A stretch of 64,000 bases of DNA, taken from Phormidesmis priestleyi ULC007. Lineage in GTDB: Bacteria > Cyanobacteriota > Cyanobacteriia > Leptolyngbyales > Leptolyngbyaceae. The stretch spans positions 102,537 through 166,536 of the forward strand of contig NZ_MPPI01000005.1 in assembly GCF_001895925.1 (NCBI RefSeq). The letters run 5' to 3'. A program made the translations under genes and the position numbers. A model generated the notes under the pieces. It did not search any database, was not told where the DNA came from, and saw nothing but the letters and a program-made list of their open reading frames with translations. Of this stretch, positions 1 through 64,000 are shown in pieces (position 1 is the first letter of the stretch; each line of letters opens with the position of its first letter).

Positions 1-435
1 GCTGACTTGATGATCAAGCTTGGCGATCGCTTGGGGCGATTTAGTCAATCCTTCAGCCGGGGGCACGCCTGCAAACAAGGTGGTGACTTGTCGCATTGCC
101 GCTTCTAGAGCTTTACGAATCTCTTGACCCCAGTGATTATCTTGGCAATGCAGCCGCTCTAGTTTGACTTGTCCATTGGGGCGAAACATGATCAGCGCGC
201 CGCCATCAGCATCAGTGACGCGGCTCGCCATCAGAGGAATCAACTCTAGAAACTGATTGAGATTGTTAAAACTGCGAAGCGCAAACCCTAGCGAACTCAA
301 CAGGTCTTGAATTTTGTGCTGCTCACGGTTCAGCCGTGCCACCAGTTCCTTGAGGGCAAACACTGGCGTTACGTCTGAGGCACCGTTGCGATCGGGCGGT
401 TGAGAGGGCTGTCTAGGAAAGGGCACAGCAGTCAT
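1..435 (-). CDS. Probable PP2C/SpoIIE-type protein phosphatase, N-terminal part (runs off window)
   Basis: An open frame runs without a stop from an ATG at 433-435 to the left edge, giving 145 codons. The protein begins MTAVPFPRQPSQPPDRNG, then a segment rich in charged residues (ALKELVARLNREQHK), then a stretch typical of a GAF-like sensory fold (MASRVTDADGGALIMF). Proteins of this type beside ftsY in cyanobacteria, as I recall them, are GAF plus SpoIIE/RsbU-like serine/threonine phosphatases, but the phosphatase domain lies outside the window, so the function is inferred. It reads in the same direction as ftsY, about 400 bp downstream of it, and so probably has its own promoter in that gap. 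Confidence 0.6.
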   Translation of the reverse strand, partial: MTAVPFPRQPSQPPDRNGASDVTPVFALKELVARLNREQHKIQDLLSSLGFALRSFNNLNQFLELIPLMASRVTDADGGALIMFRPNGQVKLERLHCQDNHWGQEIRKALEAAMRQVTTLFAGVPPAEGLTKSPQAIAKLDHQVS

Positions 436-843
436 TAGGTCAGATAAGGGATTCGAGTATCCGTGCTAGAGAATATAAGTCAAAAATAAACAACTTGTGA
501 ACGTTTAATCGTTACTCAGTTGTGAACATCAATAGTAACGAATGGGTTGCAAAGCGTGGCATCTATTTTTACGGGAGTTTTAGCGGATTTAAGCAAGCTG
601 AATTTAGTTCGGATATACGGTTTCTGTTGATGGGGTGAGCTAGAGGGTTTGCCGATCGTAAAACTGGCGACTCTAGCGATCGCACTTTGATCACTCAAGT
701 GTTTTTCGGCTTGAGGGCGTAATATTAATGACGGTAATCGGAGATCGAACTTACATCAGTCTGCTTGCAAAATTACAGACGCATCTGAGTAATTTCAGGC
801 AATTGTAGTCGCAACTGAGCGAAACCGAACATGAATGTGCAAT
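436..843. other. Intergenic region between ftsY and the phosphatase gene
   Basis: This 408 bp stretch contains no convincing gene. A 60-codon minus-strand frame inside it (516-698) has no recognisable features. TTGTGAAC occurs twice, near 493 and 521, in the part closest to the downstream phosphatase start, which could be a regulatory repeat. No strong terminator was seen after ftsY. Confidence 0.4.
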
Positions 844-2415
844 TTAGCCACTAATCAAGGCTTCGACAAACTCATAGCTAGAAAAGGGACGCAGATCTTC
901 GATGCCTTCCCCGGCTCCAATAAACCGAATGGGTAGCCCTAATTCTTCAACCACTGCCAGAGCCACGCCTCCTTTAGCGGTGCCATCAAGCTTTGTCAGC
1001 ACCACGCCACTGAGTTGAGCCGCTTCTGAAAAAACTCGCGCCTGTCTCAGACCGTTTTGCCCCAGTGTCGCGTCTAAAACCAGCAGAGACTCAACTCTGG
1101 CATTGCCTGCTTTTTTGTCAATGATGCGACGAATCTTGGTCAGCTCATCCATCAGGTTTTTTTTGTTTTGAAGTCGTCCTGCGGTATCGACTAGCAGCAA
1201 TTCAGTGCCTCGTGATTGGGCGGCGGCAATGCCATCAAAAACAACGGCGGCTGGATCGGTATTTTGTCCGGGGTTGGCGATCACATCCACCCCGCTACGC
1301 TGACCCCAAACTTTCACCTGCTCAACGGCAGCAGCACGAAACGTGTCGGCGGCAGCAATTAAGCACCGATAGCCAGACTTTTGAGCAATATGAGCGAGTT
1401 TGCCGATCGTCGTCGTCTTGCCTGCCCCATTCACTCCAGTGATCAGCCAAATGTTGAGCGTGTCTTTCTCAGGCACAAATACCGGGTTGTGAGACTGAAG
1501 CGGACGATCGAGCAGGTCGCGCAGCAGTTTTTTGAGGTAGGCGATCGCTTCCTCTGGCGGCAGCACTTCTTCGCGCAGTTTGGTTTGCAGCGCGGCGATA
1601 ATTTTGTCGGTGGCTTCTACACCTGCATCGGCTTGCAGCAGCAGAGCCTCGATTTCAGTCACCGCATCTTGATTGAGCGGGCCTTGACCCACGATCGCCT
1701 TGAGTTGATTAATCAACCCTCGGCGGGTTTTGTCTAGCCCCTGTCTTAACCGTTTTAGCCAGGTGATCTCTTCGAGGGTGATGTCTTCAGCGCGACGACC
1801 CTGAGCCGCCAAAACTTCGGTAGACCAGAGAAATCCTTCATCGAGGGCAAACGCGGGAGCTTCTTCGATCGCGCTGGGCGGCTGAACGGCGGCGAGGGGT
1901 TGTTCTTCCTCGATCGCGGTTGCCCGAAGTCTTTCTAGACGAGCTTCTCGATCGGCTTCAGACTGTGCCCAAAATGGTAGAGGAGCCGCTGGTTCGGGTG
2001 GAGCCTCAGCCGGAATTGCCGCAACTTCGGGAGCAGGTTCAAGAGATTCAGGAGATGCGATCGCCGCTGTTAAATCATTTTTAACGTCTTCTAGAGTGCC
2101 TAAAAATTGGTTAACCGCTTCAACAGAGAACCCTTCAGGCGATACAGGAACCGCGTCTTCGGGTGCTTCTACCGTATCTGCCAAGATCTCTTGAGGTGCG
2201 ATCGCTTCAACGGGTTGAACTAGTTCTTCCTGCTGCTGACGCTTCTTTTTGATGTTTTCATAAGCGGCTTTGGCAAAACTCAGATAGCTTTCATCTACAT
2301 CTGACGGATTTGATGTTGCCGCAGGCGTTGGTTCAGGTTCGGGTTGAGCAGGCTCGTCTGCTTTTGATTCCTCAGCCTTTTGATCGAATTTACGATTGAA
2401 CCAATTGAACGTCAT
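844..2415 (-). CDS. ftsY: Signal recognition particle receptor FtsY
   Basis: FtsY is the SRP receptor GTPase that docks ribosome-nascent-chain-SRP complexes at the membrane. The 523-residue product has an acidic, Pro/Glu/Ala-rich N-terminal A domain (about residues 10-210), then a helical N domain, then the GTPase. The G domain shows the P-loop GVNGAGKTTTIGKLA, the DTFRAAAVEQ motif, DTAGR, and TKLDGTAKGG near the C-terminus. The long acidic A domain is usual for cyanobacterial and many bacterial FtsY proteins. The ATG start gives MTFNWFNRKF, a plausible membrane-targeting N-terminus. It follows nusB by 52 bp on the same strand, so co-transcription is likely. Confidence 0.97.
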   Translation of the reverse strand: MTFNWFNRKFDQKAEESKADEPAQPEPEPTPAATSNPSDVDESYLSFAKAAYENIKKKRQQQEELVQPVEAIAPQEILADTVEAPEDAVPVSPEGFSVEAVNQFLGTLEDVKNDLTAAIASPESLEPAPEVAAIPAEAPPEPAAPLPFWAQSEADREARLERLRATAIEEEQPLAAVQPPSAIEEAPAFALDEGFLWSTEVLAAQGRRAEDITLEEITWLKRLRQGLDKTRRGLINQLKAIVGQGPLNQDAVTEIEALLLQADAGVEATDKIIAALQTKLREEVLPPEEAIAYLKKLLRDLLDRPLQSHNPVFVPEKDTLNIWLITGVNGAGKTTTIGKLAHIAQKSGYRCLIAAADTFRAAAVEQVKVWGQRSGVDVIANPGQNTDPAAVVFDGIAAAQSRGTELLLVDTAGRLQNKKNLMDELTKIRRIIDKKAGNARVESLLVLDATLGQNGLRQARVFSEAAQLSGVVLTKLDGTAKGGVALAVVEELGLPIRFIGAGEGIEDLRPFSSYEFVEALISG

Positions 2416-2467
2416 TGCAGTTACCTGAATCTTCTCTCACTCTATTTAATGTAATTGAAGTTGCTCT

Positions 2468-3103
2468 CTACGAATTACGAGCTTTTGCACTGGCTTTTAT
2501 TTGCTCAGTGACTCGTCGCAAAACCCCGTTGATGAATTTGTAGCCTTCTTCGTCGCTATAGCGTTTAGCGAGTTCTACAGCTTCATTAATTGCGTATTCG
2601 AGTCGCAGACCTAAGTACATCATTTCGGTGACAGCAATGCGGAGGATGTCTCGATCGACCCGTGCTAGTCGGTCTAACTGCCAGCCAACCAGGGCGTTGG
2701 TTAAAACTTGATCGACTTCCTGCCGCTCTTCATAAAACCGAGTCAGAATCTCTAAAGAATAAGCACGCACCTCTGGCTGGTTAGCCAACTGAAGAAGTTC
2801 AGGAATTTCAAAGGTTCTGCCGACTCGATTGATGGCGGTTTCGGTCAGGTCGATCGCTTCCCTCACCATCTCTCTAGCCGCATCTACATCGCTAGCGCGG
2901 GTTTCGCTGCTGAGGAGTCGGCTATTGCCGCGTTGCAGTTCGCCGACTGCGGTTTCTAGAGTGTCGTGGGCATCAGTTGCCAGAGTGCGAATCGCCGCCA
3001 CAACAATATCTTGAAGTTTTTGGGTGGTCAATCGCTCCTGCTTGGCAGGTAGCTGGCTGATGCTCAAAAGAGCCAGTTCACGGGCAATTCGACGGGCTTG
3101 CAT
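2468..3103 (-). CDS. nusB: Transcription antitermination factor NusB
   Basis: NusB binds boxA RNA with NusE (S10) and supports antitermination of rRNA operons. The 211-residue product begins MQARRIARELALLSISQ, the standard NusB opening, followed by a cyanobacterial insertion before the C-terminal helices. The conserved end segment (LARVDRDILRIAVTEM, then INEAVELAKRYSDEE and FINGVLRR) is complete. It is longer than E. coli NusB (139 residues), as usual for cyanobacterial forms. The gene lies between a DUF502 gene and ftsY on the same strand. Confidence 0.95.
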   Translation of the reverse strand: MQARRIARELALLSISQLPAKQERLTTQKLQDIVVAAIRTLATDAHDTLETAVGELQRGNSRLLSSETRASDVDAAREMVREAIDLTETAINRVGRTFEIPELLQLANQPEVRAYSLEILTRFYEERQEVDQVLTNALVGWQLDRLARVDRDILRIAVTEMMYLGLRLEYAINEAVELAKRYSDEEGYKFINGVLRRVTEQIKASAKARNS

Positions 3104-3190
3104 GGCGGATTTAGTTGACTAGGTTCGGTCTGGTTATCTTAGCAAGTTTGGATCGACGATCGTAGAAGAATTTTAGACCGATTCAAATCG

Positions 3191-3919
3191 CTATTCTTCT
3201 GCCAGGGCTTGCCGAGGCGATGGCTCAACCAAAGACTCTAAAACTCGCTTGCTGCTGCTAGTAGGAGGTGCCGCCAAAGGAGCTAACATGAGCGACTCAG
3301 GGCTAACAATGCCACCCGAAATAATAATTTTGAACGCATCCTCGATCGGCAGTGACAGCGTGATCACCCCCGACTCTGGCACAACCGCATACCAGCCTGT
3401 GGTCGGGTTTGGGGTTGTCGGAATGAACACACTCACCATCTCGTGAGGGAAATGAGACTGCACCTCAGCACCGATCGCGCCTGTGACAAACCCGATCGAC
3501 CAGACACCAGTGCGCGGATATTCGACTAACACAACGCGCCGAAATCGACCGTTAGAATCTTTGAAGAGAGTTTCTAACAGTTGTTTGAGCGTTTTATAGA
3601 TAGCTCCTGCTAGCGGAATCGCTTGCAAAATCCGTTCGCCAAAATCTAGGAGCCAGCGTCCGGCAATATTGCGTGCCATGAGTCCGATCAGCAGGATGCA
3701 CAGCAGAGGCACCGTCAAGCCAACGGTCAGATCGATTAAATTCACCAAAAACGGATTGAGATCGTTAAACGGGTTGATCTGCTTGGGGATGCGAGTCAGA
3801 AAATTGATCACCCAGCTTGCGATCGTAATCGTCAGCCAAATCGTGGTAGCTAATGGAATCACCACTAACAAACCTGCAATTAGGTCATTTTTTAAGTCTT
3901 GTTTAAGACGTTGGATCAC
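3191..3919 (-). CDS. DUF502 family membrane protein
   Basis: The 242-residue product has two hydrophobic segments, about residues 14-38 (LIAGLLVVIPLATTIWL) and 58-85 (VGLTVPLLCILLIGLMA). A conserved soluble part follows (GWYAVVPESGV, LPIEDAFKIIISGG). This is the DUF502 pattern; the biochemical role is unknown. The start is a GTG at 3917-3919, preceded on its strand by GAGAGGG at good spacing. It lies 87 bp upstream of nusB on the same strand and may begin the nusB-ftsY transcription unit. Confidence 0.88.
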   Translation of the reverse strand: MIQRLKQDLKNDLIAGLLVVIPLATTIWLTITIASWVINFLTRIPKQINPFNDLNPFLVNLIDLTVGLTVPLLCILLIGLMARNIAGRWLLDFGERILQAIPLAGAIYKTLKQLLETLFKDSNGRFRRVVLVEYPRTGVWSIGFVTGAIGAEVQSHFPHEMVSVFIPTTPNPTTGWYAVVPESGVITLSLPIEDAFKIIISGGIVSPESLMLAPLAAPPTSSSKRVLESLVEPSPRQALAEE

Positions 3920-4235
3920 AGGTAGCCCTCTCTTTCAACTGGCTGCAATTATCACGAAAATTAGGATCTTGACTTCAATCGATGAAAAGGCGGTAAGCAA
4001 AATTCTGACCGTCAAAGAATGCGAAGTGCTTCGTTGATTTTGCCTGTCTCAGGGGTTACGATCCCCACCTCTCAATTGATTTACTGAATGTCTCTATCCT
4101 AATCTACAAGACTTGTAAAGAAATGTTTCAAAGTCTACAGAGATTTTTTAAGCCAGGTTTTTCCTATTTAACCATTGATCCCCGATCGGGAATATCCGAA
4201 CAGGATTGGTATCTTATTTAACATTACTGAGATTA

Positions 4236-5078
4236 TCAAACAGAGTGATCACGAGAACTAGACCCAGGCATGTGTCTAATCTCCCAGACTTTTAGCAAAA
4301 TTAGATATTCATAAAATGCTTGTAAGGTACACCAGGAAAAGCCTGCACGACCATCGAGAAAGCCGCCTAGCAGAAAATACATATAGAGAAAGCGGACGAT
4401 CGGGCGAAACGGCATCCGTAGGGAAAGATCTTTGAGCGCACGGCGGCGATCGACTTCTGATTGGCCAAACCACACTTCACGCCATTGAATCTTGCCTTTA
4501 TCGAGCTGATGGACGGTTTCGATCGCTTCGTTAGTCGAATAGTGATTGTGTTTATCGATCCAGCGGCTCATGCCCTTGCTGCAAGTGTAGTGAGGATAGG
4601 TTTCGGTTAAAAATCCGGTAGAGCCTTCGACAACTTCGCGCTCGGTGTGCCCATAATCGCTGAACCAGACTTTGTGTTTGTCAAAGAGCCGAAGCTGATA
4701 GCGAGGATATTGAGTGCTGTAGCGAATCCAGTGCCCCATAAACATGACTCGCTCGGCGGCGTAATATCCCACATGAGTTGGTTGCAGAATAGTGGTCAAA
4801 CACTCCTCAAAAAGTGCAGGTGTCATTCGCTCATCGGCTTCTAAGATATAGACCCATTCGTGCTTTGCTGGAATCGATCGCAGCATCCAAGTGCGCTGTT
4901 TGCCATGACTTTCAAAAGCGTGTTGCACCACCCGAACCGGGTAACGATTCGCAATCTCGATCGTGCGATCGTCACTGAAAGAATCGACCACAATCACATC
5001 ATCTGACAGCAAAGCCGACTCAATGCAAGCCGCGATATCAATTTCTTCGTTGTGCGTGAGGATATAGATTGAGAACAT
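4236..5078 (-). CDS. Family 2 glycosyltransferase (WaaE/KdtX-like)
   Basis: The 280-residue protein starts MFSIYILTHNEEIDIAACI, a GT2 nucleotide-sugar-binding beta strand and loop. It continues with DDVIVVDSFSDDRT and the acidic metal-binding motif LEADERMTP around residue 76. The central HTEREVVEG region and a hydrophobic C-terminal third fit cytosolic GT2 enzymes attached to the membrane, as in lipopolysaccharide core or exopolysaccharide synthesis. The sugar and acceptor cannot be told. About 150-300 bp of non-coding DNA lies on either side, so it is probably transcribed alone. Confidence 0.85.
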   Translation of the reverse strand: MFSIYILTHNEEIDIAACIESALLSDDVIVVDSFSDDRTIEIANRYPVRVVQHAFESHGKQRTWMLRSIPAKHEWVYILEADERMTPALFEECLTTILQPTHVGYYAAERVMFMGHWIRYSTQYPRYQLRLFDKHKVWFSDYGHTEREVVEGSTGFLTETYPHYTCSKGMSRWIDKHNHYSTNEAIETVHQLDKGKIQWREVWFGQSEVDRRRALKDLSLRMPFRPIVRFLYMYFLLGGFLDGRAGFSWCTLQAFYEYLILLKVWEIRHMPGSSSRDHSV

Positions 5079-5181
5079 GCCGGGGTATTTGAGCGGGGTT
5101 AAAACGGTGACTTACAGCAAGCGGTTGACGATCGACAAAAAATGTCAACGGTCAACCGCCCAATTTAGACAGGAATGACTT

Positions 5182-5988
5182 CTAGCGGATCGGGGCTTTG
5201 AGCCGAGAGCCTCTAAAGACTCCCATTTCTCGCAGACCTGTCCAGCCAATGATGCTATAGCCTAGCGCTAACAGCAGACTGCTCAAACCGACGCGAACGC
5301 TGGTCTTACGGAAATCAGTTTCGGCTTGGGCTTTGAGTTGCTTTTGCTCATCCGCAATTTTAATTAGCCCCTGATTTCGGAAATCTTTGGCTTTAGACTC
5401 GATCGCAGACGGGTCGGTCTTGAGCTGCTGCAATTCTTTTTGCGCTTGTTGGGCTTGAGCAAGCTGGTCGCCTTTGAGCTGCCCACTCGCGATCGCTTGA
5501 CCAATTTGCGTCAGTTGTTGATCTAAAAGTTGACGCTGTTTTTCGTCTTTGAGGGCCGCCGTCAACTGGTCTTGACGCTGCTGAACTTTAGAGTTGAGGT
5601 CAGCCGTCAGGTTAGCGGCTCTGTCATCAATCTGCTTATTAGACTGCTCGGCGAGAATGCGAGTGTTGTTCATATGAAGGGGCGCGATGAACAAAAACGC
5701 CAAGCCCAGCACACTCGATAAAATCAGTGCCCAAAATCTGAGGCTTAAAAACGGCTTGCGCTCAGACGCGATCGTGCCTGATTCGAGAAAGTAGCTCAAA
5801 AACAGCAAGGCAAGCCCGATCATCGGGATGATGCCGCGATCGACCATTTGCGTAAAGGTGCTTGCGACCCAGGCGTTGTCTTGCGACTTGATCGGGATCA
5901 GCAGCGTAATAAAATCGATCAGAGACGACAGGATTAAGATTAATCCGACTAATTTGAGAATGAAGGGGGCTGAGTTGGTTGCTTTCAT
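5182..5988 (-). CDS. HpsJ-like membrane protein
   Basis: The 268-residue product has N-terminal hydrophobic segments (about 8-30 and 50-67), a third near 83-103 (FWALILSSVLGLAFLFIA), and a long Gln/Lys/Ala-rich predicted coiled coil (about 110-225). A last membrane segment lies near 235-252 (GLSSLLLALGYSIIGWTGL). This layout matches the cyanobacterial HpsJ family, named from hormogonium polysaccharide loci; the assignment is from recollection of the family. The coiled coil between membrane anchors suggests a structural or scaffolding role. It is not adjacent to other hps genes here, although a GT2 gene follows about 100 bp downstream on the same strand. Confidence 0.7.
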   Translation of the reverse strand: MKATNSAPFILKLVGLILILSSLIDFITLLIPIKSQDNAWVASTFTQMVDRGIIPMIGLALLFLSYFLESGTIASERKPFLSLRFWALILSSVLGLAFLFIAPLHMNNTRILAEQSNKQIDDRAANLTADLNSKVQQRQDQLTAALKDEKQRQLLDQQLTQIGQAIASGQLKGDQLAQAQQAQKELQQLKTDPSAIESKAKDFRNQGLIKIADEQKQLKAQAETDFRKTSVRVGLSSLLLALGYSIIGWTGLREMGVFRGSRLKAPIR

Positions 5989-6430
5989 CCGACTAAAAAC
6001 GTGTGTAAGGGTTGGATTAACTTTAGACCAGGTGAGAAAGAGTTGCGGGGGTGAGCGCTGGCTGCCCTAAACGAGTCAATGGACGATCCGAGTCTTATTG
6101 TGGCAGTCATTGGGCTTCAAGCTTTATAAACCTTTATCCGAGAAGTTGCGATCTTTGTGGTCTCTACTTAAGGTTCCGCAACTCTCAGGAAAAATCACAA
6201 TTTGGAGCGTTGCTGGTCTAGATAAAGGTGATTGTGTAACCGAGCAGATTAAATTTGTGAAGAAACTCGGATATTCTACATTAATTAAAGCGACTTGCAG
6301 GGATTCAGATAGGGAACAAGTTTCTCGAAGACTGTGAGTTGTGCAGTTTTGCAAAAGACTGATTTCCTTGAGTAAAAGTTCCCCAGAAACCGTAATCTCT
6401 AAAAAAATTAGGTGAGAGAACCAAAATCAA
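5989..6430. other. Intergenic region without a supportable gene
   Basis: Frames of 76-79 codons occur on both strands here (6098-6337 plus, 6124-6354 minus). They overlap each other almost completely, have no recognisable domain and no convincing ribosome-binding site, so neither is called. The region separates the divergent HpsJ-like and beta-propeller genes and must hold both promoters. Confidence 0.4.
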
Positions 6431-7236
6431 GTGTCATCCCCTCTTCAGAAAAATCCGACTATTTCAACGATCGCTCAAGGCTTAAATCTCTACACCCTGC
6501 AAGGCGTTGCGGTCAGTTCATCTGGGTTTATGGTGCCAACGCTCGATGGAGAGGTGCTGCAAATCAGTCCCCAAGGAACGATCGTGCCTCTGGTCGATTT
6601 GCAAAAATTGAACTTAGGAATCCCGTTTGGAATCGCGACCCACGATAGTGACTTGATAGTGACCACCTCTGACTATTTTCCCAATCACTATCTATTGCGA
6701 GTCAAGCTTAATGGGACGGTGACTACGATCGCCGATCTTTCTGAGTTAAGCGGTGATGCAGGTGCCCCATTTGGGGTGGCGGTGAGTGATGACGATTATA
6801 TTGTCACTCTCTCTACCGATGTGGTTGAGGCAACTGGTTTACTGTTGCGGATTAACGCGGCAGGCGCAACACCCAAATTGCAGAATTGACAGGCGGCAAT
6901 CCGTTTGGGGTGGTGGCGATGGGCGGAGATTTCATCGTGGCGCAATCTAAAGGGCAACTGCTGCGGGTCAACCCTAAAGGAGCAAAATCCGTCATCTTTG
7001 ATGTGCAGAAAGCCGGGTTTGGGATTCCGTTTGGGGTGGCGGTGTGGAATGATCACCTGTTTCTGACGACCAATTTAGGATTAATTGTAAAAGTCGATCG
7101 CAGCGGAAATGGGGTAGCGATCGTAGACTTGGTAAAGGCTCGGTTTGGCGTTCCGTCTGGAATTGCAATCAGTGATAATAACTTGGTTGTGACGACAGGT
7201 TCTGGCTATTTGCTGAAAATCGTAGGGCAAACCTAG
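6431..7236 (+). pseudogene. NHL/SMP-30-like beta-propeller protein, split by a one-base frameshift
   Basis: Two adjacent reading frames, 6431-6889 (GTG start) and the frame ending at 7236, together encode about 268 residues. They contain at least five repeats of the type PFGVAVxxDDxIVTT, each followed by LLRVxxxG and a hydrophobic-Asp-Leu segment, typical of short propeller blades. The first frame ends abruptly after NAAGATPKLQN. The other frame read a few codons upstream gives NTQIAELTGGNPFGV, which restores the repeat exactly. One missing base near 6864-6868 explains the break (GGCGCAAC where GGCGGCAAC would keep frame). No signal peptide is visible. It could be a real mutation or a sequencing error; function unknown. 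Confidence 0.75.
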
Positions 7237-7311
7237 AAACGACTCAAGCACAAAGGACTTCCGATCGATCTACTGTTCACGCAACGCTATGAGTCATGTC
7301 AAAAAACCAAT

Positions 7312-7686
7312 CTAAAGACTTTTTAGGTAGCTCAACACATCTGCCATCTCTTGCGGATTGGGTTGAAACTGCGGCATCGGAGGAGTTTTGCCACTAGTTA
7401 CTTGATCAATTAGCCCAACGGGAGACTTGCGAGCCGAGACACCCTTCAAACTAGGGCCAACTTTTCCGTCTGCCGTCAAGCCATGACAGCCCGCGCAATT
7501 CATCTGAAAAATGGCGTGCCCTTGAATCGCGTCACCCGGTCGAGACAACACCTCTCGGACATAGGGATCAGGCTTGTGTAGGTGCCTAAACCCAAAAATC
7601 GCCAGCACGATCGCTAGCATCGTCACCAGCGCGATCAACACGATTCTCTGCCCAGGGCTTTCAGGTTTAACGGTTTGCTCGTTCAA
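7312..7686 (-). CDS. cytM: Cytochrome cM (membrane-anchored class I c-type cytochrome)
   Basis: Cytochrome cM is a low-abundance cyanobacterial c-type cytochrome linked to respiratory and photosynthetic electron flow, notably under stress. The 124-residue product has an uncleaved-looking hydrophobic anchor (about residues 13-33). It has a single haem site MNCAGCHG with Cys64, Cys67 and His68, and a probable axial methionine in TPPMPQF (Met104). The ending PQEMADVLSYLKSL is typical of CytM. The start is a TTG at 7684-7686; an in-frame stop lies three codons upstream and the next ATG would cut into the membrane anchor. It is divergent from petG. Confidence 0.88.
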   Translation of the reverse strand: MNEQTVKPESPGQRIVLIALVTMLAIVLAIFGFRHLHKPDPYVREVLSRPGDAIQGHAIFQMNCAGCHGLTADGKVGPSLKGVSARKSPVGLIDQVTSGKTPPMPQFQPNPQEMADVLSYLKSL

Positions 7687-7910
7687 AAGTCTTAACTAAA
7701 CGAAATAGTTGGGCGAGTTATCTATCATTAACTAAACAGATTTTAACAACTTTCGTCACGTTTTGATAGAAATATAGCCCTCAAGATAGGTGTTGACTTC
7801 ACCTCCAGAGCTTGATGGAGTTGAGATTTTGGAGACTGATGGGCTTAAGATAAAGATTAAGGATACCCCGATCGAATGTATCAAACCCTTAAAAATTTAG
7901 GAGAGCACCC

Positions 7911-8024
7911 ATGATTGAGCCAATTCTGCTAGGCATTGTGTTGGGTTTGGTTCCCATTACCCTGGCGGGGCTGTTTGTCGCTGCCTATACTCAATATCGC
8001 CGTGACAATCGACTAAATATGTAG
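7911..8024 (+). CDS. petG: Cytochrome b6f complex subunit V PetG
   Basis: This 37-residue single-span protein ([15 protein letters not shown] at the start, [12 protein letters not shown] at the end) is the small PetG subunit needed for assembly and stability of the thylakoid cytochrome b6f complex. The charged C-terminal tail after the membrane helix is characteristic. A clear ribosome-binding site (TAGGAGAG) sits just upstream of the ATG, and a strong terminator follows at 8045-8079, so it appears to be a single-gene transcript. It was recognised by direct translation of the gap between cytM and the DUF1361 gene. Confidence 0.97.
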
Positions 8025-8044
8025 AACGTAGTTGAGATCTAGTG

Positions 8045-8079
8045 GGATAAGGAGTGAAAGCTGCTTATCCTATTTTTTT
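8045..8079 (+). terminator. Rho-independent terminator after petG
   Basis: GGATAAG (8045-8051) pairs with CTTATCC (8064-8070) around a 12-base loop, followed by TA and seven T residues (8073-8079). It lies 20 bp after the petG stop codon. Confidence 0.85.
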
Positions 8080-8100
8080 GTCCAACAGATAGTTACCTAG

Positions 8101-8118
8101 TTGTCATACTAATGACAA
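8101..8118. promoter_or_regulatory. Perfect inverted repeat upstream of the DUF1361 gene
   Basis: TTGTCAT and ATGACAA form a perfect 7-bp inverted repeat around a 4-base centre, about 85 bp before the DUF1361 start. The size suits a dimeric repressor or activator site, but no regulator can be assigned. Confidence 0.3.
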
Positions 8119-8202
8119 GTTCGGTCTTTAGACTACGGGTCAGACGCTCAACCCTATGAATGGGGCAAACGTCACTGACCTGATTATTGTGGCTCTTGAC
8201 CT

Positions 8203-8913
8203 ATGGAATTTTGGACGGTTAAATACGTGCTTCTAAATGCTCTTAATATTCTGCACAGCAACGCTCGCTGGATGAGTTGGAACTTGTTTTTGGCGATCGT
8301 GCCCCTCATTCTCAGTGTGTTGCTGTTTCGTCGCACTCAACTGGGGTCATCGACCGTCACGGTGCCTCCCATGCCGCTTGCTCACCGTCATCGATCGTGG
8401 CTCTGGTGGTTGGGCGTTTTGACCTTTGTTGCCTTCTTGCCAAACGCTCCTTATATCTTGACCGATGTGATTCACTTCATTGATGAGGTGCGATATGCTG
8501 ACTCAATTTGGCTAATCACACTCGTGCTGATTCCGCTTTATGGGGCGTTCATCTTCGCTGGTTTTGAGGCATACGTCGTGTCGCTGATCAACCTGGGCTA
8601 TTACCTAAAACAGCGAGGATTAGGGCGATATATTCTCAGAACTGAGTTAGCGATTCATGCCCTGAGTGCCGTTGGCATTTATCTGGGTCGTTTTCTGCGC
8701 TTCAACAGTTGGGATATCGTGACTCGCCTGGATGCGCTAGCCGTAACAATTTTGGATGATGTGCTGGCAAAGCGCCCTCTGCTGACGATCGCCATCACAT
8801 TTCTACTCGTGAGCGCCTTATATGGGCCGCTTAAGCAGATTAATCTCGCGATCGCAGCTTACTGGAAACCCCGTGCCAAAAGTCTAAGATCAGCAGACTC
8901 TTTGCGCTTTTGA
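8203..8913 (+). CDS. DUF1361 family integral membrane protein
   Basis: The 236-residue product has about six membrane segments. The most conserved part follows the third hydrophobic stretch: FLPNAPYILTDVIHF, then ALYGPLKQ near the end. These match DUF1361, a family of unknown function common in cyanobacteria and Firmicutes. The sequence NAPYILTD is its hallmark. The ATG at 8203 has no strong ribosome-binding site. The stop codon lies 3 bp from the stop of the convergent PEP-enzyme gene. Confidence 0.85.
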   Translation: MEFWTVKYVLLNALNILHSNARWMSWNLFLAIVPLILSVLLFRRTQLGSSTVTVPPMPLAHRHRSWLWWLGVLTFVAFLPNAPYILTDVIHFIDEVRYADSIWLITLVLIPLYGAFIFAGFEAYVVSLINLGYYLKQRGLGRYILRTELAIHALSAVGIYLGRFLRFNSWDIVTRLDALAVTILDDVLAKRPLLTIAITFLLVSALYGPLKQINLAIAAYWKPRAKSLRSADSLRF

Positions 8914-8916
8914 CAT

Positions 8917-11313
8917 CTATCGCTGAAGTCTGCCCAGACGCTTTTGCTCGGCTTGGTTGAGCGCGTAATAGGTCGATTCGACCGCATCTAAATTGACAGA
9001 AATGGCAGTAACGCCCCACTGCACTAAAGAATCAATCAAGCTGGGATATTGAACGGGTGCCAAACCACAAATCGAGCAGGGAATGCCAAGTTTGTGAGCC
9101 GTCTCGATCAGTTGGGCGATCGCTCTCAGCACCGCCGGATGATGTTCGTCAAACGTCAGCGCCATCAAACCCTGATCGCGATCGACTCCTAACAATAGCT
9201 GCGTCAAATCACTAGTGCCGATCGCAATGCCCTGCACACCCGCCTGCACATATTCAGGCAATAAGAACAGCACAGACGGCACTTCTGCCATAATCCAAAG
9301 TTGAAAATCGGGATGGTGGGTCAGCCCGGCTTGCTCAACTCGCTGCCGACAAAAGATAAACTCCTCGACGGTTCGCACAAAGGGCAACACCAAGCGCACA
9401 TTGGAATAGCCCGTTTGATAAACTTGGCTCAAAGCGGCAAGCTCCGCCTCAAACAGAGCGGGATTGAGCACATAGCTAAAGGTGCCGCGCACTCCCAACA
9501 TCGGATTCGTCTCAAACGGCACATCACCGCCCTCTAAGCCGCGAAACTCATGCGATCGCAGATCCAAAGATCGATAAAAAACAGGGCGAGGCGCAAACGC
9601 ACGAGCAAATTTGCTGATTTGGGTAGACAGCCGATCAATGAGTTTGTCTCGCCGTCCGGTTTGCAGCCATAACTGGGGATGCTGTTGATCTAAGATTTCC
9701 ATCACCATTAGCTCAGAGCGCAGTAAGCCCACGCCATCGACTGCCAGACTTGCCGCGTGATCGAGCCGATCGGACTGGCTGAGATTCACCATTAGTTGAG
9801 TGGCGATCGGAGTTTTGATCTCCATTGCAGCCGTTTGATTGAGTAGCGTTTCTGCTGTCTGCTGGTTTGCAAACTCACGTTTTAGCGCCGCAGTCGCTTT
9901 ATAGACTTTTCCATCACTTCCATCAATGAGCAGCGAGTCTCCCGTTTTGATCCGTTGGGTTGCCTGCATCGCCCCCACAACCGCAGGGATTCCTAACTCG
10001 CGCGCGATAATTGCGCCGTGACTGGTCATTCCGCCTTGTTCGGCAATTACACCCGCCGCTTGTTTGAGCAAAGGCAACCAGTCAGGCATGATCACAGACG
10101 TGACCAAAATCGTCCCCGGTTTGAGGTCGATCGGCAGATGTTGAAGATTGGTGATCACGCTGGCTTGAGCGATCGTTCGTCCTGATGCGGCGGCTAACCC
10201 AGATACGATCGGGGTGCCAAATCCCTGATTTAGAGAATCATCCAGGTTAATCAAAGCGGACTCGATCGATTGAGCCATCAAACCATCATCACTTTGAGCT
10301 TTAATTTGAGTCAGGTAAAGCCGTGGGGGATTTTGATCGGTGCGATATAGCGCCCATTCCAGTAAGAGCCGTGACCCAAAATCTGCGGTTAATCGTCGAG
10401 CAAGCTGCACAAACTGCTGCAACTGGTCAGCCTCTAAAACAAACTGCTGATCTTGAAGTTCACTCAGCGAATCGAGTTGCAGAGGGCGCACTCCTTCACC
10501 TGTTTGAGAATCTGCTTTCTCGTTTGATGAGGAGCCAATGTGATAAGCGATCGTCTTGCTGCCCATTTGAGAAGACACCGTGCCATTGTCGAGATTCAGT
10601 CGATAAAGGTCGGGTAAGACTTCTCCATTGGCGATCGCGGGTTCTAGCCCCCAAGTGGCGAGAATCTCCCAATCAATTTGAGTGTTTTGCAGATAGCCAG
10701 AGGCGATCGCGACTCCGATCGGCTGCACCAACACAGCCAGGTGAATCTGGTGAAGTGCAATGTTCGATCGCTGCCAATAAATCAGATTTCTCGCCCGAAA
10801 CATTTCTGCCCAAAGCTGTTTTAAGCCACTTTCCAAAGAAATCTGATCCGACCAGCAAACTTGAGCCTCTAGCAGATCAGCCGCTTCTGAATGCAAGGAT
10901 GTGGTTAACTCTCTCGGTTTTGAGGAGGCAAGCGCTAGCGAGGGGCGCAAAATCACGGCTTGGGTGGGTTCATCAGTCACAGAATGTAAGGCTTGTACAG
11001 TGGCTTCTAGCTCAATCGTCCACTCGATCGGCAAAGGGGTCAGCAAGATCGTCTGTCTAATTTGCTGCGAGATCGCTTGCAGTTGTCTCGCGTCTTCGAC
11101 ATTGAGCCGCAAAGACGAGTGCGCGAGGTCAAAAAAGAGCGGATCTGACCACTCGATCGTTTCTAAAAACTCTCGAAACCAGCGAGCAGAAAGCACAAAC
11201 CCAGAAATAACGGGATATCCCTTCTGCCTCAAACGGCTCAGGTGAAAGGCACGATCGCCGACTTGCAGATGCTGATTTGATGAGATCCGATCGAGCCAGT
11301 AAAAATTGTCCAC
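8917..11313 (-). CDS. PEP synthase-like PEP-utilising enzyme with a divergent ATP-binding domain
   Basis: The 798-residue product has the size and layout of phosphoenolpyruvate synthase. It has an N-terminal pyruvate-phosphate-dikinase-like domain (about 1-340), a swivelling phosphohistidine domain with GGMTSHGAIIAREL (His432), and a C-terminal PEP-binding barrel (LLRSEL, FRGLEGG, EVPSVLFLL, GTSDLTQLLLG) with the catalytic-type Cys in CSICGLAPV. The N-terminal domain is unusual. The usual GGKxA lysine near residue 20 reads VGDRAFHL, and the expected RSS-type ATP-binding motif reads ILRPSLALASS. PEP chemistry looks possible, while ATP use is doubtful. It converges with the DUF1361 gene. Confidence 0.8.
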   Translation of the reverse strand: MDNFYWLDRISSNQHLQVGDRAFHLSRLRQKGYPVISGFVLSARWFREFLETIEWSDPLFFDLAHSSLRLNVEDARQLQAISQQIRQTILLTPLPIEWTIELEATVQALHSVTDEPTQAVILRPSLALASSKPRELTTSLHSEAADLLEAQVCWSDQISLESGLKQLWAEMFRARNLIYWQRSNIALHQIHLAVLVQPIGVAIASGYLQNTQIDWEILATWGLEPAIANGEVLPDLYRLNLDNGTVSSQMGSKTIAYHIGSSSNEKADSQTGEGVRPLQLDSLSELQDQQFVLEADQLQQFVQLARRLTADFGSRLLLEWALYRTDQNPPRLYLTQIKAQSDDGLMAQSIESALINLDDSLNQGFGTPIVSGLAAASGRTIAQASVITNLQHLPIDLKPGTILVTSVIMPDWLPLLKQAAGVIAEQGGMTSHGAIIARELGIPAVVGAMQATQRIKTGDSLLIDGSDGKVYKATAALKREFANQQTAETLLNQTAAMEIKTPIATQLMVNLSQSDRLDHAASLAVDGVGLLRSELMVMEILDQQHPQLWLQTGRRDKLIDRLSTQISKFARAFAPRPVFYRSLDLRSHEFRGLEGGDVPFETNPMLGVRGTFSYVLNPALFEAELAALSQVYQTGYSNVRLVLPFVRTVEEFIFCRQRVEQAGLTHHPDFQLWIMAEVPSVLFLLPEYVQAGVQGIAIGTSDLTQLLLGVDRDQGLMALTFDEHHPAVLRAIAQLIETAHKLGIPCSICGLAPVQYPSLIDSLVQWGVTAISVNLDAVESTYYALNQAEQKRLGRLQR

Positions 11314-11448
11314 ACGTCAGAGTGATTGAAATTTAGGTTCGATTGATCTTAAAACACGATTCCCTCACTCTTTGATTGCTCAACATTTAATCAATATTCG
11401 GCTTGAGTTTGGGTACGTTAACCAGGTCTTCACATTTGAGTCTCCTTG

Positions 11449-12120
11449 ATGATATCTTCTGTGCGATCGTTGCTCAGTCTGTTTCTCCAGTCGGCTTGTC
11501 CGCTCTGCCAGCGCTCTACTCCGACAGAATTTTGCCCTAACTGCACGCGGCAGCTTCAGCAAAGTCAACTCCCCAATCCCGCCCAGTTTTGGCAAGAACA
11601 ACCCGCTGTCTTTGCTTGGGGATGGTATGCCGGAAATGTGAGGCAAGCGATCAGGCAGCTTAAATATGAGCATCAGCCTCAGATTGCGCGTCCTTTAGGG
11701 CAGTGGCTAGCGCAAGCTTGGTTAGAGGCTAATCTCGATCGGGTGCCCGTGATTGTGGTGCCGATTCCGATGCACGGTGAGAAGCAGAGGCAGCGAGGCT
11801 ATAACCAGGCAGAACTGATTGCCCAAAGCTTTTGTCAATTTACAGGTCATTCGATGCGAGTCGATGGTTTAGAGCGACTCCGTTCAACTGAGGCGCAGTT
11901 CAATCTCTCAGCCGCTCAACGAAAACAAAACCTACTTCAGGCGTTTAAGATTGGGAAAGCCTTTCAAAAAGAGAAACCTAAGTATCCCGTTCTCTTGGTG
12001 GATGACATTTATACGACTGGCGCAACCATTCAAGCCACCACACAGATTTTGCATCAACACGGAATTCGAGTGCGGGGTGTGGCAACAGTCGCCAAGGCGA
12101 GACTGTGGAAGGATGAATGA
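11449..12120 (+). CDS. comF: ComF family phosphoribosyltransferase-like protein
   Basis: The 223-residue product has an N-terminal zinc-finger pattern (CPLCQRSTPTEFCPNC) followed by a type I phosphoribosyltransferase fold. The PRPP-binding motif VLLVDDIYTTGATI lies near residue 185. RGYNQAELIA and the Cys-rich start are typical of ComF/GntX proteins, which take part in DNA uptake or its after-processing in competent bacteria. The ATG at 11449 was chosen over a TTG one codon earlier. The stop is adjacent to the stop of the convergent gene at 12122. Confidence 0.9.
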   Translation: MISSVRSLLSLFLQSACPLCQRSTPTEFCPNCTRQLQQSQLPNPAQFWQEQPAVFAWGWYAGNVRQAIRQLKYEHQPQIARPLGQWLAQAWLEANLDRVPVIVVPIPMHGEKQRQRGYNQAELIAQSFCQFTGHSMRVDGLERLRSTEAQFNLSAAQRKQNLLQAFKIGKAFQKEKPKYPVLLVDDIYTTGATIQATTQILHQHGIRVRGVATVAKARLWKDE

Positions 12121-12121
12121 A

Positions 12122-12481
12122 TCAGCAAGAACGCGCGATCGAGGGTGGCGGAAACTCAGAGGTGCCAAAAATTGGACTGGGGTCTAGCCCGGTAATTTGC
12201 TGAAATTCTTGGGGCGTTAAGCTGCTAGATATTGAGTGAGTTTCCCAATTTTTTAAGCGATCGTGCGTTTGCTGCAAAAATAAAATGCCTTTTTGCATCG
12301 GCACATTCATCCAGTTAACTATCAGAGTTTCGGCAAGTGCTAACTCAAGTAACGGCATCGCATAGGTTTGCAGCAGTTCTTCTAAATAGTCAGCAAACGC
12401 TTCCGTCTCTTTGCCTTCTAGCTGATAGCTGCTGACAATATGTTTGACTCGCTGCTGATTAATTTTTTCCTCAAGGGTCAT
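12122..12481 (-). CDS. Hypothetical protein (about 119 residues)
   Basis: The product begins MTLEEKINQQRVKHIVSSYQ and is mainly helical and acidic, with a Leu/Ala-rich middle (YAMPLLELALAETLIVNWM) and a Pro/Ser-rich tail. I do not recognise the family. The complete frame, an ATG at 12479-12481 and the tight packing against comF support a real gene. It is convergent with comF and divergent from apt. Confidence 0.6.
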   Translation of the reverse strand: MTLEEKINQQRVKHIVSSYQLEGKETEAFADYLEELLQTYAMPLLELALAETLIVNWMNVPMQKGILFLQQTHDRLKNWETHSISSSLTPQEFQQITGLDPSPIFGTSEFPPPSIARSC

Positions 12482-12716
12482 CAAACTCCAGTTAATATTG
12501 TTGTAGTTTGTTGGCTTTATAGGTTATTGACTAATTTTAGAATATCAGGTTTCAGGAATTGGGGTTTGCTCAACAAAACGCGATCCTCACGTCAAAAATC
12601 TCTTCATTCGATCGTGATTGAAATCATTTCTTTTGATTGGGTGGCGCGAGCGAGATGACAAGTGACTACAAGTTGTGAGATAACCCAACTCATATCCTAT
12701 CGCTCTCAAACTTTTT

Positions 12717-13229
12717 ATGGATCTCAAAGCGCTGATTCGCGAAATTCCAGATTTCCCTAAACCCGGCATCTCGTTTAAAGACATTACGACCCTGTTGAGC
12801 AACCCAGAAGGGCTGAACTATACGATCAATACCTTGGCTGAAAAGTGCGGCGATCTGGCTCCTGATTTGATTGTTGGCATGGAGTCTCGTGGCTTTATTT
12901 TTGGTGCGCCATTGGCTTACAAAATGCGGGTCGGGTTCGTTCCCGTTCGCAAACCTGGCAAACTTCCTAGTGCCGTTCACTCGATCGAATACCAACTGGA
13001 ATATGGCACCGATCGCCTAGAGATTCATCAAGACGCGCTGCATTCTGGTTCACGAATTTTGATTGTGGACGACCTAATCGCTACAGGCGGCACAGCCGGG
13101 GCCACTGCGCGACTGATTCAACAAACCGGGTGTGAGTTGGTCGGCTGTGCTTTTGTGATCGAGCTAAAAGACCTCAACGGGAGACAGCAGCTTCCCAAGG
13201 TTCCGATCATTACGCTAGTTGAGTATTAG
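12717..13229 (+). CDS. apt: Adenine phosphoribosyltransferase
   Basis: APRT converts adenine and PRPP to AMP in purine salvage. The 170-residue product has the family opening ([20 protein letters not shown]), the base-recognition segment [14 protein letters not shown], and the PRPP motif [16 protein letters not shown] near residue 120. Length is normal for bacterial APRT. The ATG at 12717 fits the conserved N-terminus. The neighbour 50 bp downstream encodes an ABC permease in the same direction. Confidence 0.95.
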
Positions 13230-13279
13230 GATAATGCTAACTGTCACTGATTTTTTAACCCCTGAACCCTGACCCCAAA

Positions 13280-14329
13280 ATGACTGTATCTGTCCTTGGA
13301 AGACTCCAATCGGGCTGGGAGCGATTCACCGACGCAATCACCAGCGACACCTCGATATTTGTGGTAAAGCGTCTGCTGCAAGCGTTGCTGACATTGCTGT
13401 TAGCTTCGGCTCTGAGTTTCTTTATCATTCAACTGTCTCCGGGTGACTATCTCGATACGCTGAAAGAAAATCCCAAGATTTCCCCCGAACGTATTGAGCA
13501 ACTCAGACAACAGTTTGGGTTAGATAAATCTTGGATAGAACAGTACTTTCTGTGGCTGTGGCGCATTGTCACTCAAGGCGATTTTGGCACGAGTTTTGCC
13601 TACAATCGATCGGTGGTGTCGCTTTTGATCGAGCGAGTTCCGGCAACGCTGCTGCTCGCAATTTCATCGCTAGTGGTGACTTGGGCGATCGCGATTCCGA
13701 TGGGCATTACCGCCGCTATTTATCAACAGCGCTGGGTCGATCGTGTCCTGCAAGTCGTGAGCTACACGGGACAGGGCTTTTCTAGTCTAATTACGGCGCT
13801 GCTGCTGCTGATCTTTGCCCAAAACACGTCCCCCCTCTTCCCAGTCGGAGATATAACCAGTATTGATCACGCTGACTTATCGTTTTTGGGCAAAATTGTC
13901 GATGTTGGTTGGCACTTGATTTTGCCGACGATCGCCCTCAGCGTCGCTAGCTTTGCTGGATTGCAGCGAATTATGCGCGGGCAATTGCTCGACGTTTTGC
14001 GGCAAGACTATATTCAAACCGCACGAGCCAAAGGGCTGCCTGAAAATCGAGTCATCTACGTCCACGCTCTCAGAAATGCAATTAACCCGATCGTTACCCT
14101 ACTCGGATTTGAGTTTGCCAGTTTGTTAAGCGGAGCCTTTATCACTGAGTTTTTCTTCAACTGGCCAGGGCTAGGACGATTAATTCTGCAAGCCGTTCAG
14201 GTTCAAGATTTATATCTAGTCATGGCAAGTCTAATGATGGGCGCAGTGATGCTGATTCTAGGCAACCTGATTGCTGATCTGTTGTTAAAAGCGGTTGATC
14301 CTAGAATTGACCTGGCGGATATTAACTAG
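13280..14329 (+). CDS. Oligopeptide/dipeptide-type ABC transporter permease (DppB/OppB-like)
   Basis: The 349-residue product has about six membrane spans and the binding-protein-dependent permease signature (EAA loop) as DYIQTARAKGLPENRVIYVH followed by ALRNAINPIVTL. The start region with FFIIQLSPGDYL and the QFGLDKSWIEQY segment are typical of DppB/OppB proteins, which move peptides or nickel. No second permease, ATPase or binding protein is nearby, which is common for scattered cyanobacterial importers; the substrate is unknown. It lies 50 bp after apt. Confidence 0.88.
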   Translation: MTVSVLGRLQSGWERFTDAITSDTSIFVVKRLLQALLTLLLASALSFFIIQLSPGDYLDTLKENPKISPERIEQLRQQFGLDKSWIEQYFLWLWRIVTQGDFGTSFAYNRSVVSLLIERVPATLLLAISSLVVTWAIAIPMGITAAIYQQRWVDRVLQVVSYTGQGFSSLITALLLLIFAQNTSPLFPVGDITSIDHADLSFLGKIVDVGWHLILPTIALSVASFAGLQRIMRGQLLDVLRQDYIQTARAKGLPENRVIYVHALRNAINPIVTLLGFEFASLLSGAFITEFFFNWPGLGRLILQAVQVQDLYLVMASLMMGAVMLILGNLIADLLLKAVDPRIDLADIN

Positions 14330-14344
14330 GCACGGCATTGTTAA

Positions 14345-14369
14345 GGGGCACGGCAATGCCATGCCCCTA
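14345..14369. repeat. Dispersed palindromic repeat, GGGGCACGGC type
   Basis: GGGGCACGGCAATGCCATGCCCCTA forms a hairpin after the ABC permease gene. Related copies occur at 28583, 54291 and 56341 in this window. Confidence 0.7.
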
Positions 14370-14407
14370 CCTGAATTCGGGTTTTGTGGTTCGCAATTTT
14401 AATCTTT

Positions 14408-14716
14408 ATGCTGTCTGAAACTTATTATCTAATTCGCTCTAGAGCCGATGGCAGTTATCTTGCCGCTTACCCTGATCGTAACGATCGTGACGAAGCTCGT
14501 TCGCCGCAAACGGGCTATGTTCTTTTGTTTCGTGAACACTTTGACGCATTGAGCTATTTAAACAAACATGCAGTTGGTGTCAGCGATCGCTTCTCAGTCG
14601 AAACGATGCCCGGAACGCAGTTGACTAGGGTGCTCGATCGCTGGGGCTTTAAGGGCTTTGGAGTCGTAGAAGATCCCCTTTTACCGCGAGTAGAATTTAT
14701 GTCTAAAGGACAATAA
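14408..14716 (+). CDS. Hypothetical protein (102 residues)
   Basis: Starting at the ATG at 14408, the product begins MLSETYYLIRSRADGSYLAA. It is a soluble mixed alpha/beta protein with aromatic residues spread through it (YVLLFREHFDALSYL, RWGFKGFGVVEDPL). I recall similar short proteins in cyanobacteria, but know of no function. An upstream GTG at 14384 would add eight hydrophobic residues and is less likely. It stands alone between an ABC permease and a secreted protein gene. Confidence 0.65.
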   Translation: MLSETYYLIRSRADGSYLAAYPDRNDRDEARSPQTGYVLLFREHFDALSYLNKHAVGVSDRFSVETMPGTQLTRVLDRWGFKGFGVVEDPLLPRVEFMSKGQ

Positions 14717-14885
14717 AAACGCTTACATCTATCCTCCGATAGACAAAATAATTGCCTAAAACCAGCAAAACGTCACTCCAGATACAGACGCGAACACGCT
14801 GGAAATTGTGGGTAGATAGACACAGACTAAAATTGAATTTATTGCCAATCTCAAAAAATTTAGCTTCTATTTGGAGGAAGTTTGT

Positions 14886-15239
14886 ATGAAGTCTCTGTTA
14901 TCAACGGTTCGCTCTGTTCTCACGGCTTGTCTATGTGCGGTTCTCATGTTCTCACTAGCCATGCCCGCACTAGCTTCTGGTTTGCCAACCAAAGATCAGC
15001 CGATGAAGAACGAAGCCAGTGAAACCGCTAAGACGTATGAGCGCACAGCTAAAGACGCGATCGACCAGGGCGGTCCTCAAGGTCTTGAGGCCATAACCGA
15101 GCGGGCGCAAGGTGGCGCACTTAATGACATTCAAGGAACGGCTGGCGCTGAAAACATGAAGCGTCCTTCCAATTCTCAGGGCGCGGGTTCGATTGAAGAC
15201 ACCTTAAAGAAGTCACTTGAAAAAGCCCAAGACAAGTGA
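14886..15239 (+). CDS. Low temperature-induced-like secreted protein
   Basis: From the ATG at 14886, with GGAGG just upstream, the 117-residue product has a signal peptide of about 35 residues (MKSLLSTVRSV, hydrophobic core, MPALASG). The mature part is small and hydrophilic. The segment GGALNDIQGTAGAENMKRPS followed by a Lys/Glu end resembles cyanobacterial proteins often annotated as low temperature-induced; that match is from recollection. It is probably periplasmic or lumenal; function unknown. A strong terminator lies 75 bp downstream. Confidence 0.65.
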   Translation: MKSLLSTVRSVLTACLCAVLMFSLAMPALASGLPTKDQPMKNEASETAKTYERTAKDAIDQGGPQGLEAITERAQGGALNDIQGTAGAENMKRPSNSQGAGSIEDTLKKSLEKAQDK

Positions 15240-15313
15240 TGCTGTCAAGTCCGTAAAAGATTCTGTACGTGAATTCGTCTCATCCAAGTCAAGCAGCATT
15301 AAATTTCAGGATT

Positions 15314-15346
15314 TAGGGGTAGATTCAAGATCTGCCCCTATTTTTT
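15314..15346 (+). terminator. Strong terminator between convergent genes
   Basis: TAGGGGTAGAT (15314-15324) pairs with ATCTGCCCCTA (15330-15340), with one G:T pair and a 5-base loop, and six T residues follow. It ends the secreted-protein transcript just before the stop of the convergent DUF4330 gene. Confidence 0.9.
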
Positions 15347-15351
15347 GTGAC

Positions 15352-15870
15352 CTACTTCTCGACCCGGACAGAAATCACGCTAGTCGAAAAATTATAGGCT
15401 GGGCCATCTAGCTCGATCGTAGTGCCGACTTTGACTTTTTCACCCCCCAAAACAGGGCCATCTTTAGTCATCTGCGCCTTGCTCACCAGTGTCAAAACCA
15501 TATCGTTAGCAAATGACACTTCAGGTCTGGGGTCTGGCAGCGCTTTCACAGAGCCATCAGGCTGAGGCACGATCGTATTTCGAGGCAAAAACTTCACCAC
15601 CTTAAGGGTGGCTTCTCCCGATGGCTGTTTGCGAACGATGATGTTGGTTTTGTCACCCTCTTTAATCAAACTTTTAGGGTCGGTGGCACTCAGTCCGCGA
15701 ACGACCACATCAACTTCGATCGGCTTCGGAGAAGAGGTTTGAGCGATCGAGCCAGACGTTCCTGGGAAGAAGAAAATCCCAAAAATCACCATCAAAATGA
15801 CGAGTCCTGCCCCGACATCAAGAATGCTGACTTTGCCAAATAATCGACCTTGAGAATCTAGAAGAGCCAT
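15352..15870 (-). CDS. DUF4330 family membrane-anchored protein
   Basis: The 172-residue product begins MALLDSQGRLFGKVSILDVGAGLVILMVI, a short cytosolic start and one membrane helix (about 18-36), followed by a beta-rich extracytoplasmic domain (VDVVVRGLS, GDKTNIIVRKQPSGE, VKVGTTIELDGPAYNF). This is the DUF4330 layout known from cyanobacteria; its role is unknown. The ATG at 15868-15870 matches the conserved N-terminus. It is convergent with the preceding gene, sharing the intergenic terminator region. Confidence 0.85.
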   Translation of the reverse strand: MALLDSQGRLFGKVSILDVGAGLVILMVIFGIFFFPGTSGSIAQTSSPKPIEVDVVVRGLSATDPKSLIKEGDKTNIIVRKQPSGEATLKVVKFLPRNTIVPQPDGSVKALPDPRPEVSFANDMVLTLVSKAQMTKDGPVLGGEKVKVGTTIELDGPAYNFSTSVISVRVEK

Positions 15871-16207
15871 AAATACTAATCCCCGTTGCGATGTCAGAGA
15901 AGAAAACTGATTGCAAAAACGTGCTAAATTTCGCCCATACGGTAATGAGTTATAGCACGCTACTGACTGCCAAAATTCTAGAGTTTGCTTCAGATGATCG
16001 GCTGACTTTTAGCTCCCTAGATTAGCATGATCAATAGCAGCAGAAGACAGCGAACTACGGGTTCTTCTCGACGATCGTTCTGGCTGATAGAGAACTTTAG
16101 GGCAGACTGCAACCAATTTTCAATCACACCCGTCTCCTGTTTAAATGGTTTGCTCTTGGGCTGGTCTGAGCGCAGCGAATCCCTTCTTTATCTGAACTCG
16201 CACTTTT
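15871..16207. other. Intergenic region between divergent DUF4330 and M48 genes
   Basis: This 337 bp stretch holds no supportable gene; it should contain the promoters for the DUF4330 gene (leftward) and the protease gene (rightward). An alternative frame at 16027-16368 overlaps the protease start and has no family features. Confidence 0.4.
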
Positions 16208-17044
16208 ATGATTCATCAACGTTTTCAACGATCGTATCGGCGCTGGTTTTATCCCCTCATTTCTCTGGTGGTTGCCCTCAGCATTTGGGTAGGTCAACCG
16301 CTCGCTTCTCAAGCGTTTTCTTGGGCAGACTTGCTTTTAAGAGGCATTCAAGTCGTGCAGTTGTCTAGCCTCAACGATCGCCAAGAAATCGCGCTGGGTC
16401 AGCAAATCAACGAAGAAATTACCGGAAGTCAGGTCAGACTAGTTCGCGATTCTAGAATTACGAACTATGTAAATCAGGTAGGGCAGCGGCTTGCGGCTAA
16501 GAGCGATCGCCCTAATATTCGCTACACGTTTCAGGTTGTCGATGCTGACAGCATCAATGCCTTTGCGACAATGGGCGGTTTTGTTTACGTCCACCGTGGT
16601 TTATTAAAAGCCGCCGATAACGAGGCACAGCTTGCCAGCGTCATGGGTCACGAAATTGGTCACATCGCTGCCCGTCACGCCATCAAGCAAATGCGAGAAA
16701 AGTCAATTGCTCAAGGTTTATTGGGAGTTGCGGGCCTCGATCGCAGCACGGCAGTCAATATTGGCGTTCAACTCGCTTTAAATCTCCCCAACAGTCGCAA
16801 AGACGAATATGAAGCCGATCAGCGAGGGCTGGCGACCTTGGGGCGATCGGGATATGCTCAATCGCAAATGGCTGCCTTCATGCAAAAACTGGTGACTAGC
16901 AGATCAGCGCCGACCTTTTTGAGCAATCACCCAGCGGCCAGCGATCGGGTGGTGCGATTACGTCAACTCGCCCAGCAAAATCCGACCAGTGGCACCGATG
17001 GGCAAAACAGTGCAGACTATCGCTCAAGAGTGCAGGGAGTTTAA
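16208..17044 (+). CDS. Secreted or membrane-anchored M48 family zinc metalloprotease
   Basis: The 278-residue product starts with a positively charged N-terminus and a hydrophobic segment (about 14-37), consistent with a signal peptide or anchor. The zinc site is HEIGH at 148-152, with the third ligand in DEYEADQRG about 50 residues later. The pattern INAFATMGGFVYVHRGLL is typical of periplasmic M48/BepA-like proteases that degrade misfolded outer-membrane proteins. The short C-terminal part lacks the TPR domain of BepA. It is probably transcribed alone, 100 bp before the phosphoesterase gene. Confidence 0.9.
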   Translation: MIHQRFQRSYRRWFYPLISLVVALSIWVGQPLASQAFSWADLLLRGIQVVQLSSLNDRQEIALGQQINEEITGSQVRLVRDSRITNYVNQVGQRLAAKSDRPNIRYTFQVVDADSINAFATMGGFVYVHRGLLKAADNEAQLASVMGHEIGHIAARHAIKQMREKSIAQGLLGVAGLDRSTAVNIGVQLALNLPNSRKDEYEADQRGLATLGRSGYAQSQMAAFMQKLVTSRSAPTFLSNHPAASDRVVRLRQLAQQNPTSGTDGQNSADYRSRVQGV

Positions 17045-17143
17045 ATCACAAAAGAGGGTCGATCACGAGCGTTGTTTCATCCCTTCTTCATCCTTTCTTT
17101 CTTTACCCTTTGTTAAGCTGTAGTCGCTGTCAGACCCCAGACG

Positions 17144-17995
17144 ATGCACAGACTTCTCACAGGTTCGCTAAAAGTTGACCGATTGACCATTCCGATCGTG
17201 GGGTTGCCCCCCGCCCTAGACGGCACGACGATCATCCAGCTTTCAGATTTGCACTACGACGGCAGGCGATTGTCTGACACTTTATTGAGACAGGCAATCG
17301 AGGCGACTAATCAAGCCGAGCCTGATTTAGTGGTGATCACAGGTGATTTTGTCACAGACGATCCTGCCCCGATCTATCCCTTGGCTCTGCAACTCAAACA
17401 TCTTCGCAGCCGCGCCGGGGTCTGTGCAATTTTGGGCAACCATGATCTCCATCACCGCTCTAGCAGAGCCACGATTACAGAAGCGCTCACTCGCATTGAT
17501 GTGTCTGTTTTATGGGATCAGGTGATCTATCCATTTGGGGAAGGGCTGGCGATCGTTGGGCTACCCGAATATTGGTCGCCGGACTTTAAAGCGTCGAGAG
17601 TTCTTGATCAAGTCCCTCAAGCGGTGCCGCGCATCGTCCTTGCCCACAACCCCGATTGCGCCGAGCTGCTGAAACAGTGGCGAGTCGATCTGCAACTGTC
17701 AGGGCACACTCACGGCGGTCAGATTGTGATTCCAGGGTTGGGGAATGTTTCGGCGCTGTCTGCCAAACTCTATAGCAGCCTTCCGACGCGCACCCGAAAC
17801 CGTCTGCCTTTTTTGCGGGCTTGCTATCGAGTCATGAAACACTGGGAATGGTCACAGGGCTTGTATCAGGTTGGTGACAATCGCCTCTACGTCAATCGCG
17901 GTTTGGGCACTTACTTTCCTGGGCGATTGTTTTGTCCGCCAGAGGTGACGGTGATTACGTTGGTCAGAAACCTGCGGCAAAGCGTCAGTAAATGA
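17144..17995 (+). CDS. Metallophosphoesterase (YaeI/YkuE-like)
   Basis: The 283-residue product carries the calcineurin-type metal-binding motifs in order: QLSDLHYDG, VITGDFV, GNHDLHH, LAHNPD and GHTHGG. Spacing and length fit the YaeI/YkuE group of bimetallic phosphoesterases, some of which act on lipids. No signal peptide is evident, unlike several relatives. The ATG at 17144 starts MHRLLTGSLKVDRLTIP. The substrate cannot be inferred from the neighbours. Confidence 0.9.
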   Translation: MHRLLTGSLKVDRLTIPIVGLPPALDGTTIIQLSDLHYDGRRLSDTLLRQAIEATNQAEPDLVVITGDFVTDDPAPIYPLALQLKHLRSRAGVCAILGNHDLHHRSSRATITEALTRIDVSVLWDQVIYPFGEGLAIVGLPEYWSPDFKASRVLDQVPQAVPRIVLAHNPDCAELLKQWRVDLQLSGHTHGGQIVIPGLGNVSALSAKLYSSLPTRTRNRLPFLRACYRVMKHWEWSQGLYQVGDNRLYVNRGLGTYFPGRLFCPPEVTVITLVRNLRQSVSK

Positions 17996-18023
17996 GACTT
18001 GACCAAATTGAGCGACCTTTCGC

Positions 18024-18467
18024 TTAAGCCGCTAGCACCTCTCGTAGTACGATCGGGGATAATCCTGGAACTGTGCGAAATTGACTGTCATTCGTCAGAA
18101 AGATAGTGCATCCCCCACTTAAAGCAGTTGCGGCATGAACTGCATCAGGCGTTTTCAAGTTTGTTGTTGCCCGTAGCCGAGCCGCACCGCGTAATACAGC
18201 CTGGTCGATCGGCACTAGCTGAATATCAGAAGACTGCAAGAACTGCTCATAAGTGCTAACAAGACCTGTATTGGCATCACGTAGCGGCACTACTAATGCT
18301 TCCATAAGAGTCAATTCGCTGCTGACAATCTCGACCTGCTTTGCCTGAACCATTGCCCACAAAGGCTGGAGCAACCCATAATAGTCTGGGTTCACCTCAA
18401 TCGTGTAAATAAAGATGGAGGTGTCTGCATACACAACCGCCGATGCTGGAATGGTTAACTGTCCCAT
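18024..18467 (-). CDS. PIN-domain toxin (VapC-like)
   Basis: The 147-residue product is a PIN-domain nuclease. Acidic residues expected at the metal site are present: Asp in YADTSIFIY near the N-terminus, Glu in SSELTLMEALV, Asp in KTPDAVHAA and Asp in FLTNDSQF. VapC toxins cleave tRNA or rRNA. Its start overlaps the end of the upstream antitoxin gene by 13 bp, the usual toxin-antitoxin arrangement. The ATG lies at 18465-18467. Confidence 0.85.
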   Translation of the reverse strand: MGQLTIPASAVVYADTSIFIYTIEVNPDYYGLLQPLWAMVQAKQVEIVSSELTLMEALVVPLRDANTGLVSTYEQFLQSSDIQLVPIDQAVLRGAARLRATTNLKTPDAVHAATALSGGCTIFLTNDSQFRTVPGLSPIVLREVLAA

Positions 18468-18694
18468 GCCTCCCGCTCCGATCGAATTTGCTGATCAATG
18501 TCCTCAGCCGTTCGGAAAGCATAGCGTTTACGAGCTTGCTCAATCATGTCCAGAACATTACTCTGAGAAACCGAAGCCTTTTGCGGCAGGACAACAAACA
18601 CATCCACCTCGTCGCCTTCAGAGCCAGATGGCAATTGAATCTCAATCTTGTTACCTGGCAGCACTTTTGTGGTCACTTTGAAAGCAGCTTGCAT
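18455..18694 (-). CDS. Putative antitoxin of the PIN-domain toxin
   Basis: The 79-residue product has a beta-rich N-terminal half (KVTTKVLPGNKIEIQLP) and a charged helical C-terminal half (DMIEQARKRYAF then EDIDQQIRSEREAW). This fits an antitoxin with an N-terminal DNA-binding or dimerisation part and a C-terminal toxin-binding helix. No specific family was recognised; the call rests on the 13-bp overlap with the downstream PIN-domain gene. The two are probably co-transcribed and autoregulated. Confidence 0.7.
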   Translation of the reverse strand: MQAAFKVTTKVLPGNKIEIQLPSGSEGDEVDVFVVLPQKASVSQSNVLDMIEQARKRYAFRTAEDIDQQIRSEREAWDS

Positions 18695-18753
18695 AACGAC
18701 TATTCCAAATCAGCTTCTACAGAAATTTTAAGTCAGGTTGCATAACCTTGGAG

Positions 18754-19440
18754 CTAAAGGTCACCGCCGCCAAATCGATAGCCTTTGCCATAGACCGTTG
18801 AGATTAGAGGCGTTTCTCCTTCAGATTCAATTTTGCGACGCAGTAAGCGAATCTGAGCCGCAAGCGCATTACTGGTCGGCTTTTCACCGTCGCTCCAAAG
18901 GTGTTGATAGATTTGGTCATGGGTCAGCAGTTGATTGGGCTGCCGCATGAAACACTCCAGCAGTTGGCTTTCTTTTTCAGAAAGCTCGATCGCCCGTCCT
19001 TTGCGATAAGCAATTTGATTTTGAGAATCTAGCTCTAAATCACCGACGTGGAGCCGCAGATCAGGAGCAGATTCTAACGTCGCGGGACGACGCAGTAATG
19101 CTCTAACTCGTGCCAACAATTCTCTTAGCTCAAAGGGTTTGATTAAATAATCGTCGGCTCCAGCGTCGAGTCCTTGCACCCGATCGTCGATCGTGTCTTT
19201 AGCCGTGAGAAACAAAACTGGGGTGGTGTCGCCGCGCGATCGTAACTGTTGGCAAATGTCTAAGCCTGACTGGTGGGGCAACATCCAATCTAAAATCAAT
19301 AAGTCATAGTGATTTTGTTCGACGAGGTGTGACCCCTGACGACCGTCATAAGCCACATCTAAGGTATATCCTTCGCGCATTAACGATCGGCTCAGAGGGT
19401 CAGCCATTTCAATTTCGTCATCGACTAGAAGTATTCGCAC
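18754..19440 (-). CDS. OmpR/PhoB-type response regulator (orphan)
   Basis: From a GTG at 19438-19440 the 228-residue product starts [16 protein letters not shown]. The receiver domain has Asp7-Asp8, the phosphoacceptor Asp51 (LLILDWMLP) and Lys in YLIKPFE. A linker leads to a winged-helix effector domain ([35 protein letters not shown]). A longer frame to 19563 exists but would overlap hisG and add 41 residues not typical of the family. No histidine kinase is adjacent. The start is only 22 bp from the divergent hisG start. Confidence 0.9.
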
Positions 19441-19462
19441 GTTAAAACTCAAAACTCTACTT

Positions 19463-20113
19463 ATGATTACTGTCGCATTACCCAAAGGTGCTTTGCTCAA
19501 AGACAGCATTCGACTGCTGCAAGCGATCGGGCTTGACTTTAGTGCTTTTTTAGAGGTGGGCAATCGTCAACTGCAAATCACCGATCCGACTAACACCGCT
19601 AGAGCACTGCTGGTGAGAAATTCTGATGTCTCAGTCTATGTCGAATATGGGCAAGCACAGTTGGGCGTAGTCGGCTATGATGTGCTGCGAGAAAAAAGCG
19701 CCAATGTTGCCCAATTAGTTGACTTGGGGTTTGGGCAATGCCGAATGTCTGTGGCAGTGAAGGCATCAAGTCCTTATCGATCGTCGCTCGAACTGCCGCT
19801 CAACGGACGGGTCGCTTCTAAGTTTGTCCGTTGTGCTCATGACTATTTTCAGAGTTTAGATTTGCCTGTGGAGATTATTCCGCTCTACGGTTCGGTAGAG
19901 TTGGGCCCGATCACGGGGATGTCTGAGGCGATCGTCGATCTGGTCGCGACGGGCAACACGCTGCGCGAAAATGGCTTGATTGAAATCGATGTTTTGTTTC
20001 AAAGTACGGCGCGGCTGATCGCCCACCCTCTCAGCTATCGCCTTGACACCGATGGGCTATATAACTGCGTTGAGCAGATTCGCAAACAGGTGAGTCAGCC
20101 CGTCGCGACGTGA
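19463..20113 (+). CDS. hisG: ATP phosphoribosyltransferase, short form
   Basis: HisG catalyses the first step of histidine synthesis, joining ATP and PRPP. The 216-residue length indicates the short form, which needs the HisZ regulatory subunit encoded elsewhere. Conserved features include the start [32 protein letters not shown], and the PRPP motif region [13 protein letters not shown] near residue 170. The ATG is 22 bp from the divergent regulator, so its promoter must overlap that gene's start. A palindromic MITE-like element follows directly. Confidence 0.94.
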
Positions 20114-20125
20114 GATTCGTTAAGC

Positions 20126-20311
20126 TTAAACAAACGTCAGTTCGGCGAGTTTTTTCGCTTCGTTGTCAGCGGCTTCTGCCCCCTAAATCCCCCAATTTGG
20201 GGGACTTCAAGCCAAAATTTTCGGTTCTAAGTCCCCCAAGTTAGGGAACTTAGGGGGCTTCCGAATTCACAGGTGAAACGAACCACTCCTGTCGAACTCA
20301 CGTTAAACAAA
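20126..20311. repeat. MITE-like element, family 2, copy 1
   Basis: About 186 bp with imperfect terminal inverted repeats (left end AACGTCAGTTCGGCGAG, right end on the other strand AACGTGAGTTCGACAGG). The centre has a nested palindrome of CCCCCTAAATCCCCC type. It is about the same size as the copy at 42072-42261 and shares its flanks, including GGCTTCTGCCCCCTAAAT. No open frame. It sits between hisG and an ABC exporter gene. Confidence 0.75.
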
Positions 20312-20365
20312 TGTCTGCCCTAAGCTCTGCGTGCGATCGTGCCGCAAGCTTTTTACAAAATTGCT

Positions 20366-22201
20366 ATGACCCACTCTCTCGCTGATCAACCCAACCGTCG
20401 TCCTAAAGAAACGGATTGGCGACTTTTTTTGCGGCTGGTTCCTTACGCTAAAAAGAACATGCGGCTGCTGCTGCTGTCGATGGTGTTTTTGGTGCCATCG
20501 GCGATCGCCAATGCTATGCAGCCGATTTTGATCGGTCAGACCGTCTCGTTGCTCAAGCGAGAGCCTACGAGTTGGAGCTTTTTTAGCATTGAAATTGACT
20601 TTCTTAGTAGCCGATCGCTGACTGAGGGACTCAATTTTTTGGCGGGGCTATTGTTAATCACGATTCTGACGCGATTGATTTTAGACGGCACCCAAAGCTA
20701 TCTCGTGCAAAAAGTTGGGCAGCGCATCACCGCAGACATTCGCAACGATTTGTTTGATCACGTCACGTCGCTGGGAGTCCGATTTTTCGATCGCACTCCA
20801 GTTGGGCGGTTAATCACGCGGCTCACTAGCGATGTCGAAGCGCTAGGAGAAGTGTTTTCAACGGGCGCGATCGGGGTTGTGAATGACCTATTTTCGATTC
20901 TGGTGATCACCGGGTTCATGTTCGCTCGGCAGTGGCAATTGGCAACGCTGCTCGTGCTGTTGCTGTTGCCAGTGACAGGGCTGATCATCTATTTTCAGCA
21001 GCAATATCGTAAAGCAAACTATAAGGCGAGAGAAGAATTGTCTTCGCTCAACTCGATGTTGCAGGAAAACATTACGGGGATCAGCGTTGTTCAGCTATTT
21101 CGACGAGAGCAATTTAACGGCGGACTCTTTCGCACCGTTAACAAACGCTATATTCACGAAGTCGATCGTACGATCTTTCACGATTCTGCGGTGTCTGCCA
21201 CGCTAGAGTGGATTTCTCTCGTCGCGATTTCGGGCGTTTTGGGCGTGGGTAGCTGGCTCGTAATGAACCGTCAGCTTGACTTTGGGCTGTTGTCTACCTT
21301 CATTTTGTTTGCCCAACGTTTGTTTGATCCCCTGCGCCAGTTTGCCGAAAAATTCACCGCGATTCAAGCTGGGTTTACGGCAGTCGAGCGGGTCAGCGAC
21401 ATCATGAACGAACCGATCGAGATTCGCGACCCAGAAAAGTCACACAAGGGAACATCCATAACACCCACGACCCCCGGCGAGATTCGGTTTGAACACGTCT
21501 GGTTTGCCTATAAACAAGACGATTATGTTCTGAAAGATTTAGATTTCACGATTCGTCCCGGTGAGAAAGTTGCGCTAGTGGGGCCCACCGGAGCGGGAAA
21601 AAGCTCAATCATTCGCCTATTAAGTCGGCTTTATGAGCCAACCAACGGACGAATCTTACTCGATGGTGTTGACATCAGACAATTGCCCCAAGCTGAACTG
21701 CGGCGACGAATGGCAATCATTCTACAAGACGGATTTTTGTTTGCCGGAGATGTCAAAAGCAATATTACACTGGGCGAAACCTATACCTTTGATCAAATTC
21801 GATCGGCGGCTGAAGCTACCAACGTGGCAAGCCTGATCGAACGGTTGCCTCAAGGCTATAACACGATGCTGCGTGAGCGCGGCACCAATCTCTCTGGTGG
21901 ACAAAAACAACTTTTGGCGTTTGCCCGTGCTGCCATTCGCGATCCCCAAATCTTAGTGCTCGACGAAGCCACAGCAAACCTGGATGTCGGCACTGAGTCA
22001 CTGATCCAAGAAGCCCTAGAACGGTTGCTAGAAGATCGTAGCGCCATTATTATTGCTCACCGACTTTCGACGATTCGCAACGTCGATCGCATCTTGGTGC
22101 TGAAGCGAGGGCAGCTCGTTGAGTCGGGCAGTCACGAAGAGTTGCTCAGTCAAGGCGGGCTTTATGCGAGCCTATATCAATTACAAATGCTAGAGAGCTG
22201 A
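20366..22201 (+). CDS. ABC exporter, fused membrane and ATPase domains (MsbA/MDR type)
   Basis: The 611-residue half-transporter has an N-terminal membrane domain of about six spans and a C-terminal nucleotide-binding domain. The latter has Walker A GPTGAGKSS, Q-loop ILQDGFLFAG, signature NLSGGQKQ, Walker B ILVLDEATANLD and H-loop IIAHRLSTI. Such proteins work as dimers exporting lipids, drugs or peptides. The ATG at 20366 is preferred; a GTG nine codons upstream is possible. No partner gene is adjacent. Confidence 0.92.
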   Translation: MTHSLADQPNRRPKETDWRLFLRLVPYAKKNMRLLLLSMVFLVPSAIANAMQPILIGQTVSLLKREPTSWSFFSIEIDFLSSRSLTEGLNFLAGLLLITILTRLILDGTQSYLVQKVGQRITADIRNDLFDHVTSLGVRFFDRTPVGRLITRLTSDVEALGEVFSTGAIGVVNDLFSILVITGFMFARQWQLATLLVLLLLPVTGLIIYFQQQYRKANYKAREELSSLNSMLQENITGISVVQLFRREQFNGGLFRTVNKRYIHEVDRTIFHDSAVSATLEWISLVAISGVLGVGSWLVMNRQLDFGLLSTFILFAQRLFDPLRQFAEKFTAIQAGFTAVERVSDIMNEPIEIRDPEKSHKGTSITPTTPGEIRFEHVWFAYKQDDYVLKDLDFTIRPGEKVALVGPTGAGKSSIIRLLSRLYEPTNGRILLDGVDIRQLPQAELRRRMAIILQDGFLFAGDVKSNITLGETYTFDQIRSAAEATNVASLIERLPQGYNTMLRERGTNLSGGQKQLLAFARAAIRDPQILVLDEATANLDVGTESLIQEALERLLEDRSAIIIAHRLSTIRNVDRILVLKRGQLVESGSHEELLSQGGLYASLYQLQMLES

Positions 22202-22254
22202 GTCTCCCTAGGATCATTGCCATTAAGTTGCCCGTTTTTGATGGCGATTCAATT

Positions 22255-22494
22255 CTAATCCTGCTTTTTTGCCTGCATGAATCGCTCAATATCGGCCACT
22301 GCTTGCTCTAACGTGTCGAGATTAATTTCTACCGGAGTCTCAGAAGGATGATCAACCACCTCTTCAACGGCTTCCGGTTCAGGGGTGACGACTTGACCTG
22401 CATCAGAGCAGAGCGTTTCTTGCAGTTTATCGAGCGACTCAATAAATGCTCTAGCTGCGGCACGTCGTGCGTCTTGCTGTTGCAGATCCATCAT
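22255..22494 (-). CDS. Small conserved hypothetical protein (79 residues)
   Basis: From the ATG at 22492-22494 (GGAG eight bases upstream) the product starts MMDLQQQDARRAAARAFIESL, has an acidic Pro/Glu/Val-rich centre, and ends in a helix (LDTLEQAVADIERFMQAKK). The RRAAARAF opening resembles small cyanobacterial proteins of unknown function. It is convergent with the ABC exporter gene and divergent from lpdA. Confidence 0.65.
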   Translation of the reverse strand: MMDLQQQDARRAAARAFIESLDKLQETLCSDAGQVVTPEPEAVEEVVDHPSETPVEINLDTLEQAVADIERFMQAKKQD

Positions 22495-22784
22495 GCTTGA
22501 CTCCAAATTCAAGGATCAAAATTCTAATCGGCTGAGGCTTTAAAAAAGTCAACATCCTTATAGGCTCAGTCGATCACGGTTTCGCTAAGTATCTACCCAG
22601 ATCAGAATGCCCAATCTAAACTAAATGGTTTCATTACGATCGAGACTTCGTTGTTGATAATAACTTCATAGGGTTTGGTTTTCTTTAAAGTTTGGGGTTT
22701 TCTGAGGCACTCTTGCCTGAAAGGTTGTCTGATCCGCCCTTGTCAGACGAAAATAAGTAGAGCAATCAGCACCAGGAGGCAGAT

Positions 22785-24215
22785 GTGACTGACGGATTTG
22801 ATTACGATTTAGTAATTATTGGCGCGGGCGTTGGTGGGCATGGTGCAGCCCTCCATGCGGTTGACTGTGGGCTAAAAACTGCCATTATCGAGGCGGCAGA
22901 AATGGGCGGCACCTGCGTTAATCGGGGCTGCATTCCGTCTAAGGCGCTGCTAGCGGCGGCAGGTCGAGTGCGAGAACTTCGCAACGCTCACCACTTAAAA
23001 GCATTAGGAATTCAAGTGGGCGATGTCTCATTTGATCGAGGCGCGATCGCTAATCATGCAGGCGGCATTGTCACCAAACAGCGAGACGGGCTAATCAACA
23101 GCCTGAAGCGGGTCGGAGTCGATGTGATTCACGGCTGGGGTCGTGTCGCAGGTTCTCAAAAAGTGGCGATTACCACCGACGCAGGTGAGCAAGTAATCAC
23201 CGCAAAAGAGATTATTCTCGCACCGGGATCAGTGCCCTTTGTGCCTCCGGGTGTGCAGCTAGACGGTAAAACCGTGTTCACCAGCGACGACGCAATCAAG
23301 CTAGAGAGTCTGCCACCCTGGATCGCGATCGTTGGCAGTGGCTATATTGGTCTCGAATTTGCCGATGTCTACACCGCTCTAGGCTGCGAAGTGACGATGA
23401 TCGAAGCGCTCGATCAGCTCATGCCGGGATTCGATCCCGACATTGCAAAGCTGGCGCAGCGAATTCTGATCGCCCCTCGCGACATCGAAACCAAAGTCGG
23501 AATGCTGGCAATGAAAGTCACCCCCGGTTCGCCTGTGGTAATCGAACTTGCAGACGCAAAAACCAAAGAAGTCGTCGAAGTTCTCGAAGTCGATGCTTGC
23601 TTAATCGCCACAGGTCGAATTCCGGTCGCCAAAGAGATGGGGTTAGAATCGGTCAGCGTCGAGCTAGATCGGCGAGGCTATATTCCCGTGAACGATCGCT
23701 TAGAAGTCCTCTCAGCCGGAGAACCCGTTCCTCATTTATGGGCGATCGGCGATGCCACAGGCAAAATGATGTTAGCTCATGCGGCGGCGGCTCAGGGCGT
23801 GATTGCGGTTGAAAATATCTGCGGACGCGATCGCGAAGTAGACTATCGCAGCATTCCGGCGGCGGCGTTTACGCATCCTGAAATTAGTTTTGTGGGCATG
23901 ACCGAACCCGCAGCGCAAGAATTAGGCAAAGCCGAAGGATTTGAAGTGTCTGCGGTGCGGACTTATTTTAAGGGCAACGCCAAAGCACTGGCTGAAGGAG
24001 AAGTCGAAGGAATTGCCAAACTGATCTATCGATCGGACACTGGAGAGGTTTTAGGCGCTCACATTATTGGACTCCACGCCGCCGATTTGATTCAAGAAGC
24101 GGCAAACGCGATCGCCAATCGCCAATCAGTTCGATCTTTGGCGTTCTTAGTCCACACCCATCCCACCTTGTCTGAGATTTTAGACGAAGCCTATAAACGA
24201 GCCGCAATCCACTAA
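22785..24215 (+). CDS. lpdA: Dihydrolipoyl dehydrogenase
   Basis: E3 reoxidises dihydrolipoamide in the pyruvate dehydrogenase and glycine cleavage complexes. The 476-residue flavoprotein has the FAD motif [16 protein letters not shown], the redox disulfide [14 protein letters not shown], the NAD motif [13 protein letters not shown], the second FAD motif LWAIGDATG, and the C-terminal active-site region HTHPTLSE with its catalytic His-Glu pair. The start is GTG at 22785, with AGGAGG seven bases upstream. A family 1 MITE-like element begins 5 bp after the stop. Confidence 0.96.
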
Positions 24216-24219
24216 GGAT

Positions 24220-24448
24220 CGTGGATCAAATAACCTGTCAATCTTGTGATCAACTCGCTTGATTCGTTATGGCTGAGATTTTCGCCCCCTAAATCCCCAT
24301 TCTGGGGGACTTTGAAACCGGGAATCTTGGCTCAAAGTCCCCTACTCGTGGAGGATTTAGGGGACACAAGCCGACTCAAACGGAGCCATCAACGAACTTA
24401 ATAAACACGCTAGTTGAGTCCAAGAAGTTGCACCTTAATAAATCCACG
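24220..24448. repeat. MITE-like element, family 1, copy 1
   Basis: A 229 bp element bounded by related inverted ends (CGTGGATCAAATAA at left, CGTGGATTTATTAA on the other strand at right). It has a central nested palindrome (CCCCTAAATCCCC type, 24287-24363). A close copy in reverse orientation lies at 34839-35064. No coding capacity. It fills the lpdA-trpC gap almost completely on its left side. Confidence 0.8.
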
Positions 24449-24628
24449 TTCCTAGGAGAAGTTTGAGTTGAGAAACGTCAGTGATCCCAATTGCCCAAAA
24501 CTCAGAACTATTCGGGAATTGCGTTACGCTACTAATTAGGGTTTTGTGTGGGTCAATGGTCGCAACGGCTCTGACTTAGACCGACTCAAATCATGCTGAT
24601 TGTTTGTTTGTGGTTTCTGGCTACCTAA

Positions 24629-25513
24629 ATGGAGATTCGTCGTCGTCCGCCTAATCCTGCAATTACTATCCCTTATGTCCGCTATCAGGCGAATGTTTTT
24701 GATGCAGAGCCGCGCCACATTTTAGAGGAAATCGTTTGGCAAAAAGAAGCTGAAGTCGCGAAGATGCGCGATCGACTCCCGCTTGCAGAGTTGCAGAAAA
24801 AAATGCAGTCAGTTGCCCCAACGCGCGATTTTGTAGCCGCCTTACGCCAAGGGAAAACTCACCCGGCGGTGATTGCCGAAGTCAAAAAAGCATCGCCCAG
24901 CAAAGGTGTGATTCGAGAAGATTTTGATGCCGTCGCGATCGCTCGATCCTATCAAGTGGGTGGGGCATCGTGTCTATCTGTTTTAACGGATCAGAAGTTT
25001 TTTCAAGGCAGTTTTGAGAATCTCGCACAAATTCGTGAAGTCGTCGATTTGCCTCTGCTGTGTAAAGATTTCATCGTTTATCCTTACCAGATGTATTGGG
25101 CGCGGCTACACGGAGCCGATGCGGTGCTGCTGATTGCGGCGATTCTCTCTAACAAAGACTTGCAGTATTTCTTGAAAATCGTCAAAACTCTAGGAATGGT
25201 GGCTCTAATTGAAGTGCATACGCTCGAAGAACTCGATCGCGTCCTTTCACTCGCAGGAGTCACGATGATCGGCATCAACAATCGCAACCTCAAAGACTTC
25301 TCGGTTGATTTAGACACCACTCGGCAACTGCTAACCGCACGGGGCGATCAACTTGCAGCACAGGAAATTTTGGTCGTCAGCGAGTCAGGGTTGCACACCT
25401 CTGCCGACCTGGATTTGGTAGTCGAGGCGGGTGCCCAGGCAGTTCTCGTTGGAGAATCTTTAATTAAACAGCCTGATCCGGGTCAAGCGCTTGTGCAATT
25501 GGTGACTCGCTAG
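24629..25513 (+). CDS. trpC: Indole-3-glycerol phosphate synthase
   Basis: TrpC closes the indole ring in tryptophan synthesis. The 294-residue barrel protein has [13 protein letters not shown] (substrate phosphate and catalytic Lys), [36 protein letters not shown] and [11 protein letters not shown] in the expected order. An N-terminal extension of about 30 residues before [14 protein letters not shown] is usual in cyanobacteria. The ATG at 24629 was used. The gene stands apart from other trp genes, as is normal in cyanobacteria, and is followed 49 bp later by a DUF5340 gene. Confidence 0.95.
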
Positions 25514-25562
25514 GCTGATTTTTCTCGTCGATCGTTTTTTCCTTTAGCCAGGTCAGTGTTAC

Positions 25563-25838
25563 ATGGAGCCGATTCCCCTTCCTTCGCACATTCACTATGA
25601 GTTGTTGCTGCAACTGTTAGAGCGGCAGACAATGTTTGCAGTCAGCCAGAAAACCCAGCAGCGAGAGCAAGTTCACCAGTTAATCATCACGCTGAGAAAG
25701 GCTTATTCTCAACAAAAACATCTGGAAGAAAACTGTGAGCGAAATCGATTAGATATTGAATATCGCTGGTCACTCAACAGCCTTGAAGCGCCTCCCAACG
25801 TTGAAAAAACGGCAAAGCCTCAAGAACCTAAGATTTGA
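25563..25838 (+). CDS. DUF5340 family protein
   Basis: The 91-residue product starts MEPIPLPSHIHYELLLQLLE and is largely helical, with charged Gln/Arg-rich middle segments and a short disordered end. This matches the cyanobacterial DUF5340 family, whose function is unknown. The ATG is 49 bp after trpC on the same strand, so the two may be co-transcribed. Confidence 0.8.
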   Translation: MEPIPLPSHIHYELLLQLLERQTMFAVSQKTQQREQVHQLIITLRKAYSQQKHLEENCERNRLDIEYRWSLNSLEAPPNVEKTAKPQEPKI

Positions 25839-25955
25839 CGATCGGGCGATTTTGGCCAGTCATCTAAGTCGTCGTCAATATTTCTGATTTTGCGTCTACT
25901 ATAGGAAACTAAGGATTAGCTTCTCAGGTGAGATCAGGTTTTGGGGAGGTTCTGA

Positions 25956-27173
25956 GTGTCTGAACCGAACGCTGTTCATAGTTTAGAGTCATCGGATCAG
26001 CCACCCGATCGCTCTGTCGCGCCAGAAATCTCGGCGAAGTCTAGCATTCTAGCTGAGATAGACCAGATGCAAACCAAGATCCGCCACCAGCTTGAGCGAA
26101 TTCAGGATTTAGAGTTAGCGCTAGACCAGTCGATTTCTAATTTAAACGAGCTACGGCTGCAAATCATCGATCAGCGCTTTCTAGAAGAGCAGCTTGCTTC
26201 CACCGAAGAGATTGCCAACGTTCAGCAACAGGCAATCAATCAGCTAAAGCGACAGTTTGCTGAGAAACAAGCCGCCTTTGAGCAGCAAATTCACCAGGCG
26301 CAGACGCGAGAGCAAGACTATCAGAGGTTGCTTGGAGCGGCAGAAACGTTTGCCCAAAATCAACAAGCTGAGTTAGAGCGATTGCGATCGCAGCTTAGTC
26401 ACGATCGCGCCGATCAGCCTCAGCAAACTCACTTGATCTCCCAAATAGACGAACTGCAAGCGGCAATGCAAACCCAGCAGCAGCGAGTGTTGGAACTAGA
26501 ATCTCAGGAGTTAACGGCGCGCAGTCTAGCCGCAAATTTAGAGCTACACCTGCAAGAAGCGCAGAAACAGATTCGACGGCTCTACCGCGAACTCAACGAT
26601 CGACACACGGCGATCAATGAGTTAGAAGCCCGACTAGAAGGCGACTTTGCGATCGATCAGGCGAGTGATTCATCGTTAAATTCCTTCGCTTTGACGCAGA
26701 CTTCAAACTCTACCCAAAGTTCGCTGCAAAAGGTGGAGGAGTTAGAGGCTCAGATCGTCAAGCAGATGGCAACTCAAGCGCTATTGCAACAGGCGTGTCA
26801 AGAGCTAGAACTCGATCGTGAACAAAGCCAAACCCGCATTGCCGAATTAGAGCGACAAGCCGCCGAAATGCAGGAGCAAATTCTTAGTCAAGCACAGCAA
26901 GCCAGCGAATATGAAACCGCCGTGCAGCATTGGAAAGATCGCTTTTATGGCACCCAAGATAAAGTCGCGCAATTAAAAGAGCTTCTAGAAACCGACTCGG
27001 CTGATGAGTCACCCGAATTAGCGGAGATCTTTGCTGCCATTCAAGCCGCATCGACGATCGCAGTCGAGCCATCCAATCAATTAACGAGCAGAACTGATTC
27101 CTTTAACGAAGATCTCAAAATTGATTTGCCCGACTTTTTGACCCGCCGCCGCACTTATCGAAACCGATCGTAA
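25956..27173 (+). CDS. Long coiled-coil protein of unknown function
   Basis: The 405-residue product is almost entirely predicted coiled coil (about residues 30-350), rich in Gln, Glu, Leu, Ala and Arg with heptad-like patterns. It has a Ser/Thr-rich break near 235-250 (SLNSFALTQTSNSTQSS) and a basic tail (LTRRRTYRNRS). There is no membrane segment or signal peptide. The start is GTG at 25956 with GGGGAGG upstream. Cyanobacteria often encode such filament-like proteins, some involved in cell shape, but no such role is shown here. Confidence 0.75.
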   Translation: MSEPNAVHSLESSDQPPDRSVAPEISAKSSILAEIDQMQTKIRHQLERIQDLELALDQSISNLNELRLQIIDQRFLEEQLASTEEIANVQQQAINQLKRQFAEKQAAFEQQIHQAQTREQDYQRLLGAAETFAQNQQAELERLRSQLSHDRADQPQQTHLISQIDELQAAMQTQQQRVLELESQELTARSLAANLELHLQEAQKQIRRLYRELNDRHTAINELEARLEGDFAIDQASDSSLNSFALTQTSNSTQSSLQKVEELEAQIVKQMATQALLQQACQELELDREQSQTRIAELERQAAEMQEQILSQAQQASEYETAVQHWKDRFYGTQDKVAQLKELLETDSADESPELAEIFAAIQAASTIAVEPSNQLTSRTDSFNEDLKIDLPDFLTRRRTYRNRS

Positions 27174-27387
27174 CAGGGCATTTCTTGAATATTCAATCAT
27201 CATTTCAGAACCCTAGATAAGATGGTAAGAGGCGACGATCAGAATGAGGTAAAGCCTATGACACCGCAACTCCGCTACAGCAAAGGCTAAATTAATTTCC
27301 GATTGGATTAAACCCGATCGCGGATTACTTATGCGATCCTGGATCATGCACAAAAAATTGCATCCTCCCACTTAGAAGGACATTCTC

Positions 27388-28542
27388 ATGGACGACAAGC
27401 TAATGCTGATGATTCCGGGCCCGACCCCTGTGCCGGAACAGGTTTTGCTAGCGATGGCGAAGCATCCGATCGGGCATCGCAGCGCTGACTTTGGCAAAAT
27501 TATGGCAGAAGTCACCGCCAATTTAAAGTGGCTTCACCAAACGCAAAATGACGTGCTGATTCTCACGGCGAGCGGCACTGGCGTAATGGAAGCCGGGATT
27601 ATTAATTTTCTGAGTCCGGGCGATCGCGTGTTGGTTGGTTCTAACGGCAAGTTTGGCGAACGCTGGGCAGAAGTCACCGACGCTTACGGGCTAAACACCG
27701 AGCGAATCACGGCTGAATGGGGCAAACCTCTCGACCCTGAGCAATTTCGGCTGGCTTTAGAAGCGGATGTTGACAAGCAAATCAAAGCCGTCGTCATTAC
27801 CCACAGCGAAACCTCAACGGGGGTGATCAACGATCTCGAAACGATTAATCGTCACGTTAAAGCGCACGGCAAAGCGCTGATTATCGTCGATACAGTGACG
27901 AGTTTAGGGGCAACAAATGTTCCGGTTGATGCGTGGGGCTTAGATGTGGTGGCATCGGGTTCTCAAAAAGGCTACATGATTCCGCCGGGGTTAGGGTTTG
28001 TGGCGGTTGGTGCCAAAGCGTGGGAGGCGTATAAAACGGCGAAACTGCCTCGCTATTATCTGGATTTGGGCAAATATCGCAAAGATGCCGCCAAGAATAC
28101 GACTCCTTTCACGCCGCCGATCAACCTGTTTTTTGCGCTGCAAGCGGCGTTGCGAATGATGCAGGCAGAAGGGTTAGAAGCCATTTTTGCCCGTCACCAT
28201 CGACTGTTGGCGGCAACTCGCGCCGCGGTGCAAGCGATGGCGATGCCTTTATTGGCGGCAGATGAGTGTGCGAGTCCGGCGATTACGGCGGTGATGCCAA
28301 GCGGTGTTGATGCCGAGCAGATTAGATCGGTGATGAAGAAGCGGTTTGACATCGTGTTAGCAGGCGGACAAGATCACCTCAAGGGCAAGATTTTCCGCAT
28401 TGGTCACTTGGGCTTTGTCAGCGATCGCGATGTGCTAACGGCGATCGCTGCGCTAGAAGCCACTTTGCAAGAGTTGGGGCATGAGGGCTTTACGTCGGGT
28501 GCCGGGGTTGCGGCGGCGGCGAAAGTGTTTGCCAGCCATTAA
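27388..28542 (+). CDS. Class V aminotransferase (alanine/serine-glyoxylate type)
   Basis: The 384-residue PLP enzyme has MIPGPTPVPEQVL at the start, the cofactor loop ASGTGVMEAG, ITHSETSTGV, IVDTVTSLG, and the Schiff-base lysine Lys194 in ASGSQKGYMIPPG. This group includes serine-glyoxylate and alanine-glyoxylate aminotransferases of photorespiration, and is often annotated in cyanobacteria as the small subunit of soluble hydrogenase, an old misnomer. Photorespiratory glyoxylate amination is the likely role. AGAAGGA precedes the ATG. A 200 bp upstream region probably holds its promoter. Confidence 0.92.
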   Translation: MDDKLMLMIPGPTPVPEQVLLAMAKHPIGHRSADFGKIMAEVTANLKWLHQTQNDVLILTASGTGVMEAGIINFLSPGDRVLVGSNGKFGERWAEVTDAYGLNTERITAEWGKPLDPEQFRLALEADVDKQIKAVVITHSETSTGVINDLETINRHVKAHGKALIIVDTVTSLGATNVPVDAWGLDVVASGSQKGYMIPPGLGFVAVGAKAWEAYKTAKLPRYYLDLGKYRKDAAKNTTPFTPPINLFFALQAALRMMQAEGLEAIFARHHRLLAATRAAVQAMAMPLLAADECASPAITAVMPSGVDAEQIRSVMKKRFDIVLAGGQDHLKGKIFRIGHLGFVSDRDVLTAIAALEATLQELGHEGFTSGAGVAAAAKVFASH

Positions 28543-28582
28543 GATCGTGGATTAAATCGGATCGGTTATTTGCAAGGTCTAT

Positions 28583-28607
28583 GGGCACGGCAGTGCCATG
28601 CCCGTAC
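28583..28607. repeat. Dispersed palindromic repeat, GGGGCACGGC type
   Basis: GGGCACGGCAGTGCCATGCCC forms a hairpin in the gap between convergent genes. It is related to the copies at 14345, 54291 and 56341. Confidence 0.7.
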
Positions 28608-28633
28608 ACAGATTCGATCTTTAATTAGACGTA

Positions 28634-28662
28634 GATAGGGGCATTTCAAAACTGTCCCTATC
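28634..28662. terminator. Possible hairpin terminator between convergent genes
   Basis: GATAGGG (28634-28640) pairs with CCCTATC (28656-28662) around a 15-base loop, between the convergent aminotransferase and membrane-protein genes. Neither side has a clear T run, so this is tentative. Confidence 0.35.
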
Positions 28663-28665
28663 ATG

Positions 28666-29874
28666 TCACGGATGCCATTTTTTGTTGAACTCGCTCAACT
28701 GATAAGCCTGATAGGTCGATCGCCAATTCAGTTCTCTGATTAAAACGCCTTCTTTGATTGAAACATGAATTTTTGCAGAGTCTGAATGAATTGTTTTGGC
28801 GACTGGATCTTTTTGATAAGTTTGAAGCACATCAAGATTAAAAATCAGCCCATATAAAAGCTGTAGCCCGATCAAAAGGCTCAAATATCGAGTTTTTTTG
28901 ACGCGATCGGAAGTTGCCATTAAATAAGTGACACTAAACAAAAGTGGTAACAGATAAGCATATTCATGAGGAAGCCTGAAAAACATGATTTCGTTATAGA
29001 TAATGCACCATAAAGCACCATGAAATAGCAGTTTCTCAACTCGAACCTTTTGAAAAGGATTCGTGACAATTTTTTGATAGATGCTTCTGTCTTGAATAAA
29101 GAAGATGATCAAAAAAACAAAGGCAGGAAGTCCCCAGAAGTAAATATTTTTGTAGACAAATCTAGCAATAATGCCGACAAATCCACCAGAGGCATCCGGC
29201 CCAATTGCTAAAAAAGAAAGGGACATTCCAGAGGCGAAAAAAACAGGTAGGTAGAAAACGCCAGAAGCCACCAAAAAAACTAGAAAGCCTTGAATCAATG
29301 AGTTTCTAAGCTTAAGTTTTCCTTGAGTGTAAGGAAAGTAAAGTAGAAACGCGATCGCCACCATCGGTGCATAGGTCAACCTCGAAGAAACCGCCGCCGC
29401 AAACAGAAAGCCAGCCCATCTCGGCTTTTCTTTGATCAGAATGAAGAGTCCTAAAATAAAGAAAAACACCCCATAAATGTAATCCATTGATGTTGTGGAG
29501 GCGATAATCCAAAAGGGATTTGACGCAATTGCCAACACCGATAAAACAGCGATTAAAGAAGTCGTGATTCTTAAAAGCAGCGCATAGAAAATAAATAGAC
29601 TTGAGACAGAAAGCACCACTGAAATAAAGTTTGCAAGATAAAATCCTCCAATTTCAGAAGCTAGTCCGATCGTCAATTCTGGAATTAAATTGCCTTGAAA
29701 CCTGGATGGAACATATCTACCCTCGCTAATTAGCGTTTTCCAAGTATTTAACATCCGATAGGTGTCGTCGTCATTTCCATAGCCATTCAAGGCAAAAATG
29801 CCGTAACTAATGACTAAGAAACCTAGAATCCAATAAATGTTAATGAGTTTGGATGGTTTTATTACTTGAGTCAT
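28666..29874 (-). CDS. Polytopic membrane protein, possible GT-C fold glycosyltransferase
   Basis: The 402-residue product has about ten membrane spans. A first extracytoplasmic loop carries acidic residues (NGYGNDDDTYRML), as in GT-C type glycosyltransferases that use polyprenyl-phosphate sugars. No closer family was recognised. It is the last gene of the exopolysaccharide island, 25 bp after the Wzy-like gene. Its DNA is visibly richer in A and T than the neighbouring metabolic genes, which suggests a different history. Confidence 0.65.
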   Translation of the reverse strand: MTQVIKPSKLINIYWILGFLVISYGIFALNGYGNDDDTYRMLNTWKTLISEGRYVPSRFQGNLIPELTIGLASEIGGFYLANFISVVLSVSSLFIFYALLLRITTSLIAVLSVLAIASNPFWIIASTTSMDYIYGVFFFILGLFILIKEKPRWAGFLFAAAVSSRLTYAPMVAIAFLLYFPYTQGKLKLRNSLIQGFLVFLVASGVFYLPVFFASGMSLSFLAIGPDASGGFVGIIARFVYKNIYFWGLPAFVFLIIFFIQDRSIYQKIVTNPFQKVRVEKLLFHGALWCIIYNEIMFFRLPHEYAYLLPLLFSVTYLMATSDRVKKTRYLSLLIGLQLLYGLIFNLDVLQTYQKDPVAKTIHSDSAKIHVSIKEGVLIRELNWRSTYQAYQLSEFNKKWHP

Positions 29875-29899
29875 AGAGATTACTCCAAACGAGTTGATT

Positions 29900-31285
29900 C
29901 TAAGATTGGCTTACCAACGCTGATTTTGCATAATATTGTCGGGCCGCGATCGTAATGCCGATAAAACCCCACAACACCATGCCAAACGAACTCAACATCA
30001 CATTATTTAACCCAATTTGAGAAAAGGTCGCGATCGCGATCGCTCTCGCTGCACTCATAAACGAATCATTCATCGCCTCACGACTTTGAATCAAACTCGC
30101 AATCAGCAATAGCAATCCTCCTAGATAAGGCAACAGTCCGAGCCATCCGAGTGTTAACAGCAGCGTTAAGATTCCGCTATCGTTGCTGCCAATGCTAGAG
30201 TCTTTAAGCACGAATCCCATTCCTAAACCAGGGATATTAGTTACAGCGTCTGTGAGAACTGTGCTGTAACCCTGCGATCGATCGGCGTAACTCACATCAT
30301 TTTGCCCCGAAAATATGGTTTGAACACGAGTGCTGATTACTGACGCAAACGGATCGATCGTCGTCAACGGCAACACAACAATCATCATGACTAAGAGCGT
30401 CAAAATAAGCTGCATTTGTAACTTTGGTTTCAGTGATGGCAAAAATACCACTAATGCAACTACCCAACTCAGCCACGCCGATCGAGCCAACGATAATAGC
30501 AGTGAAAGATAACCCACGCTTGATGCTGGAAATCGTAGCGAACTTCGACTTGCAAACAGTAAAAACAATCCTGCGACCATCACACACGCAAATGGCTGCG
30601 GAGAATGCATGGTGCTAAAAACTCGGATTCCTAAAGGGTTTGGCGTTCCAAAAACTTGGGTAGTTTGATTCTGGAGCCAAAAACGATCCCATCCTGGCGC
30701 AATTAAAAACTGCACGACTCCATAGGCTCCCATCACCAACACGCCCCACACAAAAACGCGCTGAAGCATCTGACGTAAGTCGGGATAAATGCGCCAATTT
30801 GCGTAGAGATGATAGCCAAACGCAACCGGAGCTAACCAATTTAGCAACGGGACAACCACCGTTTGCGGTGGGGAGTTGATCAACCCAACCAAAAAGCCAT
30901 AGACCACTCCCATCATGCAAAGCGCAAAGGGTAAACCTGTTCCTTTTATGGCTTTGGGCAACTCTTTGGCGAAGGTGAGCAGAGAGACGATCGTGACCAA
31001 AAACGGCGCTAACAGCACCGGATTGGGATCAGCCCATCCTGCTTGCACGTCTATTAATCGGCGCACAAATGCTGCTAAAAACCAAATCCACCACGTAAAC
31101 CCCACATAGAGCAGGGGATAGCGCCAGTAGAGAAACGCCCCGATCGCCAGAGAACCAGCCGGAAATGCGTATCGCAGCAATCCACCTGCATGAACCGCTA
31201 GACAGAGCGCTGAGAACAGCACAAGACTGAGAATAGCAATCCAGGCGGGGGCAGGGTAGAAGAGGCGAGAGGGAGCAGGAGTCAT
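29900..31285 (-). CDS. O-antigen ligase/polymerase-like membrane protein (Wzy/WaaL type)
   Basis: From the ATG at 31283-31285 the 461-residue protein has about ten to twelve hydrophobic spans and a large loop after the middle spans (WDRFWLQNQTTQVFG, NPLGIRVFSTMHSPQPF). This is the layout of O-antigen polymerases and ligases. Its start overlaps the stop of the upstream GT4 gene by four bases (ATGA), indicating translational coupling. A longer frame reaching 31390 would overlap that gene by over 100 bp and is rejected. Likely role: polymerising or attaching the polysaccharide made by this island. Confidence 0.82.
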   Translation of the reverse strand: MTPAPSRLFYPAPAWIAILSLVLFSALCLAVHAGGLLRYAFPAGSLAIGAFLYWRYPLLYVGFTWWIWFLAAFVRRLIDVQAGWADPNPVLLAPFLVTIVSLLTFAKELPKAIKGTGLPFALCMMGVVYGFLVGLINSPPQTVVVPLLNWLAPVAFGYHLYANWRIYPDLRQMLQRVFVWGVLVMGAYGVVQFLIAPGWDRFWLQNQTTQVFGTPNPLGIRVFSTMHSPQPFACVMVAGLFLLFASRSSLRFPASSVGYLSLLLSLARSAWLSWVVALVVFLPSLKPKLQMQLILTLLVMMIVVLPLTTIDPFASVISTRVQTIFSGQNDVSYADRSQGYSTVLTDAVTNIPGLGMGFVLKDSSIGSNDSGILTLLLTLGWLGLLPYLGGLLLLIASLIQSREAMNDSFMSAARAIAIATFSQIGLNNVMLSSFGMVLWGFIGITIAARQYYAKSALVSQS

Positions 31286-32415
31286 AGTGAAAGGGCTTTT
31301 TCGTAGCATCGGAGATTGTCTTGTGCCACCCGTGACCATTGGTAAGTTTGGGCAGTTTTGTAAGCATTGCGGCGGAGTCGATCGAGCCATTCCCGATCGC
31401 CGATCAACTGTTCTAATGCTTGCTCGATCGCACCGCTATCTCGGCAGGGAATGACGATCGCGTCTTTGCCGTCTTGCACAATTTCTAGCGGGCCGGGTGT
31501 ATCTGTTGTAATCGGCGCTAACCCACACGCCATCGCCTCAATCAGAGCAACGCCAAACCCTTCGGAAATTGTGGGAAAGAGTTTAATGTGATGTCCTTTG
31601 AGCAAGGTTGGCAGCGTGTTATTGGCGTAATAAGGAACGACCTTGACGCGATCTCGCACCTCTAGATCAAACTCTGCGTAGACCTCTTCGGCAGGACGCT
31701 CGGTGCCTAACATACTCACCTCGACGTGAGGATAACGTTTGAGAATGCGATTGAGCGCAGGTGTGCCATATTGAATGCCTTTGCGGACGATATAGCTGCT
31801 GACTTGAGCGATACGTAACGGTTCACCTGGGGCGGGAGTCGGCTCAAATGGCAGATTGAGATAATGATCAGGAATGCCATTGGGAACGATGTGAGCACGA
31901 TCGGGATGAATGCCTAAATGATCGATCACATATTGACGATCGCGCTGATTGAGCAACAAAACGACATCAGCATAACGCATTGATGCAGCGGCTTCCCAGA
32001 GGCGAATGCTGCCGCGATAGAGCGGATATTTCCAACTCAGGCGCAGATTACCTCGTCGCGCTTCTTCCAGATATTCCAGGTGTTCGATGTGCTCTAAGCC
32101 GTGACACCGCGCGACTAAAAGAGGACGACGCTTGCGAAACTTGCTCAATAGAGTTGCCCACATCCAAGCATCCCCAGTGGAAGCATCGACCACATCAACC
32201 GCATTTTGATCTAACAATTGAGAAATTTGACGAGCGACGAAAATCGGAAATGCCGAAAATCTTGCCAGTTTGTGAAGTCGTTCTGGCATATTGTCGATCG
32301 AGTAATAGTGAACGTCGTGTCCTAACTTTTGATATTCTTGACCGAGCCGCCAGGTTACGCCAGCCGCACCCGCGTTGATATCAAAGGGATAATGACACGT
32401 AAATAACGTTTTCAT
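31282..32415 (-). CDS. Glycosyltransferase family 4
   Basis: The 377-residue product has a GT-B fold: an N-terminal Rossmann half (TCHYPFDINAGAAGVTWRLG, glycine-rich acceptor loop) and a C-terminal nucleotide-sugar half. The latter has VPNGIPDHYL, IAQVSSYIVRKGI and the E-x7-E motif in ISEGFGVALIEAMACGL. Such enzymes add sugars on the cytosolic side to lipid-linked chains. It is in the middle of a run of minus-strand GT4 genes, 30 bp after the previous gene, and overlaps the next by four bases. Confidence 0.9.
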   Translation of the reverse strand: MKTLFTCHYPFDINAGAAGVTWRLGQEYQKLGHDVHYYSIDNMPERLHKLARFSAFPIFVARQISQLLDQNAVDVVDASTGDAWMWATLLSKFRKRRPLLVARCHGLEHIEHLEYLEEARRGNLRLSWKYPLYRGSIRLWEAAASMRYADVVLLLNQRDRQYVIDHLGIHPDRAHIVPNGIPDHYLNLPFEPTPAPGEPLRIAQVSSYIVRKGIQYGTPALNRILKRYPHVEVSMLGTERPAEEVYAEFDLEVRDRVKVVPYYANNTLPTLLKGHHIKLFPTISEGFGVALIEAMACGLAPITTDTPGPLEIVQDGKDAIVIPCRDSGAIEQALEQLIGDREWLDRLRRNAYKTAQTYQWSRVAQDNLRCYEKALSL

Positions 32416-32445
32416 TGGCTCACTAGATGAAAGGTCAGAAAGCTT

Positions 32446-33624
32446 TTACGATTTCAAAGCGCATCGCGGATCGGATACGTTTGAAACTGCATAGGGTGGG
32501 GCAATTGCTCCTTTTAGCAGGTTTTCCAGCTTCTCAAAATGCGTTTGGGCATTGAATTTTTGCTCGACTAATTGCCGTCCTTGCTGCCCCATCTTTTGCC
32601 CCAATTCAGGGCTGTTAATTAAGTGTTCAATGCTTTGCGCTAGGGCAGTGCGATCGCCCGGTTCAATTAAGAAACCATTTTCGCCGTGTGTGACCATTTC
32701 AGGAATCGCGGTGATATGAGTAGCAATAATCGGCAACCCCGCTGCCATTGCTTCAAGAAATACCCAACCAAACGGCTCGGCATAAGTTGGCATCGCAAAC
32801 ACATCAGCCTGGTGATATAACTGCAACCATTCTGGCGTGTAAGCTTTGATGTTTTTGTAGAGATAAATGTTGGGATGATCGGCTTGAATGGGTGTTTGCG
32901 TCACGAGGTGCAATTCGGCTCGATCGGCAAACTTTTCGAGAAAGACCTTCACCAAGTCATGTCCACCTTTGCGCTCAAAATCACCGCCCACAAATAGAAT
33001 TTTGTAAGGTTTAGATTTTGTTGTAGAAGCAGCAAGCGGAATTTTTTTAAGGTCAACACCCGGATAAATGACAGTAACTTTTTCGGGTATAATGCCATAA
33101 TCGTCGATCACCGATCGTCGCGCAGCTTCAGAGAAAGTCACAACGTCTTTTGCGGCTTCAAAAACTTTTTTATCAAGGCGAAGATTGGGCGAAAACGTCC
33201 ATCGTAAGTTAGGTTTCGTGTATTCTCTCGAAGCTTGAGCGGCAGTGCGATCGAGGCTGATCACAGTAGGCATTTCTCGCATTAAATCTAGACATAAATA
33301 GGCAAGCGGCTGCGTGTGAAAATGCAGCGCAGAATAGTCGGCTTTGCCCAAGTTTCTAAGCAGAACTCGTCTTGACAAATAGGCAAGAGCAAGTTGAACC
33401 CGAAATAGAAAAAGATCAAAATTTTGTTTACGAACCCAGTGATTAGATGATTGATAACTTAAAAGGCGACGCAAAAGTTTGCTATGTAATTCTCGGTCTT
33501 GATCGTGCCAATAAAGGTCAATGTTGCAGCCGTCGGAGTGGCTAAAATAATTTTGCATCAGTTGCCCATACGTGCGATGCCCGATGTAGCCTTCAATAAC
33601 CGAAAAGATTCGAGGAGTGTTCAT
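32446..33624 (-). CDS. Glycosyltransferase family 4
   Basis: The 392-residue GT-B enzyme starts MNTPRIFSVIEGYIGHRTYG. It has the C-terminal donor-binding features VIYPGVDLKKI, ILFVGGDFERKGGHDL, and the E-x7-E motif region PTYAEPFGWVFLEAMAAGLP. Its stop is 30 bp before the next GT4 gene, and its start is 18 bp after the preceding one. The sugar specificity is not visible. It shares little local sequence with its GT4 neighbours beyond the family motifs, so the three act at different linkages. Confidence 0.9.
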   Translation of the reverse strand: MNTPRIFSVIEGYIGHRTYGQLMQNYFSHSDGCNIDLYWHDQDRELHSKLLRRLLSYQSSNHWVRKQNFDLFLFRVQLALAYLSRRVLLRNLGKADYSALHFHTQPLAYLCLDLMREMPTVISLDRTAAQASREYTKPNLRWTFSPNLRLDKKVFEAAKDVVTFSEAARRSVIDDYGIIPEKVTVIYPGVDLKKIPLAASTTKSKPYKILFVGGDFERKGGHDLVKVFLEKFADRAELHLVTQTPIQADHPNIYLYKNIKAYTPEWLQLYHQADVFAMPTYAEPFGWVFLEAMAAGLPIIATHITAIPEMVTHGENGFLIEPGDRTALAQSIEHLINSPELGQKMGQQGRQLVEQKFNAQTHFEKLENLLKGAIAPPYAVSNVSDPRCALKS

Positions 33625-33642
33625 TATGGTAGGCGAAGGTAG

Positions 33643-34809
33643 TTAGGTTTGTGCAACGTTTAGCAACGCTCTTTCTACTCCACTAATCATGCTTTCTAAG
33701 CTGAATTTTTTAGCCACATGATCAGAGCATCGCTGCCCAAATTCAGGATCAGTTTCTCGCCAATAAATTACCTCAGAAATTCGCTTGGCTAAGGCTTTTT
33801 CATCTCCAGCGGTCACTAGGTTAGCTGCAAACTCCCCCGTCAAAATTTCAGGAATTCCCCCGATATGACTAGCAACAACGGGCGTTCCACAAGCTAAAGA
33901 TTCGATGATCGATCGCCCAAACGGTTCTGACCAGACACTAGGTAAGACGCTGATATCACTAGTTTGGTAAAGAGCAGCCGGATTTGATAAGTAACCTACA
34001 AATTGAACTCGATCGGCGATGCCTAAATCTTTTGCTAACTGCTCTAGCGATCGCTGATATCCCATGCCTTCCTCTTCGCATTCTTCGCCCTTCAAAACGT
34101 TGAAATGAACGACAGGTCTTCCAGCAATTATCAGCTTAATATTTGGCTCTTGAATGGCTAAAAGTGCGATCGCTTTAATAAGATATTCAAGTCCTTTATC
34201 CTCGTCAATTCGACCCACATAGGAAACAACTTTTGCACGTTCAGAAATCTCCCACTGTTTGCGGGTGGCTAAGAAATCTTGAGCAGGTCTGAACTTGTGA
34301 GTATCAGTGCCATTGTGAACTACCTCAATTTTTGAGTCAGGCAAACCATAGTCTACCCAACTCTGCTTAGTTTGGTGAGAAACGGTAATGCAGTGATCAA
34401 CGCGATCGAGCGCAAAGCGAATTTGTCGATTAACCTCACAGGAAGGAATCTGAAAATAGCAGACGAAGGGCAACCCTCTTAACCGAGACAAGGCATAACC
34501 AAACGTCGCAGTATGACAGACGTTGCTAAACACAACGCTATTGGCGTAGACCGGAATTTTGCCAATTCCGACAACGTTACGAACAAACTGCAAAATGGTT
34601 TTGGGTCGGCGGCGATCGAACCCATAAGCGTCAATGTGCAGGGTAGATTCACAAAACTCACGATATTGGTCAAGCAAGTTGCCTTCTTGTTCATAGAGCA
34701 GTGTGACTTTGTGACCCCGAGCAGCTAAGTCACGACAGATTTCTATCAGGTTTTTTTCTTGTCCGCCTCGCAGTGAGGTCGGTTCTTGTTCTAAGGCAAT
34801 TAAGTGCAT
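33643..34809 (-). CDS. Glycosyltransferase family 4
   Basis: The 388-residue GT-B enzyme begins MHLIALEQEPTSLRGGQEKN, where SLRGGQEKN is the acceptor-side glycine loop. The donor half contains VVHNGTDTHKF, VSYVGRIDEDKGLEYL and PSVWSEPFGRSIIESLACGTP with the two conserved glutamates. It is the first GT gene after the MITE-like element at 34839 that separates it from the HepA-like exporter gene. Confidence 0.9.
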   Translation of the reverse strand: MHLIALEQEPTSLRGGQEKNLIEICRDLAARGHKVTLLYEQEGNLLDQYREFCESTLHIDAYGFDRRRPKTILQFVRNVVGIGKIPVYANSVVFSNVCHTATFGYALSRLRGLPFVCYFQIPSCEVNRQIRFALDRVDHCITVSHQTKQSWVDYGLPDSKIEVVHNGTDTHKFRPAQDFLATRKQWEISERAKVVSYVGRIDEDKGLEYLIKAIALLAIQEPNIKLIIAGRPVVHFNVLKGEECEEEGMGYQRSLEQLAKDLGIADRVQFVGYLSNPAALYQTSDISVLPSVWSEPFGRSIIESLACGTPVVASHIGGIPEILTGEFAANLVTAGDEKALAKRISEVIYWRETDPEFGQRCSDHVAKKFSLESMISGVERALLNVAQT

Positions 34810-34838
34810 CGATTTAGCCTCAATAGATGGGTTAGGAA

Positions 34839-35064
34839 CGTGGATTTACTAAGGTGCAACTGCTCGGACTCAACCAGAGTGTCTAAGTTCGTTGATGGCT
34901 CCGTTTGAGTCGGCTTGTGCCCCCTAAATCCCCCATTCTGGGGGACTTTGAGTTAAAATTCCCGGTTTCAAAGTCCCCCAGAATGGGGGATTTAGGGGGC
35001 GAAGATCCCAGACATGACAAATCAGGATATTTGATGACAAGATTGACAGGTTATTTAATCCACG
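34839..35064. repeat. MITE-like element, family 1, copy 2 (reverse orientation)
   Basis: This 226 bp element is the reverse complement of the one at 24220-24448 along nearly its whole length, including ends (CGTGGATTTACTAAGG at left, TTAATCCACG at right). Its core, 34920-34999, is a 31-bp perfect inverted repeat whose arms are themselves palindromic (CCCCCATTCTGGGGG). It lies between the HepA-like gene and the GT4 genes and could influence transcript continuity. Confidence 0.85.
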
Positions 35065-35098
35065 CCTCTTAACTTCTAAGGATTAAACATATAATCTT

Positions 35099-36955
35099 TT
35101 ATCCATCAGTTTTCACGTCTACTTCGTGTTGCATTCGGTGATAGTGCCATAGTTTACCGCGCTGATTTAGAAGTTCTTGATAAGTGCCTTGCTCAACAAT
35201 TTGACCTTGTTCTAAAACAACGACTTTATCAGCCCGAATAATCGTTGATAAACGGTGTGCGATCGCAATCACGGTGCGTCCTTCTGAGATGTCTTCTAGT
35301 GATTGCTGAATCAATCGTTCTGACACTGAATCGAGAGCGCTGGTGGCTTCATCGAGAATCAGAATTTCGGGATTCCGCAAAAGGGCACGGGCGATCGCGA
35401 GTCGCTGCCGTTGTCCACCTGAGAGCCGTACTCCTCGATCGCCTAGCATGGTTTCAAACTGGTGCGGCATTTCTAAAATGAAATCTAGCGCGTTTGCCTG
35501 TCTCGCGGCGTTCCAGACCTGCTCATCGCTGACGGTTTCTAACCCGTAGGCGATGTTATAGCGCACCGACGCATTAAAAATAAACGTGTCTTGACTGACG
35601 ATCGCCATCTTTTGCCGCAGAGATTTAGTGGAAAACGATCGCAGATCCCGACCATCCATCAAAATGTGTCCCCGTGTCGGGTCGTAGAAACGAGGAATCA
35701 AATCAACCAGAGTTGTTTTTCCTGCACCCGATGCCCCAATTAGCGCCGTCATTTTGCCGCGAGGAATGGTTAGCGTAATGTCTCTCAGCACCAGAGATGC
35801 CGGATCGTAACCAAAATCAACCGCAACGAACTCGATCGCCGTTTTTAACCCTGCAAACTGATGAGTTCCATCTTGCAAATAGGGTTTGTTGTCGGCTCGC
35901 AGCACCTCGGTAATGTTAGCGATCGTGCCTCCATATCCGCTCAACTGTGCCCGGTTGCCGTTCAACTCATGCACCGCCGGAACGAGCCGAAACAAAATAA
36001 ACAAAAACGTCAGCAGTGACGCAGTTTGCAGCGTTCCATTAGCCACGAAGATGGTAATCGCCACAATAATCATGCTGATTAAAACGGTGGTCGCTAACCC
36101 CTCTGCAACGGGTCTCACGACTGCACTGCGGGTTGCCGCTTTCATGCTGGTCTTGAGCATCGCCTGACTGGATTGATAGAAGCGTTTGCGCTCATAGTCT
36201 TGAGTCGCAGAAGCTTGCACCGTGCGAATGCCACTGATAAACTCTAACGAAATGGTGGTAAATGCTCCAGCGGCGGTTGACATCGCAAAACTGCTTTCAC
36301 GCACTCGCGAATTTAGATTTGATAACCCCACTGCCAATAGTGTGAACAACATCAAAGCAATCACCGTCAATTGCCAAGAGATTGTAAACATCAACGCTGC
36401 ATAGACTACTAGCGTTGATCCTTTAGTAATCATGTAAGCAATCAACGAAAATGCTGACTGCAATCGACCCAGTTCACCCGTCAGCGTATTGATCAACTGT
36501 CCCGAATGCGTCTTGCCAAAATAGCTCAGACTTACCGCTTGCAGTTGTTCAAAAATCTGTTTGCGAAGACGATCGACGAGTTTTTGCTGCGTTAACTCGG
36601 TGTAAACCTGGGTTAGGTAGTTAAATCCGGCTCGAATCCAAGTGGAAGCGAGAATTAGACCAGACACTCGATAAAGCCGACTCGTCGCGGAGGTATTGAC
36701 TCCCAAAATCCAAATATCAAACCAGTTCAACCCAGTTTGAAACGGTTTAGCAGTCGGACTAACGAGACTTTGCAAAAACGCTAGCAGGAATCCGAACCCA
36801 AATCCTTCAAAGGATGCTGCACACAACGCAAACGTGATCGCTGCGATCGCAACCCCCGGAAAGTATTGAAACTCTCTCAAAATCAAGGAATTATCGCGCC
36901 AAAAGCCAGTTGCTTTGACCCCACTCCGCACCACATTAGGAAGCTTAAATCGCAT
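35099..36955 (-). CDS. hepA: HepA-like polysaccharide ABC exporter
   Basis: From the ATG at 36953-36955 the 618-residue half-transporter has a membrane domain (start MRFKLPNVVRSGV, then about six spans) and an ATPase domain. The ATPase has Walker A GASGAGKTT, signature RLSGGQRQR, Walker B ILILDEATSALD and H-loop AIAHRLSTI. In Anabaena, HepA is needed to lay down the heterocyst envelope polysaccharide. The N-terminal segment and the neighbouring HepC-like gene suggest this orthologue group; that is by recollection, not alignment. The 31 bp spacing to the sugar-transferase gene suggests one transcript. Confidence 0.72.
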   Translation of the reverse strand: MRFKLPNVVRSGVKATGFWRDNSLILREFQYFPGVAIAAITFALCAASFEGFGFGFLLAFLQSLVSPTAKPFQTGLNWFDIWILGVNTSATSRLYRVSGLILASTWIRAGFNYLTQVYTELTQQKLVDRLRKQIFEQLQAVSLSYFGKTHSGQLINTLTGELGRLQSAFSLIAYMITKGSTLVVYAALMFTISWQLTVIALMLFTLLAVGLSNLNSRVRESSFAMSTAAGAFTTISLEFISGIRTVQASATQDYERKRFYQSSQAMLKTSMKAATRSAVVRPVAEGLATTVLISMIIVAITIFVANGTLQTASLLTFLFILFRLVPAVHELNGNRAQLSGYGGTIANITEVLRADNKPYLQDGTHQFAGLKTAIEFVAVDFGYDPASLVLRDITLTIPRGKMTALIGASGAGKTTLVDLIPRFYDPTRGHILMDGRDLRSFSTKSLRQKMAIVSQDTFIFNASVRYNIAYGLETVSDEQVWNAARQANALDFILEMPHQFETMLGDRGVRLSGGQRQRLAIARALLRNPEILILDEATSALDSVSERLIQQSLEDISEGRTVIAIAHRLSTIIRADKVVVLEQGQIVEQGTYQELLNQRGKLWHYHRMQHEVDVKTDG

Positions 36956-36985
36956 GGATATCAATGAAACTTGGTTTAGCTCAAT

Positions 36986-37921
36986 TCAACACGCCCCAAA
37001 GCCTGATAGCACTTTGGGCACTGTTCTTAGAAGAATTTTTAGATCCTCGGTTAATGACCAGTTACGCAGATATTCCAGGTCAAGATCGTTCACCATGTCA
37101 ATGTCTAACAGATGCGATCGCGCTTGAATCTGCCAAGCTCCGGTAATTCCAGGCAGGGCATTCAATCGCTCTAACATTTCTGGACGAATGCGAACAGCAT
37201 CATAAAGCGCCCAGGGTCGCGGCCCTACTAGACTCATCTCGCCTAACAGCACGTTAAATAGCTGGGGCAATTCATCTAGGCTATATTTTCGCAACCATCT
37301 GCCCAGAGGCGTAATCCGAGGGTCATCGTGCCGCTTATGCAGGTTGGTGTGCGCCTGATCTGCCATGATTTGATGGTGATGCTGTTCGGCGTTGACCGTC
37401 ATCGTGCGAAACTTTAGCACTCTAAATAATTTGCCTCGCTGCCCAACCCGCCACTGCCGAAACAAAATTGGTCCAGGCGTGGAAACCTTGATTAGAGCTG
37501 CGATCGTCAGCAGCACCGGACTCAACAACACCAGCATCAATGACGCTAGGCTGAGATCTAACACTCGCTTACAGCCCCAAAAAAAGCCAATGCGCTTGTG
37601 GGGGAGTTTAGAAGCGGCGGGCAATCTCAGATAGAGCGTTTTGTGCGAGCTTTCACAGGCATTTGCCCAAAACCTCAGTCCAGATTCACCCAAACTGGCA
37701 TCGGCACGCACCAGCCGAATGGGGGAGTGGCTTAGACAGTCAATCAGCCGTCGTTCATTGGTCAGGGGCGGTAGATGGGAAGGATGACTCTGCTGCTGCG
37801 ATCGCAAGACGAGCAATTGTTTTCGTCGCCATTTGAGTACACAGATAGGAGAATCAACCCCCAATCTTTCCCTGACTAGAGAGCGGCTTTCCTGCAAAAT
37901 TGGAGGATTAAAAGTCGTCAT
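36986..37921 (-). CDS. hepC: HepC-like undecaprenyl-phosphate sugar-phosphate transferase
   Basis: The 311-residue product belongs to the bacterial sugar transferase family. It has one membrane span (LDLSLASLMLVLLSPVLL), then STPGPILFRQWRVGQRGKLF, LKFRTM, RITPLGRWLRKYSLDELPQL and LVGPRPW. These enzymes start polysaccharide chains by moving a hexose-1-phosphate onto lipid carrier. A ~130-residue N-terminal cytosolic part (LVRERLGVDSPICVLKWRR) is a feature I associate with HepC of heterocyst-forming cyanobacteria. The ATG at 37919-37921 is preferred over a TTG 16 codons earlier. A long empty upstream region probably carries its promoter. Confidence 0.75.
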   Translation of the reverse strand: MTTFNPPILQESRSLVRERLGVDSPICVLKWRRKQLLVLRSQQQSHPSHLPPLTNERRLIDCLSHSPIRLVRADASLGESGLRFWANACESSHKTLYLRLPAASKLPHKRIGFFWGCKRVLDLSLASLMLVLLSPVLLTIAALIKVSTPGPILFRQWRVGQRGKLFRVLKFRTMTVNAEQHHHQIMADQAHTNLHKRHDDPRITPLGRWLRKYSLDELPQLFNVLLGEMSLVGPRPWALYDAVRIRPEMLERLNALPGITGAWQIQARSHLLDIDMVNDLDLEYLRNWSLTEDLKILLRTVPKVLSGFGAC

Positions 37922-38652
37922 AGAGGTTTGACTGAAATTGCAATAAAAGACACAAATCGAAGGAGACAAGCCGACAATAGTTGAGCGTTCTAATCAATGT
38001 TTTTTCAGGTGCACCCCTGAACGTTTCTCAACCACTCTAAGTATTAAGTAACTTAAATATTAATAGGCTGACGAGAAAAAAAATCTACTCCAAGTTAGAT
38101 CCGTAGTCGTTAAATTAAACTCTAAAAGTGAAATCTCGCATGGGTCTTTGTCCATAGACCCTGAGTAATTAGGAAAAAGAAAAGACGGCTTCACTTTTGC
38201 AAGTGATAGAAGATACAAACCATGAGTCAAAAAACTAAGGGTAAGAGTTGAACTTCTCTCAGGGTAAGGAGAGTAAGTTTATATACAAGAAAATTTTAAG
38301 CCTGCGAAAGTCTGACTTGAAATCGAGTCGAGTAGGATTTATTTCAAGAGAGATTAAACAGTTGTTTGAACGCTGTTAGATAGTTAAACCCTCTATTTGT
38401 AGCGATCGCTTCTAGTAGTAGATCTACGGAGACGCGTTTTATTAGAGTTTACTAAGTTATTAAGGATCTGGAAGATAATTCACCTATCTTTTGAGGGATT
38501 TTGAAGAAATAGGAGTGCCTTTTTACCTAAGAATTGCAAATTAAACAACTCTGATAACTTTGTAGGTCAGCCATTTTGCCTGATTGAAACAGCCGAGATG
38601 GCTGTCCTACATTATTTAATCCAGGATACTAAGCTGAACCTCGACTCTTGGT
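37922..38652. other. Long gene-free, A/T-rich region upstream of the hepC-like gene
   Basis: No frame of convincing length or composition is present on either strand across about 730 bp. Visible structures are a hairpin GGGTCT/AGACCC (about 38143-38162), a palindrome GTAGATCTAC (near 38420), and a CAGCCGAGATGGCTG-type hairpin (about 38588-38603) just after the chain-length gene. The region likely holds the promoter and long 5' leader of the hepC-hepA transcript. Confidence 0.5.
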
Positions 38653-40854
38653 TTAAGAAACTGCCACGTTCCGATAATATTGATTGCCAGGAATCGCTGC
38701 GCCATTTGCGATCATGCCAACCAGATTTAAACGATTCATGGCCGTCACTGCTTGGGTCACCTCATTGCGCGTCACCTGTCCAACTTTGCCGACCAGCAAC
38801 GTGCCATCACAAAACGATGCCGCCAGCATTGCATCGACAATGCCTAACACCGGGGGCACATCGACGATCACCAAATCATAGCTCTGCTCAAACACCGTCA
38901 TCAGTTCCTTCATGCGACGAGAACTGAGCAACTTCACCGGGTCGCTAGGAGCCGGGCCCGCCGTCAAAACCGAGATCGAAAGATCGCTGTAGGTGCCCGC
39001 CAGTTGAATCGCATTTTGACTCAGCATCCGATCGCCCGACAGCAGCGTAGACAGCCCTTGTTCGTTAGGCAACTCAAGCTGTTTGTGTAACCCCGGACGA
39101 CGCAAATCAGCATCAATGATCAACACTCGCTGATGCAGACGCGCCGCACTGATTGCCAAACCGAGCGCGATCGTTGATTTTCCCTCACCTGCCAGCGCAG
39201 AAGTAACCACCAGCGACCTGAGCGGATTCGCCGCCGTCAATAGCTGAATATTCTTGTAAATCAAATCCAGTGACTCGCGGAATGGGGCCCAGTGAATCAC
39301 CTGCATCATGGAAGGAGCCAAGTTTTCGGCTTTTTGAAAGGGCATCGCGATCGATCGAGGATTGATTTCCCCCAATGGCACTTCTGGCACCATACCCAAC
39401 AGCGGTAGCGGAACTTGCTGCTTGAAATCTTCAGACGTGCGAACCGCATCATCAGCCGCCTCTCGCAAGAACGCTGCAACGCCGCCTAACATCAAGCCGC
39501 CCACCGCTCCGAGCAGCAGATTTCGTAGCCAATTTGGGCCAATTTGTTGCCCGACTTTGGGCTGCTCGACCACCTGCCAATCGAATCCTCCACGCGCAAT
39601 TTCTAGCCCTAGATCCTGCCGCGCTTTGAGGAGTTGCTGCAAGGTGTCTCGATTCACCTGCACATTGGGCTGAAGGCGATTGTATTCAGCCAGCAAACTC
39701 GGAAACCGCTTTAGCTCACCTCGAAGCTGTAGTTCATTATTGGTAAGACTGCGATCGCGCGCTTGGGCAGCAACCAAATTGACTTGCGACTCCACTAACG
39801 CACTCGCAAATTTCAGGTCATTTTCTCCGAGTTGCCCGATCGCAACCAGTCCATCACCCGACTGAGCGATCGCCGCCGCTTGTGCGCCTAAAATTCGCTG
39901 CACTTCTTGCTGCAAAAGCGCTTGCTGTTTCTGTCGTTGTTCACTCAGTTGATCAATAAATGGGCCCTTTTTAAAGCGTAAGCGTTGCTGAACGATCGCC
40001 ACCTCGGTTTTTTGAATCTCGTTGAGCAATGCCTGATAGCGCGGAGATTGACTCAGCCGAGCCGCGATCGTAGCTTGTTGAGGCGATCGCGCCAACTGCT
40101 GTTGTAGTGCTCCATAGCGAGCTTGCAGATCTTGCAACTCAGTCCGATTGGCACGCTGATCTTTCTGCACTGCCGCCAGAGAATCGACCATTGACTTTGA
40201 CTGAAGTTCAGGGTCGATGAGATCTTGATTTTTGCGAAATCGCTCTAGTGCGGCTTCTGCCTGATTGACTCGCGCCTCGACTTGCGGAATCTGTTCGTTA
40301 ATAAACCCCAACCCTTTAGTCAGCCTCGCTTTTTGCTGCTCCAGGTTATATTGCTGATACACCTGTTGAATCGCTTGCAAGACCGCTTGGGTTTGTTGAC
40401 GATCGTGACCCGTGTAAACCATCTCAAAGATGCTGGTATTGATCTTGTCGTTACCTCTCTGCTCGATCACCTGGCTGACCGTGAGTCCTTTCTGAAGGTC
40501 GCCTACGTCAAGGTTTGAGCCGTTGAGTTTTAACTGGTCAACCGCCCGTTGCAGCAGTTGCGACGATCGCATCAAATTTAACTGCGTGGCATTATCGATC
40601 TCAACATTAGAGTCTGCAAACGATGGGGTAGCTGGGTTATCGGTTTTGCGACTGCGATAGTTAGACTCACTCAACAGTTGCATTGAGCTACGAAAAGTCG
40701 GCTTAGAAAATAGGGTAAATAGGGCGGCTCCGATCAGCGACAACCCTAACCCGCCGATCAGCCACAGCCGCCGCCGCATCAACACCGACAACAGTTGCCC
40801 ATAGCCCGGATCGGGGTCGGCAGCCGCGATTAAATTTAGATGACTCTCAGCCAC
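38653..40854 (-). CDS. Wzc/HepB-like polysaccharide chain-length determinant with tyrosine-kinase domain
   Basis: From a GTG at 40852-40854, preceded by AGGAG, the 733-residue protein has a Wzz domain (membrane span LIGGLGLSLIGAALFTLF, long periplasmic coiled coil, second span near LGAVGGLMLGGVAAF). A C-terminal BY-kinase ATPase follows, with Walker A ALAGEGKSTIALGL, A' IIDADLRRPGL and B VIVDVPPVLG. The end (NQYYRNVAVS) has only two tyrosines, fewer than in E. coli Wzc. It controls chain length and export. A longer frame to 41013 would overlap the upstream gene and is rejected. Confidence 0.88.
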   Translation of the reverse strand: MAESHLNLIAAADPDPGYGQLLSVLMRRRLWLIGGLGLSLIGAALFTLFSKPTFRSSMQLLSESNYRSRKTDNPATPSFADSNVEIDNATQLNLMRSSQLLQRAVDQLKLNGSNLDVGDLQKGLTVSQVIEQRGNDKINTSIFEMVYTGHDRQQTQAVLQAIQQVYQQYNLEQQKARLTKGLGFINEQIPQVEARVNQAEAALERFRKNQDLIDPELQSKSMVDSLAAVQKDQRANRTELQDLQARYGALQQQLARSPQQATIAARLSQSPRYQALLNEIQKTEVAIVQQRLRFKKGPFIDQLSEQRQKQQALLQQEVQRILGAQAAAIAQSGDGLVAIGQLGENDLKFASALVESQVNLVAAQARDRSLTNNELQLRGELKRFPSLLAEYNRLQPNVQVNRDTLQQLLKARQDLGLEIARGGFDWQVVEQPKVGQQIGPNWLRNLLLGAVGGLMLGGVAAFLREAADDAVRTSEDFKQQVPLPLLGMVPEVPLGEINPRSIAMPFQKAENLAPSMMQVIHWAPFRESLDLIYKNIQLLTAANPLRSLVVTSALAGEGKSTIALGLAISAARLHQRVLIIDADLRRPGLHKQLELPNEQGLSTLLSGDRMLSQNAIQLAGTYSDLSISVLTAGPAPSDPVKLLSSRRMKELMTVFEQSYDLVIVDVPPVLGIVDAMLAASFCDGTLLVGKVGQVTRNEVTQAVTAMNRLNLVGMIANGAAIPGNQYYRNVAVS

Positions 40855-40891
40855 GATAGGAACTCCTTTTGCAAAACTCAACTCATCGCTT

Positions 40892-41977
40892 CTATGCCAG
40901 ACAAACCTCCTGAATGACGCGATCGACCGACTCGAAAAAGACGCTTTCTGAGAAGCGACTGAGGGCATGGTGACGAATGGTGCTGTAATCCCAGGAGATT
41001 TTTCTTGCGTCAAGCAACGCCGTGTGCAGCGATTCGGGAGTTTGTGACTTAAAGAAAATGCCTGTCTTGCCAGGAACTTGAGTGTCTAGCACACCACCTG
41101 CCCCATAAGCTATCACAGGGGTGCCACTGGCGTTTGCCTCGATCGGCACTAAGCCATAGTCTTCGAGGGCGGTGACAATCACCGATCGTGATTTTGCCAG
41201 CAGTTGTTTACGATCGACATCGCTGACGTGCCCTAAAAATTGAATATTCTTTAACGCACGGGCTTGCAGCGTTTCTCGTTCGGGGCCATCGCCAATGATC
41301 ATTAACTTCCAGCCCAGCCAGTTAAACGCTTCCACAATCACATCAATGCGCTTATAGCCGAGCAGTCGAGCCGACGCTAGATAAAAGTTTTCTTTTTGAG
41401 CCGAAAACGTGAATTGCTCACTGTCGATCGGGTAGTTAATCACCAGAGCAGGCTTATCATAGGTTTCTTGAATTCGACGTGCCACAACGCTAGAGTTGGC
41501 AATATATAAATCTGGCTCTTGAGCGAATGTTAAATCTGCCTGCCGCATTCTTTGAAACAGCGACTCAATCAAGGGATAAAACGGCTGATAGGCAGTGTAT
41601 TCGCGCAGGTAAGTTTTGGTGTCCCATAAAAAGCGGGTAACATTATGACAAAAGCAAATGTGCTTGGCATCGGGGCGTTTTTTCACCCCTTTTGCAAAAG
41701 TGGTGCTGCTGCTGATAATCAAATCATAATCACTTAAATCAAGGGCCCGAAACGCTGAGTAATAGAAAGGCGCTAACAGCTTAAAGTATCTAGCTGCATG
41801 AGGAATTTGCTGCAAATAAGTGGTGTAAACTCGCCGATCGCCCAGATCGATCGAGTGCTGTGGCTCATAGAGAGACGTGAAAATGTCAGCATCGGGGTAA
41901 TGCTTGCAGAGCAACTCAAAGACTCGCTCCGCTCCACCCCGTTGCGTCAAATAGTCATGGACGAGGGCTACTTTCAT
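40892..41977 (-). CDS. Glycosyltransferase family 4
   Basis: The 361-residue GT-B enzyme begins MKVALVHDYLTQRGGAERVFELL, with the RGGAE loop, and has INYPIDSEQF, ASARLLGYKRIDVI, IGDGPERETLQ and LVPIEANASGTPVIAYG. This resembles mannosyl- or rhamnosyl-transferases of exopolysaccharide clusters. It is the first gene of the island's minus-strand run, ending 37 bp before the chain-length gene, so the two are probably co-transcribed. Confidence 0.9.
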   Translation of the reverse strand: MKVALVHDYLTQRGGAERVFELLCKHYPDADIFTSLYEPQHSIDLGDRRVYTTYLQQIPHAARYFKLLAPFYYSAFRALDLSDYDLIISSSTTFAKGVKKRPDAKHICFCHNVTRFLWDTKTYLREYTAYQPFYPLIESLFQRMRQADLTFAQEPDLYIANSSVVARRIQETYDKPALVINYPIDSEQFTFSAQKENFYLASARLLGYKRIDVIVEAFNWLGWKLMIIGDGPERETLQARALKNIQFLGHVSDVDRKQLLAKSRSVIVTALEDYGLVPIEANASGTPVIAYGAGGVLDTQVPGKTGIFFKSQTPESLHTALLDARKISWDYSTIRHHALSRFSESVFFESVDRVIQEVCLA

Positions 41978-42071
41978 GACTGCACATTGAGTAAAGGCAA
42001 TGGTCTTGGAGCAAATTTTTGTTAAAAAGAGTTGCTGTTAGGAATGAGAGCTAAAGGACAAATTAAACAGG

Positions 42072-42261
42072 TTCAATAAACGTCAGTTCATGAGTTCTTT
42101 TACTTCGTTCTTCAGGGCTTCTGCCCCCTAAATCCCCCATTCTGGGGGACTTTGAACCGGAAATTTTGGCTTGAAGTCCCCCAAATTGGGGGATTTAGGG
42201 GGCTTCCCGAATCCACAATCGGAGCAAACCGCTTCTGTCAAACTGACATTAAATAAATTCA
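42072..42261. repeat. MITE-like element, family 2, copy 2
   Basis: About 190 bp with imperfect terminal inverted repeats (left AATAAACGTCAGTT; right on the other strand ATTTAATGTCAGTT). The nested palindrome CCCCCTAAATCCCCC is at its centre. Its flanks match the copy at 20126-20311, and it has no open frame. It lies upstream of the exopolysaccharide island's first gene. Confidence 0.75.
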
Positions 42262-42425
42262 AACCGCGCTCGACCTCAATAGAGTTTTAGACAACGATTC
42301 ATCGCAATACTCTAGTTTTGCAATAGCAACAGATCATCACTCGATCGGAGGATCATCTCGCATCTTTCTATAGGTCTAATGACATGATCGATTTGACCTA
42401 TGTGAGATTAGATGTTGGCGATCGC

Positions 42426-42632
42426 TTAGTCCTCATGGATCTCATCAGAACGCAAATCGTCGGGTTCGTTTAGCATTTCTGGCGCAACTCCAGGATTTTC
42501 GATTAGCTCTCTGGGGTTGCCTTCATATCTGCTCGTAGATACCAAATCCATTGGGTTGACGGTTTTGGCTTTTAAGGCTTCGGCGTTTTTGTTCTCGAAA
42601 TCTGGCAGTCTTTCAGTTGGCTCATTGCTCAT
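42426..42632 (-). CDS. Small acidic hypothetical protein (68 residues)
   Basis: From the ATG at 42630-42632 the product begins MSNEPTERLPDFENKNAEAL and is acidic and probably disordered, with repeated Asn-Pro pairs (VNPMDL, GNPREL, ENPGV). No family was recognised. It is placed between a MITE-like element and a metalloprotease gene. The even composition and intact frame make it more likely real than chance. Confidence 0.5.
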   Translation of the reverse strand: MSNEPTERLPDFENKNAEALKAKTVNPMDLVSTSRYEGNPRELIENPGVAPEMLNEPDDLRSDEIHED

Positions 42633-42757
42633 AGCAAAAATTTTCAATCACGACTGGCATCAGCTTAAGAATGCGATCGTGTAGAGAACGCCTCTCTATA
42701 GGCAGAGTTTGTGAGGAGAAGATGAAGCTTCTGAGACAACGTGCGATCGTTCAACGT

Positions 42758-43534
42758 CTAGAACTGATCTTCAGTTTTGCCCAATATTGACGGTTCTAGC
42801 CAGCCGGGGACATAGTGACTCGACTTGCGGAGTTCGCGATCGAGCGCTTTATAGTCTGATTCTTTCTCAAAAACCAACCCCCAAAACTGAGCAGAATGGT
42901 TGAGATGAGTGGTGTGACAAAGCTCGTGAATCAGCACATAGCGCACCAGATGAGTCGGCAAAAATAAGAGCTTATAGTTAAGGCTAATGTTTTTTTGCTG
43001 AGAACAGCTTGCCCAAAGCGTCTTTTGCCCCCTGACCGAGGCTTTGTTAAACGGAAGATTTAATTCTTGGCTGACTGACCATAGCCACGGCACCAGCCGC
43101 TGATAGGCTTTGTGACTGAGCCACTGCTGCAATAGTGACTTGCAGGCATCTTCGTTTTGAGTACAGCCGCGCAAAATCAGCCGCGACTTGTCTTTCTCGG
43201 TGAGCGTGACTCGCTGAGAATGGGTCGGTTGATATTCAACTTTCCAGCATTGGTCGATCGCTCTAAGCTGCAACTGATCGGGCAACTCGTGAGAAGCTTC
43301 GAGCGAGAGTTGTTGACGCTGCTCTTCTAGCCGCCCGATCGTTTTCGCAATCCAACTTTGCTTGGTGTGCAAAATTTCAGGAATGCGACTTTGATCAAAC
43401 CCTTTGGGAACGATCACCTCTAGTCCGTCTTGAACGGTCATTCTCAGGCTGACGTGTTTTGCCTTCAGGCTTTCCCGAACTTTATAGCCAGGTAGCGCCG
43501 TAAGCTGACTCGTGATCAGTTTAGACTCAGCCAT
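42758..43534 (-). CDS. YgjP/SprT-like zinc metallopeptidase (DUF45)
   Basis: The 258-residue product has the zinc motif HELCHTTHLNHS (HExxH plus a downstream His), followed by FWGLVFEKESDYKALDREL. The first half is beta-rich (VSLRMTVQDGLEVIVP), and RGQKTLWASCSQQKNISLNYKL has the conserved pattern of the family. YgjP-type proteins are putative intracellular metalloproteases of unknown substrate. The ATG at 43532-43534 is preferred over a TTG six codons upstream. It follows dnaB on the same strand after a 190 bp gap. Confidence 0.88.
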   Translation of the reverse strand: MAESKLITSQLTALPGYKVRESLKAKHVSLRMTVQDGLEVIVPKGFDQSRIPEILHTKQSWIAKTIGRLEEQRQQLSLEASHELPDQLQLRAIDQCWKVEYQPTHSQRVTLTEKDKSRLILRGCTQNEDACKSLLQQWLSHKAYQRLVPWLWSVSQELNLPFNKASVRGQKTLWASCSQQKNISLNYKLLFLPTHLVRYVLIHELCHTTHLNHSAQFWGLVFEKESDYKALDRELRKSSHYVPGWLEPSILGKTEDQF

Positions 43535-43649
43535 GTGTATCCATCGCGGCAAATGCTAATCAGTGAAATAAATCAACTTTGAAGGACTAACTGAGGCAGT
43601 CAATTTTTTGCCAGATTTTAAACGCTACCGCAACTGGCTGCTAAGAAAA

Positions 43650-43686
43650 TTAATCATTATTACTACTATTAATAATAATAATAATA
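43650..43686. repeat. A/T-rich trinucleotide microsatellite
   Basis: A run of TAA/ATT units (ending AATAATAATAATAATA) lies between dnaB and the downstream metallopeptidase gene, only about 40 bp after the dnaB stop. Such a run is prone to slippage. Confidence 0.8.
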
Positions 43687-43724
43687 CACAGGATCATCGT
43701 AGTTGCTTTGTGATACTCGAGACC

Positions 43725-45986
43725 CTAACTCCGATTTGGAGAGGCAAGGTTGCGAAACTGCGTAAATTGAGGCTCAAATAAAAGTTTCACCGTCCCGGTC
43801 GGCCCGTTGCGATGTTTGCTGATGATCACTTCAGCGATGCCGCGATCGGGTGTGTCTTTGTTGTAATATTCATCGCGATATAACATCATTACGAGGTCGG
43901 CGTCTTGCTCAATTGACCCCGACTCGCGAAGGTCAGACATCATGGGACGCTTTTCGGTGCGGGACTCAACTCCTCGGCTCAGTTGAGATAGCGCGATCAC
44001 AGGCACGTTTAACTCACGGGCAAGACCTTTCAGCGATCGCGTAATTCGTGACAACACCTGCACTCGATTTTCGCTGCCGTTCCCTTCCATTAGCTGCAAA
44101 TAGTCGATCAGCACTAACCCCAACGCGCCACCCTGCTCTGCCTGAAGGCGACGAGACTGCGATCGCATTTCATTTGCCCCTAAATTAGGCGTGTCGTCAA
44201 TAAAGATCGGCAACTGCGACAATGTGCTGATGGCGTGTCCCAGCGGTTCCCACTCATTCTGGCTGATCCGCCCTGCCCGTAGTCGCCCACTCTCAATTCG
44301 CACTTCACTGGCAAGTAATCGTTGCACTAGCTGATCTTTTGACATCTCTAAACTAAAGATGGCAACAGGAAGTTTATGATAAGCCGCAATGTTGCGAGCC
44401 ACGTTCAGGACAAAACTCGTGTTATGAACACAAATGTCATTGGCAACGAAATTGTGAGTTTCTGGAATGGTTAAGTCATAAACTTGTTGATTGCCTAGCG
44501 GCTCGATCTCAACAATTTCGTCCCAATACACTTCACTAGTTGCCGCTTGAAGGGGACGATCTAGCAAAGCCATCTTGCCCGACTGAACGTTACTTCGTCC
44601 AATCTCAAGGGGAATTAAATCTCGACTTAGTTGATCGGATTTGTCGGCGATCGCTTGACTGACTTTTTGAAGTGCCGATTCTTTGCCGAAGATACCGACT
44701 TCTGCAATAAATGTCTGCATCGATCGCGTATCGGTAATGTCGAGATGGTATTTAGGCGATCGCGACTTCAATGAAGCAATCACTTCAAAGCGCAGCAGCA
44801 GATGCTGAATCTGTTTTGCTAACCGATGGTTGACCGCAGCATAGCCTAATTGAGATTCACCACTCGCTAAAACCGTTGCCCAGCCATCAGTCACAAACAA
44901 GCGGTTGAGAAAGAGTGCCACCTGCGATCGCGGCAATTTGAAGACGATCGCCGGAATTTCCTGCATCTGAGTAGCTGTGTCGCAAAGCAATTCGACTTCA
45001 GAATCTCGAATGGACTCCGTACCAAAAACTTCTAGCTTGCGAGGCACGGCAATCTTTTCACCGAGGTTAAGCAGCGCTAGCGATCGCCAGCCGTCGATCG
45101 TCAAATAGGGATGGCTCAAAGTCGAATCGACTGAGCGACCCGATCGCGTCGTCACTCTAAAAACGGGCTTGATCCCATCATCGACAAACGCTGAGGGCCG
45201 GGTAAATCCAAACTTCCAGTCAGTGTTTAAGGTCAGGAGAGTGGCACAGCCGTGATGATAAATTTGCTCGATCGTCGTCACGCTGCCGTCACTTAAAACG
45301 ATTTCTGAGTTAGCTGCCAGACATTTTCCCATCGACGGGCGACCTGCAACAATGATCAGATCCGATCGCTGAAACCCCTGAGTCATCGCGTCTAAATCAT
45401 AGAAGCCGCAAGATAAACCGGGCGTTGCCATGCCTGTTGAAAGGCGCTCGATTTCTGAAAAGGTTTGAGTCAGCACATCGGCTGCTGAAACAAGTCCCTG
45501 CTGTGGGCGCGCTTGAGTGACGTTAAAGACCTTCTGCTCTGCGTCATCTAAAACCGTTTCTAACTCTTCAGCCGTTTTGTGACCGAGTTGAGAAATTTCT
45601 TGCCCGACCTTGATTAGCTTACGGCGCAAAAATTTATCGGTGACAAGCTGCGCGTATTGGTCAATGTTGACAGCGCTCACCGTGCGATCGACCAACTGCA
45701 CTAATTTGTTTTGTCCGCCCACCTTATCGAGCAAGCCGCGATCTTGCAGCCAAGTGGTGACGCTCATCAGATCGGTTGGGCTGCCCTGATTTTGAAGGGC
45801 GATCGCCGCTCTAAAAATTTCTCGATGAGCGCTGAGATAAAAGGCTTCTGGTGCAATTAGATCGAGAATGCGAGTCAGCGCTTCGGGGTCAAGCAAGATG
45901 CCTCCCAAAATCGCTTCTTCTGCATCAATATTTTGAGGCGGAACTTTATCTTGAAACGGCTGAAAGTTAAGCTGTTCTTGAGCCAT
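43725..45986 (-). CDS. dnaB: Replicative DNA helicase DnaB, interrupted by an intein
   Basis: DnaB is the ring helicase that unwinds DNA at the replication fork. The 753-residue precursor contains two extein parts totalling 452 residues, a normal DnaB length. The N-terminal domain (PPQNIDAEEAILGGILLD) is followed by the helicase start GRPSMGK, where the P-loop Lys221 is immediately followed by a 301-residue intein (222-522). The second extein resumes with TSFVLNVARNIA and continues through SLEMSKDQLVQRLL, VLIDYLQLM, LRESGSIEQDADLVMMLYR and ISKHRNGPTG. Activity depends on protein splicing. rplI lies upstream, the usual neighbour. Confidence 0.96.
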   Translation of the reverse strand: MAQEQLNFQPFQDKVPPQNIDAEEAILGGILLDPEALTRILDLIAPEAFYLSAHREIFRAAIALQNQGSPTDLMSVTTWLQDRGLLDKVGGQNKLVQLVDRTVSAVNIDQYAQLVTDKFLRRKLIKVGQEISQLGHKTAEELETVLDDAEQKVFNVTQARPQQGLVSAADVLTQTFSEIERLSTGMATPGLSCGFYDLDAMTQGFQRSDLIIVAGRPSMGKCLAANSEIVLSDGSVTTIEQIYHHGCATLLTLNTDWKFGFTRPSAFVDDGIKPVFRVTTRSGRSVDSTLSHPYLTIDGWRSLALLNLGEKIAVPRKLEVFGTESIRDSEVELLCDTATQMQEIPAIVFKLPRSQVALFLNRLFVTDGWATVLASGESQLGYAAVNHRLAKQIQHLLLRFEVIASLKSRSPKYHLDITDTRSMQTFIAEVGIFGKESALQKVSQAIADKSDQLSRDLIPLEIGRSNVQSGKMALLDRPLQAATSEVYWDEIVEIEPLGNQQVYDLTIPETHNFVANDICVHNTSFVLNVARNIAAYHKLPVAIFSLEMSKDQLVQRLLASEVRIESGRLRAGRISQNEWEPLGHAISTLSQLPIFIDDTPNLGANEMRSQSRRLQAEQGGALGLVLIDYLQLMEGNGSENRVQVLSRITRSLKGLARELNVPVIALSQLSRGVESRTEKRPMMSDLRESGSIEQDADLVMMLYRDEYYNKDTPDRGIAEVIISKHRNGPTGTVKLLFEPQFTQFRNLASPNRS
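44421..45323 (-). other. Intein in the DnaB P-loop, with a reduced endonuclease region
   Basis: The insert begins with Cys222 (CLAANSEIVLSDG) and ends with VANDICVHN (Asn522), followed by extein Thr. Splicing residues are intact: N-terminal Cys, the TxxH motif TLSH (Thr289, His292), and the terminal His-Asn. Its 301 residues are fewer than a full intein with a complete LAGLIDADG endonuclease (often about 400). One recognisable endonuclease-like segment remains (ALFLNRLFVTDGWATV, about 357-372). Splicing is likely functional since the P-loop needs it; homing is probably lost. Confidence 0.93.
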
Positions 45987-46150
45987 GACGGGGCAGTTTC
46001 AACAAGGTGAAGGCAAATCAAGGGGTGAGCTACCGCCTCGCTGCTCTACTCGCCCCTCAATATACTGTTAACAATAGTCTAGCAGAGACTAGTAAAAATG
46101 TACTTGCTACAGAACTTTGAGTGAAAAAATTCAAAGTTCAAACCCGATCG

Positions 46151-46609
46151 CTAGCTGGCAACGACTTGAATGATCACCGTTGCGGTTACTTCAGGATGCA
46201 GCTTAATTTCAGCCCTATATTCACCAATCTTGTGAACATCGGGGAGCGTAACGCCACGGCGATCGATTTCTTGCCCCGTGATTTGTTTGATCACATCTGC
46301 CACTTCTTGGTTGGTGACGGTGCCAAAGATCGCGTCATTCTCACCGACTTGTTTAGCGATCGTAAAGCTGCCCGCTTTTTCGAGTGCCGCTTTTTGAGTG
46401 GTTGAGACTTCCTTCAGTTCTGCAAGACGCTGACGCTCTTTCTCTTTGCGCCGCTCAACCTGCTTGAGAAGACCCGCCGTTGCATTTTGTCCCTTACCTT
46501 GGGGGATCAAATAATTTCGGGCATAACCGGGGGCCACTTCGACCAAATCGCCCGATTTACCCAGCTTACTCACGTCCTGATTAAGGACTAATTGAACACG
46601 CTTCGCCAT
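46151..46609 (-). CDS. rplI: 50S ribosomal protein L9
   Basis: L9 binds 23S rRNA and bridges the two ends of the large subunit. The 152-residue product has the N-terminal RNA-binding part ([36 protein letters not shown]), a long connecting helix ([14 protein letters not shown]), and a C-terminal domain ([22 protein letters not shown]). The length is standard. It precedes dnaB on the same strand by about 165 bp. Confidence 0.97.
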
Positions 46610-46672
46610 AATATTCCTGTTGTCAACTGTGCCGCAGAACTTCTTATTTTACCACGGTGTGATGGGTTTAAA

Positions 46673-46818
46673 GCCTTGCCCTTCAGGGCAAAAAAAGCTA
46701 TAGTCCCTATACGTTGTCGGGGCATCGACCGTTAGGTTAGGCAATGTCAGACAGGCTACGCCTGCAATTGCTGTTTGATCCTAGAATTCTTCAGGCTTTA
46801 GCCAGAGGAGTATGTCAA
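46673..46818 (+). mobile_element. Probable IS200/IS605-type non-autonomous remnant
   Basis: A region of about 146 bp between rplI and the membrane glycosyltransferase gene has subterminal hairpins (GCCCTTCAGGGC near 46678-46690). It ends CAGGCTTTAGCCAGAGGAG then TATGTCAA (46811-46818). It follows TTTAA (46668-46672). In cyanobacterial TnpB-encoding IS605 relatives the right end, and the guide-RNA 3' part, characteristically reads GGAGTATGTCAA; this parallel is from recollection. No tnpA or tnpB frame is present, so it would be a mobilisable relic. Confidence 0.45.
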
Positions 46819-46932
46819 TGGAGAACGGAGAAGAAAGGCTTAATTTTGAGTTTGAGAGGTGCGATCGCGCGTCTTTTCACCCTTAAAGTCAAGCCTCTAA
46901 TCCCTTATCCAATTCTCATCTTAATTTAGTGA

Positions 46933-49074
46933 CTAAAGACTATCAGAAAGAGTCACTTTTAACGGGATTGAGAGTGGATTAGGCATTCGATCAGAAAACC
47001 AGAACCCTTGTTCCAGAACCATTGTCGGCACCAAACGATACTCTCCGGGCAAAAGGGGAGCTTGAATGGTTGCCACGATCGCGGTCGATTCGCCAGGATT
47101 TACATCTGAAGGCAGCAAAGTTCTGAGAGGCTCTCTAGGTAACCGCCCTGATAGGTCAAACCATCGGTAGGAAAAATGGGTTGGGTAACGCCCCCAAGAT
47201 GACCAGGTGAAGTTGCTCGTGTTCTTAAGAATCACAGGGAGTTGAAAAGAGTCGCCTGTTTTCAGAAATTTTGGAAGAGTACTCGGCAGATATTGAATAT
47301 CCACCGCAGGAATGGGAGAAATCGGAAGCTGATAGTGAGTGACTCGAAACTGAGGTTCATGTGAGAAAGTTAGTTTCGAGCCACCCTCAGTTTTTGAAAG
47401 ACGAGAAATCAGGCAAAGCCGCTGAGGTTTTTCAATCCCTCCCTTTTGAGACTGCATCAGCCAGTTCGCCACTTGAGGAAAACTCATCGGCTTGTCAGAG
47501 CTGTAATAGTTAGGCGGTAAATTTCCTGAATAACCATTCACAACGGGCACATTTGCCTTTAGCCCGGCCCACATTGCGGTCAGTTGATCCACAACCTGGG
47601 CTGGAAGAGTTTGCGTATACGCAACTTCACAGCCCTGCATCAATTGGGCCGCCTCAGCTTCTAGCTTTAAGTAGGGTGTTTTATCGTAGGCAGGAATATT
47701 AAAAGTTATCTGCTCTATCAGGCACAAACCGAGGAAGATAGATGGAAGTGATGTCATCCTCCTTTGTCCTCCCAAAGCTGTTCGTCGATTTAGAATCGAG
47801 TTGAAAAACGCATCAGCACTTAAGCAAATTGCAATGAGTAAATAGCAATCTATTATCGTCCAGATTCGTGACACCGCCCGAATCGCAGTCGCTCCTGGAA
47901 CCAGGCTATACACAAATTGCCAAAGGGAAAAGCCGTTCGGGAATCGTAGCGAGATTGCGAACAGCAGAGCCGACACCCCTAGACAAAGCTTGACGAGCAA
48001 AAAACGCTGAGGTGGAATTTTCTGTGCTATCCCAGCATACAGACCCAGACCTAATAGACCAATCACCGTAAAACCTAGAAACAGCGAATGTTCCCAAAAA
48101 AGCGGCAGTTTAGCAGAGACCGAATCATACCAAACCATTCCCCAAGGTGACTGAGGAGACGGAAGAAACCAGGAAACCAGACGAGGAAGTATTTGACTCA
48201 CCTCTGCGTAAGTGCGTTCCCCAATCAACGCTTTAACTTGCAGATAAGGCATGAGCGTAAGTACCATACCGAGTCCCCATCCTGTAAACATGAGCAGAAC
48301 AGATGCCCAGTGAGTTCGGCAAAAAGCGGCAAATCGAACCCCAAAGCTTCCAGTCCCTTCGCTGTAACCAGGGCGTTCCATAAACCAAAGTAAAGGGATG
48401 GCAACTAGCAAACTCAGCAACAGAAACCAGCCTAGATAGATCCCAGAAAGAACCTGCAAATAGATCAGCAGCAGCGAAAGTGCTAATCGTCGGCGAGTAG
48501 GCTGGCGGCTAAACTCCCAAAGACACAGCAATGCCAATGGAGTAAAGAATTGGGGAAACAACTGCGAGTGGGAAATCTGAGAGATTCTAGGCATTCCAAA
48601 CGCGAACAGGAACGCGCCCAGTCCTGCGAGTTCCCGTCTAATGTGTTGACGGTGTAGCACAAAAGCGAAGCCAAAGAAGTTCAGCGCAGAAACCAGCATC
48701 ATCCACAGTTGGAATGCGGTATCAGTCGAGGCAAAAGCTCTGAGCAACCAATAGATAGGTGCTGCTCCCCACAAGTTGTCTGAAAAGGCTAGGACATTGG
48801 GAAAAGGATAGAAAAAGGCAGGAGACCACGGGGAGGCAGTGTAATTTCTGTTAAAGACAAGCTGGAAGGAATGCTCTAGAAAGTACTGATTCAACCAAGG
48901 ATCTCCTGGATCTCCTGGCATTTTAGAAAAGCCGCTAAACAGAGTGGGATAAAACATCATGATCAATCCCAGCAAGCAGAGAAGCAGATAGAACCACCCA
49001 GTGCGAGAGCAAAACTTTACCCACTTCTCCAAAAGCCTTGAGGCGTTGTGCTTCGATCGGGTTGGGTTAAACAT
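46933..49074 (-). CDS. Large polytopic membrane glycosyltransferase (GT-C-like)
   Basis: The 713-residue product has about ten membrane spans. An acidic motif lies early in the first extracytoplasmic loop ([15 protein letters not shown]), and a second aromatic loop follows ([16 protein letters not shown]), as in GT-C enzymes that take sugars from polyprenyl phosphate. The C-terminal quarter is soluble and beta-rich, with an immunoglobulin-like look ([27 protein letters not shown]). Its start overlaps the end of the DPM1-like gene by 8 bp, so the pair is translationally coupled and probably works together. Confidence 0.72.
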
Positions 49075-49825
49075 CGGGCGTAAACCTTTCGTAAGACTGA
49101 CCAGAGGCAGAAGAGACCTTTTTAGAGCGAAAGAGGTTGTATTTGAGAATGCAGAAAACTGCTCTCACTCCGTCTTTCCAGGTAATTTTTTTACCCTCTT
49201 TGTAGGTGCGTCCGTAATAGGAGATGCCGACTTCGTAGATCCGGCAACCCATTCCTGCGACTTTGGCAGTGATTTCTGGCTCAAACCCAAATCGATTCTC
49301 TTCAATTCTGATTGACTGAATCACGTCTCGCCGGAATGCTTTATAGCAAGATTCCATATCGGTGAGATTGATATTAGTCAGCATATTGGAGAGCGTGGTT
49401 AAAAATTGATTGCCAATCATGTGCCAATAGTAGACGACGCGATGGGGCTGACTGCCCATAAACCGTGAGCCAAACACAACGTCTGCTTTGCCTTCTAAAA
49501 TCGGTCGAATCATCACGGAAAATTCTCGCGGATCGTACTCCAAATCAGCATCTTGGACGATCACAACGTCTCCAGTCGCAGCAGCAAACCCTGTTCTCAA
49601 AGCCGCCCCTTTACCCCGATTTCTAGGGTGGTAGATAACCTGATCTACCTGGGATTCAACCACTTGTTTGAGTAAATCTATCGTGCCGTAGATCGAACAG
49701 TCATCGACGATGATTACTTCAATCTCAACACCCAGATCTTTGACTGGAGAAGCTTTTACGGATTTAACAACTTGACTAATGGTGGAAATTTCATTGAAAC
49801 AGGGAATGACCACTGATAGTTTCAT
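49067..49825 (-). CDS. DPM1-like GT2 enzyme (polyprenyl-phosphate sugar synthase)
   Basis: The 252-residue GT2 enzyme begins [20 protein letters not shown]. It has [44 protein letters not shown] (DxD metal site), VFGSRFMG and [30 protein letters not shown]. This last segment typifies DPM1/dolichol-phosphate-mannose-synthase-like proteins, which make lipid-linked sugars from nucleotide sugars. It has no long C-terminal membrane part. It is upstream of and coupled to the GT-C-like gene, which fits supply of a polyprenyl-phosphate sugar to that enzyme. Confidence 0.88.
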
Positions 49826-49995
49826 AGGGGAAGTCCGATCGCTTTAGAAACCTGCAAACAGCAGAATAAACTGGATTGAGTCGCAAAAGCTATCGCATCT
49901 AATTAATCAACTCCACCCATGCCATCTAAGGGTTGTGAAGTCTGTCTGTTTAGTTATCAAAATCGGACAATCTTGCTTTTTCTGTTATTCGTTTG

Positions 49996-50850
49996 TCATA
50001 GTTTGATCGCTTCTCCCACCTTCATCACTCGTAGTTGGCTCTTCACCCCTTGCTGCCTGAGCGCTTGAGCAAACGCTTCAGGAGTCCCTGTTAAGGCTGG
50101 AAACGTGCCAAAGTGCATAGGAATCACCGTGACAGGATTGACCAATTTAACCGCCTCTGCTGCCCGTGTGGGGCCCATCGTAAAGTGATCTCCAATGCAG
50201 GCAAGCATCAAGCTGACTTTGCCAAACCGGGGGATCAGCGTCATGTCTTGAAATAAATCAGTGTCGCCCGTGTGGTAGATCACAGGCCCATTTTTGACGC
50301 TGATTAAAAATCCACCAGGGTTTCCGGCATATTGAGCAGGGCTGCCATCAGATGCCACCGCAGAGCTATGAACGGCTGGAATAAACGCCACTTTGACATC
50401 ACCATTCAGCAGCGTCAGTTCTCCCCCAAAGTTTCCTTGAGTCTCTAGCCCTACGAGATCTTTTGGATAGCTGCCGTAAGCTACTAGGGCTTGACCTAAA
50501 TCAGCCGTGCTTACGAGTTTAGCTTTTGTTTTTTGAGCGATCGCCGTCGCGTCTCCAACGTGATCAAAATGTCCGTGAGTGATTAGGATTAGATCAGCGC
50601 GATCGAGCTTTGCCAAATCTGCTTTTCCAGTCGGGTTGACTGGGTTAGTGAGCCAGGGATCAATCAGCAAAACCTTACCCGAAGGGGTAGTTAGCTTGAA
50701 GGCAGATTGTCCATACCATAAAAGTTGAGTGTTGAGGGCAGGTTGAGCAGTGCTGCTAAAAACGTTGCAGCCAATAACAACCACCGCCAAAATCAGTGCC
50801 GCTAAAACACCGCCAACCTTTGCAGATCTCATCCACTTCAAAATCGTCAT
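49996..50850 (-). CDS. Metallo-beta-lactamase-fold hydrolase, exported lipoprotein
   Basis: The 284-residue product has an N-terminal hydrophobic segment ending VVVIGCNVF; Cys28 could be lipid-modified. The metallo-beta-lactamase fold follows, with THGHFDHVGD (His92, His94, Asp96, His97), YHTGDTDLFQD and VIPMHFGTFP. It belongs to the UPF0173 (YtkL-like) metal-dependent hydrolases, most of which are cytosolic, so export is notable. The substrate is unknown. It appears to be transcribed alone, about 170 bp from the GT2 gene. Confidence 0.88.
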   Translation of the reverse strand: MTILKWMRSAKVGGVLAALILAVVVIGCNVFSSTAQPALNTQLLWYGQSAFKLTTPSGKVLLIDPWLTNPVNPTGKADLAKLDRADLILITHGHFDHVGDATAIAQKTKAKLVSTADLGQALVAYGSYPKDLVGLETQGNFGGELTLLNGDVKVAFIPAVHSSAVASDGSPAQYAGNPGGFLISVKNGPVIYHTGDTDLFQDMTLIPRFGKVSLMLACIGDHFTMGPTRAAEAVKLVNPVTVIPMHFGTFPALTGTPEAFAQALRQQGVKSQLRVMKVGEAIKL

Positions 50851-51190
50851 TTCGTCAAATCCTTAGCATCAGCATCTCTTTGTGAAGATTAATCTTAAGC
50901 AAAATAGTGACAAGCCACATCATCTTTAAAGCGAAATCTGACTTCAGCAAAATTTCGTAGTTGATTGCGTCAATTTACCATTGACATTGCAACACGGATA
51001 CCCTTGCTGACCTCTTAAAAAGGCTATACAGTTGAGTCAGCATTATTTGTAGGTTCGCCAGTCTTAAAGAAGCAGTTTTACCAGATCTGACTTTTTTAGA
51101 ACTCTGGCGGTGCCTGCAAACCCTAACGCCCCTGGGGGAGATGAACACCTCGAAAAAGACCACTGCCTGAGCAGTTTGTGGAGTCTAGGG
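50851..51190. other. Intergenic region between divergent genes
   Basis: This 340 bp A/T-rich stretch carries no gene I can support. Short frames on both strands overlap each other. It should contain promoters for the hydrolase gene and for the small membrane protein gene at 51191. Confidence 0.4.
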
Positions 51191-51592
51191 ATGAACAGAA
51201 AGTTTGAAAAGTGGTTGACGATCGTCGCCTTGGGCAGTTGGGTCGCTTCGATGGGGGCACTGGTTGCGATCGAAGTTGCCTCGACTCAACCCCCGTCTGA
51301 TCAGTCTTTGCTTTCAGAGTCCCAGGCGATTCGTCCTCAACGGCGAAACTCACAGTTTGCCTCGGTTTTAGACTCGCAGTTTTATCAGCAACTCAAACAG
51401 TCTGACGCTCTGGCGAGTTTAGAATCTGATCGGGGGCACTGGCTCGATCGGACGCGGGTCAGCAGTGAGGTTTTAAGTCGAGATTTTTCTGAGTTAGACG
51501 TTAAGAACCAGAAACCAAGCATCAGCAGTTCTCTTAACCTCTTTGCCGTTTCACCTCATATAGGATCAATGCAGCAGAAATTGCCACGTTGA
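51191..51592 (+). CDS. Small membrane-anchored hypothetical protein (133 residues)
   Basis: From the ATG at 51191 the product begins MNRKFEKWLTIVALGSWVAS, giving one N-terminal membrane helix (about 8-30), followed by a Ser/Gln-rich hydrophilic domain with no recognised motif. A longer frame from 51110 would add 27 unlikely residues. Its last 58 bp overlap the 3' end of the convergent methyltransferase gene. Confidence 0.6.
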   Translation: MNRKFEKWLTIVALGSWVASMGALVAIEVASTQPPSDQSLLSESQAIRPQRRNSQFASVLDSQFYQQLKQSDALASLESDRGHWLDRTRVSSEVLSRDFSELDVKNQKPSISSSLNLFAVSPHIGSMQQKLPR

Positions 51593-52307
51593 GCGACTCT
51601 ACACGTCGACTTAATGGAATTGTCACCTGTCGATCGGCGAGATCATTTAATGCCTGAGACAGCCCTGCGCCTTCGTTTCCCAGCAAGATCAGAGTCGGCT
51701 GACAAAAATCAACTTCCCAATAAGTCTGAGGTGCGGTGGGAGCGGTAGAGATGACTTGCATCCCCGCAGCTTTGCACTTGAGAACCTCTGCCGTTAGATC
51801 AGCACTCACCGCCATTGGCAACCGAAACCACTGACCTGCTGACGATCGCAGCACTTTAGGGTTATCTAAATCAACACTGTCATCACTGAGCAGCAAGCCT
51901 TCTGCGCCTGCCGCTGCTGCCGTACGGATAATCGTTCCTAAATTACCAGGGTCTTGAATTGTTTCTAACATCAAGCCCAACTGGGTGAAATGCAGAGGTT
52001 GAGCGTGAATGCGCCCTGCGGTCGCCACAACGCCGTCAGGTTCAACAGTGGTGGCGATCGCCCTAAGCACGTCTGGACTCACTAACTCAATTCGCTGGGC
52101 AATGTCTGTGAGGTTTTGCCATAGCGTTGGGTGCTGCGATCGCCACGCTTCAGTGTGGCAAACTGTTTCTAACGTAGCCTCAGCCGCACAGGCTTCTTCC
52201 AGCAAATGCGTCCCTTCTAATAGAAAAAGCTGCTGTTCTCGCCGTTCTTTGGCACGATGCAGCTTACGCAATTGCTTGATCAAAGGGTTTTGCAGGCTCG
52301 TCAACAT
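51534..52307 (-). CDS. SpoU/TrmH-family RNA methyltransferase
   Basis: The 257-residue protein starts MLTSLQNPLIKQLRKLHRAK, an RNA-substrate-binding domain (FLLEGTHLLEEACA). The SPOUT knot catalytic domain has LGLMLETIQDPGNLGTIIRTAAAAG, ILLGNEGAGLS and IPLSRRVESLNVAISAALILYE. These enzymes 2'-O-methylate rRNA or tRNA with S-adenosylmethionine. The ATG at 52305-52307 is preferred over a frame start 13 codons upstream. It overlaps the convergent small gene by 58 bp. Confidence 0.92.
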   Translation of the reverse strand: MLTSLQNPLIKQLRKLHRAKERREQQLFLLEGTHLLEEACAAEATLETVCHTEAWRSQHPTLWQNLTDIAQRIELVSPDVLRAIATTVEPDGVVATAGRIHAQPLHFTQLGLMLETIQDPGNLGTIIRTAAAAGAEGLLLSDDSVDLDNPKVLRSSAGQWFRLPMAVSADLTAEVLKCKAAGMQVISTAPTAPQTYWEVDFCQPTLILLGNEGAGLSQALNDLADRQVTIPLSRRVESLNVAISAALILYEVKRQRG

Positions 52308-52539
52308 TGCGTTAGAAAAACTGAGAATAGGGCAAGCGATCTTCACCGATCAGATGAAATGGCAAGACCGATTGAAGAAAATTTTTACGAAACTGTAAAA
52401 TAGCTGACCTGGAATGATTGAAGTTTCGTTACAAAACTTTAGTTATCCATAAGTAAATTTACAGTAGTCGGGGAGATGATTAGCTTCACAAGAATCTTGA
52501 TTTCTCACGAACCCCTGAGAAAAATATCTCCCCCAACAA

Positions 52540-52623
52540 TGCGGAACCCGGGACTTGAACCCGGAAGTCCTTGCGAACACTAGAACCTGAATCTAGCGCG
52601 TCTACCAATTCCGCCAGTCCCGC
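52540..52623 (-). tRNA. tRNA-Leu (anticodon CAG)
   Basis: On the minus strand an 84-nt class II tRNA folds with acceptor arms GCGGGAC/GTTCCGC and discriminator A, a D-arm with AATTGGTAGAC, anticodon stem CTAGA/TCTAG around loop TTCAGGT (anticodon CAG), a long variable arm, and T-arm CCGGG-TTCAAGT-CCCGG. CCA is not encoded. Confidence 0.95.
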
Positions 52624-52797
52624 ATGAGACATTTAAGCGTCACGACCTCCAATCTTGCAGTAGATTGGTCTACCTGTCAACAACTTTTTGGTCGGGGTTG
52701 AGCGATCGAGATCACAGTTACACGGTTGACTTTTGTGGGCTGTCAATCCAAAGTCTGGACATCTGCGATCTTTCCGGTAGAATCGAAACCAAATTTA

Positions 52798-54201
52798 ATG
52801 TTAAACCAGGAGGACAAGCCCATTACTTCCGCTCTCAGCCTGCCCAACTCTCAGTCTTCACCCGAAGAAACCAGTTCAGTGCTTCAAATCTGGGGAAAAA
52901 CCCCTCTGAGTGGACATGTCAACATCAGTGGCGCAAAAAATTCGGCGCTAGTGATCATCGTCGGAGCGCTACTCTGTTCACAAGATTGCCGGATTCGCAA
53001 TGTTCCCCTATTAGCCGATGTCACCCGGATGGGCGAAATCTTAGCGGCGTTGGGGGTCAAGCTCACTCAAAACGCAGATGTTCTAGATATCGATGCGTCT
53101 CATATCAGCCATACAAAAGCGCCCTATGAATTGGTCAGCCAACTTCGGGCCAGCTTTTTCATCATCGGTCCCCTGTTAGCCAGAATGGGCGTAGCACGGG
53201 TGCCCTTGCCTGGAGGTTGCTCGATCGGGGCCCGCCCTGTCGATTTGCATGTCCGCGGTTTGCGAGCGATGGGTGCCCATGTGCAGATTGACCACGGCAT
53301 CGTTCATGCTTATCTGACGGGTGCCAACAAGCGACTCCAGGGTGCCAAAATTTACCTCGACTACCCTAGCGTCGGCGCGACTGAAACGCTGATGATGGCA
53401 GCCACCCTAGCCGACGGTGAGACGACGATCGAGAACGCGGCTCAAGAACCCGAAGTTGCAGATTTAGCTAATTTCTGTCGAGCAATGGGGGCGAAGATTC
53501 GCGGCGCAGGCACGAACACGATCGTGATTTCTGGCGTTTCTAGTCTGCACTCGGTCGATTACAGCATCATTCCCGATCGCATTGAGGCAGGCACCTTTTT
53601 GCTGGCGGGAGCAATGACCCGATCGGAGATCACTCTATCGCCAATTATTCCTGACCATTTGACTGCGGTTCTCGCCAAGATGCGAGATATTGGAATTCGA
53701 GTCGTGATGGATAGCCCTAAGCAAATGAGAATCTTGCCGAGTCAGAGCTATCGATCGACAGACATCGAAACGCTTCCCTATCCCGGCTTTCCTACGGATA
53801 TGCAAGCGCCGTTTATGTCATTGTTGACCCTGGCTCAAGGCGATAGTGTAATCAGCGAGACGGTGTTTGAAAACCGCCTGGGTCATGTGCCCGAACTGAA
53901 TCGCATGGGTGCAGATATTCGCGTTAAGGGCAATCACGCGATCATTCGCGGGGTCGCGATGCTGTCGGGTGCGCCTGTGGTTGCAACTGACTTGAGGGCT
54001 TCGGCGGCACTGGTTGTGGCAGCTTTGGCAGCAGAAGGCAAAACGACGATTCAGGGATTGCATCACCTCGATCGTGGCTACGAACACCTGGAATTAAAGC
54101 TGAAAAAGCTCGGCGCTAAACTCCAGCGCGTCCAAGAACCCTCTGATCTGGAACCTGCGACACCGCCGATCGAGTCAGGCTCATTGAGTTCGCCAGCTTA
54201 G
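52798..54201 (+). CDS. murA: UDP-N-acetylglucosamine 1-carboxyvinyltransferase
   Basis: MurA commits UDP-GlcNAc to peptidoglycan by adding enolpyruvate from PEP. From the ATG at 52798 the product is 467 residues. It contains [14 protein letters not shown], the catalytic loop [18 protein letters not shown] (Cys about 141), [41 protein letters not shown] and the end [16 protein letters not shown]. The N-terminus carries about 30 extra, poorly conserved residues. An earlier in-frame ATG at 52726 is less likely. A strong AGGAGG lies inside the first codons (near 52808), so a slightly later start (such as GTG near 52878) is also possible. Confidence 0.93.
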
Positions 54202-54290
54202 AATTGTGGACTCAATTGCAATCTCCATGAGATGTGATAGCCATTTCAAAAACAACTGCGGCGGATTGGGCAGATTGTAACGATCGCGAG

Positions 54291-54315
54291 AGGGCACGAC
54301 AGGTCGTGCCCCTAC
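54291..54315. repeat. Dispersed palindromic repeat, GGGGCACGGC type
   Basis: AGGGCACGACAGGTCGTGCCCCT forms a hairpin in the murA-M48 gap. It is related to the copies at 14345, 28583 and 56341. Confidence 0.65.
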
Positions 54316-54465
54316 CCCACCCACGCCGATTTGTTACATTCACACATCGAATTTGGTATGAACCCCAATTCTGAGAAGAACCGAGAACGGATCAACGTCT
54401 TTTCTACCTTCGTTGCTTCATGCTCAACGCTATACTGGCTTTGAGAGTCCCTTTCGACTACCTGC

Positions 54466-55338
54466 ATGTCTTTCTCAAAGTCGCTCCTTATTGGCTTAAA
54501 GGCTGATCAGTTCCGTCACCCCTTGGATTTGGCAGCCACCAACTCGCTAAAACAGCTACCTGGATTAGATCTGCTGATCCGCAATCTGCTGGGCCCTGTG
54601 GCGGAACAGTTTTTTTATTTAGAAAACATCGCTTCGAGCATTCTCGTTGGCGAACAACAGCTTCCTCAAATTCATAATTTGTTGCTAGAAGCCTGTCGAG
54701 TGCTAGATCTTGAGCCGCCACAACTCTACGTGCGTCAAAATCCTGTGCCTAACGCTTACACCTTCGCGATGCGGGGCAAACAGCCGTTTATCGTGATGCA
54801 CACCTCGCTGATTGAGTTACTCACCCCAGAAGAGATTCAGGCGGTGATCGCCCATGAGCTAGGGCACCTTAAATGCGATCACGGCGTTTATCTAACTCTT
54901 GCAAACATCATGGTTTTAGCTGCCGGACAGCTTCCTCTGGGCGGCGCGATCGCCCAAAGTTTACAGGCTCAGATTTTAGAGTGGGTTCGCTGTGCAGAAT
55001 TTACATGCGATCGGGCTGCCTTACTCGCGACCCAAGATCCCAAAACCATTATGTCTGTGATGATGAAGCTCACAGGCGGGTCGCCCTCTCTAGCGAGTCA
55101 ACTCAATCTAGATGCCTTCATTGCTCAGGCACGCGCCTATGATGAAGTGGGTAACACCGACGTGGGGCAACTGCTAAAACAGATGCAGACCGCTCAGTTA
55201 ACGCATCCGGTTCCGGTTTTGAGGGCGAGGGAGATCGATCGCTGGGCAAGCAGTCAAAGTTATCAGTCGTTGTTAAAAAAGCAAGCCGTAGGCTATAATA
55301 GCGAAACGCAACCCAAGGGCGGATGGCGAAATTGGTAG
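54466..55338 (+). CDS. M48 family (HtpX-like) metallopeptidase
   Basis: The 290-residue product has the zinc site HELGHLKCDHG (HELGH at 130-134) and the third-ligand region FTCDRAALLAT. The start IGLKADQFRHPLD and LEPPQLYVRQNPVPNAYTF are typical of cyanobacterial cytosolic or membrane-associated M48 proteins. Its C-terminal tail is odd: after SSQSYQSLLKK the frame continues for about 20 residues and ends KGGWRNW, with the stop codon inside tRNA-Leu(CAA). Either the normal stop was lost or the gene is adapted to the overlap. Confidence 0.88.
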   Translation: MSFSKSLLIGLKADQFRHPLDLAATNSLKQLPGLDLLIRNLLGPVAEQFFYLENIASSILVGEQQLPQIHNLLLEACRVLDLEPPQLYVRQNPVPNAYTFAMRGKQPFIVMHTSLIELLTPEEIQAVIAHELGHLKCDHGVYLTLANIMVLAAGQLPLGGAIAQSLQAQILEWVRCAEFTCDRAALLATQDPKTIMSVMMKLTGGSPSLASQLNLDAFIAQARAYDEVGNTDVGQLLKQMQTAQLTHPVPVLRAREIDRWASSQSYQSLLKKQAVGYNSETQPKGGWRNW

Positions 55339-55398
55339 ACGCACCACACTCAAAATGTGGCACCGAAAGGTATGGGAGTTCGATTCTCCCTCCGCCCA
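55317..55398 (+). tRNA. tRNA-Leu (anticodon CAA)
   Basis: An 82-nt class II tRNA has acceptor arms GGGCGGA/TCCGCCC and discriminator A (55398). It has D-arm AAATTGGTAGAC, anticodon stem CCACA/TGTGG around loop CTCAAAA (anticodon CAA), a variable arm (CACCGAAAGGTAT), and T-arm GGGAG-TTCGATT-CTCCC. CCA is not encoded. Its first 22 bases overlap the 3' end of the protease gene. Confidence 0.95.
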
Positions 55399-55558
55399 TT
55401 TTAATAACACGTATTGGTTTCAGCGTTTTTAGGGTTGTCTATAATGCTGTAAGAAGTGCGAGAGAATTAACTTTCATTGATGGAACTGGTAGAAGACTGG
55501 TAGACATGCTAGAAAGTACTTCCTTAAAGCCTTACCAGACCCTATTCATGCAGTTCTT

Positions 55559-56234
55559 CTAAGACTCTGATTTGCGAAATCGATAGCCCACGCCTCGGAT
55601 GCTTTCGATCCAGCCTGCGCCTCCGATCGAGTCAATCTTTTTGCGAATGCGCTGCACACACATCTACCACATTGGTATTGGTGTTGAAATCGTAGCCCCA
55701 AATATGTTCCAAGATTTGCGTTCGCGTGAAGACGCGTCCGGGCGATCGCATCAGATATTCCAACAAATTAAATTCGCGAGTGGTCAGTTCGATCATGTGT
55801 TGATCACAGGTGACTTCTCGTGTGATGCGATCGAGCTTAATCGGCCCGACCGACACTAGATTTTGACGATCGCCCGTGCTGCGACGCATGACAGCATGGA
55901 TGCGGGCAACCAGTTCTTCGACAAAAAACGGTTTGGCTAAATAATCATCGGCACCCAGGTTTAGACCTTCTAAGCGATCGTCGAGTTCATTGCGGGCGGT
56001 TAGCAAAATCACTGGCACATTTTGCCCTTTGCGGCGCAGACTTTTGAGAATAGATAGCCCATCTTTTCCCGGCACCATGATGTCTAGCACAATCACGTCA
56101 TACTCGTTTTCGGTCGCACAGACATAACCACGATCGCCGTTGTCGCAATAATCTACGACAAACCCCTGTTCCTTTAAGCCAGCACGAACGAAGTTAGCAA
56201 TTTTGGCTTCATCTTCGACAAATAAAATGTGCAT
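55559..56234 (-). pseudogene. OmpR/CusR-type response regulator, frameshifted in a CA repeat
   Basis: The frame from the ATG at 56232-56234 gives a receiver domain (ILFVEDEAK, phosphoacceptor Asp51 in IVLDIMVPGKDG, Lys in YLAKPF) and most of a winged-helix domain (LTTREFNLLEYLMR, TQILEHIWG). It stops at 55632 after VVDVCAAHSQKD. Another frame read from the same point gives QRIRKKIDSIGG, then GVGYRFRKSES and a stop at 55559-55561, the normal family ending. Loss of one CA unit at 55655-55662 (minus strand TG) explains the shift exactly. The truncated protein would lack the DNA-binding wing. Confidence 0.85.
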
Positions 56235-56340
56235 ACAGATTTTGTGCGGTCAAGCATTGTTTTTATTGTCGCTTGTCACTTGCCAGTGCAGTGCCTTTAT
56301 ATCAATTTGGGAAATACTTGCTACGGATGAACGATCGCTG

Positions 56341-56366
56341 AGGGCATAGCAGTGCCGTGCCCCTAC
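56341..56366. repeat. Dispersed palindromic repeat, GGGGCACGGC type
   Basis: AGGGCATAGCAGTGCCGTGCCCCTAC, related to the copies at 14345, 28583 and 54291. It lies just before a MITE-like element. Confidence 0.6.
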
Positions 56367-56388
56367 GAGGATTTGTCGGACTCATTAG

Positions 56389-56527
56389 ACCTCCTGCATG
56401 AATAAAATTCTCGACGTAAACCCCCCTTAGAACTCGCCCCCTAACCCCCAATTCTGGGGGAACTGGAGTTCAAAGTCCCCCAGAATTGGGGGATTTAGGG
56501 GGCGTTCTCGGATTCGTGCAGGAGGTT
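56389..56527. repeat. MITE-like element with CCCCCTAAATCCCCC core and distinct ends
   Basis: A 139 bp element is bounded by a near-perfect 15-bp inverted repeat (ACCTCCTGCATGAAT and ATTCGTGCAGGAGGT). Its central hairpin is of the same GGGGGATTTAGGGGGC type as the elements at 20126, 24220, 34839 and 42072, but its ends are unrelated to theirs. It lies between the broken regulator and the secreted repeat protein. Confidence 0.8.
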
Positions 56528-56642
56528 TATTGATGAAATTAGTATTAGATTACAAAACTGTAATTTAGAGAATGGGCAAACCGTCATTTTGGGGTGCGCT
56601 TAATAGAACCATAGACCGCTACTCAATCAAAGGAGACTGCTC

Positions 56643-57236
56643 ATGATCACGACCCGACGACTGCTGACCTTAATGGCACTGCCTGTTCTAATTGGCTCAT
56701 TTGGATCTGCGGCTTTGACTGCAACCGCTCAATCTTCAAACCGACTTGCTCAAAATTCATCGCAGCCTGGTGAGCAGGGCAAGAGACATCGAGGTCCAGA
56801 TTTCGCCGCCGCCGCTCAAAAATTGGGCATTTCAGAAGCCAATTTGAAAGCAGCCTTGGGCGTTCCGGCAACGCCTCCAACTCCTGGCACACTGGGGCAA
56901 CGCCCAACCCGACCCGACTTTAAAGCGGCAGCAGCCAAGCTTGGCATTTCTGAGCAGCAATTGGTGAGCGCGTTGGGCGTTCCCTCTCGTCCGCCTGGTG
57001 CAAATTTTGCCACCGCCGCTCAAAAGTTGGGCGTGTCAGAAGCTAATTTGAAGGCAGCGTTAGGAGTTCCAGCAACGCCCCCGGCTCCGGGACAGCGCTC
57101 GCCTCGACCCGACTTTAAAGCAGCAGCGGCAAAACTCGGCGTGACTGAGCAGCAACTTGTGAGCGCGTTGGGAATGCCGCCCCATCGATCGCGAGATGGC
57201 AATCGTCCTGATGGTGCGCGTCCTCCTCAGCAATAG
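56643..57236 (+). CDS. Secreted protein with four helical AAAxKLGxSE repeats
   Basis: The 197-residue product has a signal peptide (MITTRRLLTLMALPVLIG, cleavage near ATAQ). Four repeats of about 27 residues follow, of the type FxAAAxKLGISExxLxxALGVP, separated by Pro-rich linkers. The repeats alternate in two kinds: A (AQKLGISEANLKAALGVP) and B (AAKLGISEQQLVSALGVP), in order A-B-A-B. A two-repeat block therefore duplicated. A basic Pro-rich tail ends it. Such short helical modules occur in secreted bacterial proteins; the function is unknown. It is 92 bp upstream of a PepSY-type gene. Confidence 0.85.
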   Translation: MITTRRLLTLMALPVLIGSFGSAALTATAQSSNRLAQNSSQPGEQGKRHRGPDFAAAAQKLGISEANLKAALGVPATPPTPGTLGQRPTRPDFKAAAAKLGISEQQLVSALGVPSRPPGANFATAAQKLGVSEANLKAALGVPATPPAPGQRSPRPDFKAAAAKLGVTEQQLVSALGMPPHRSRDGNRPDGARPPQQ

Positions 57237-57328
57237 GTTAAGTGGGCTAAGTTAAGTGGAGATGAGGGATGAACGAATTATTTCATCTCTCTCTTCCGCT
57301 CTCTCAAGCAATTAATTTCTGAAGGATT

Positions 57329-57598
57329 ATGAATCGCATCTTTCGTCAATATCATCGCTGGCTCGCGATCGTCTTTGCGCTTCCCTTGCTCACGACCCTG
57401 ATCACTGGCATCAGTTTTCCGATCGCTAAATCACTCAACCAGCCTCAACTAGCAGAGTTGCTAATTCAGATTCATACGTTAGAAATTGTTGGACTTGAGA
57501 ATATTTTTCCCATTATCAACGGGATTGGATTACTCGGTTTATTGTCCACAGGAATTTATATGACCCGTCTTTTTCGGCAGCGTCACTATCCCTCTTAA
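57329..57598 (+). CDS. Small PepSY-associated transmembrane-type protein
   Basis: The 89-residue product begins MNRIFRQYHRWLAIVFALPLL, the typical first helix of PepSY-TM proteins (a conserved His and Trp before the span). It has a second membrane segment near 61-79 (IINGIGLLGLLSTGIYMTRLF). This is much shorter than full PepSY iron-reductase-like proteins (over 300 residues), matching small 'PepSY helper' proteins. A clear GAAGGA precedes the ATG. It may be co-transcribed with the secreted repeat protein. Confidence 0.75.
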   Translation: MNRIFRQYHRWLAIVFALPLLTTLITGISFPIAKSLNQPQLAELLIQIHTLEIVGLENIFPIINGIGLLGLLSTGIYMTRLFRQRHYPS

Positions 57599-57619
57599 AA
57601 TCTCCATTTAGGAACCACC

Positions 57620-58277
57620 GTGCAACGCAAACTGTTTAGCAATGGCACCGGGTTGAATGAGAAAATTCGCCTTCAGGGAGAGATTTACCGCGTCATCGGC
57701 GTTATGGAATCGAAAGGTAGTCATGGGTCCATGGATCGCGATGATACGATTTATATCCCATCGACTACGATGTCGTCTCGAATTGTGGGTAACAATGCTC
57801 TTAAAGGCGTTTCGGTCAATTCCATTCTGGTCAAAAGAGAGAATCAAGACGCACTCGTTGCTGCTCAGTTTCAGGTTACTAATCTATTGCGGCTGCGGCA
57901 CAATATTTCTAACCCCAACAATGATGATTTTCGGGTCACAAACCAGGCTGATTTGATCAGCACTTTCTCAAATGTGATTGGCGTTTTGACGATTTTCGGA
58001 TTTGTGTTTCAACAATTTAATTTGCTTCCTCGTGCAACTGCCCTCGAAAATGTGATGTTGCCGATGGTCTATGCCAATGTTTCAAAATCGGTTCGTCGAG
58101 AACGAGTAACTCAGGCATTAGTGCGAGTGGGCTTAAGCGATCGCTTGCACAATCGCCCCAATCAATTATCTGGCGGACAGCAGCAGCGAGTAGCAAGGGA
58201 TTACGATCGTGCTCGTCACTCACAAACCTGACATTGCGGCACAAACAAAACGTATTATTTGGACTTTCCTCGATTAG
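57620..58277 (+). pseudogene. Chimeric remnant of a MacB-type ABC transporter (permease fragment fused to ATPase fragments)
   Basis: The frame from GTG 57620 first encodes part of a MacB-like periplasmic domain ([25 protein letters not shown]). At about 57997 it switches in frame into an ATPase from its Q-loop ([11 protein letters not shown]) to the signature ([11 protein letters not shown]). At about 58196 it leaves frame; the other frame then gives [18 protein letters not shown], the H-loop region, ending at 58275-58277. Walker A, Walker B, the membrane spans and N-terminal permease part are missing. At least two deletions collapsed a permease-ATPase gene pair. It is not functional as a transporter. 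Confidence 0.85.
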
Positions 58278-58403
58278 CCCGTACTTCCGTGCAGGGCGGA
58301 ACAGCATTGAAGCAGAGGGATTTTTTATGCTTTTCAAACACCCTCTGTTGCCGCTTTAGCCAACTGCTTGATAGGATCGGCAGCATAGTTGGTGGAGAAA
58401 GTC

Positions 58404-58472
58404 ATGACGATTCAGAATCGCGATCGCGCCTCAGCGTTTTCCTCAGCCCTGGGAGTGCAGACCGATGACTGA
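58404..58472 (+). CDS. Possible 22-residue upstream ORF overlapping the kinase start
   Basis: An ATG at 58404 with GGAG just upstream opens MTIQNRDRASAFSSALGVQT and stops at 58470-58472, overlapping the first codons of the hybrid kinase gene (58465). It could be a translational-coupling leader or the tail of a lost gene. Confidence 0.35.
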   Translation: MTIQNRDRASAFSSALGVQTDD

Positions 58473-60198
58473 CTTTTGGAGCCAACTTTTTAGTCTGAAT
58501 TCGTTTGTGCCTCACGGACACTGCTACCTATGGCAAACCAACCTGGTGAGCCTGCACGTCCTCTCCGACGCACTCATCGCCCTGGCTTACTACTCGATTC
58601 CGATCACCCTGTTCTACCTGGTGCGGAAGCGGCAGGATCTGCCCTTCGAGTGGGTCTTTCTCTTGTTTGCTGCCTTCATTGTCGCCTGTGGCACCACCCA
58701 CGTGCTAGAGATCTGGACGCTCTGGTATCCGACTTACTGGTTATCAGGACTGGTCAAAGCGTTCACAGCCCTAGTTTCAGTCGTCACTGCCACCCAGCTA
58801 TTCCCCCTAATGCCAAAGGTTTTGGCTCTGCCCAGCCCAGCCCAACTTGAACACGCCAACCTGGACCTTCAGTCTCAGGTGACAAAGCGGCTCCGCATTG
58901 AGGAAGAACTGAAGCGCTATCAAACCCAGCTTGAGTCTTTGGTTGCAGAACGCACGCACGAACTAACGCAAGCAAACCAAACGCTGCAACAGGAAATCGC
59001 CGAACGCAAGCGGGTAGAAGCGGAACGGAAGCGGCTACTGGCACGAGAACAATCTGCCCGTGCTGAAGCCGAACAAGCTAATCGGATCAAGGATGAGTTT
59101 CTAGCGGTTTTGTCCCACGAACTCCGTACCCCTCTCAACCCGATTATCGGATGGTCGAAGCTGCTTCAGAGCGGCAAGCTCGATCGCGCAAAAAGTCGAG
59201 AAGCCCTAGAGACGATCGAGCGTAACGCCAAACTACAGGTACAACTGATTGATGACTTACTAGATGTGTCGCGAATTTTGAGCGGCAAGTTGAGTATCAG
59301 CGTCACCTCTGTTGACCTGAATGCAGTGATTGCAGCAGCAATGGAAACGCTTCGGTTAGCAGCCGAAGCCAAAGCGTTGCAGATTCAGACAACGATTCCT
59401 GCCAGTGCCAACATTGTGACGGGAGATGCCGTCCGCTTGCAGCAGGTAGTGTGGAATCTGCTATCAAACGCGATTAAGTTCACGCCCACCGGAGGGCAAA
59501 TCGAGGTAAGTCTGACCCAGGCAGACACCCAGGTGCAAATTCAGATCAAAGATACAGGCAAAGGAATTCTGGCTGATTTTTTGCCCTATGTGTTTGACCA
59601 CTTTCGACAGCAAGATGGAACAACCACCCGTAAATTTGGCGGCTTGGGGCTGGGGTTGGCGATCTCCCGTCAAATTGTGGAATTGCACGGCGGCAGAATT
59701 GGGGTCGAAAGCCCAGGTGAGAACCAGGGGGCTACCTTCACGGTTGAACTGCCCGTCTTGCACACCCCAAATGCTGTCGAAGCAGTTGCCGACATAGCTT
59801 TGACTGCATCAGACGATCGTCCCCTGGCAAATCTGCGGGTGTTAGTAGTGGATGACGAACCTGATTCACGCGAGTTTGTGGCGTTTGTGGTAGAACAAGC
59901 AGGAGCCGAAGTGATTGCGGTTGACTCTGCGATCGCGGCGCTGCAAACGCTTCAATCCATCCATCTCGACATTCTCTTAAGTGACATCGGCATGCCAGAA
60001 ATGGATGGTTATGCGCTCATGCGGCAGGTGCGTCAGTTACCTATTAATGGGCAAATTCCGGCAATTGCGCTCACGGCTTATGCGGGAGAAGTGGATCAGC
60101 AACAGGCGATCGCAGCGGGTTTCCAGACCCATTTGTCTAAGCCAGTTGAGCCAGCCGACATTGTTGCGACTGTTATCCGGGTATATGGGCGAAAGTAG
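58465..60198 (+). CDS. Ethylene-receptor-like hybrid histidine kinase
   Basis: The 577-residue protein has an N-terminal three-span domain matching the ethylene-binding domain of plant ETR1 and cyanobacterial SynEtr1. Asp35, Tyr42, Ile45, Pro46, Ile72, Cys75 and His79 (FIVACGTTHVL) sit at a constant offset of +10 from ETR1 Asp25, Tyr32, Ile35, Pro36, Ile62, Cys65 and His69. Cys and His are the copper ligands in ETR1. A coiled coil (130-210), HisKA (SHELRTP, His218), HATPase (NLLSNAIKF, DTGKGI, GGLGLGLAI) and a receiver with Asp507 (LLSDIGMPEMDG) follow. No PAS or GAF domain is visible. The kinase is complete. Confidence 0.9.
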   Translation: MTDFWSQLFSLNSFVPHGHCYLWQTNLVSLHVLSDALIALAYYSIPITLFYLVRKRQDLPFEWVFLLFAAFIVACGTTHVLEIWTLWYPTYWLSGLVKAFTALVSVVTATQLFPLMPKVLALPSPAQLEHANLDLQSQVTKRLRIEEELKRYQTQLESLVAERTHELTQANQTLQQEIAERKRVEAERKRLLAREQSARAEAEQANRIKDEFLAVLSHELRTPLNPIIGWSKLLQSGKLDRAKSREALETIERNAKLQVQLIDDLLDVSRILSGKLSISVTSVDLNAVIAAAMETLRLAAEAKALQIQTTIPASANIVTGDAVRLQQVVWNLLSNAIKFTPTGGQIEVSLTQADTQVQIQIKDTGKGILADFLPYVFDHFRQQDGTTTRKFGGLGLGLAISRQIVELHGGRIGVESPGENQGATFTVELPVLHTPNAVEAVADIALTASDDRPLANLRVLVVDDEPDSREFVAFVVEQAGAEVIAVDSAIAALQTLQSIHLDILLSDIGMPEMDGYALMRQVRQLPINGQIPAIALTAYAGEVDQQQAIAAGFQTHLSKPVEPADIVATVIRVYGRK

Positions 60199-60204
60199 AG
60201 CAGA

Positions 60205-60422
60205 TTCGACCCCAGCGAGTGTTTATTGATGCCATGACGCAGTTTTGCTATTTGTCGAGTGATGTCTTTCAATCGCTGACCGCTTATCCAGGCGAAGCCG
60301 ATGAACAAAGAGCAGCCTTGGTCGGGTTTCAAAAGCATCTAGCTAAACCACTCGATCCGACTGTTGGAATTGCAGCCGTCTCGGAGTTAGGCCAGTTGTA
60401 CAAGAACGGTCACTCAAGCTGA
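60205..60422 (+). pseudogene. Decayed second receiver-domain remnant
   Basis: A short frame after the kinase encodes SLTAYPGEADEQRAALVGF then QKHLAKPLDP, the C-terminal third of a receiver domain. It closely parallels the end of the kinase's own receiver (ALTAYAGEVDQQQAIAAGF). The phosphoacceptor part is missing. It is probably the tail of a lost tandem receiver or neighbouring regulator. Confidence 0.65.
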
Positions 60423-60494
60423 TTTCCTTTGGCAATCTACTAGACCATTCGACCAAAAAGCGATCGTTGAGGAGATAACATTGCTGGTAGACAA

Positions 60495-60588
60495 ACTTAC
60501 GCATTTTGACCAAAACCTCGGAGGTTTAAGCCACTCTGTCGGTCACGATGCTTGATTCTTGGTTAAAACCTCCGAGGTTTGCGTAAGT
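60495..60588. repeat. Palindromic repeat element with AAACCTCGGAGGTTT units
   Basis: A 94 bp element is bounded by ACTTACGCA and TGCGTAAGT (perfect inverted repeat). It contains two self-palindromic units, AAAACCTCGGAGGTTT (60512-60527) and AAAACCTCCGAGGTTT (60565-60580). It could fold on either strand as one long or two short hairpins. It lies directly after the 3' end of the CBS-protein gene. Confidence 0.75.
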
Positions 60589-60600
60589 CCTAACAAAGAA

Positions 60601-61743
60601 TCATCGTAGTGAGTGCTGAAACTGTTGAAGGGCTGACAGTGCCGTTAGCAGAGTAGTTTGACGAGTTTCTAAAGGCAGGTCAGGAGCATTGATAAGAAAC
60701 TGAATCTGGGTTTGCAACGCTTCTAAAAAATCGTGAATGTTGGGTGTTTCGCCATCATTGAGTAGACACAATGGGGCAGGTAAATGGGTGTCGTCGTCGA
60801 TCGCTGCCAATACTTTGTTGGGGTCTAGCCCTAATCGCTGAAGGGTGCGCTGTAAAGTTTCAATCACGTCGTGCATTTCGATCGGATCAAAAACGCGCAG
60901 AAGGCTGGTTTGCGTGATGATCCCCAAATTTTTCCCCCAGTTCCAAGACACCACAAGCCGCCGCACTTGTCGCTGTTCCATTTCTTGGTGTGCTGTCCAG
61001 AGAGAATCTTCGCGATTGAGGACAAAGAGCGGTGTACTCATCACCGTCTGCGCTTGAGTTGTATTCATATCTAAGCCCAACGCCTGAAAGTGAACGATAT
61101 CGCGTTCGGTCACAATGCCAACCGGATGCTGGACTGAATCTTCGCTAGATGCTTCGACGATGACCACACAGCTAATGCAATGAGTTGCCATGAGTTCTGT
61201 CAATTGCAGAACGGATGTGGTGGGTGATGCAGCAATGACTTGATGAGACATCACCTCAGCCACTCGCCGGATTTTTAGCAAGTTGGTGGGGCGCAAAATG
61301 TGGCGAATGCTATCGAGGGAGATCACCCCAACGAGTTGATGTGGCTCGTTCACGATCGCCAGATGTCGAATGCGATGACGACGAAACAGGAACAATGCTG
61401 CAAAAACGTTATGGAGCGATTCTTCAGTCATGCTCAACACGGGATGGTGCATCACATCAGAAATCTGAGTGGACTGGAGCGAAACGCCCAAAGCAGTTAA
61501 TTGCACTAAATCGCGCTCGGTGAAGATTCCAAGTAATTTCTGATCTTGCATTACCAGTACGCAACTCGATCGTGCCCCACAGAGCGGATCTCGCGAGTTT
61601 GATTGTTGAGCAAGTTCGGCGGTTTTGTGCATCAGGGTAGCAACTTCACTCACCCGCGTATTCGGCATCACAATCAGGGGGCTACGATCGATTGCCTCAT
61701 CGAGCGGAGGTGCCCCTAACGATCGGTCAAAAGACGTAACCAT
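60601..61743 (-). CDS. Stand-alone protein with four CBS domains
   Basis: The 380-residue product is built of two CBS pairs: residues about 14-85 (VMPNTRVSEV... LLGIFTERDLVQ), 90-155 (DVMHHPVLSM... VGVISLDSIRHIL), 162-230 (EVMSHQVIAASPTTSV... GIVTERDIVHF) and 232-290 (TVMSTPLFVLNREDSL... LGIITQTSLLRVF). CBS pairs bind adenosine nucleotides and regulate attached or partner proteins. In cyanobacteria the same layout commonly precedes PAS/GAF and kinase domains in large sensors; here it ends after a helical tail, so it may be a regulatory module or a truncated sensor. The start is an ATG. Confidence 0.82.
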   Translation of the reverse strand: MVTSFDRSLGAPPLDEAIDRSPLIVMPNTRVSEVATLMHKTAELAQQSNSRDPLCGARSSCVLVMQDQKLLGIFTERDLVQLTALGVSLQSTQISDVMHHPVLSMTEESLHNVFAALFLFRRHRIRHLAIVNEPHQLVGVISLDSIRHILRPTNLLKIRRVAEVMSHQVIAASPTTSVLQLTELMATHCISCVVIVEASSEDSVQHPVGIVTERDIVHFQALGLDMNTTQAQTVMSTPLFVLNREDSLWTAHQEMEQRQVRRLVVSWNWGKNLGIITQTSLLRVFDPIEMHDVIETLQRTLQRLGLDPNKVLAAIDDDTHLPAPLCLLNDGETPNIHDFLEALQTQIQFLINAPDLPLETRQTTLLTALSALQQFQHSLR

Positions 61744-61863
61744 AATAAGAAATTAAGACAAACCACTTTTCAAAATTATGAGACTTGGCTGTGTAATTTC
61801 TGCACCATTGGTCACGAAATTTTCAGGCCCACAAAATTTGTTGCTGTAAATTTTTCGTTGACT

Positions 61864-61902
61864 GTAGGGGTAGCGCCCCCGTGCCTACCCCTGGCGGAGG
61901 GC
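61864..61902. repeat. GTAGGGGTAGCGCCCCC repeat, copy 1
   Basis: A 39 bp unit beginning GTAGGGGTAGCGCCCCC and ending CGGAGGGC, with a near-identical copy at 63054. It runs into the 3' end of the recombinase-domain gene and supplies its last codons. Confidence 0.75.
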
Positions 61903-62259
61903 TTTGCCAGATTCCTCGATTTGCGGTTCTAAGCCTGAAATTCTGGGGGTGCGTCCATATAAGCGATCCAAGACTCGTTTGACTGAAATGCGCTGCCACT
62001 GCTGACCGCGCTTGGTGGTGTAACCATTCTGATTCAGCCAGTCTGCAACCTGCTGGAGAGATTTGCCAGATTTGTGATGTCGGCGAATCAGTTCGATCAC
62101 CTGCTGTTCATTGGGGTTTTCAATCAGTTCTCCATCGATCGATCGCTGTCCAAACGCAGGAGAACCATAGCCGATATATCCACCCTGAGCTGCTTTTGCT
62201 CTGCGTCCTTGCTCTAGCCGTTCCCAGATCTCGCGGTCTTGAAAGTTCTCGGCAGCCAT
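61885..62259 (-). CDS. Recombinase-domain fragment protein (no catalytic domain)
   Basis: The 124-residue product matches the 'recombinase' DNA-binding region of large serine recombinases (GGYIGYGSPAFGQRSIDGEL, VIELIRRHHKSGKSLQQVAD, WLNQNGYTTKRGQQWQRISV, KRVLDRLYG). The N-terminal catalytic resolvase domain with its serine is absent. Stand-alone proteins of this sort occur in cyanobacteria. The last codons (GKALRQG) lie within the dispersed repeat at 61864-61902, so the original C-terminus has been replaced. Confidence 0.75.
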   Translation of the reverse strand: MAAENFQDREIWERLEQGRRAKAAQGGYIGYGSPAFGQRSIDGELIENPNEQQVIELIRRHHKSGKSLQQVADWLNQNGYTTKRGQQWQRISVKRVLDRLYGRTPRISGLEPQIEESGKALRQG

Positions 62260-62372
62260 CGTCGGTAATCGGGTTTACTGAAATTGACTCTTAGAGCAAT
62301 CTATGAAAATCGCTCATTTAACTGAGATAACAGTTTTTGCAGTCTATAACATCTTCCCTAAAACAGAATGTT

Positions 62373-62894
62373 CTAAACGACGGATTTTTTAAGTAACTGT
62401 TGGGCGCGATCGATCTCCTCTACAGTTCCTTCAACCATTAGTAGAACATTGCCGTTCGCGACCAGCCGACTATATTTTTTAGCTTGCTCGGCGGTCATCC
62501 CTAAGCCAATTAATGCACCGATTAAGCCACCCGCAGCCGTGCAGATTCCGCCACTCAACAGCGTGAACGCGATCGCAGAAGACAGCACGACTTGACCGAC
62601 ACCGGGAAGGGCAAGCAGTCCGGCTCCGAGTAACAGCCCAGACGCACCGCCGACGAGATTTCCTAAAACGAGTCCTTTCTTTAACCCCGTCGCTGTTCCC
62701 GTAATTGTTCCAACGTTAGAGGCAGGAAGTTTTAACAAGGCAGTATCTTGAGAGGTATTGTAGTTTTGACCGACTAAGAAGGCTTGCGCGATCGGGAAAC
62801 CAGAGAGAACTAGTCGATCGAGCGCTTGTCCGGCTGCTTCAATCTTAGAGAATGTTCCGATCACTCGTCGCTGCTGCAACACTTCCTTAAGCAT
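62373..62894 (-). CDS. Glycine-rich membrane protein, general-stress-protein 17M-like
   Basis: The 173-residue product has an N-terminal soluble part (VIGTFSKIEAAGQALDRLVLSGFP), like the general stress protein 17M/heat-induced family. Two or three Gly/Ala/Leu-rich membrane segments follow (KGLVLGNLVGGASGLLLG, AFTLLSGGICTAAGGLIGAL), then a C-terminal soluble part (GNVLLMVEGTVEEIDRAQQLL). A stress role is typical of relatives but not shown here. The gene is flanked by short non-coding gaps. Confidence 0.75.
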   Translation of the reverse strand: MLKEVLQQRRVIGTFSKIEAAGQALDRLVLSGFPIAQAFLVGQNYNTSQDTALLKLPASNVGTITGTATGLKKGLVLGNLVGGASGLLLGAGLLALPGVGQVVLSSAIAFTLLSGGICTAAGGLIGALIGLGMTAEQAKKYSRLVANGNVLLMVEGTVEEIDRAQQLLKKSVV

Positions 62895-63053
62895 TTCTTT
62901 TTCCTATGGAATAAAAATTTCTGTATCTTTAACTACAGTTTATCTTCTTCTTTAGAAAAAACGAGCAGCAGTCAACATATTGTCAGCGTGTTGTGACAAG
63001 AAAAACGATCGCCGAATTTTGATCTAGCGATCGCACTGAGGGGATGAAATAGC

Positions 63054-63116
63054 TGTAGGGGTAGCGCCCCCCTGCCTACCCCGGACGGAGGGCAACCACA
63101 GGGAGATTGCCCCTAC
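63054..63116. repeat. GTAGGGGTAGCGCCCCC repeat, copy 2
   Basis: The unit GTAGGGGTAGCGCCCCCC...GACGGAGGGC, near-identical to 61864-61902, is followed by ATTGCCCCTAC on the opposite sense. The whole 63 bp is an imperfect palindrome just after the ynfA-like gene. Confidence 0.75.
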
Positions 63117-63131
63117 CTATCCCTAAATTGT

Positions 63132-63455
63132 TCACCGTCGGGGCGCGTACATGATTACCAAAACGCCGAGCAGCGCGATCCATCCGCCGAGCCAATCGTA
63201 TTTGTCAGGTCGAACTTTATCGATCAGCCAACCCCACAGAATCGATAGGACAATGAAAACACCACCGTAAGCAGCGTAGGCCCGTCCAAAGCTAACAGGT
63301 TGCAGCGTGGGAAGCACACCATAAATTGCGAGAATGATCACGCCAAAAACGGCAAGCCAAACGCTTTTCCCTTCACGTAGCCACAGCCAAAATAAATAGC
63401 CGCCGCCAATTTCACACAGCCCAGCCAACACGAACAGCAGTAAAGATTGAACCAT
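63132..63455 (-). CDS. YnfA family (UPF0060) four-span membrane protein
   Basis: The 107-residue product has four membrane helices ([70 protein letters not shown]). The signature [20 protein letters not shown] of UPF0060 is present. It is a small multidrug-resistance-like transporter fold, substrate unknown. Its ATG (63453-63455) shares one base with the TAA stop of the P-II-like gene (TAATG), so translation is coupled. Confidence 0.9.
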
Positions 63456-63853
63456 TATTTTTTGCGAGAATCGCTCACCGTTGCAGGCTCTTCGATCGTT
63501 AAAGCCGCTTCGTTTTCTTCACTGGTGCGAATGCGAATGGCTCGGCTCACCGGAATCACAAACAGTTTACCATCGCCGATCGTACCTGTTTTGGCGGTTG
63601 AAACAATGGTATCGACCACAGCATCCGTGATGTCATCGTTTACCACAATTTCAATTCTAACTTTGGGAACAAAATCGATCGTGAACGGTTTGCCTTCCAT
63701 GTCGAGCAGTCCGAGAAAGGCCAGCGGTCGCCCTTTTTGCCGCCCAAAGCCCTTTGCCCCTGTGACTGTCATTCCCTGAATACCCAGCTTGACTAAGGCT
63801 TCTTTGACAGCATCTAACTTAGCAGGCTGAATGATAGCAAGAATTAAGTTCAT
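63455..63853 (-). CDS. P-II family regulator with an enlarged T-loop
   Basis: The 132-residue product has the P-II core: [52 protein letters not shown], the nucleotide-binding B-loop [11 protein letters not shown], and [13 protein letters not shown]. Between GRQKG (to residue 41) and FVPK (61-64) the T-loop is about six residues longer than in GlnB and reads [19 protein letters not shown], lacking the Tyr51 and Ser49 modification sites. Nucleotide binding is likely kept, while partner contacts must differ. A one-base overlap with the ynfA-like gene suggests that membrane protein may be the partner. Confidence 0.85.
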
Positions 63854-63912
63854 AAATTGCGATCCTAGTGATTGACTTTAGCGCTGTTAAGTAAGTAGCT
63901 GGAACTAAAGAT

Positions 63913-63993
63913 CCTCATCCCCAACCCTTCTCCTAGGGAGAAGGGAGCAAGATTCAAAGTCCCTCTCCCCAAGGAAAGGGATTTAGGGTGAGG
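63913..63993. repeat. CCTCATCCCC-type palindromic repeat at the window edge
   Basis: An imperfect inverted repeat (CCTCATCCCCAACCC at left, GGGATTTAGGGTGAGG at right) contains an inner hairpin CCTTCTCCTAGGGAGAAGG. It belongs to a common type of dispersed cyanobacterial repeat, unrelated in ends to the MITE-like elements above. Confidence 0.65.
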
Positions 63994-64000
63994 GCAGTTT

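Follow-up and report, generated by a model that had tools for sequence, protein, structure and literature searches.

The gene at positions 58465-60198 of the window, by which we mean the whole stretch of 64,000 nucleotides analysed here, very probably encodes a cyanobacterial ethylene-receptor-type hybrid histidine kinase, for which Cu(I) and ethylene binding and a phosphorelay are predicted from the protein sequence, from structure models and by analogy with characterised receptors. An earlier note on this DNA had given the position and length of the open reading frame exactly. The gene and its parts are laid out as follows.

58465..60198, + strand: etr1-like hybrid sensor histidine kinase, open reading frame from ATG to stop, 577 amino acids
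58507..58533, + strand: N-terminal segment VPHGHCYLW preceding helix 1, residues 15-23, including H17 and C20
58543..58830, + strand: ETR1_N ethylene-binding domain (PF25487), residues 27-122, Pfam E 1.7e-43
58687..58701, + strand: putative Cu(I) ligands C75 (codon 58687-58689) and H79 (codon 58699-58701) in helix 2, from the alignment with ETR1 C65/H69 and AzoEtr1 C75/H79 and the literature on AzoEtr1 and SynEtr1
58837..59088, + strand: continuous helical linker without PAS or GAF, about residues 125-208, from the gap between Pfam matches and the model
59089..59760, + strand: HisKA and HATPase_c with phospho-acceptor H218, residues 209-432, from Pfam and motifs
59839..60174, + strand: receiver domain with phospho-acceptor D507, residues 459-570, from Pfam and motifs

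The earlier note had staked its reading on a match of the first 115 residues to an ethylene-binding-domain profile, and this match was obtained with E 1.7e-43 and a score of 147.3 bits, where the curated cut-off is 27, over positions 2-97 of the 97 in PF25487. Downstream of the sensor domain, Pfam places HisKA at residues 209-273, HATPase_c at 320-431 and Response_reg at 459-570. Motif inspection located the SHELRTPL motif with H218, the N, G1, F and G2 boxes of the kinase and the catalytic residues of the receiver (D507, T537 and K559), thus the protein has the HisKA histidine, the HATPase_c domain and the receiver aspartate of a hybrid histidine kinase, and both output modules are complete, as the note had described them. 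Also in line with it, Pfam gave no PAS or GAF match between sensor and kinase or elsewhere in the 577 residues. Between the CxxxH motif and the H box there are 143 residues, compared with 270 in PAS-bearing relatives, too few for the GAF/PAS light-sensing region of the SynEtr1 type. No second ETR1_N-type gene was found in the genome that the window comes from, and the receptor is thus present in a single copy.

The residues which we take to be essential in ETR1 (D25, Y32, I35, P36, I62, C65 and H69) are all matched in the receptor ten positions further on, as D35, Y42, I45, P46, I72, C75 and H79. In an ungapped comparison with the Arabidopsis ETR1 sequence, the +10 offset gave 35 identities, while the next best among 41 offsets gave 18; two offsets share this second place, and one of them, +7, corresponds to the register of helix 3. 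Because the gap between helices 2 and 3 brings helix 3 closer by three residues, K91 of ETR1 corresponds to K98 of the receptor. The constant offset of ten claimed previously therefore applies to helices 1 and 2 and gives way to +7 in helix 3. The residues D25, C65, H69 and K91 of ETR1 are confirmed in PMC11819568. Among 110 aligned relatives, C75, H79, Y42, P46, F68, I72 and W84 are identical in every protein, D35 is kept in 109 and K98 in 107, a conservation that is somewhat biased since part of the set was collected with patterns from the receptor's own domain. The same copper residues were found in the 29 loci retrieved by the Pfam profile instead of patterns. The conservation of copper-site residues, including the Cys and His, to which attention had been drawn from the single sequence, is thus borne out by the invariance of C75 and H79.

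AlphaFold2 places helices at residues 25/28-55, 62-87 and 91-121, which are the three predicted membrane helices, with the Cys and His in the second; the three membrane helices are supported by hydropathy as well. One unbroken helix, residues 125-235, runs in the model from the linker into the kinase. The model of the sensor domain alone, a monomer without copper built on a 49-row alignment, has a mean pLDDT of 82. By helix register, C75 and H79 are at i and i+4 of helix 2, which on an ideal wheel puts an angle of 40 degrees between them. With a single turn of the helix separating them and a face in common, they would bind copper side by side, so the earlier wording that they face each other has to be changed: they are neighbours on one face of helix 2 and are not opposed. 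Neither a sequence search nor a fold search found a solved structure of an ETR1-type sensor domain, and the fold searches returned only generic helical matches, none with E below 0.001 and all with Z below 10, which are uninformative on relatedness.

Ethylene sensing is the best inference for the receptor, from the 55% identity of its sensor domain to the tested one of AzoEtr1. Plasmid ABSP7_p1 of Azospirillum brasilense Sp7 encodes a 525-residue protein, equal in length to AzoEtr1 (PMC11819568). Residues 1-130 of AzoEtr1 bind ethylene saturably in yeast, and binding by SynEtr1 was abolished by mutation of the equivalent Cys (PMC11819568). The residues named for AzoEtr1, D35, C75, H79 and K98 (PMC11819568), carry the same numbers as in our receptor, and both proteins have a histidine kinase output; AzoEtr1 however has a PAS, another kinase and a separate downstream response regulator, whereas the present receptor lacks the PAS and has its receiver fused. 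The cyanobacterial kinases with an ethylene-binding domain, PAS, histidine kinase and receiver, such as that of Nostoc sp. 106C, are about 62% identical to it over the aligned length and share the sensor, the start of the linker, the kinase and the receiver, but carry in their linker one PAS of about 127 residues that the receptor does not have. SynEtr1 of Synechocystis and GeiEtr1 and GeiEtr2 of Geitlerinema have, by the papers' description, the cyanobacterial type of sensor domain with the seven residues, and by the same description contain GAF and/or PAS, both of which are missing here; unlike the receptor, SynEtr1 is also a photoreceptor and GeiEtr1 has no receiver. The plant ETR1 subfamily 1 shares the sensor fold, the copper ligands and the hybrid kinase with receiver, and differs by its GAF, two N-terminal cysteines and three extra residues between helices 2 and 3. 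Having no GAF and a single Cys20 before helix 1, the receptor is not of the plant kind.

Ethylene-receptor-type proteins are widespread and common in cyanobacteria. The domain is present in 43 of 58 related genomes, with up to seven per genome, and in 53 of the 194 genomes sampled across the phylum; a single scan of genome contigs yielded 519 domain matches. Full-length relatives of like architecture are 57-79% identical to the receptor, the closest being those at loci L032 (79%), L033 (77%) and L034 (68%), the last from Phormidesmis priestleyi BC1401, which belongs to the same genus as the window. In most cyanobacterial relatives one PAS of about 127 residues is inserted in the linker. The PAS-less form accounts for at least four changes on the tree of cyanobacterial relatives, which was built without the linker, and PAS-less proteins adjoin PAS-bearing sisters on it (e.g., L044/L055 and L078/L050), which indicates that the PAS was gained or lost repeatedly; the tree gives no direction for the change. 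The idea that the architecture is unusual was therefore rejected, and its recurrence in at least four places of the tree makes it an ordinary variant. Beyond cyanobacteria, the domain is encoded at 44-58% identity in plasmid records of Azospirillum, Novosphingobium, Rhizobium, Eleftheria, Blastomonas, Rhodovastum and Deinococcus, and all seven non-cyanobacterial proteins inspected retain the Cys and His of helix 2. The protein of the betaproteobacterium Eleftheria, composed of the ethylene-binding domain, histidine kinase and receiver, is equally compact.

By analogy with SynEtr1 and AzoEtr1, the receptor is expected to sense ethylene in a Cu(I)-dependent manner and to drive a phosphorelay to its own receiver. 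In the mechanism that we propose, the receptor dimer would hold Cu(I) via C75 and H79, this copper would bind ethylene or another small olefin, and the shift would be relayed by helix 3, with K98, to the coiled-coil linker. The change in the linker would then alter autophosphorylation of H218 and phosphotransfer to D507, from which the phosphate may be handed to an unlinked partner. Related receptors in Synechocystis and Azospirillum have effects on phototaxis, biofilm and surface properties. No shared neighbouring response regulator or HPt was seen among the loci L032, L033, L034, L075, L079, L083 and L044, in which the open reading frames were read, some of them by Pfam, and with no conserved partner gene adjoining, the output of the receptor is guesswork.

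We consider it unlikely that the domain binds Cu(I) in the service of another natural signal, i.e., copper, another alkene, carbon monoxide, or the membrane or redox state, with ethylene binding being incidental. Conservation is limited to the metal and pocket residues, the sequence does not specify the ligand, and the conserved PHGHCYLW before helix 1 could supply metal ligands missing from plants, but SynEtr1 and AzoEtr1, two bacterial relatives, both bind ethylene and show a response to it, and conservation covers the full pocket set beyond the Cys and His alone. The PHGHCYLW segment is common to the cyanobacterial relatives in two alignments, whose loci were partly picked by that motif, and PHGHCxLW occurs in 25 of the 29 loci retrieved by the profile, which starts downstream of the segment. 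HGxC is kept in six of seven non-cyanobacterial proteins, AzoEtr1 and other proteobacteria included, and the Deinococcus protein lacks it. That cyanobacterial receptors have one N-terminal cysteine has been noted, with the suggestion that it may replace the two plant cysteines in dimerisation (PMC6682694). The His of the segment, H17, is not discussed in the excerpts of the literature on these receptors, and a role for it in copper handling is speculation. With little confidence, we hypothesize that the bacterial H17-G-x-C20 is an extra copper or dimer site, replaced in plants by the two-cysteine N-terminus, and that the PAS-less form is a minimal, directly coupled ethylene switch.

The receptor gene is under purifying selection, which is strongest on the sensor domain. 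In comparisons with three relatives, the whole gene has a pN of 0.12-0.20 and a pS of 0.59-0.73, and the sensor domain has 0.03-0.09 and 0.61-0.74, respectively; the receiver is the fastest-evolving part. Several remnants surround the gene.

55632-56234: response regulator with truncated DNA-binding domain, by Pfam
57620-58231: MacB/ABC-transporter chimeric remnant, by Pfam
58397..58468, + strand: remnant of the upstream gene overlapping the etr start codon, by comparison with L032
60219..60422, + strand: C-terminal remnant of a further receiver domain, by tblastn
61885-62259: recombinase fragment, by Pfam

At L032 an intact 126-aa open reading frame, for which no Pfam family was found, terminates in NPGSADR across the etr ATG. 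The window has kept the start region and the PGSADR end of such a gene and lost its middle, and the short frame at 58397-58468 still overlaps the start codon of the receptor. The remnant at 60219-60422 is in tblastn 53% identical to the C-terminus of the receptor's own receiver and 49% to that of L032, and is too short for a Pfam match. In the open frame at 57620-58231, the end of a MacB periplasmic domain continues into the middle portion of an ABC-transporter ATPase, and the frame is apparently a deletion fusion from a decayed MacB-type transporter operon. Given these remnants and the intact receptor, the earlier description of an intact gene amid decaying ones is fair and largely right. That the receptor gene is itself being lost, its frame open but its expression or function gone as in its neighbours, is suggested by the remnants on both sides (the truncated upstream gene, the receiver remnant and the chimeric MacB/ABC remnant), and is nevertheless highly improbable in view of its complete motifs and of the strong purifying selection against three relatives, which is a whole-branch average blind to very recent loss.

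Two further elements were observed in the vicinity. The protein encoded at 56643-57236 looks secreted, contains four KLGISEANLKAALGVP-type repeats and matches many helix-turn-helix families only weakly. A repeat of about 100 bp lies at positions 60495-60597, and the genome contains some 30 more copies of it, mostly at more than 89% identity; its 21-nt inverted arms flank CCTCGGAGG, its ends are ACTTACGCA and TGCGTAAGT, and it resembles a miniature transposable element.

Receptors that carry all seven residues have already been published from cyanobacteria and other bacteria (PMC6682694, PMC11819568) and such receptors are common in cyanobacteria, thus the present protein changes no existing knowledge. 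Among bacterial ethylene receptors it is a very compact example, well supported by sequence, and because a helix alone lies between sensor and kinase, it would be useful as a small construct for work on structure and signalling.
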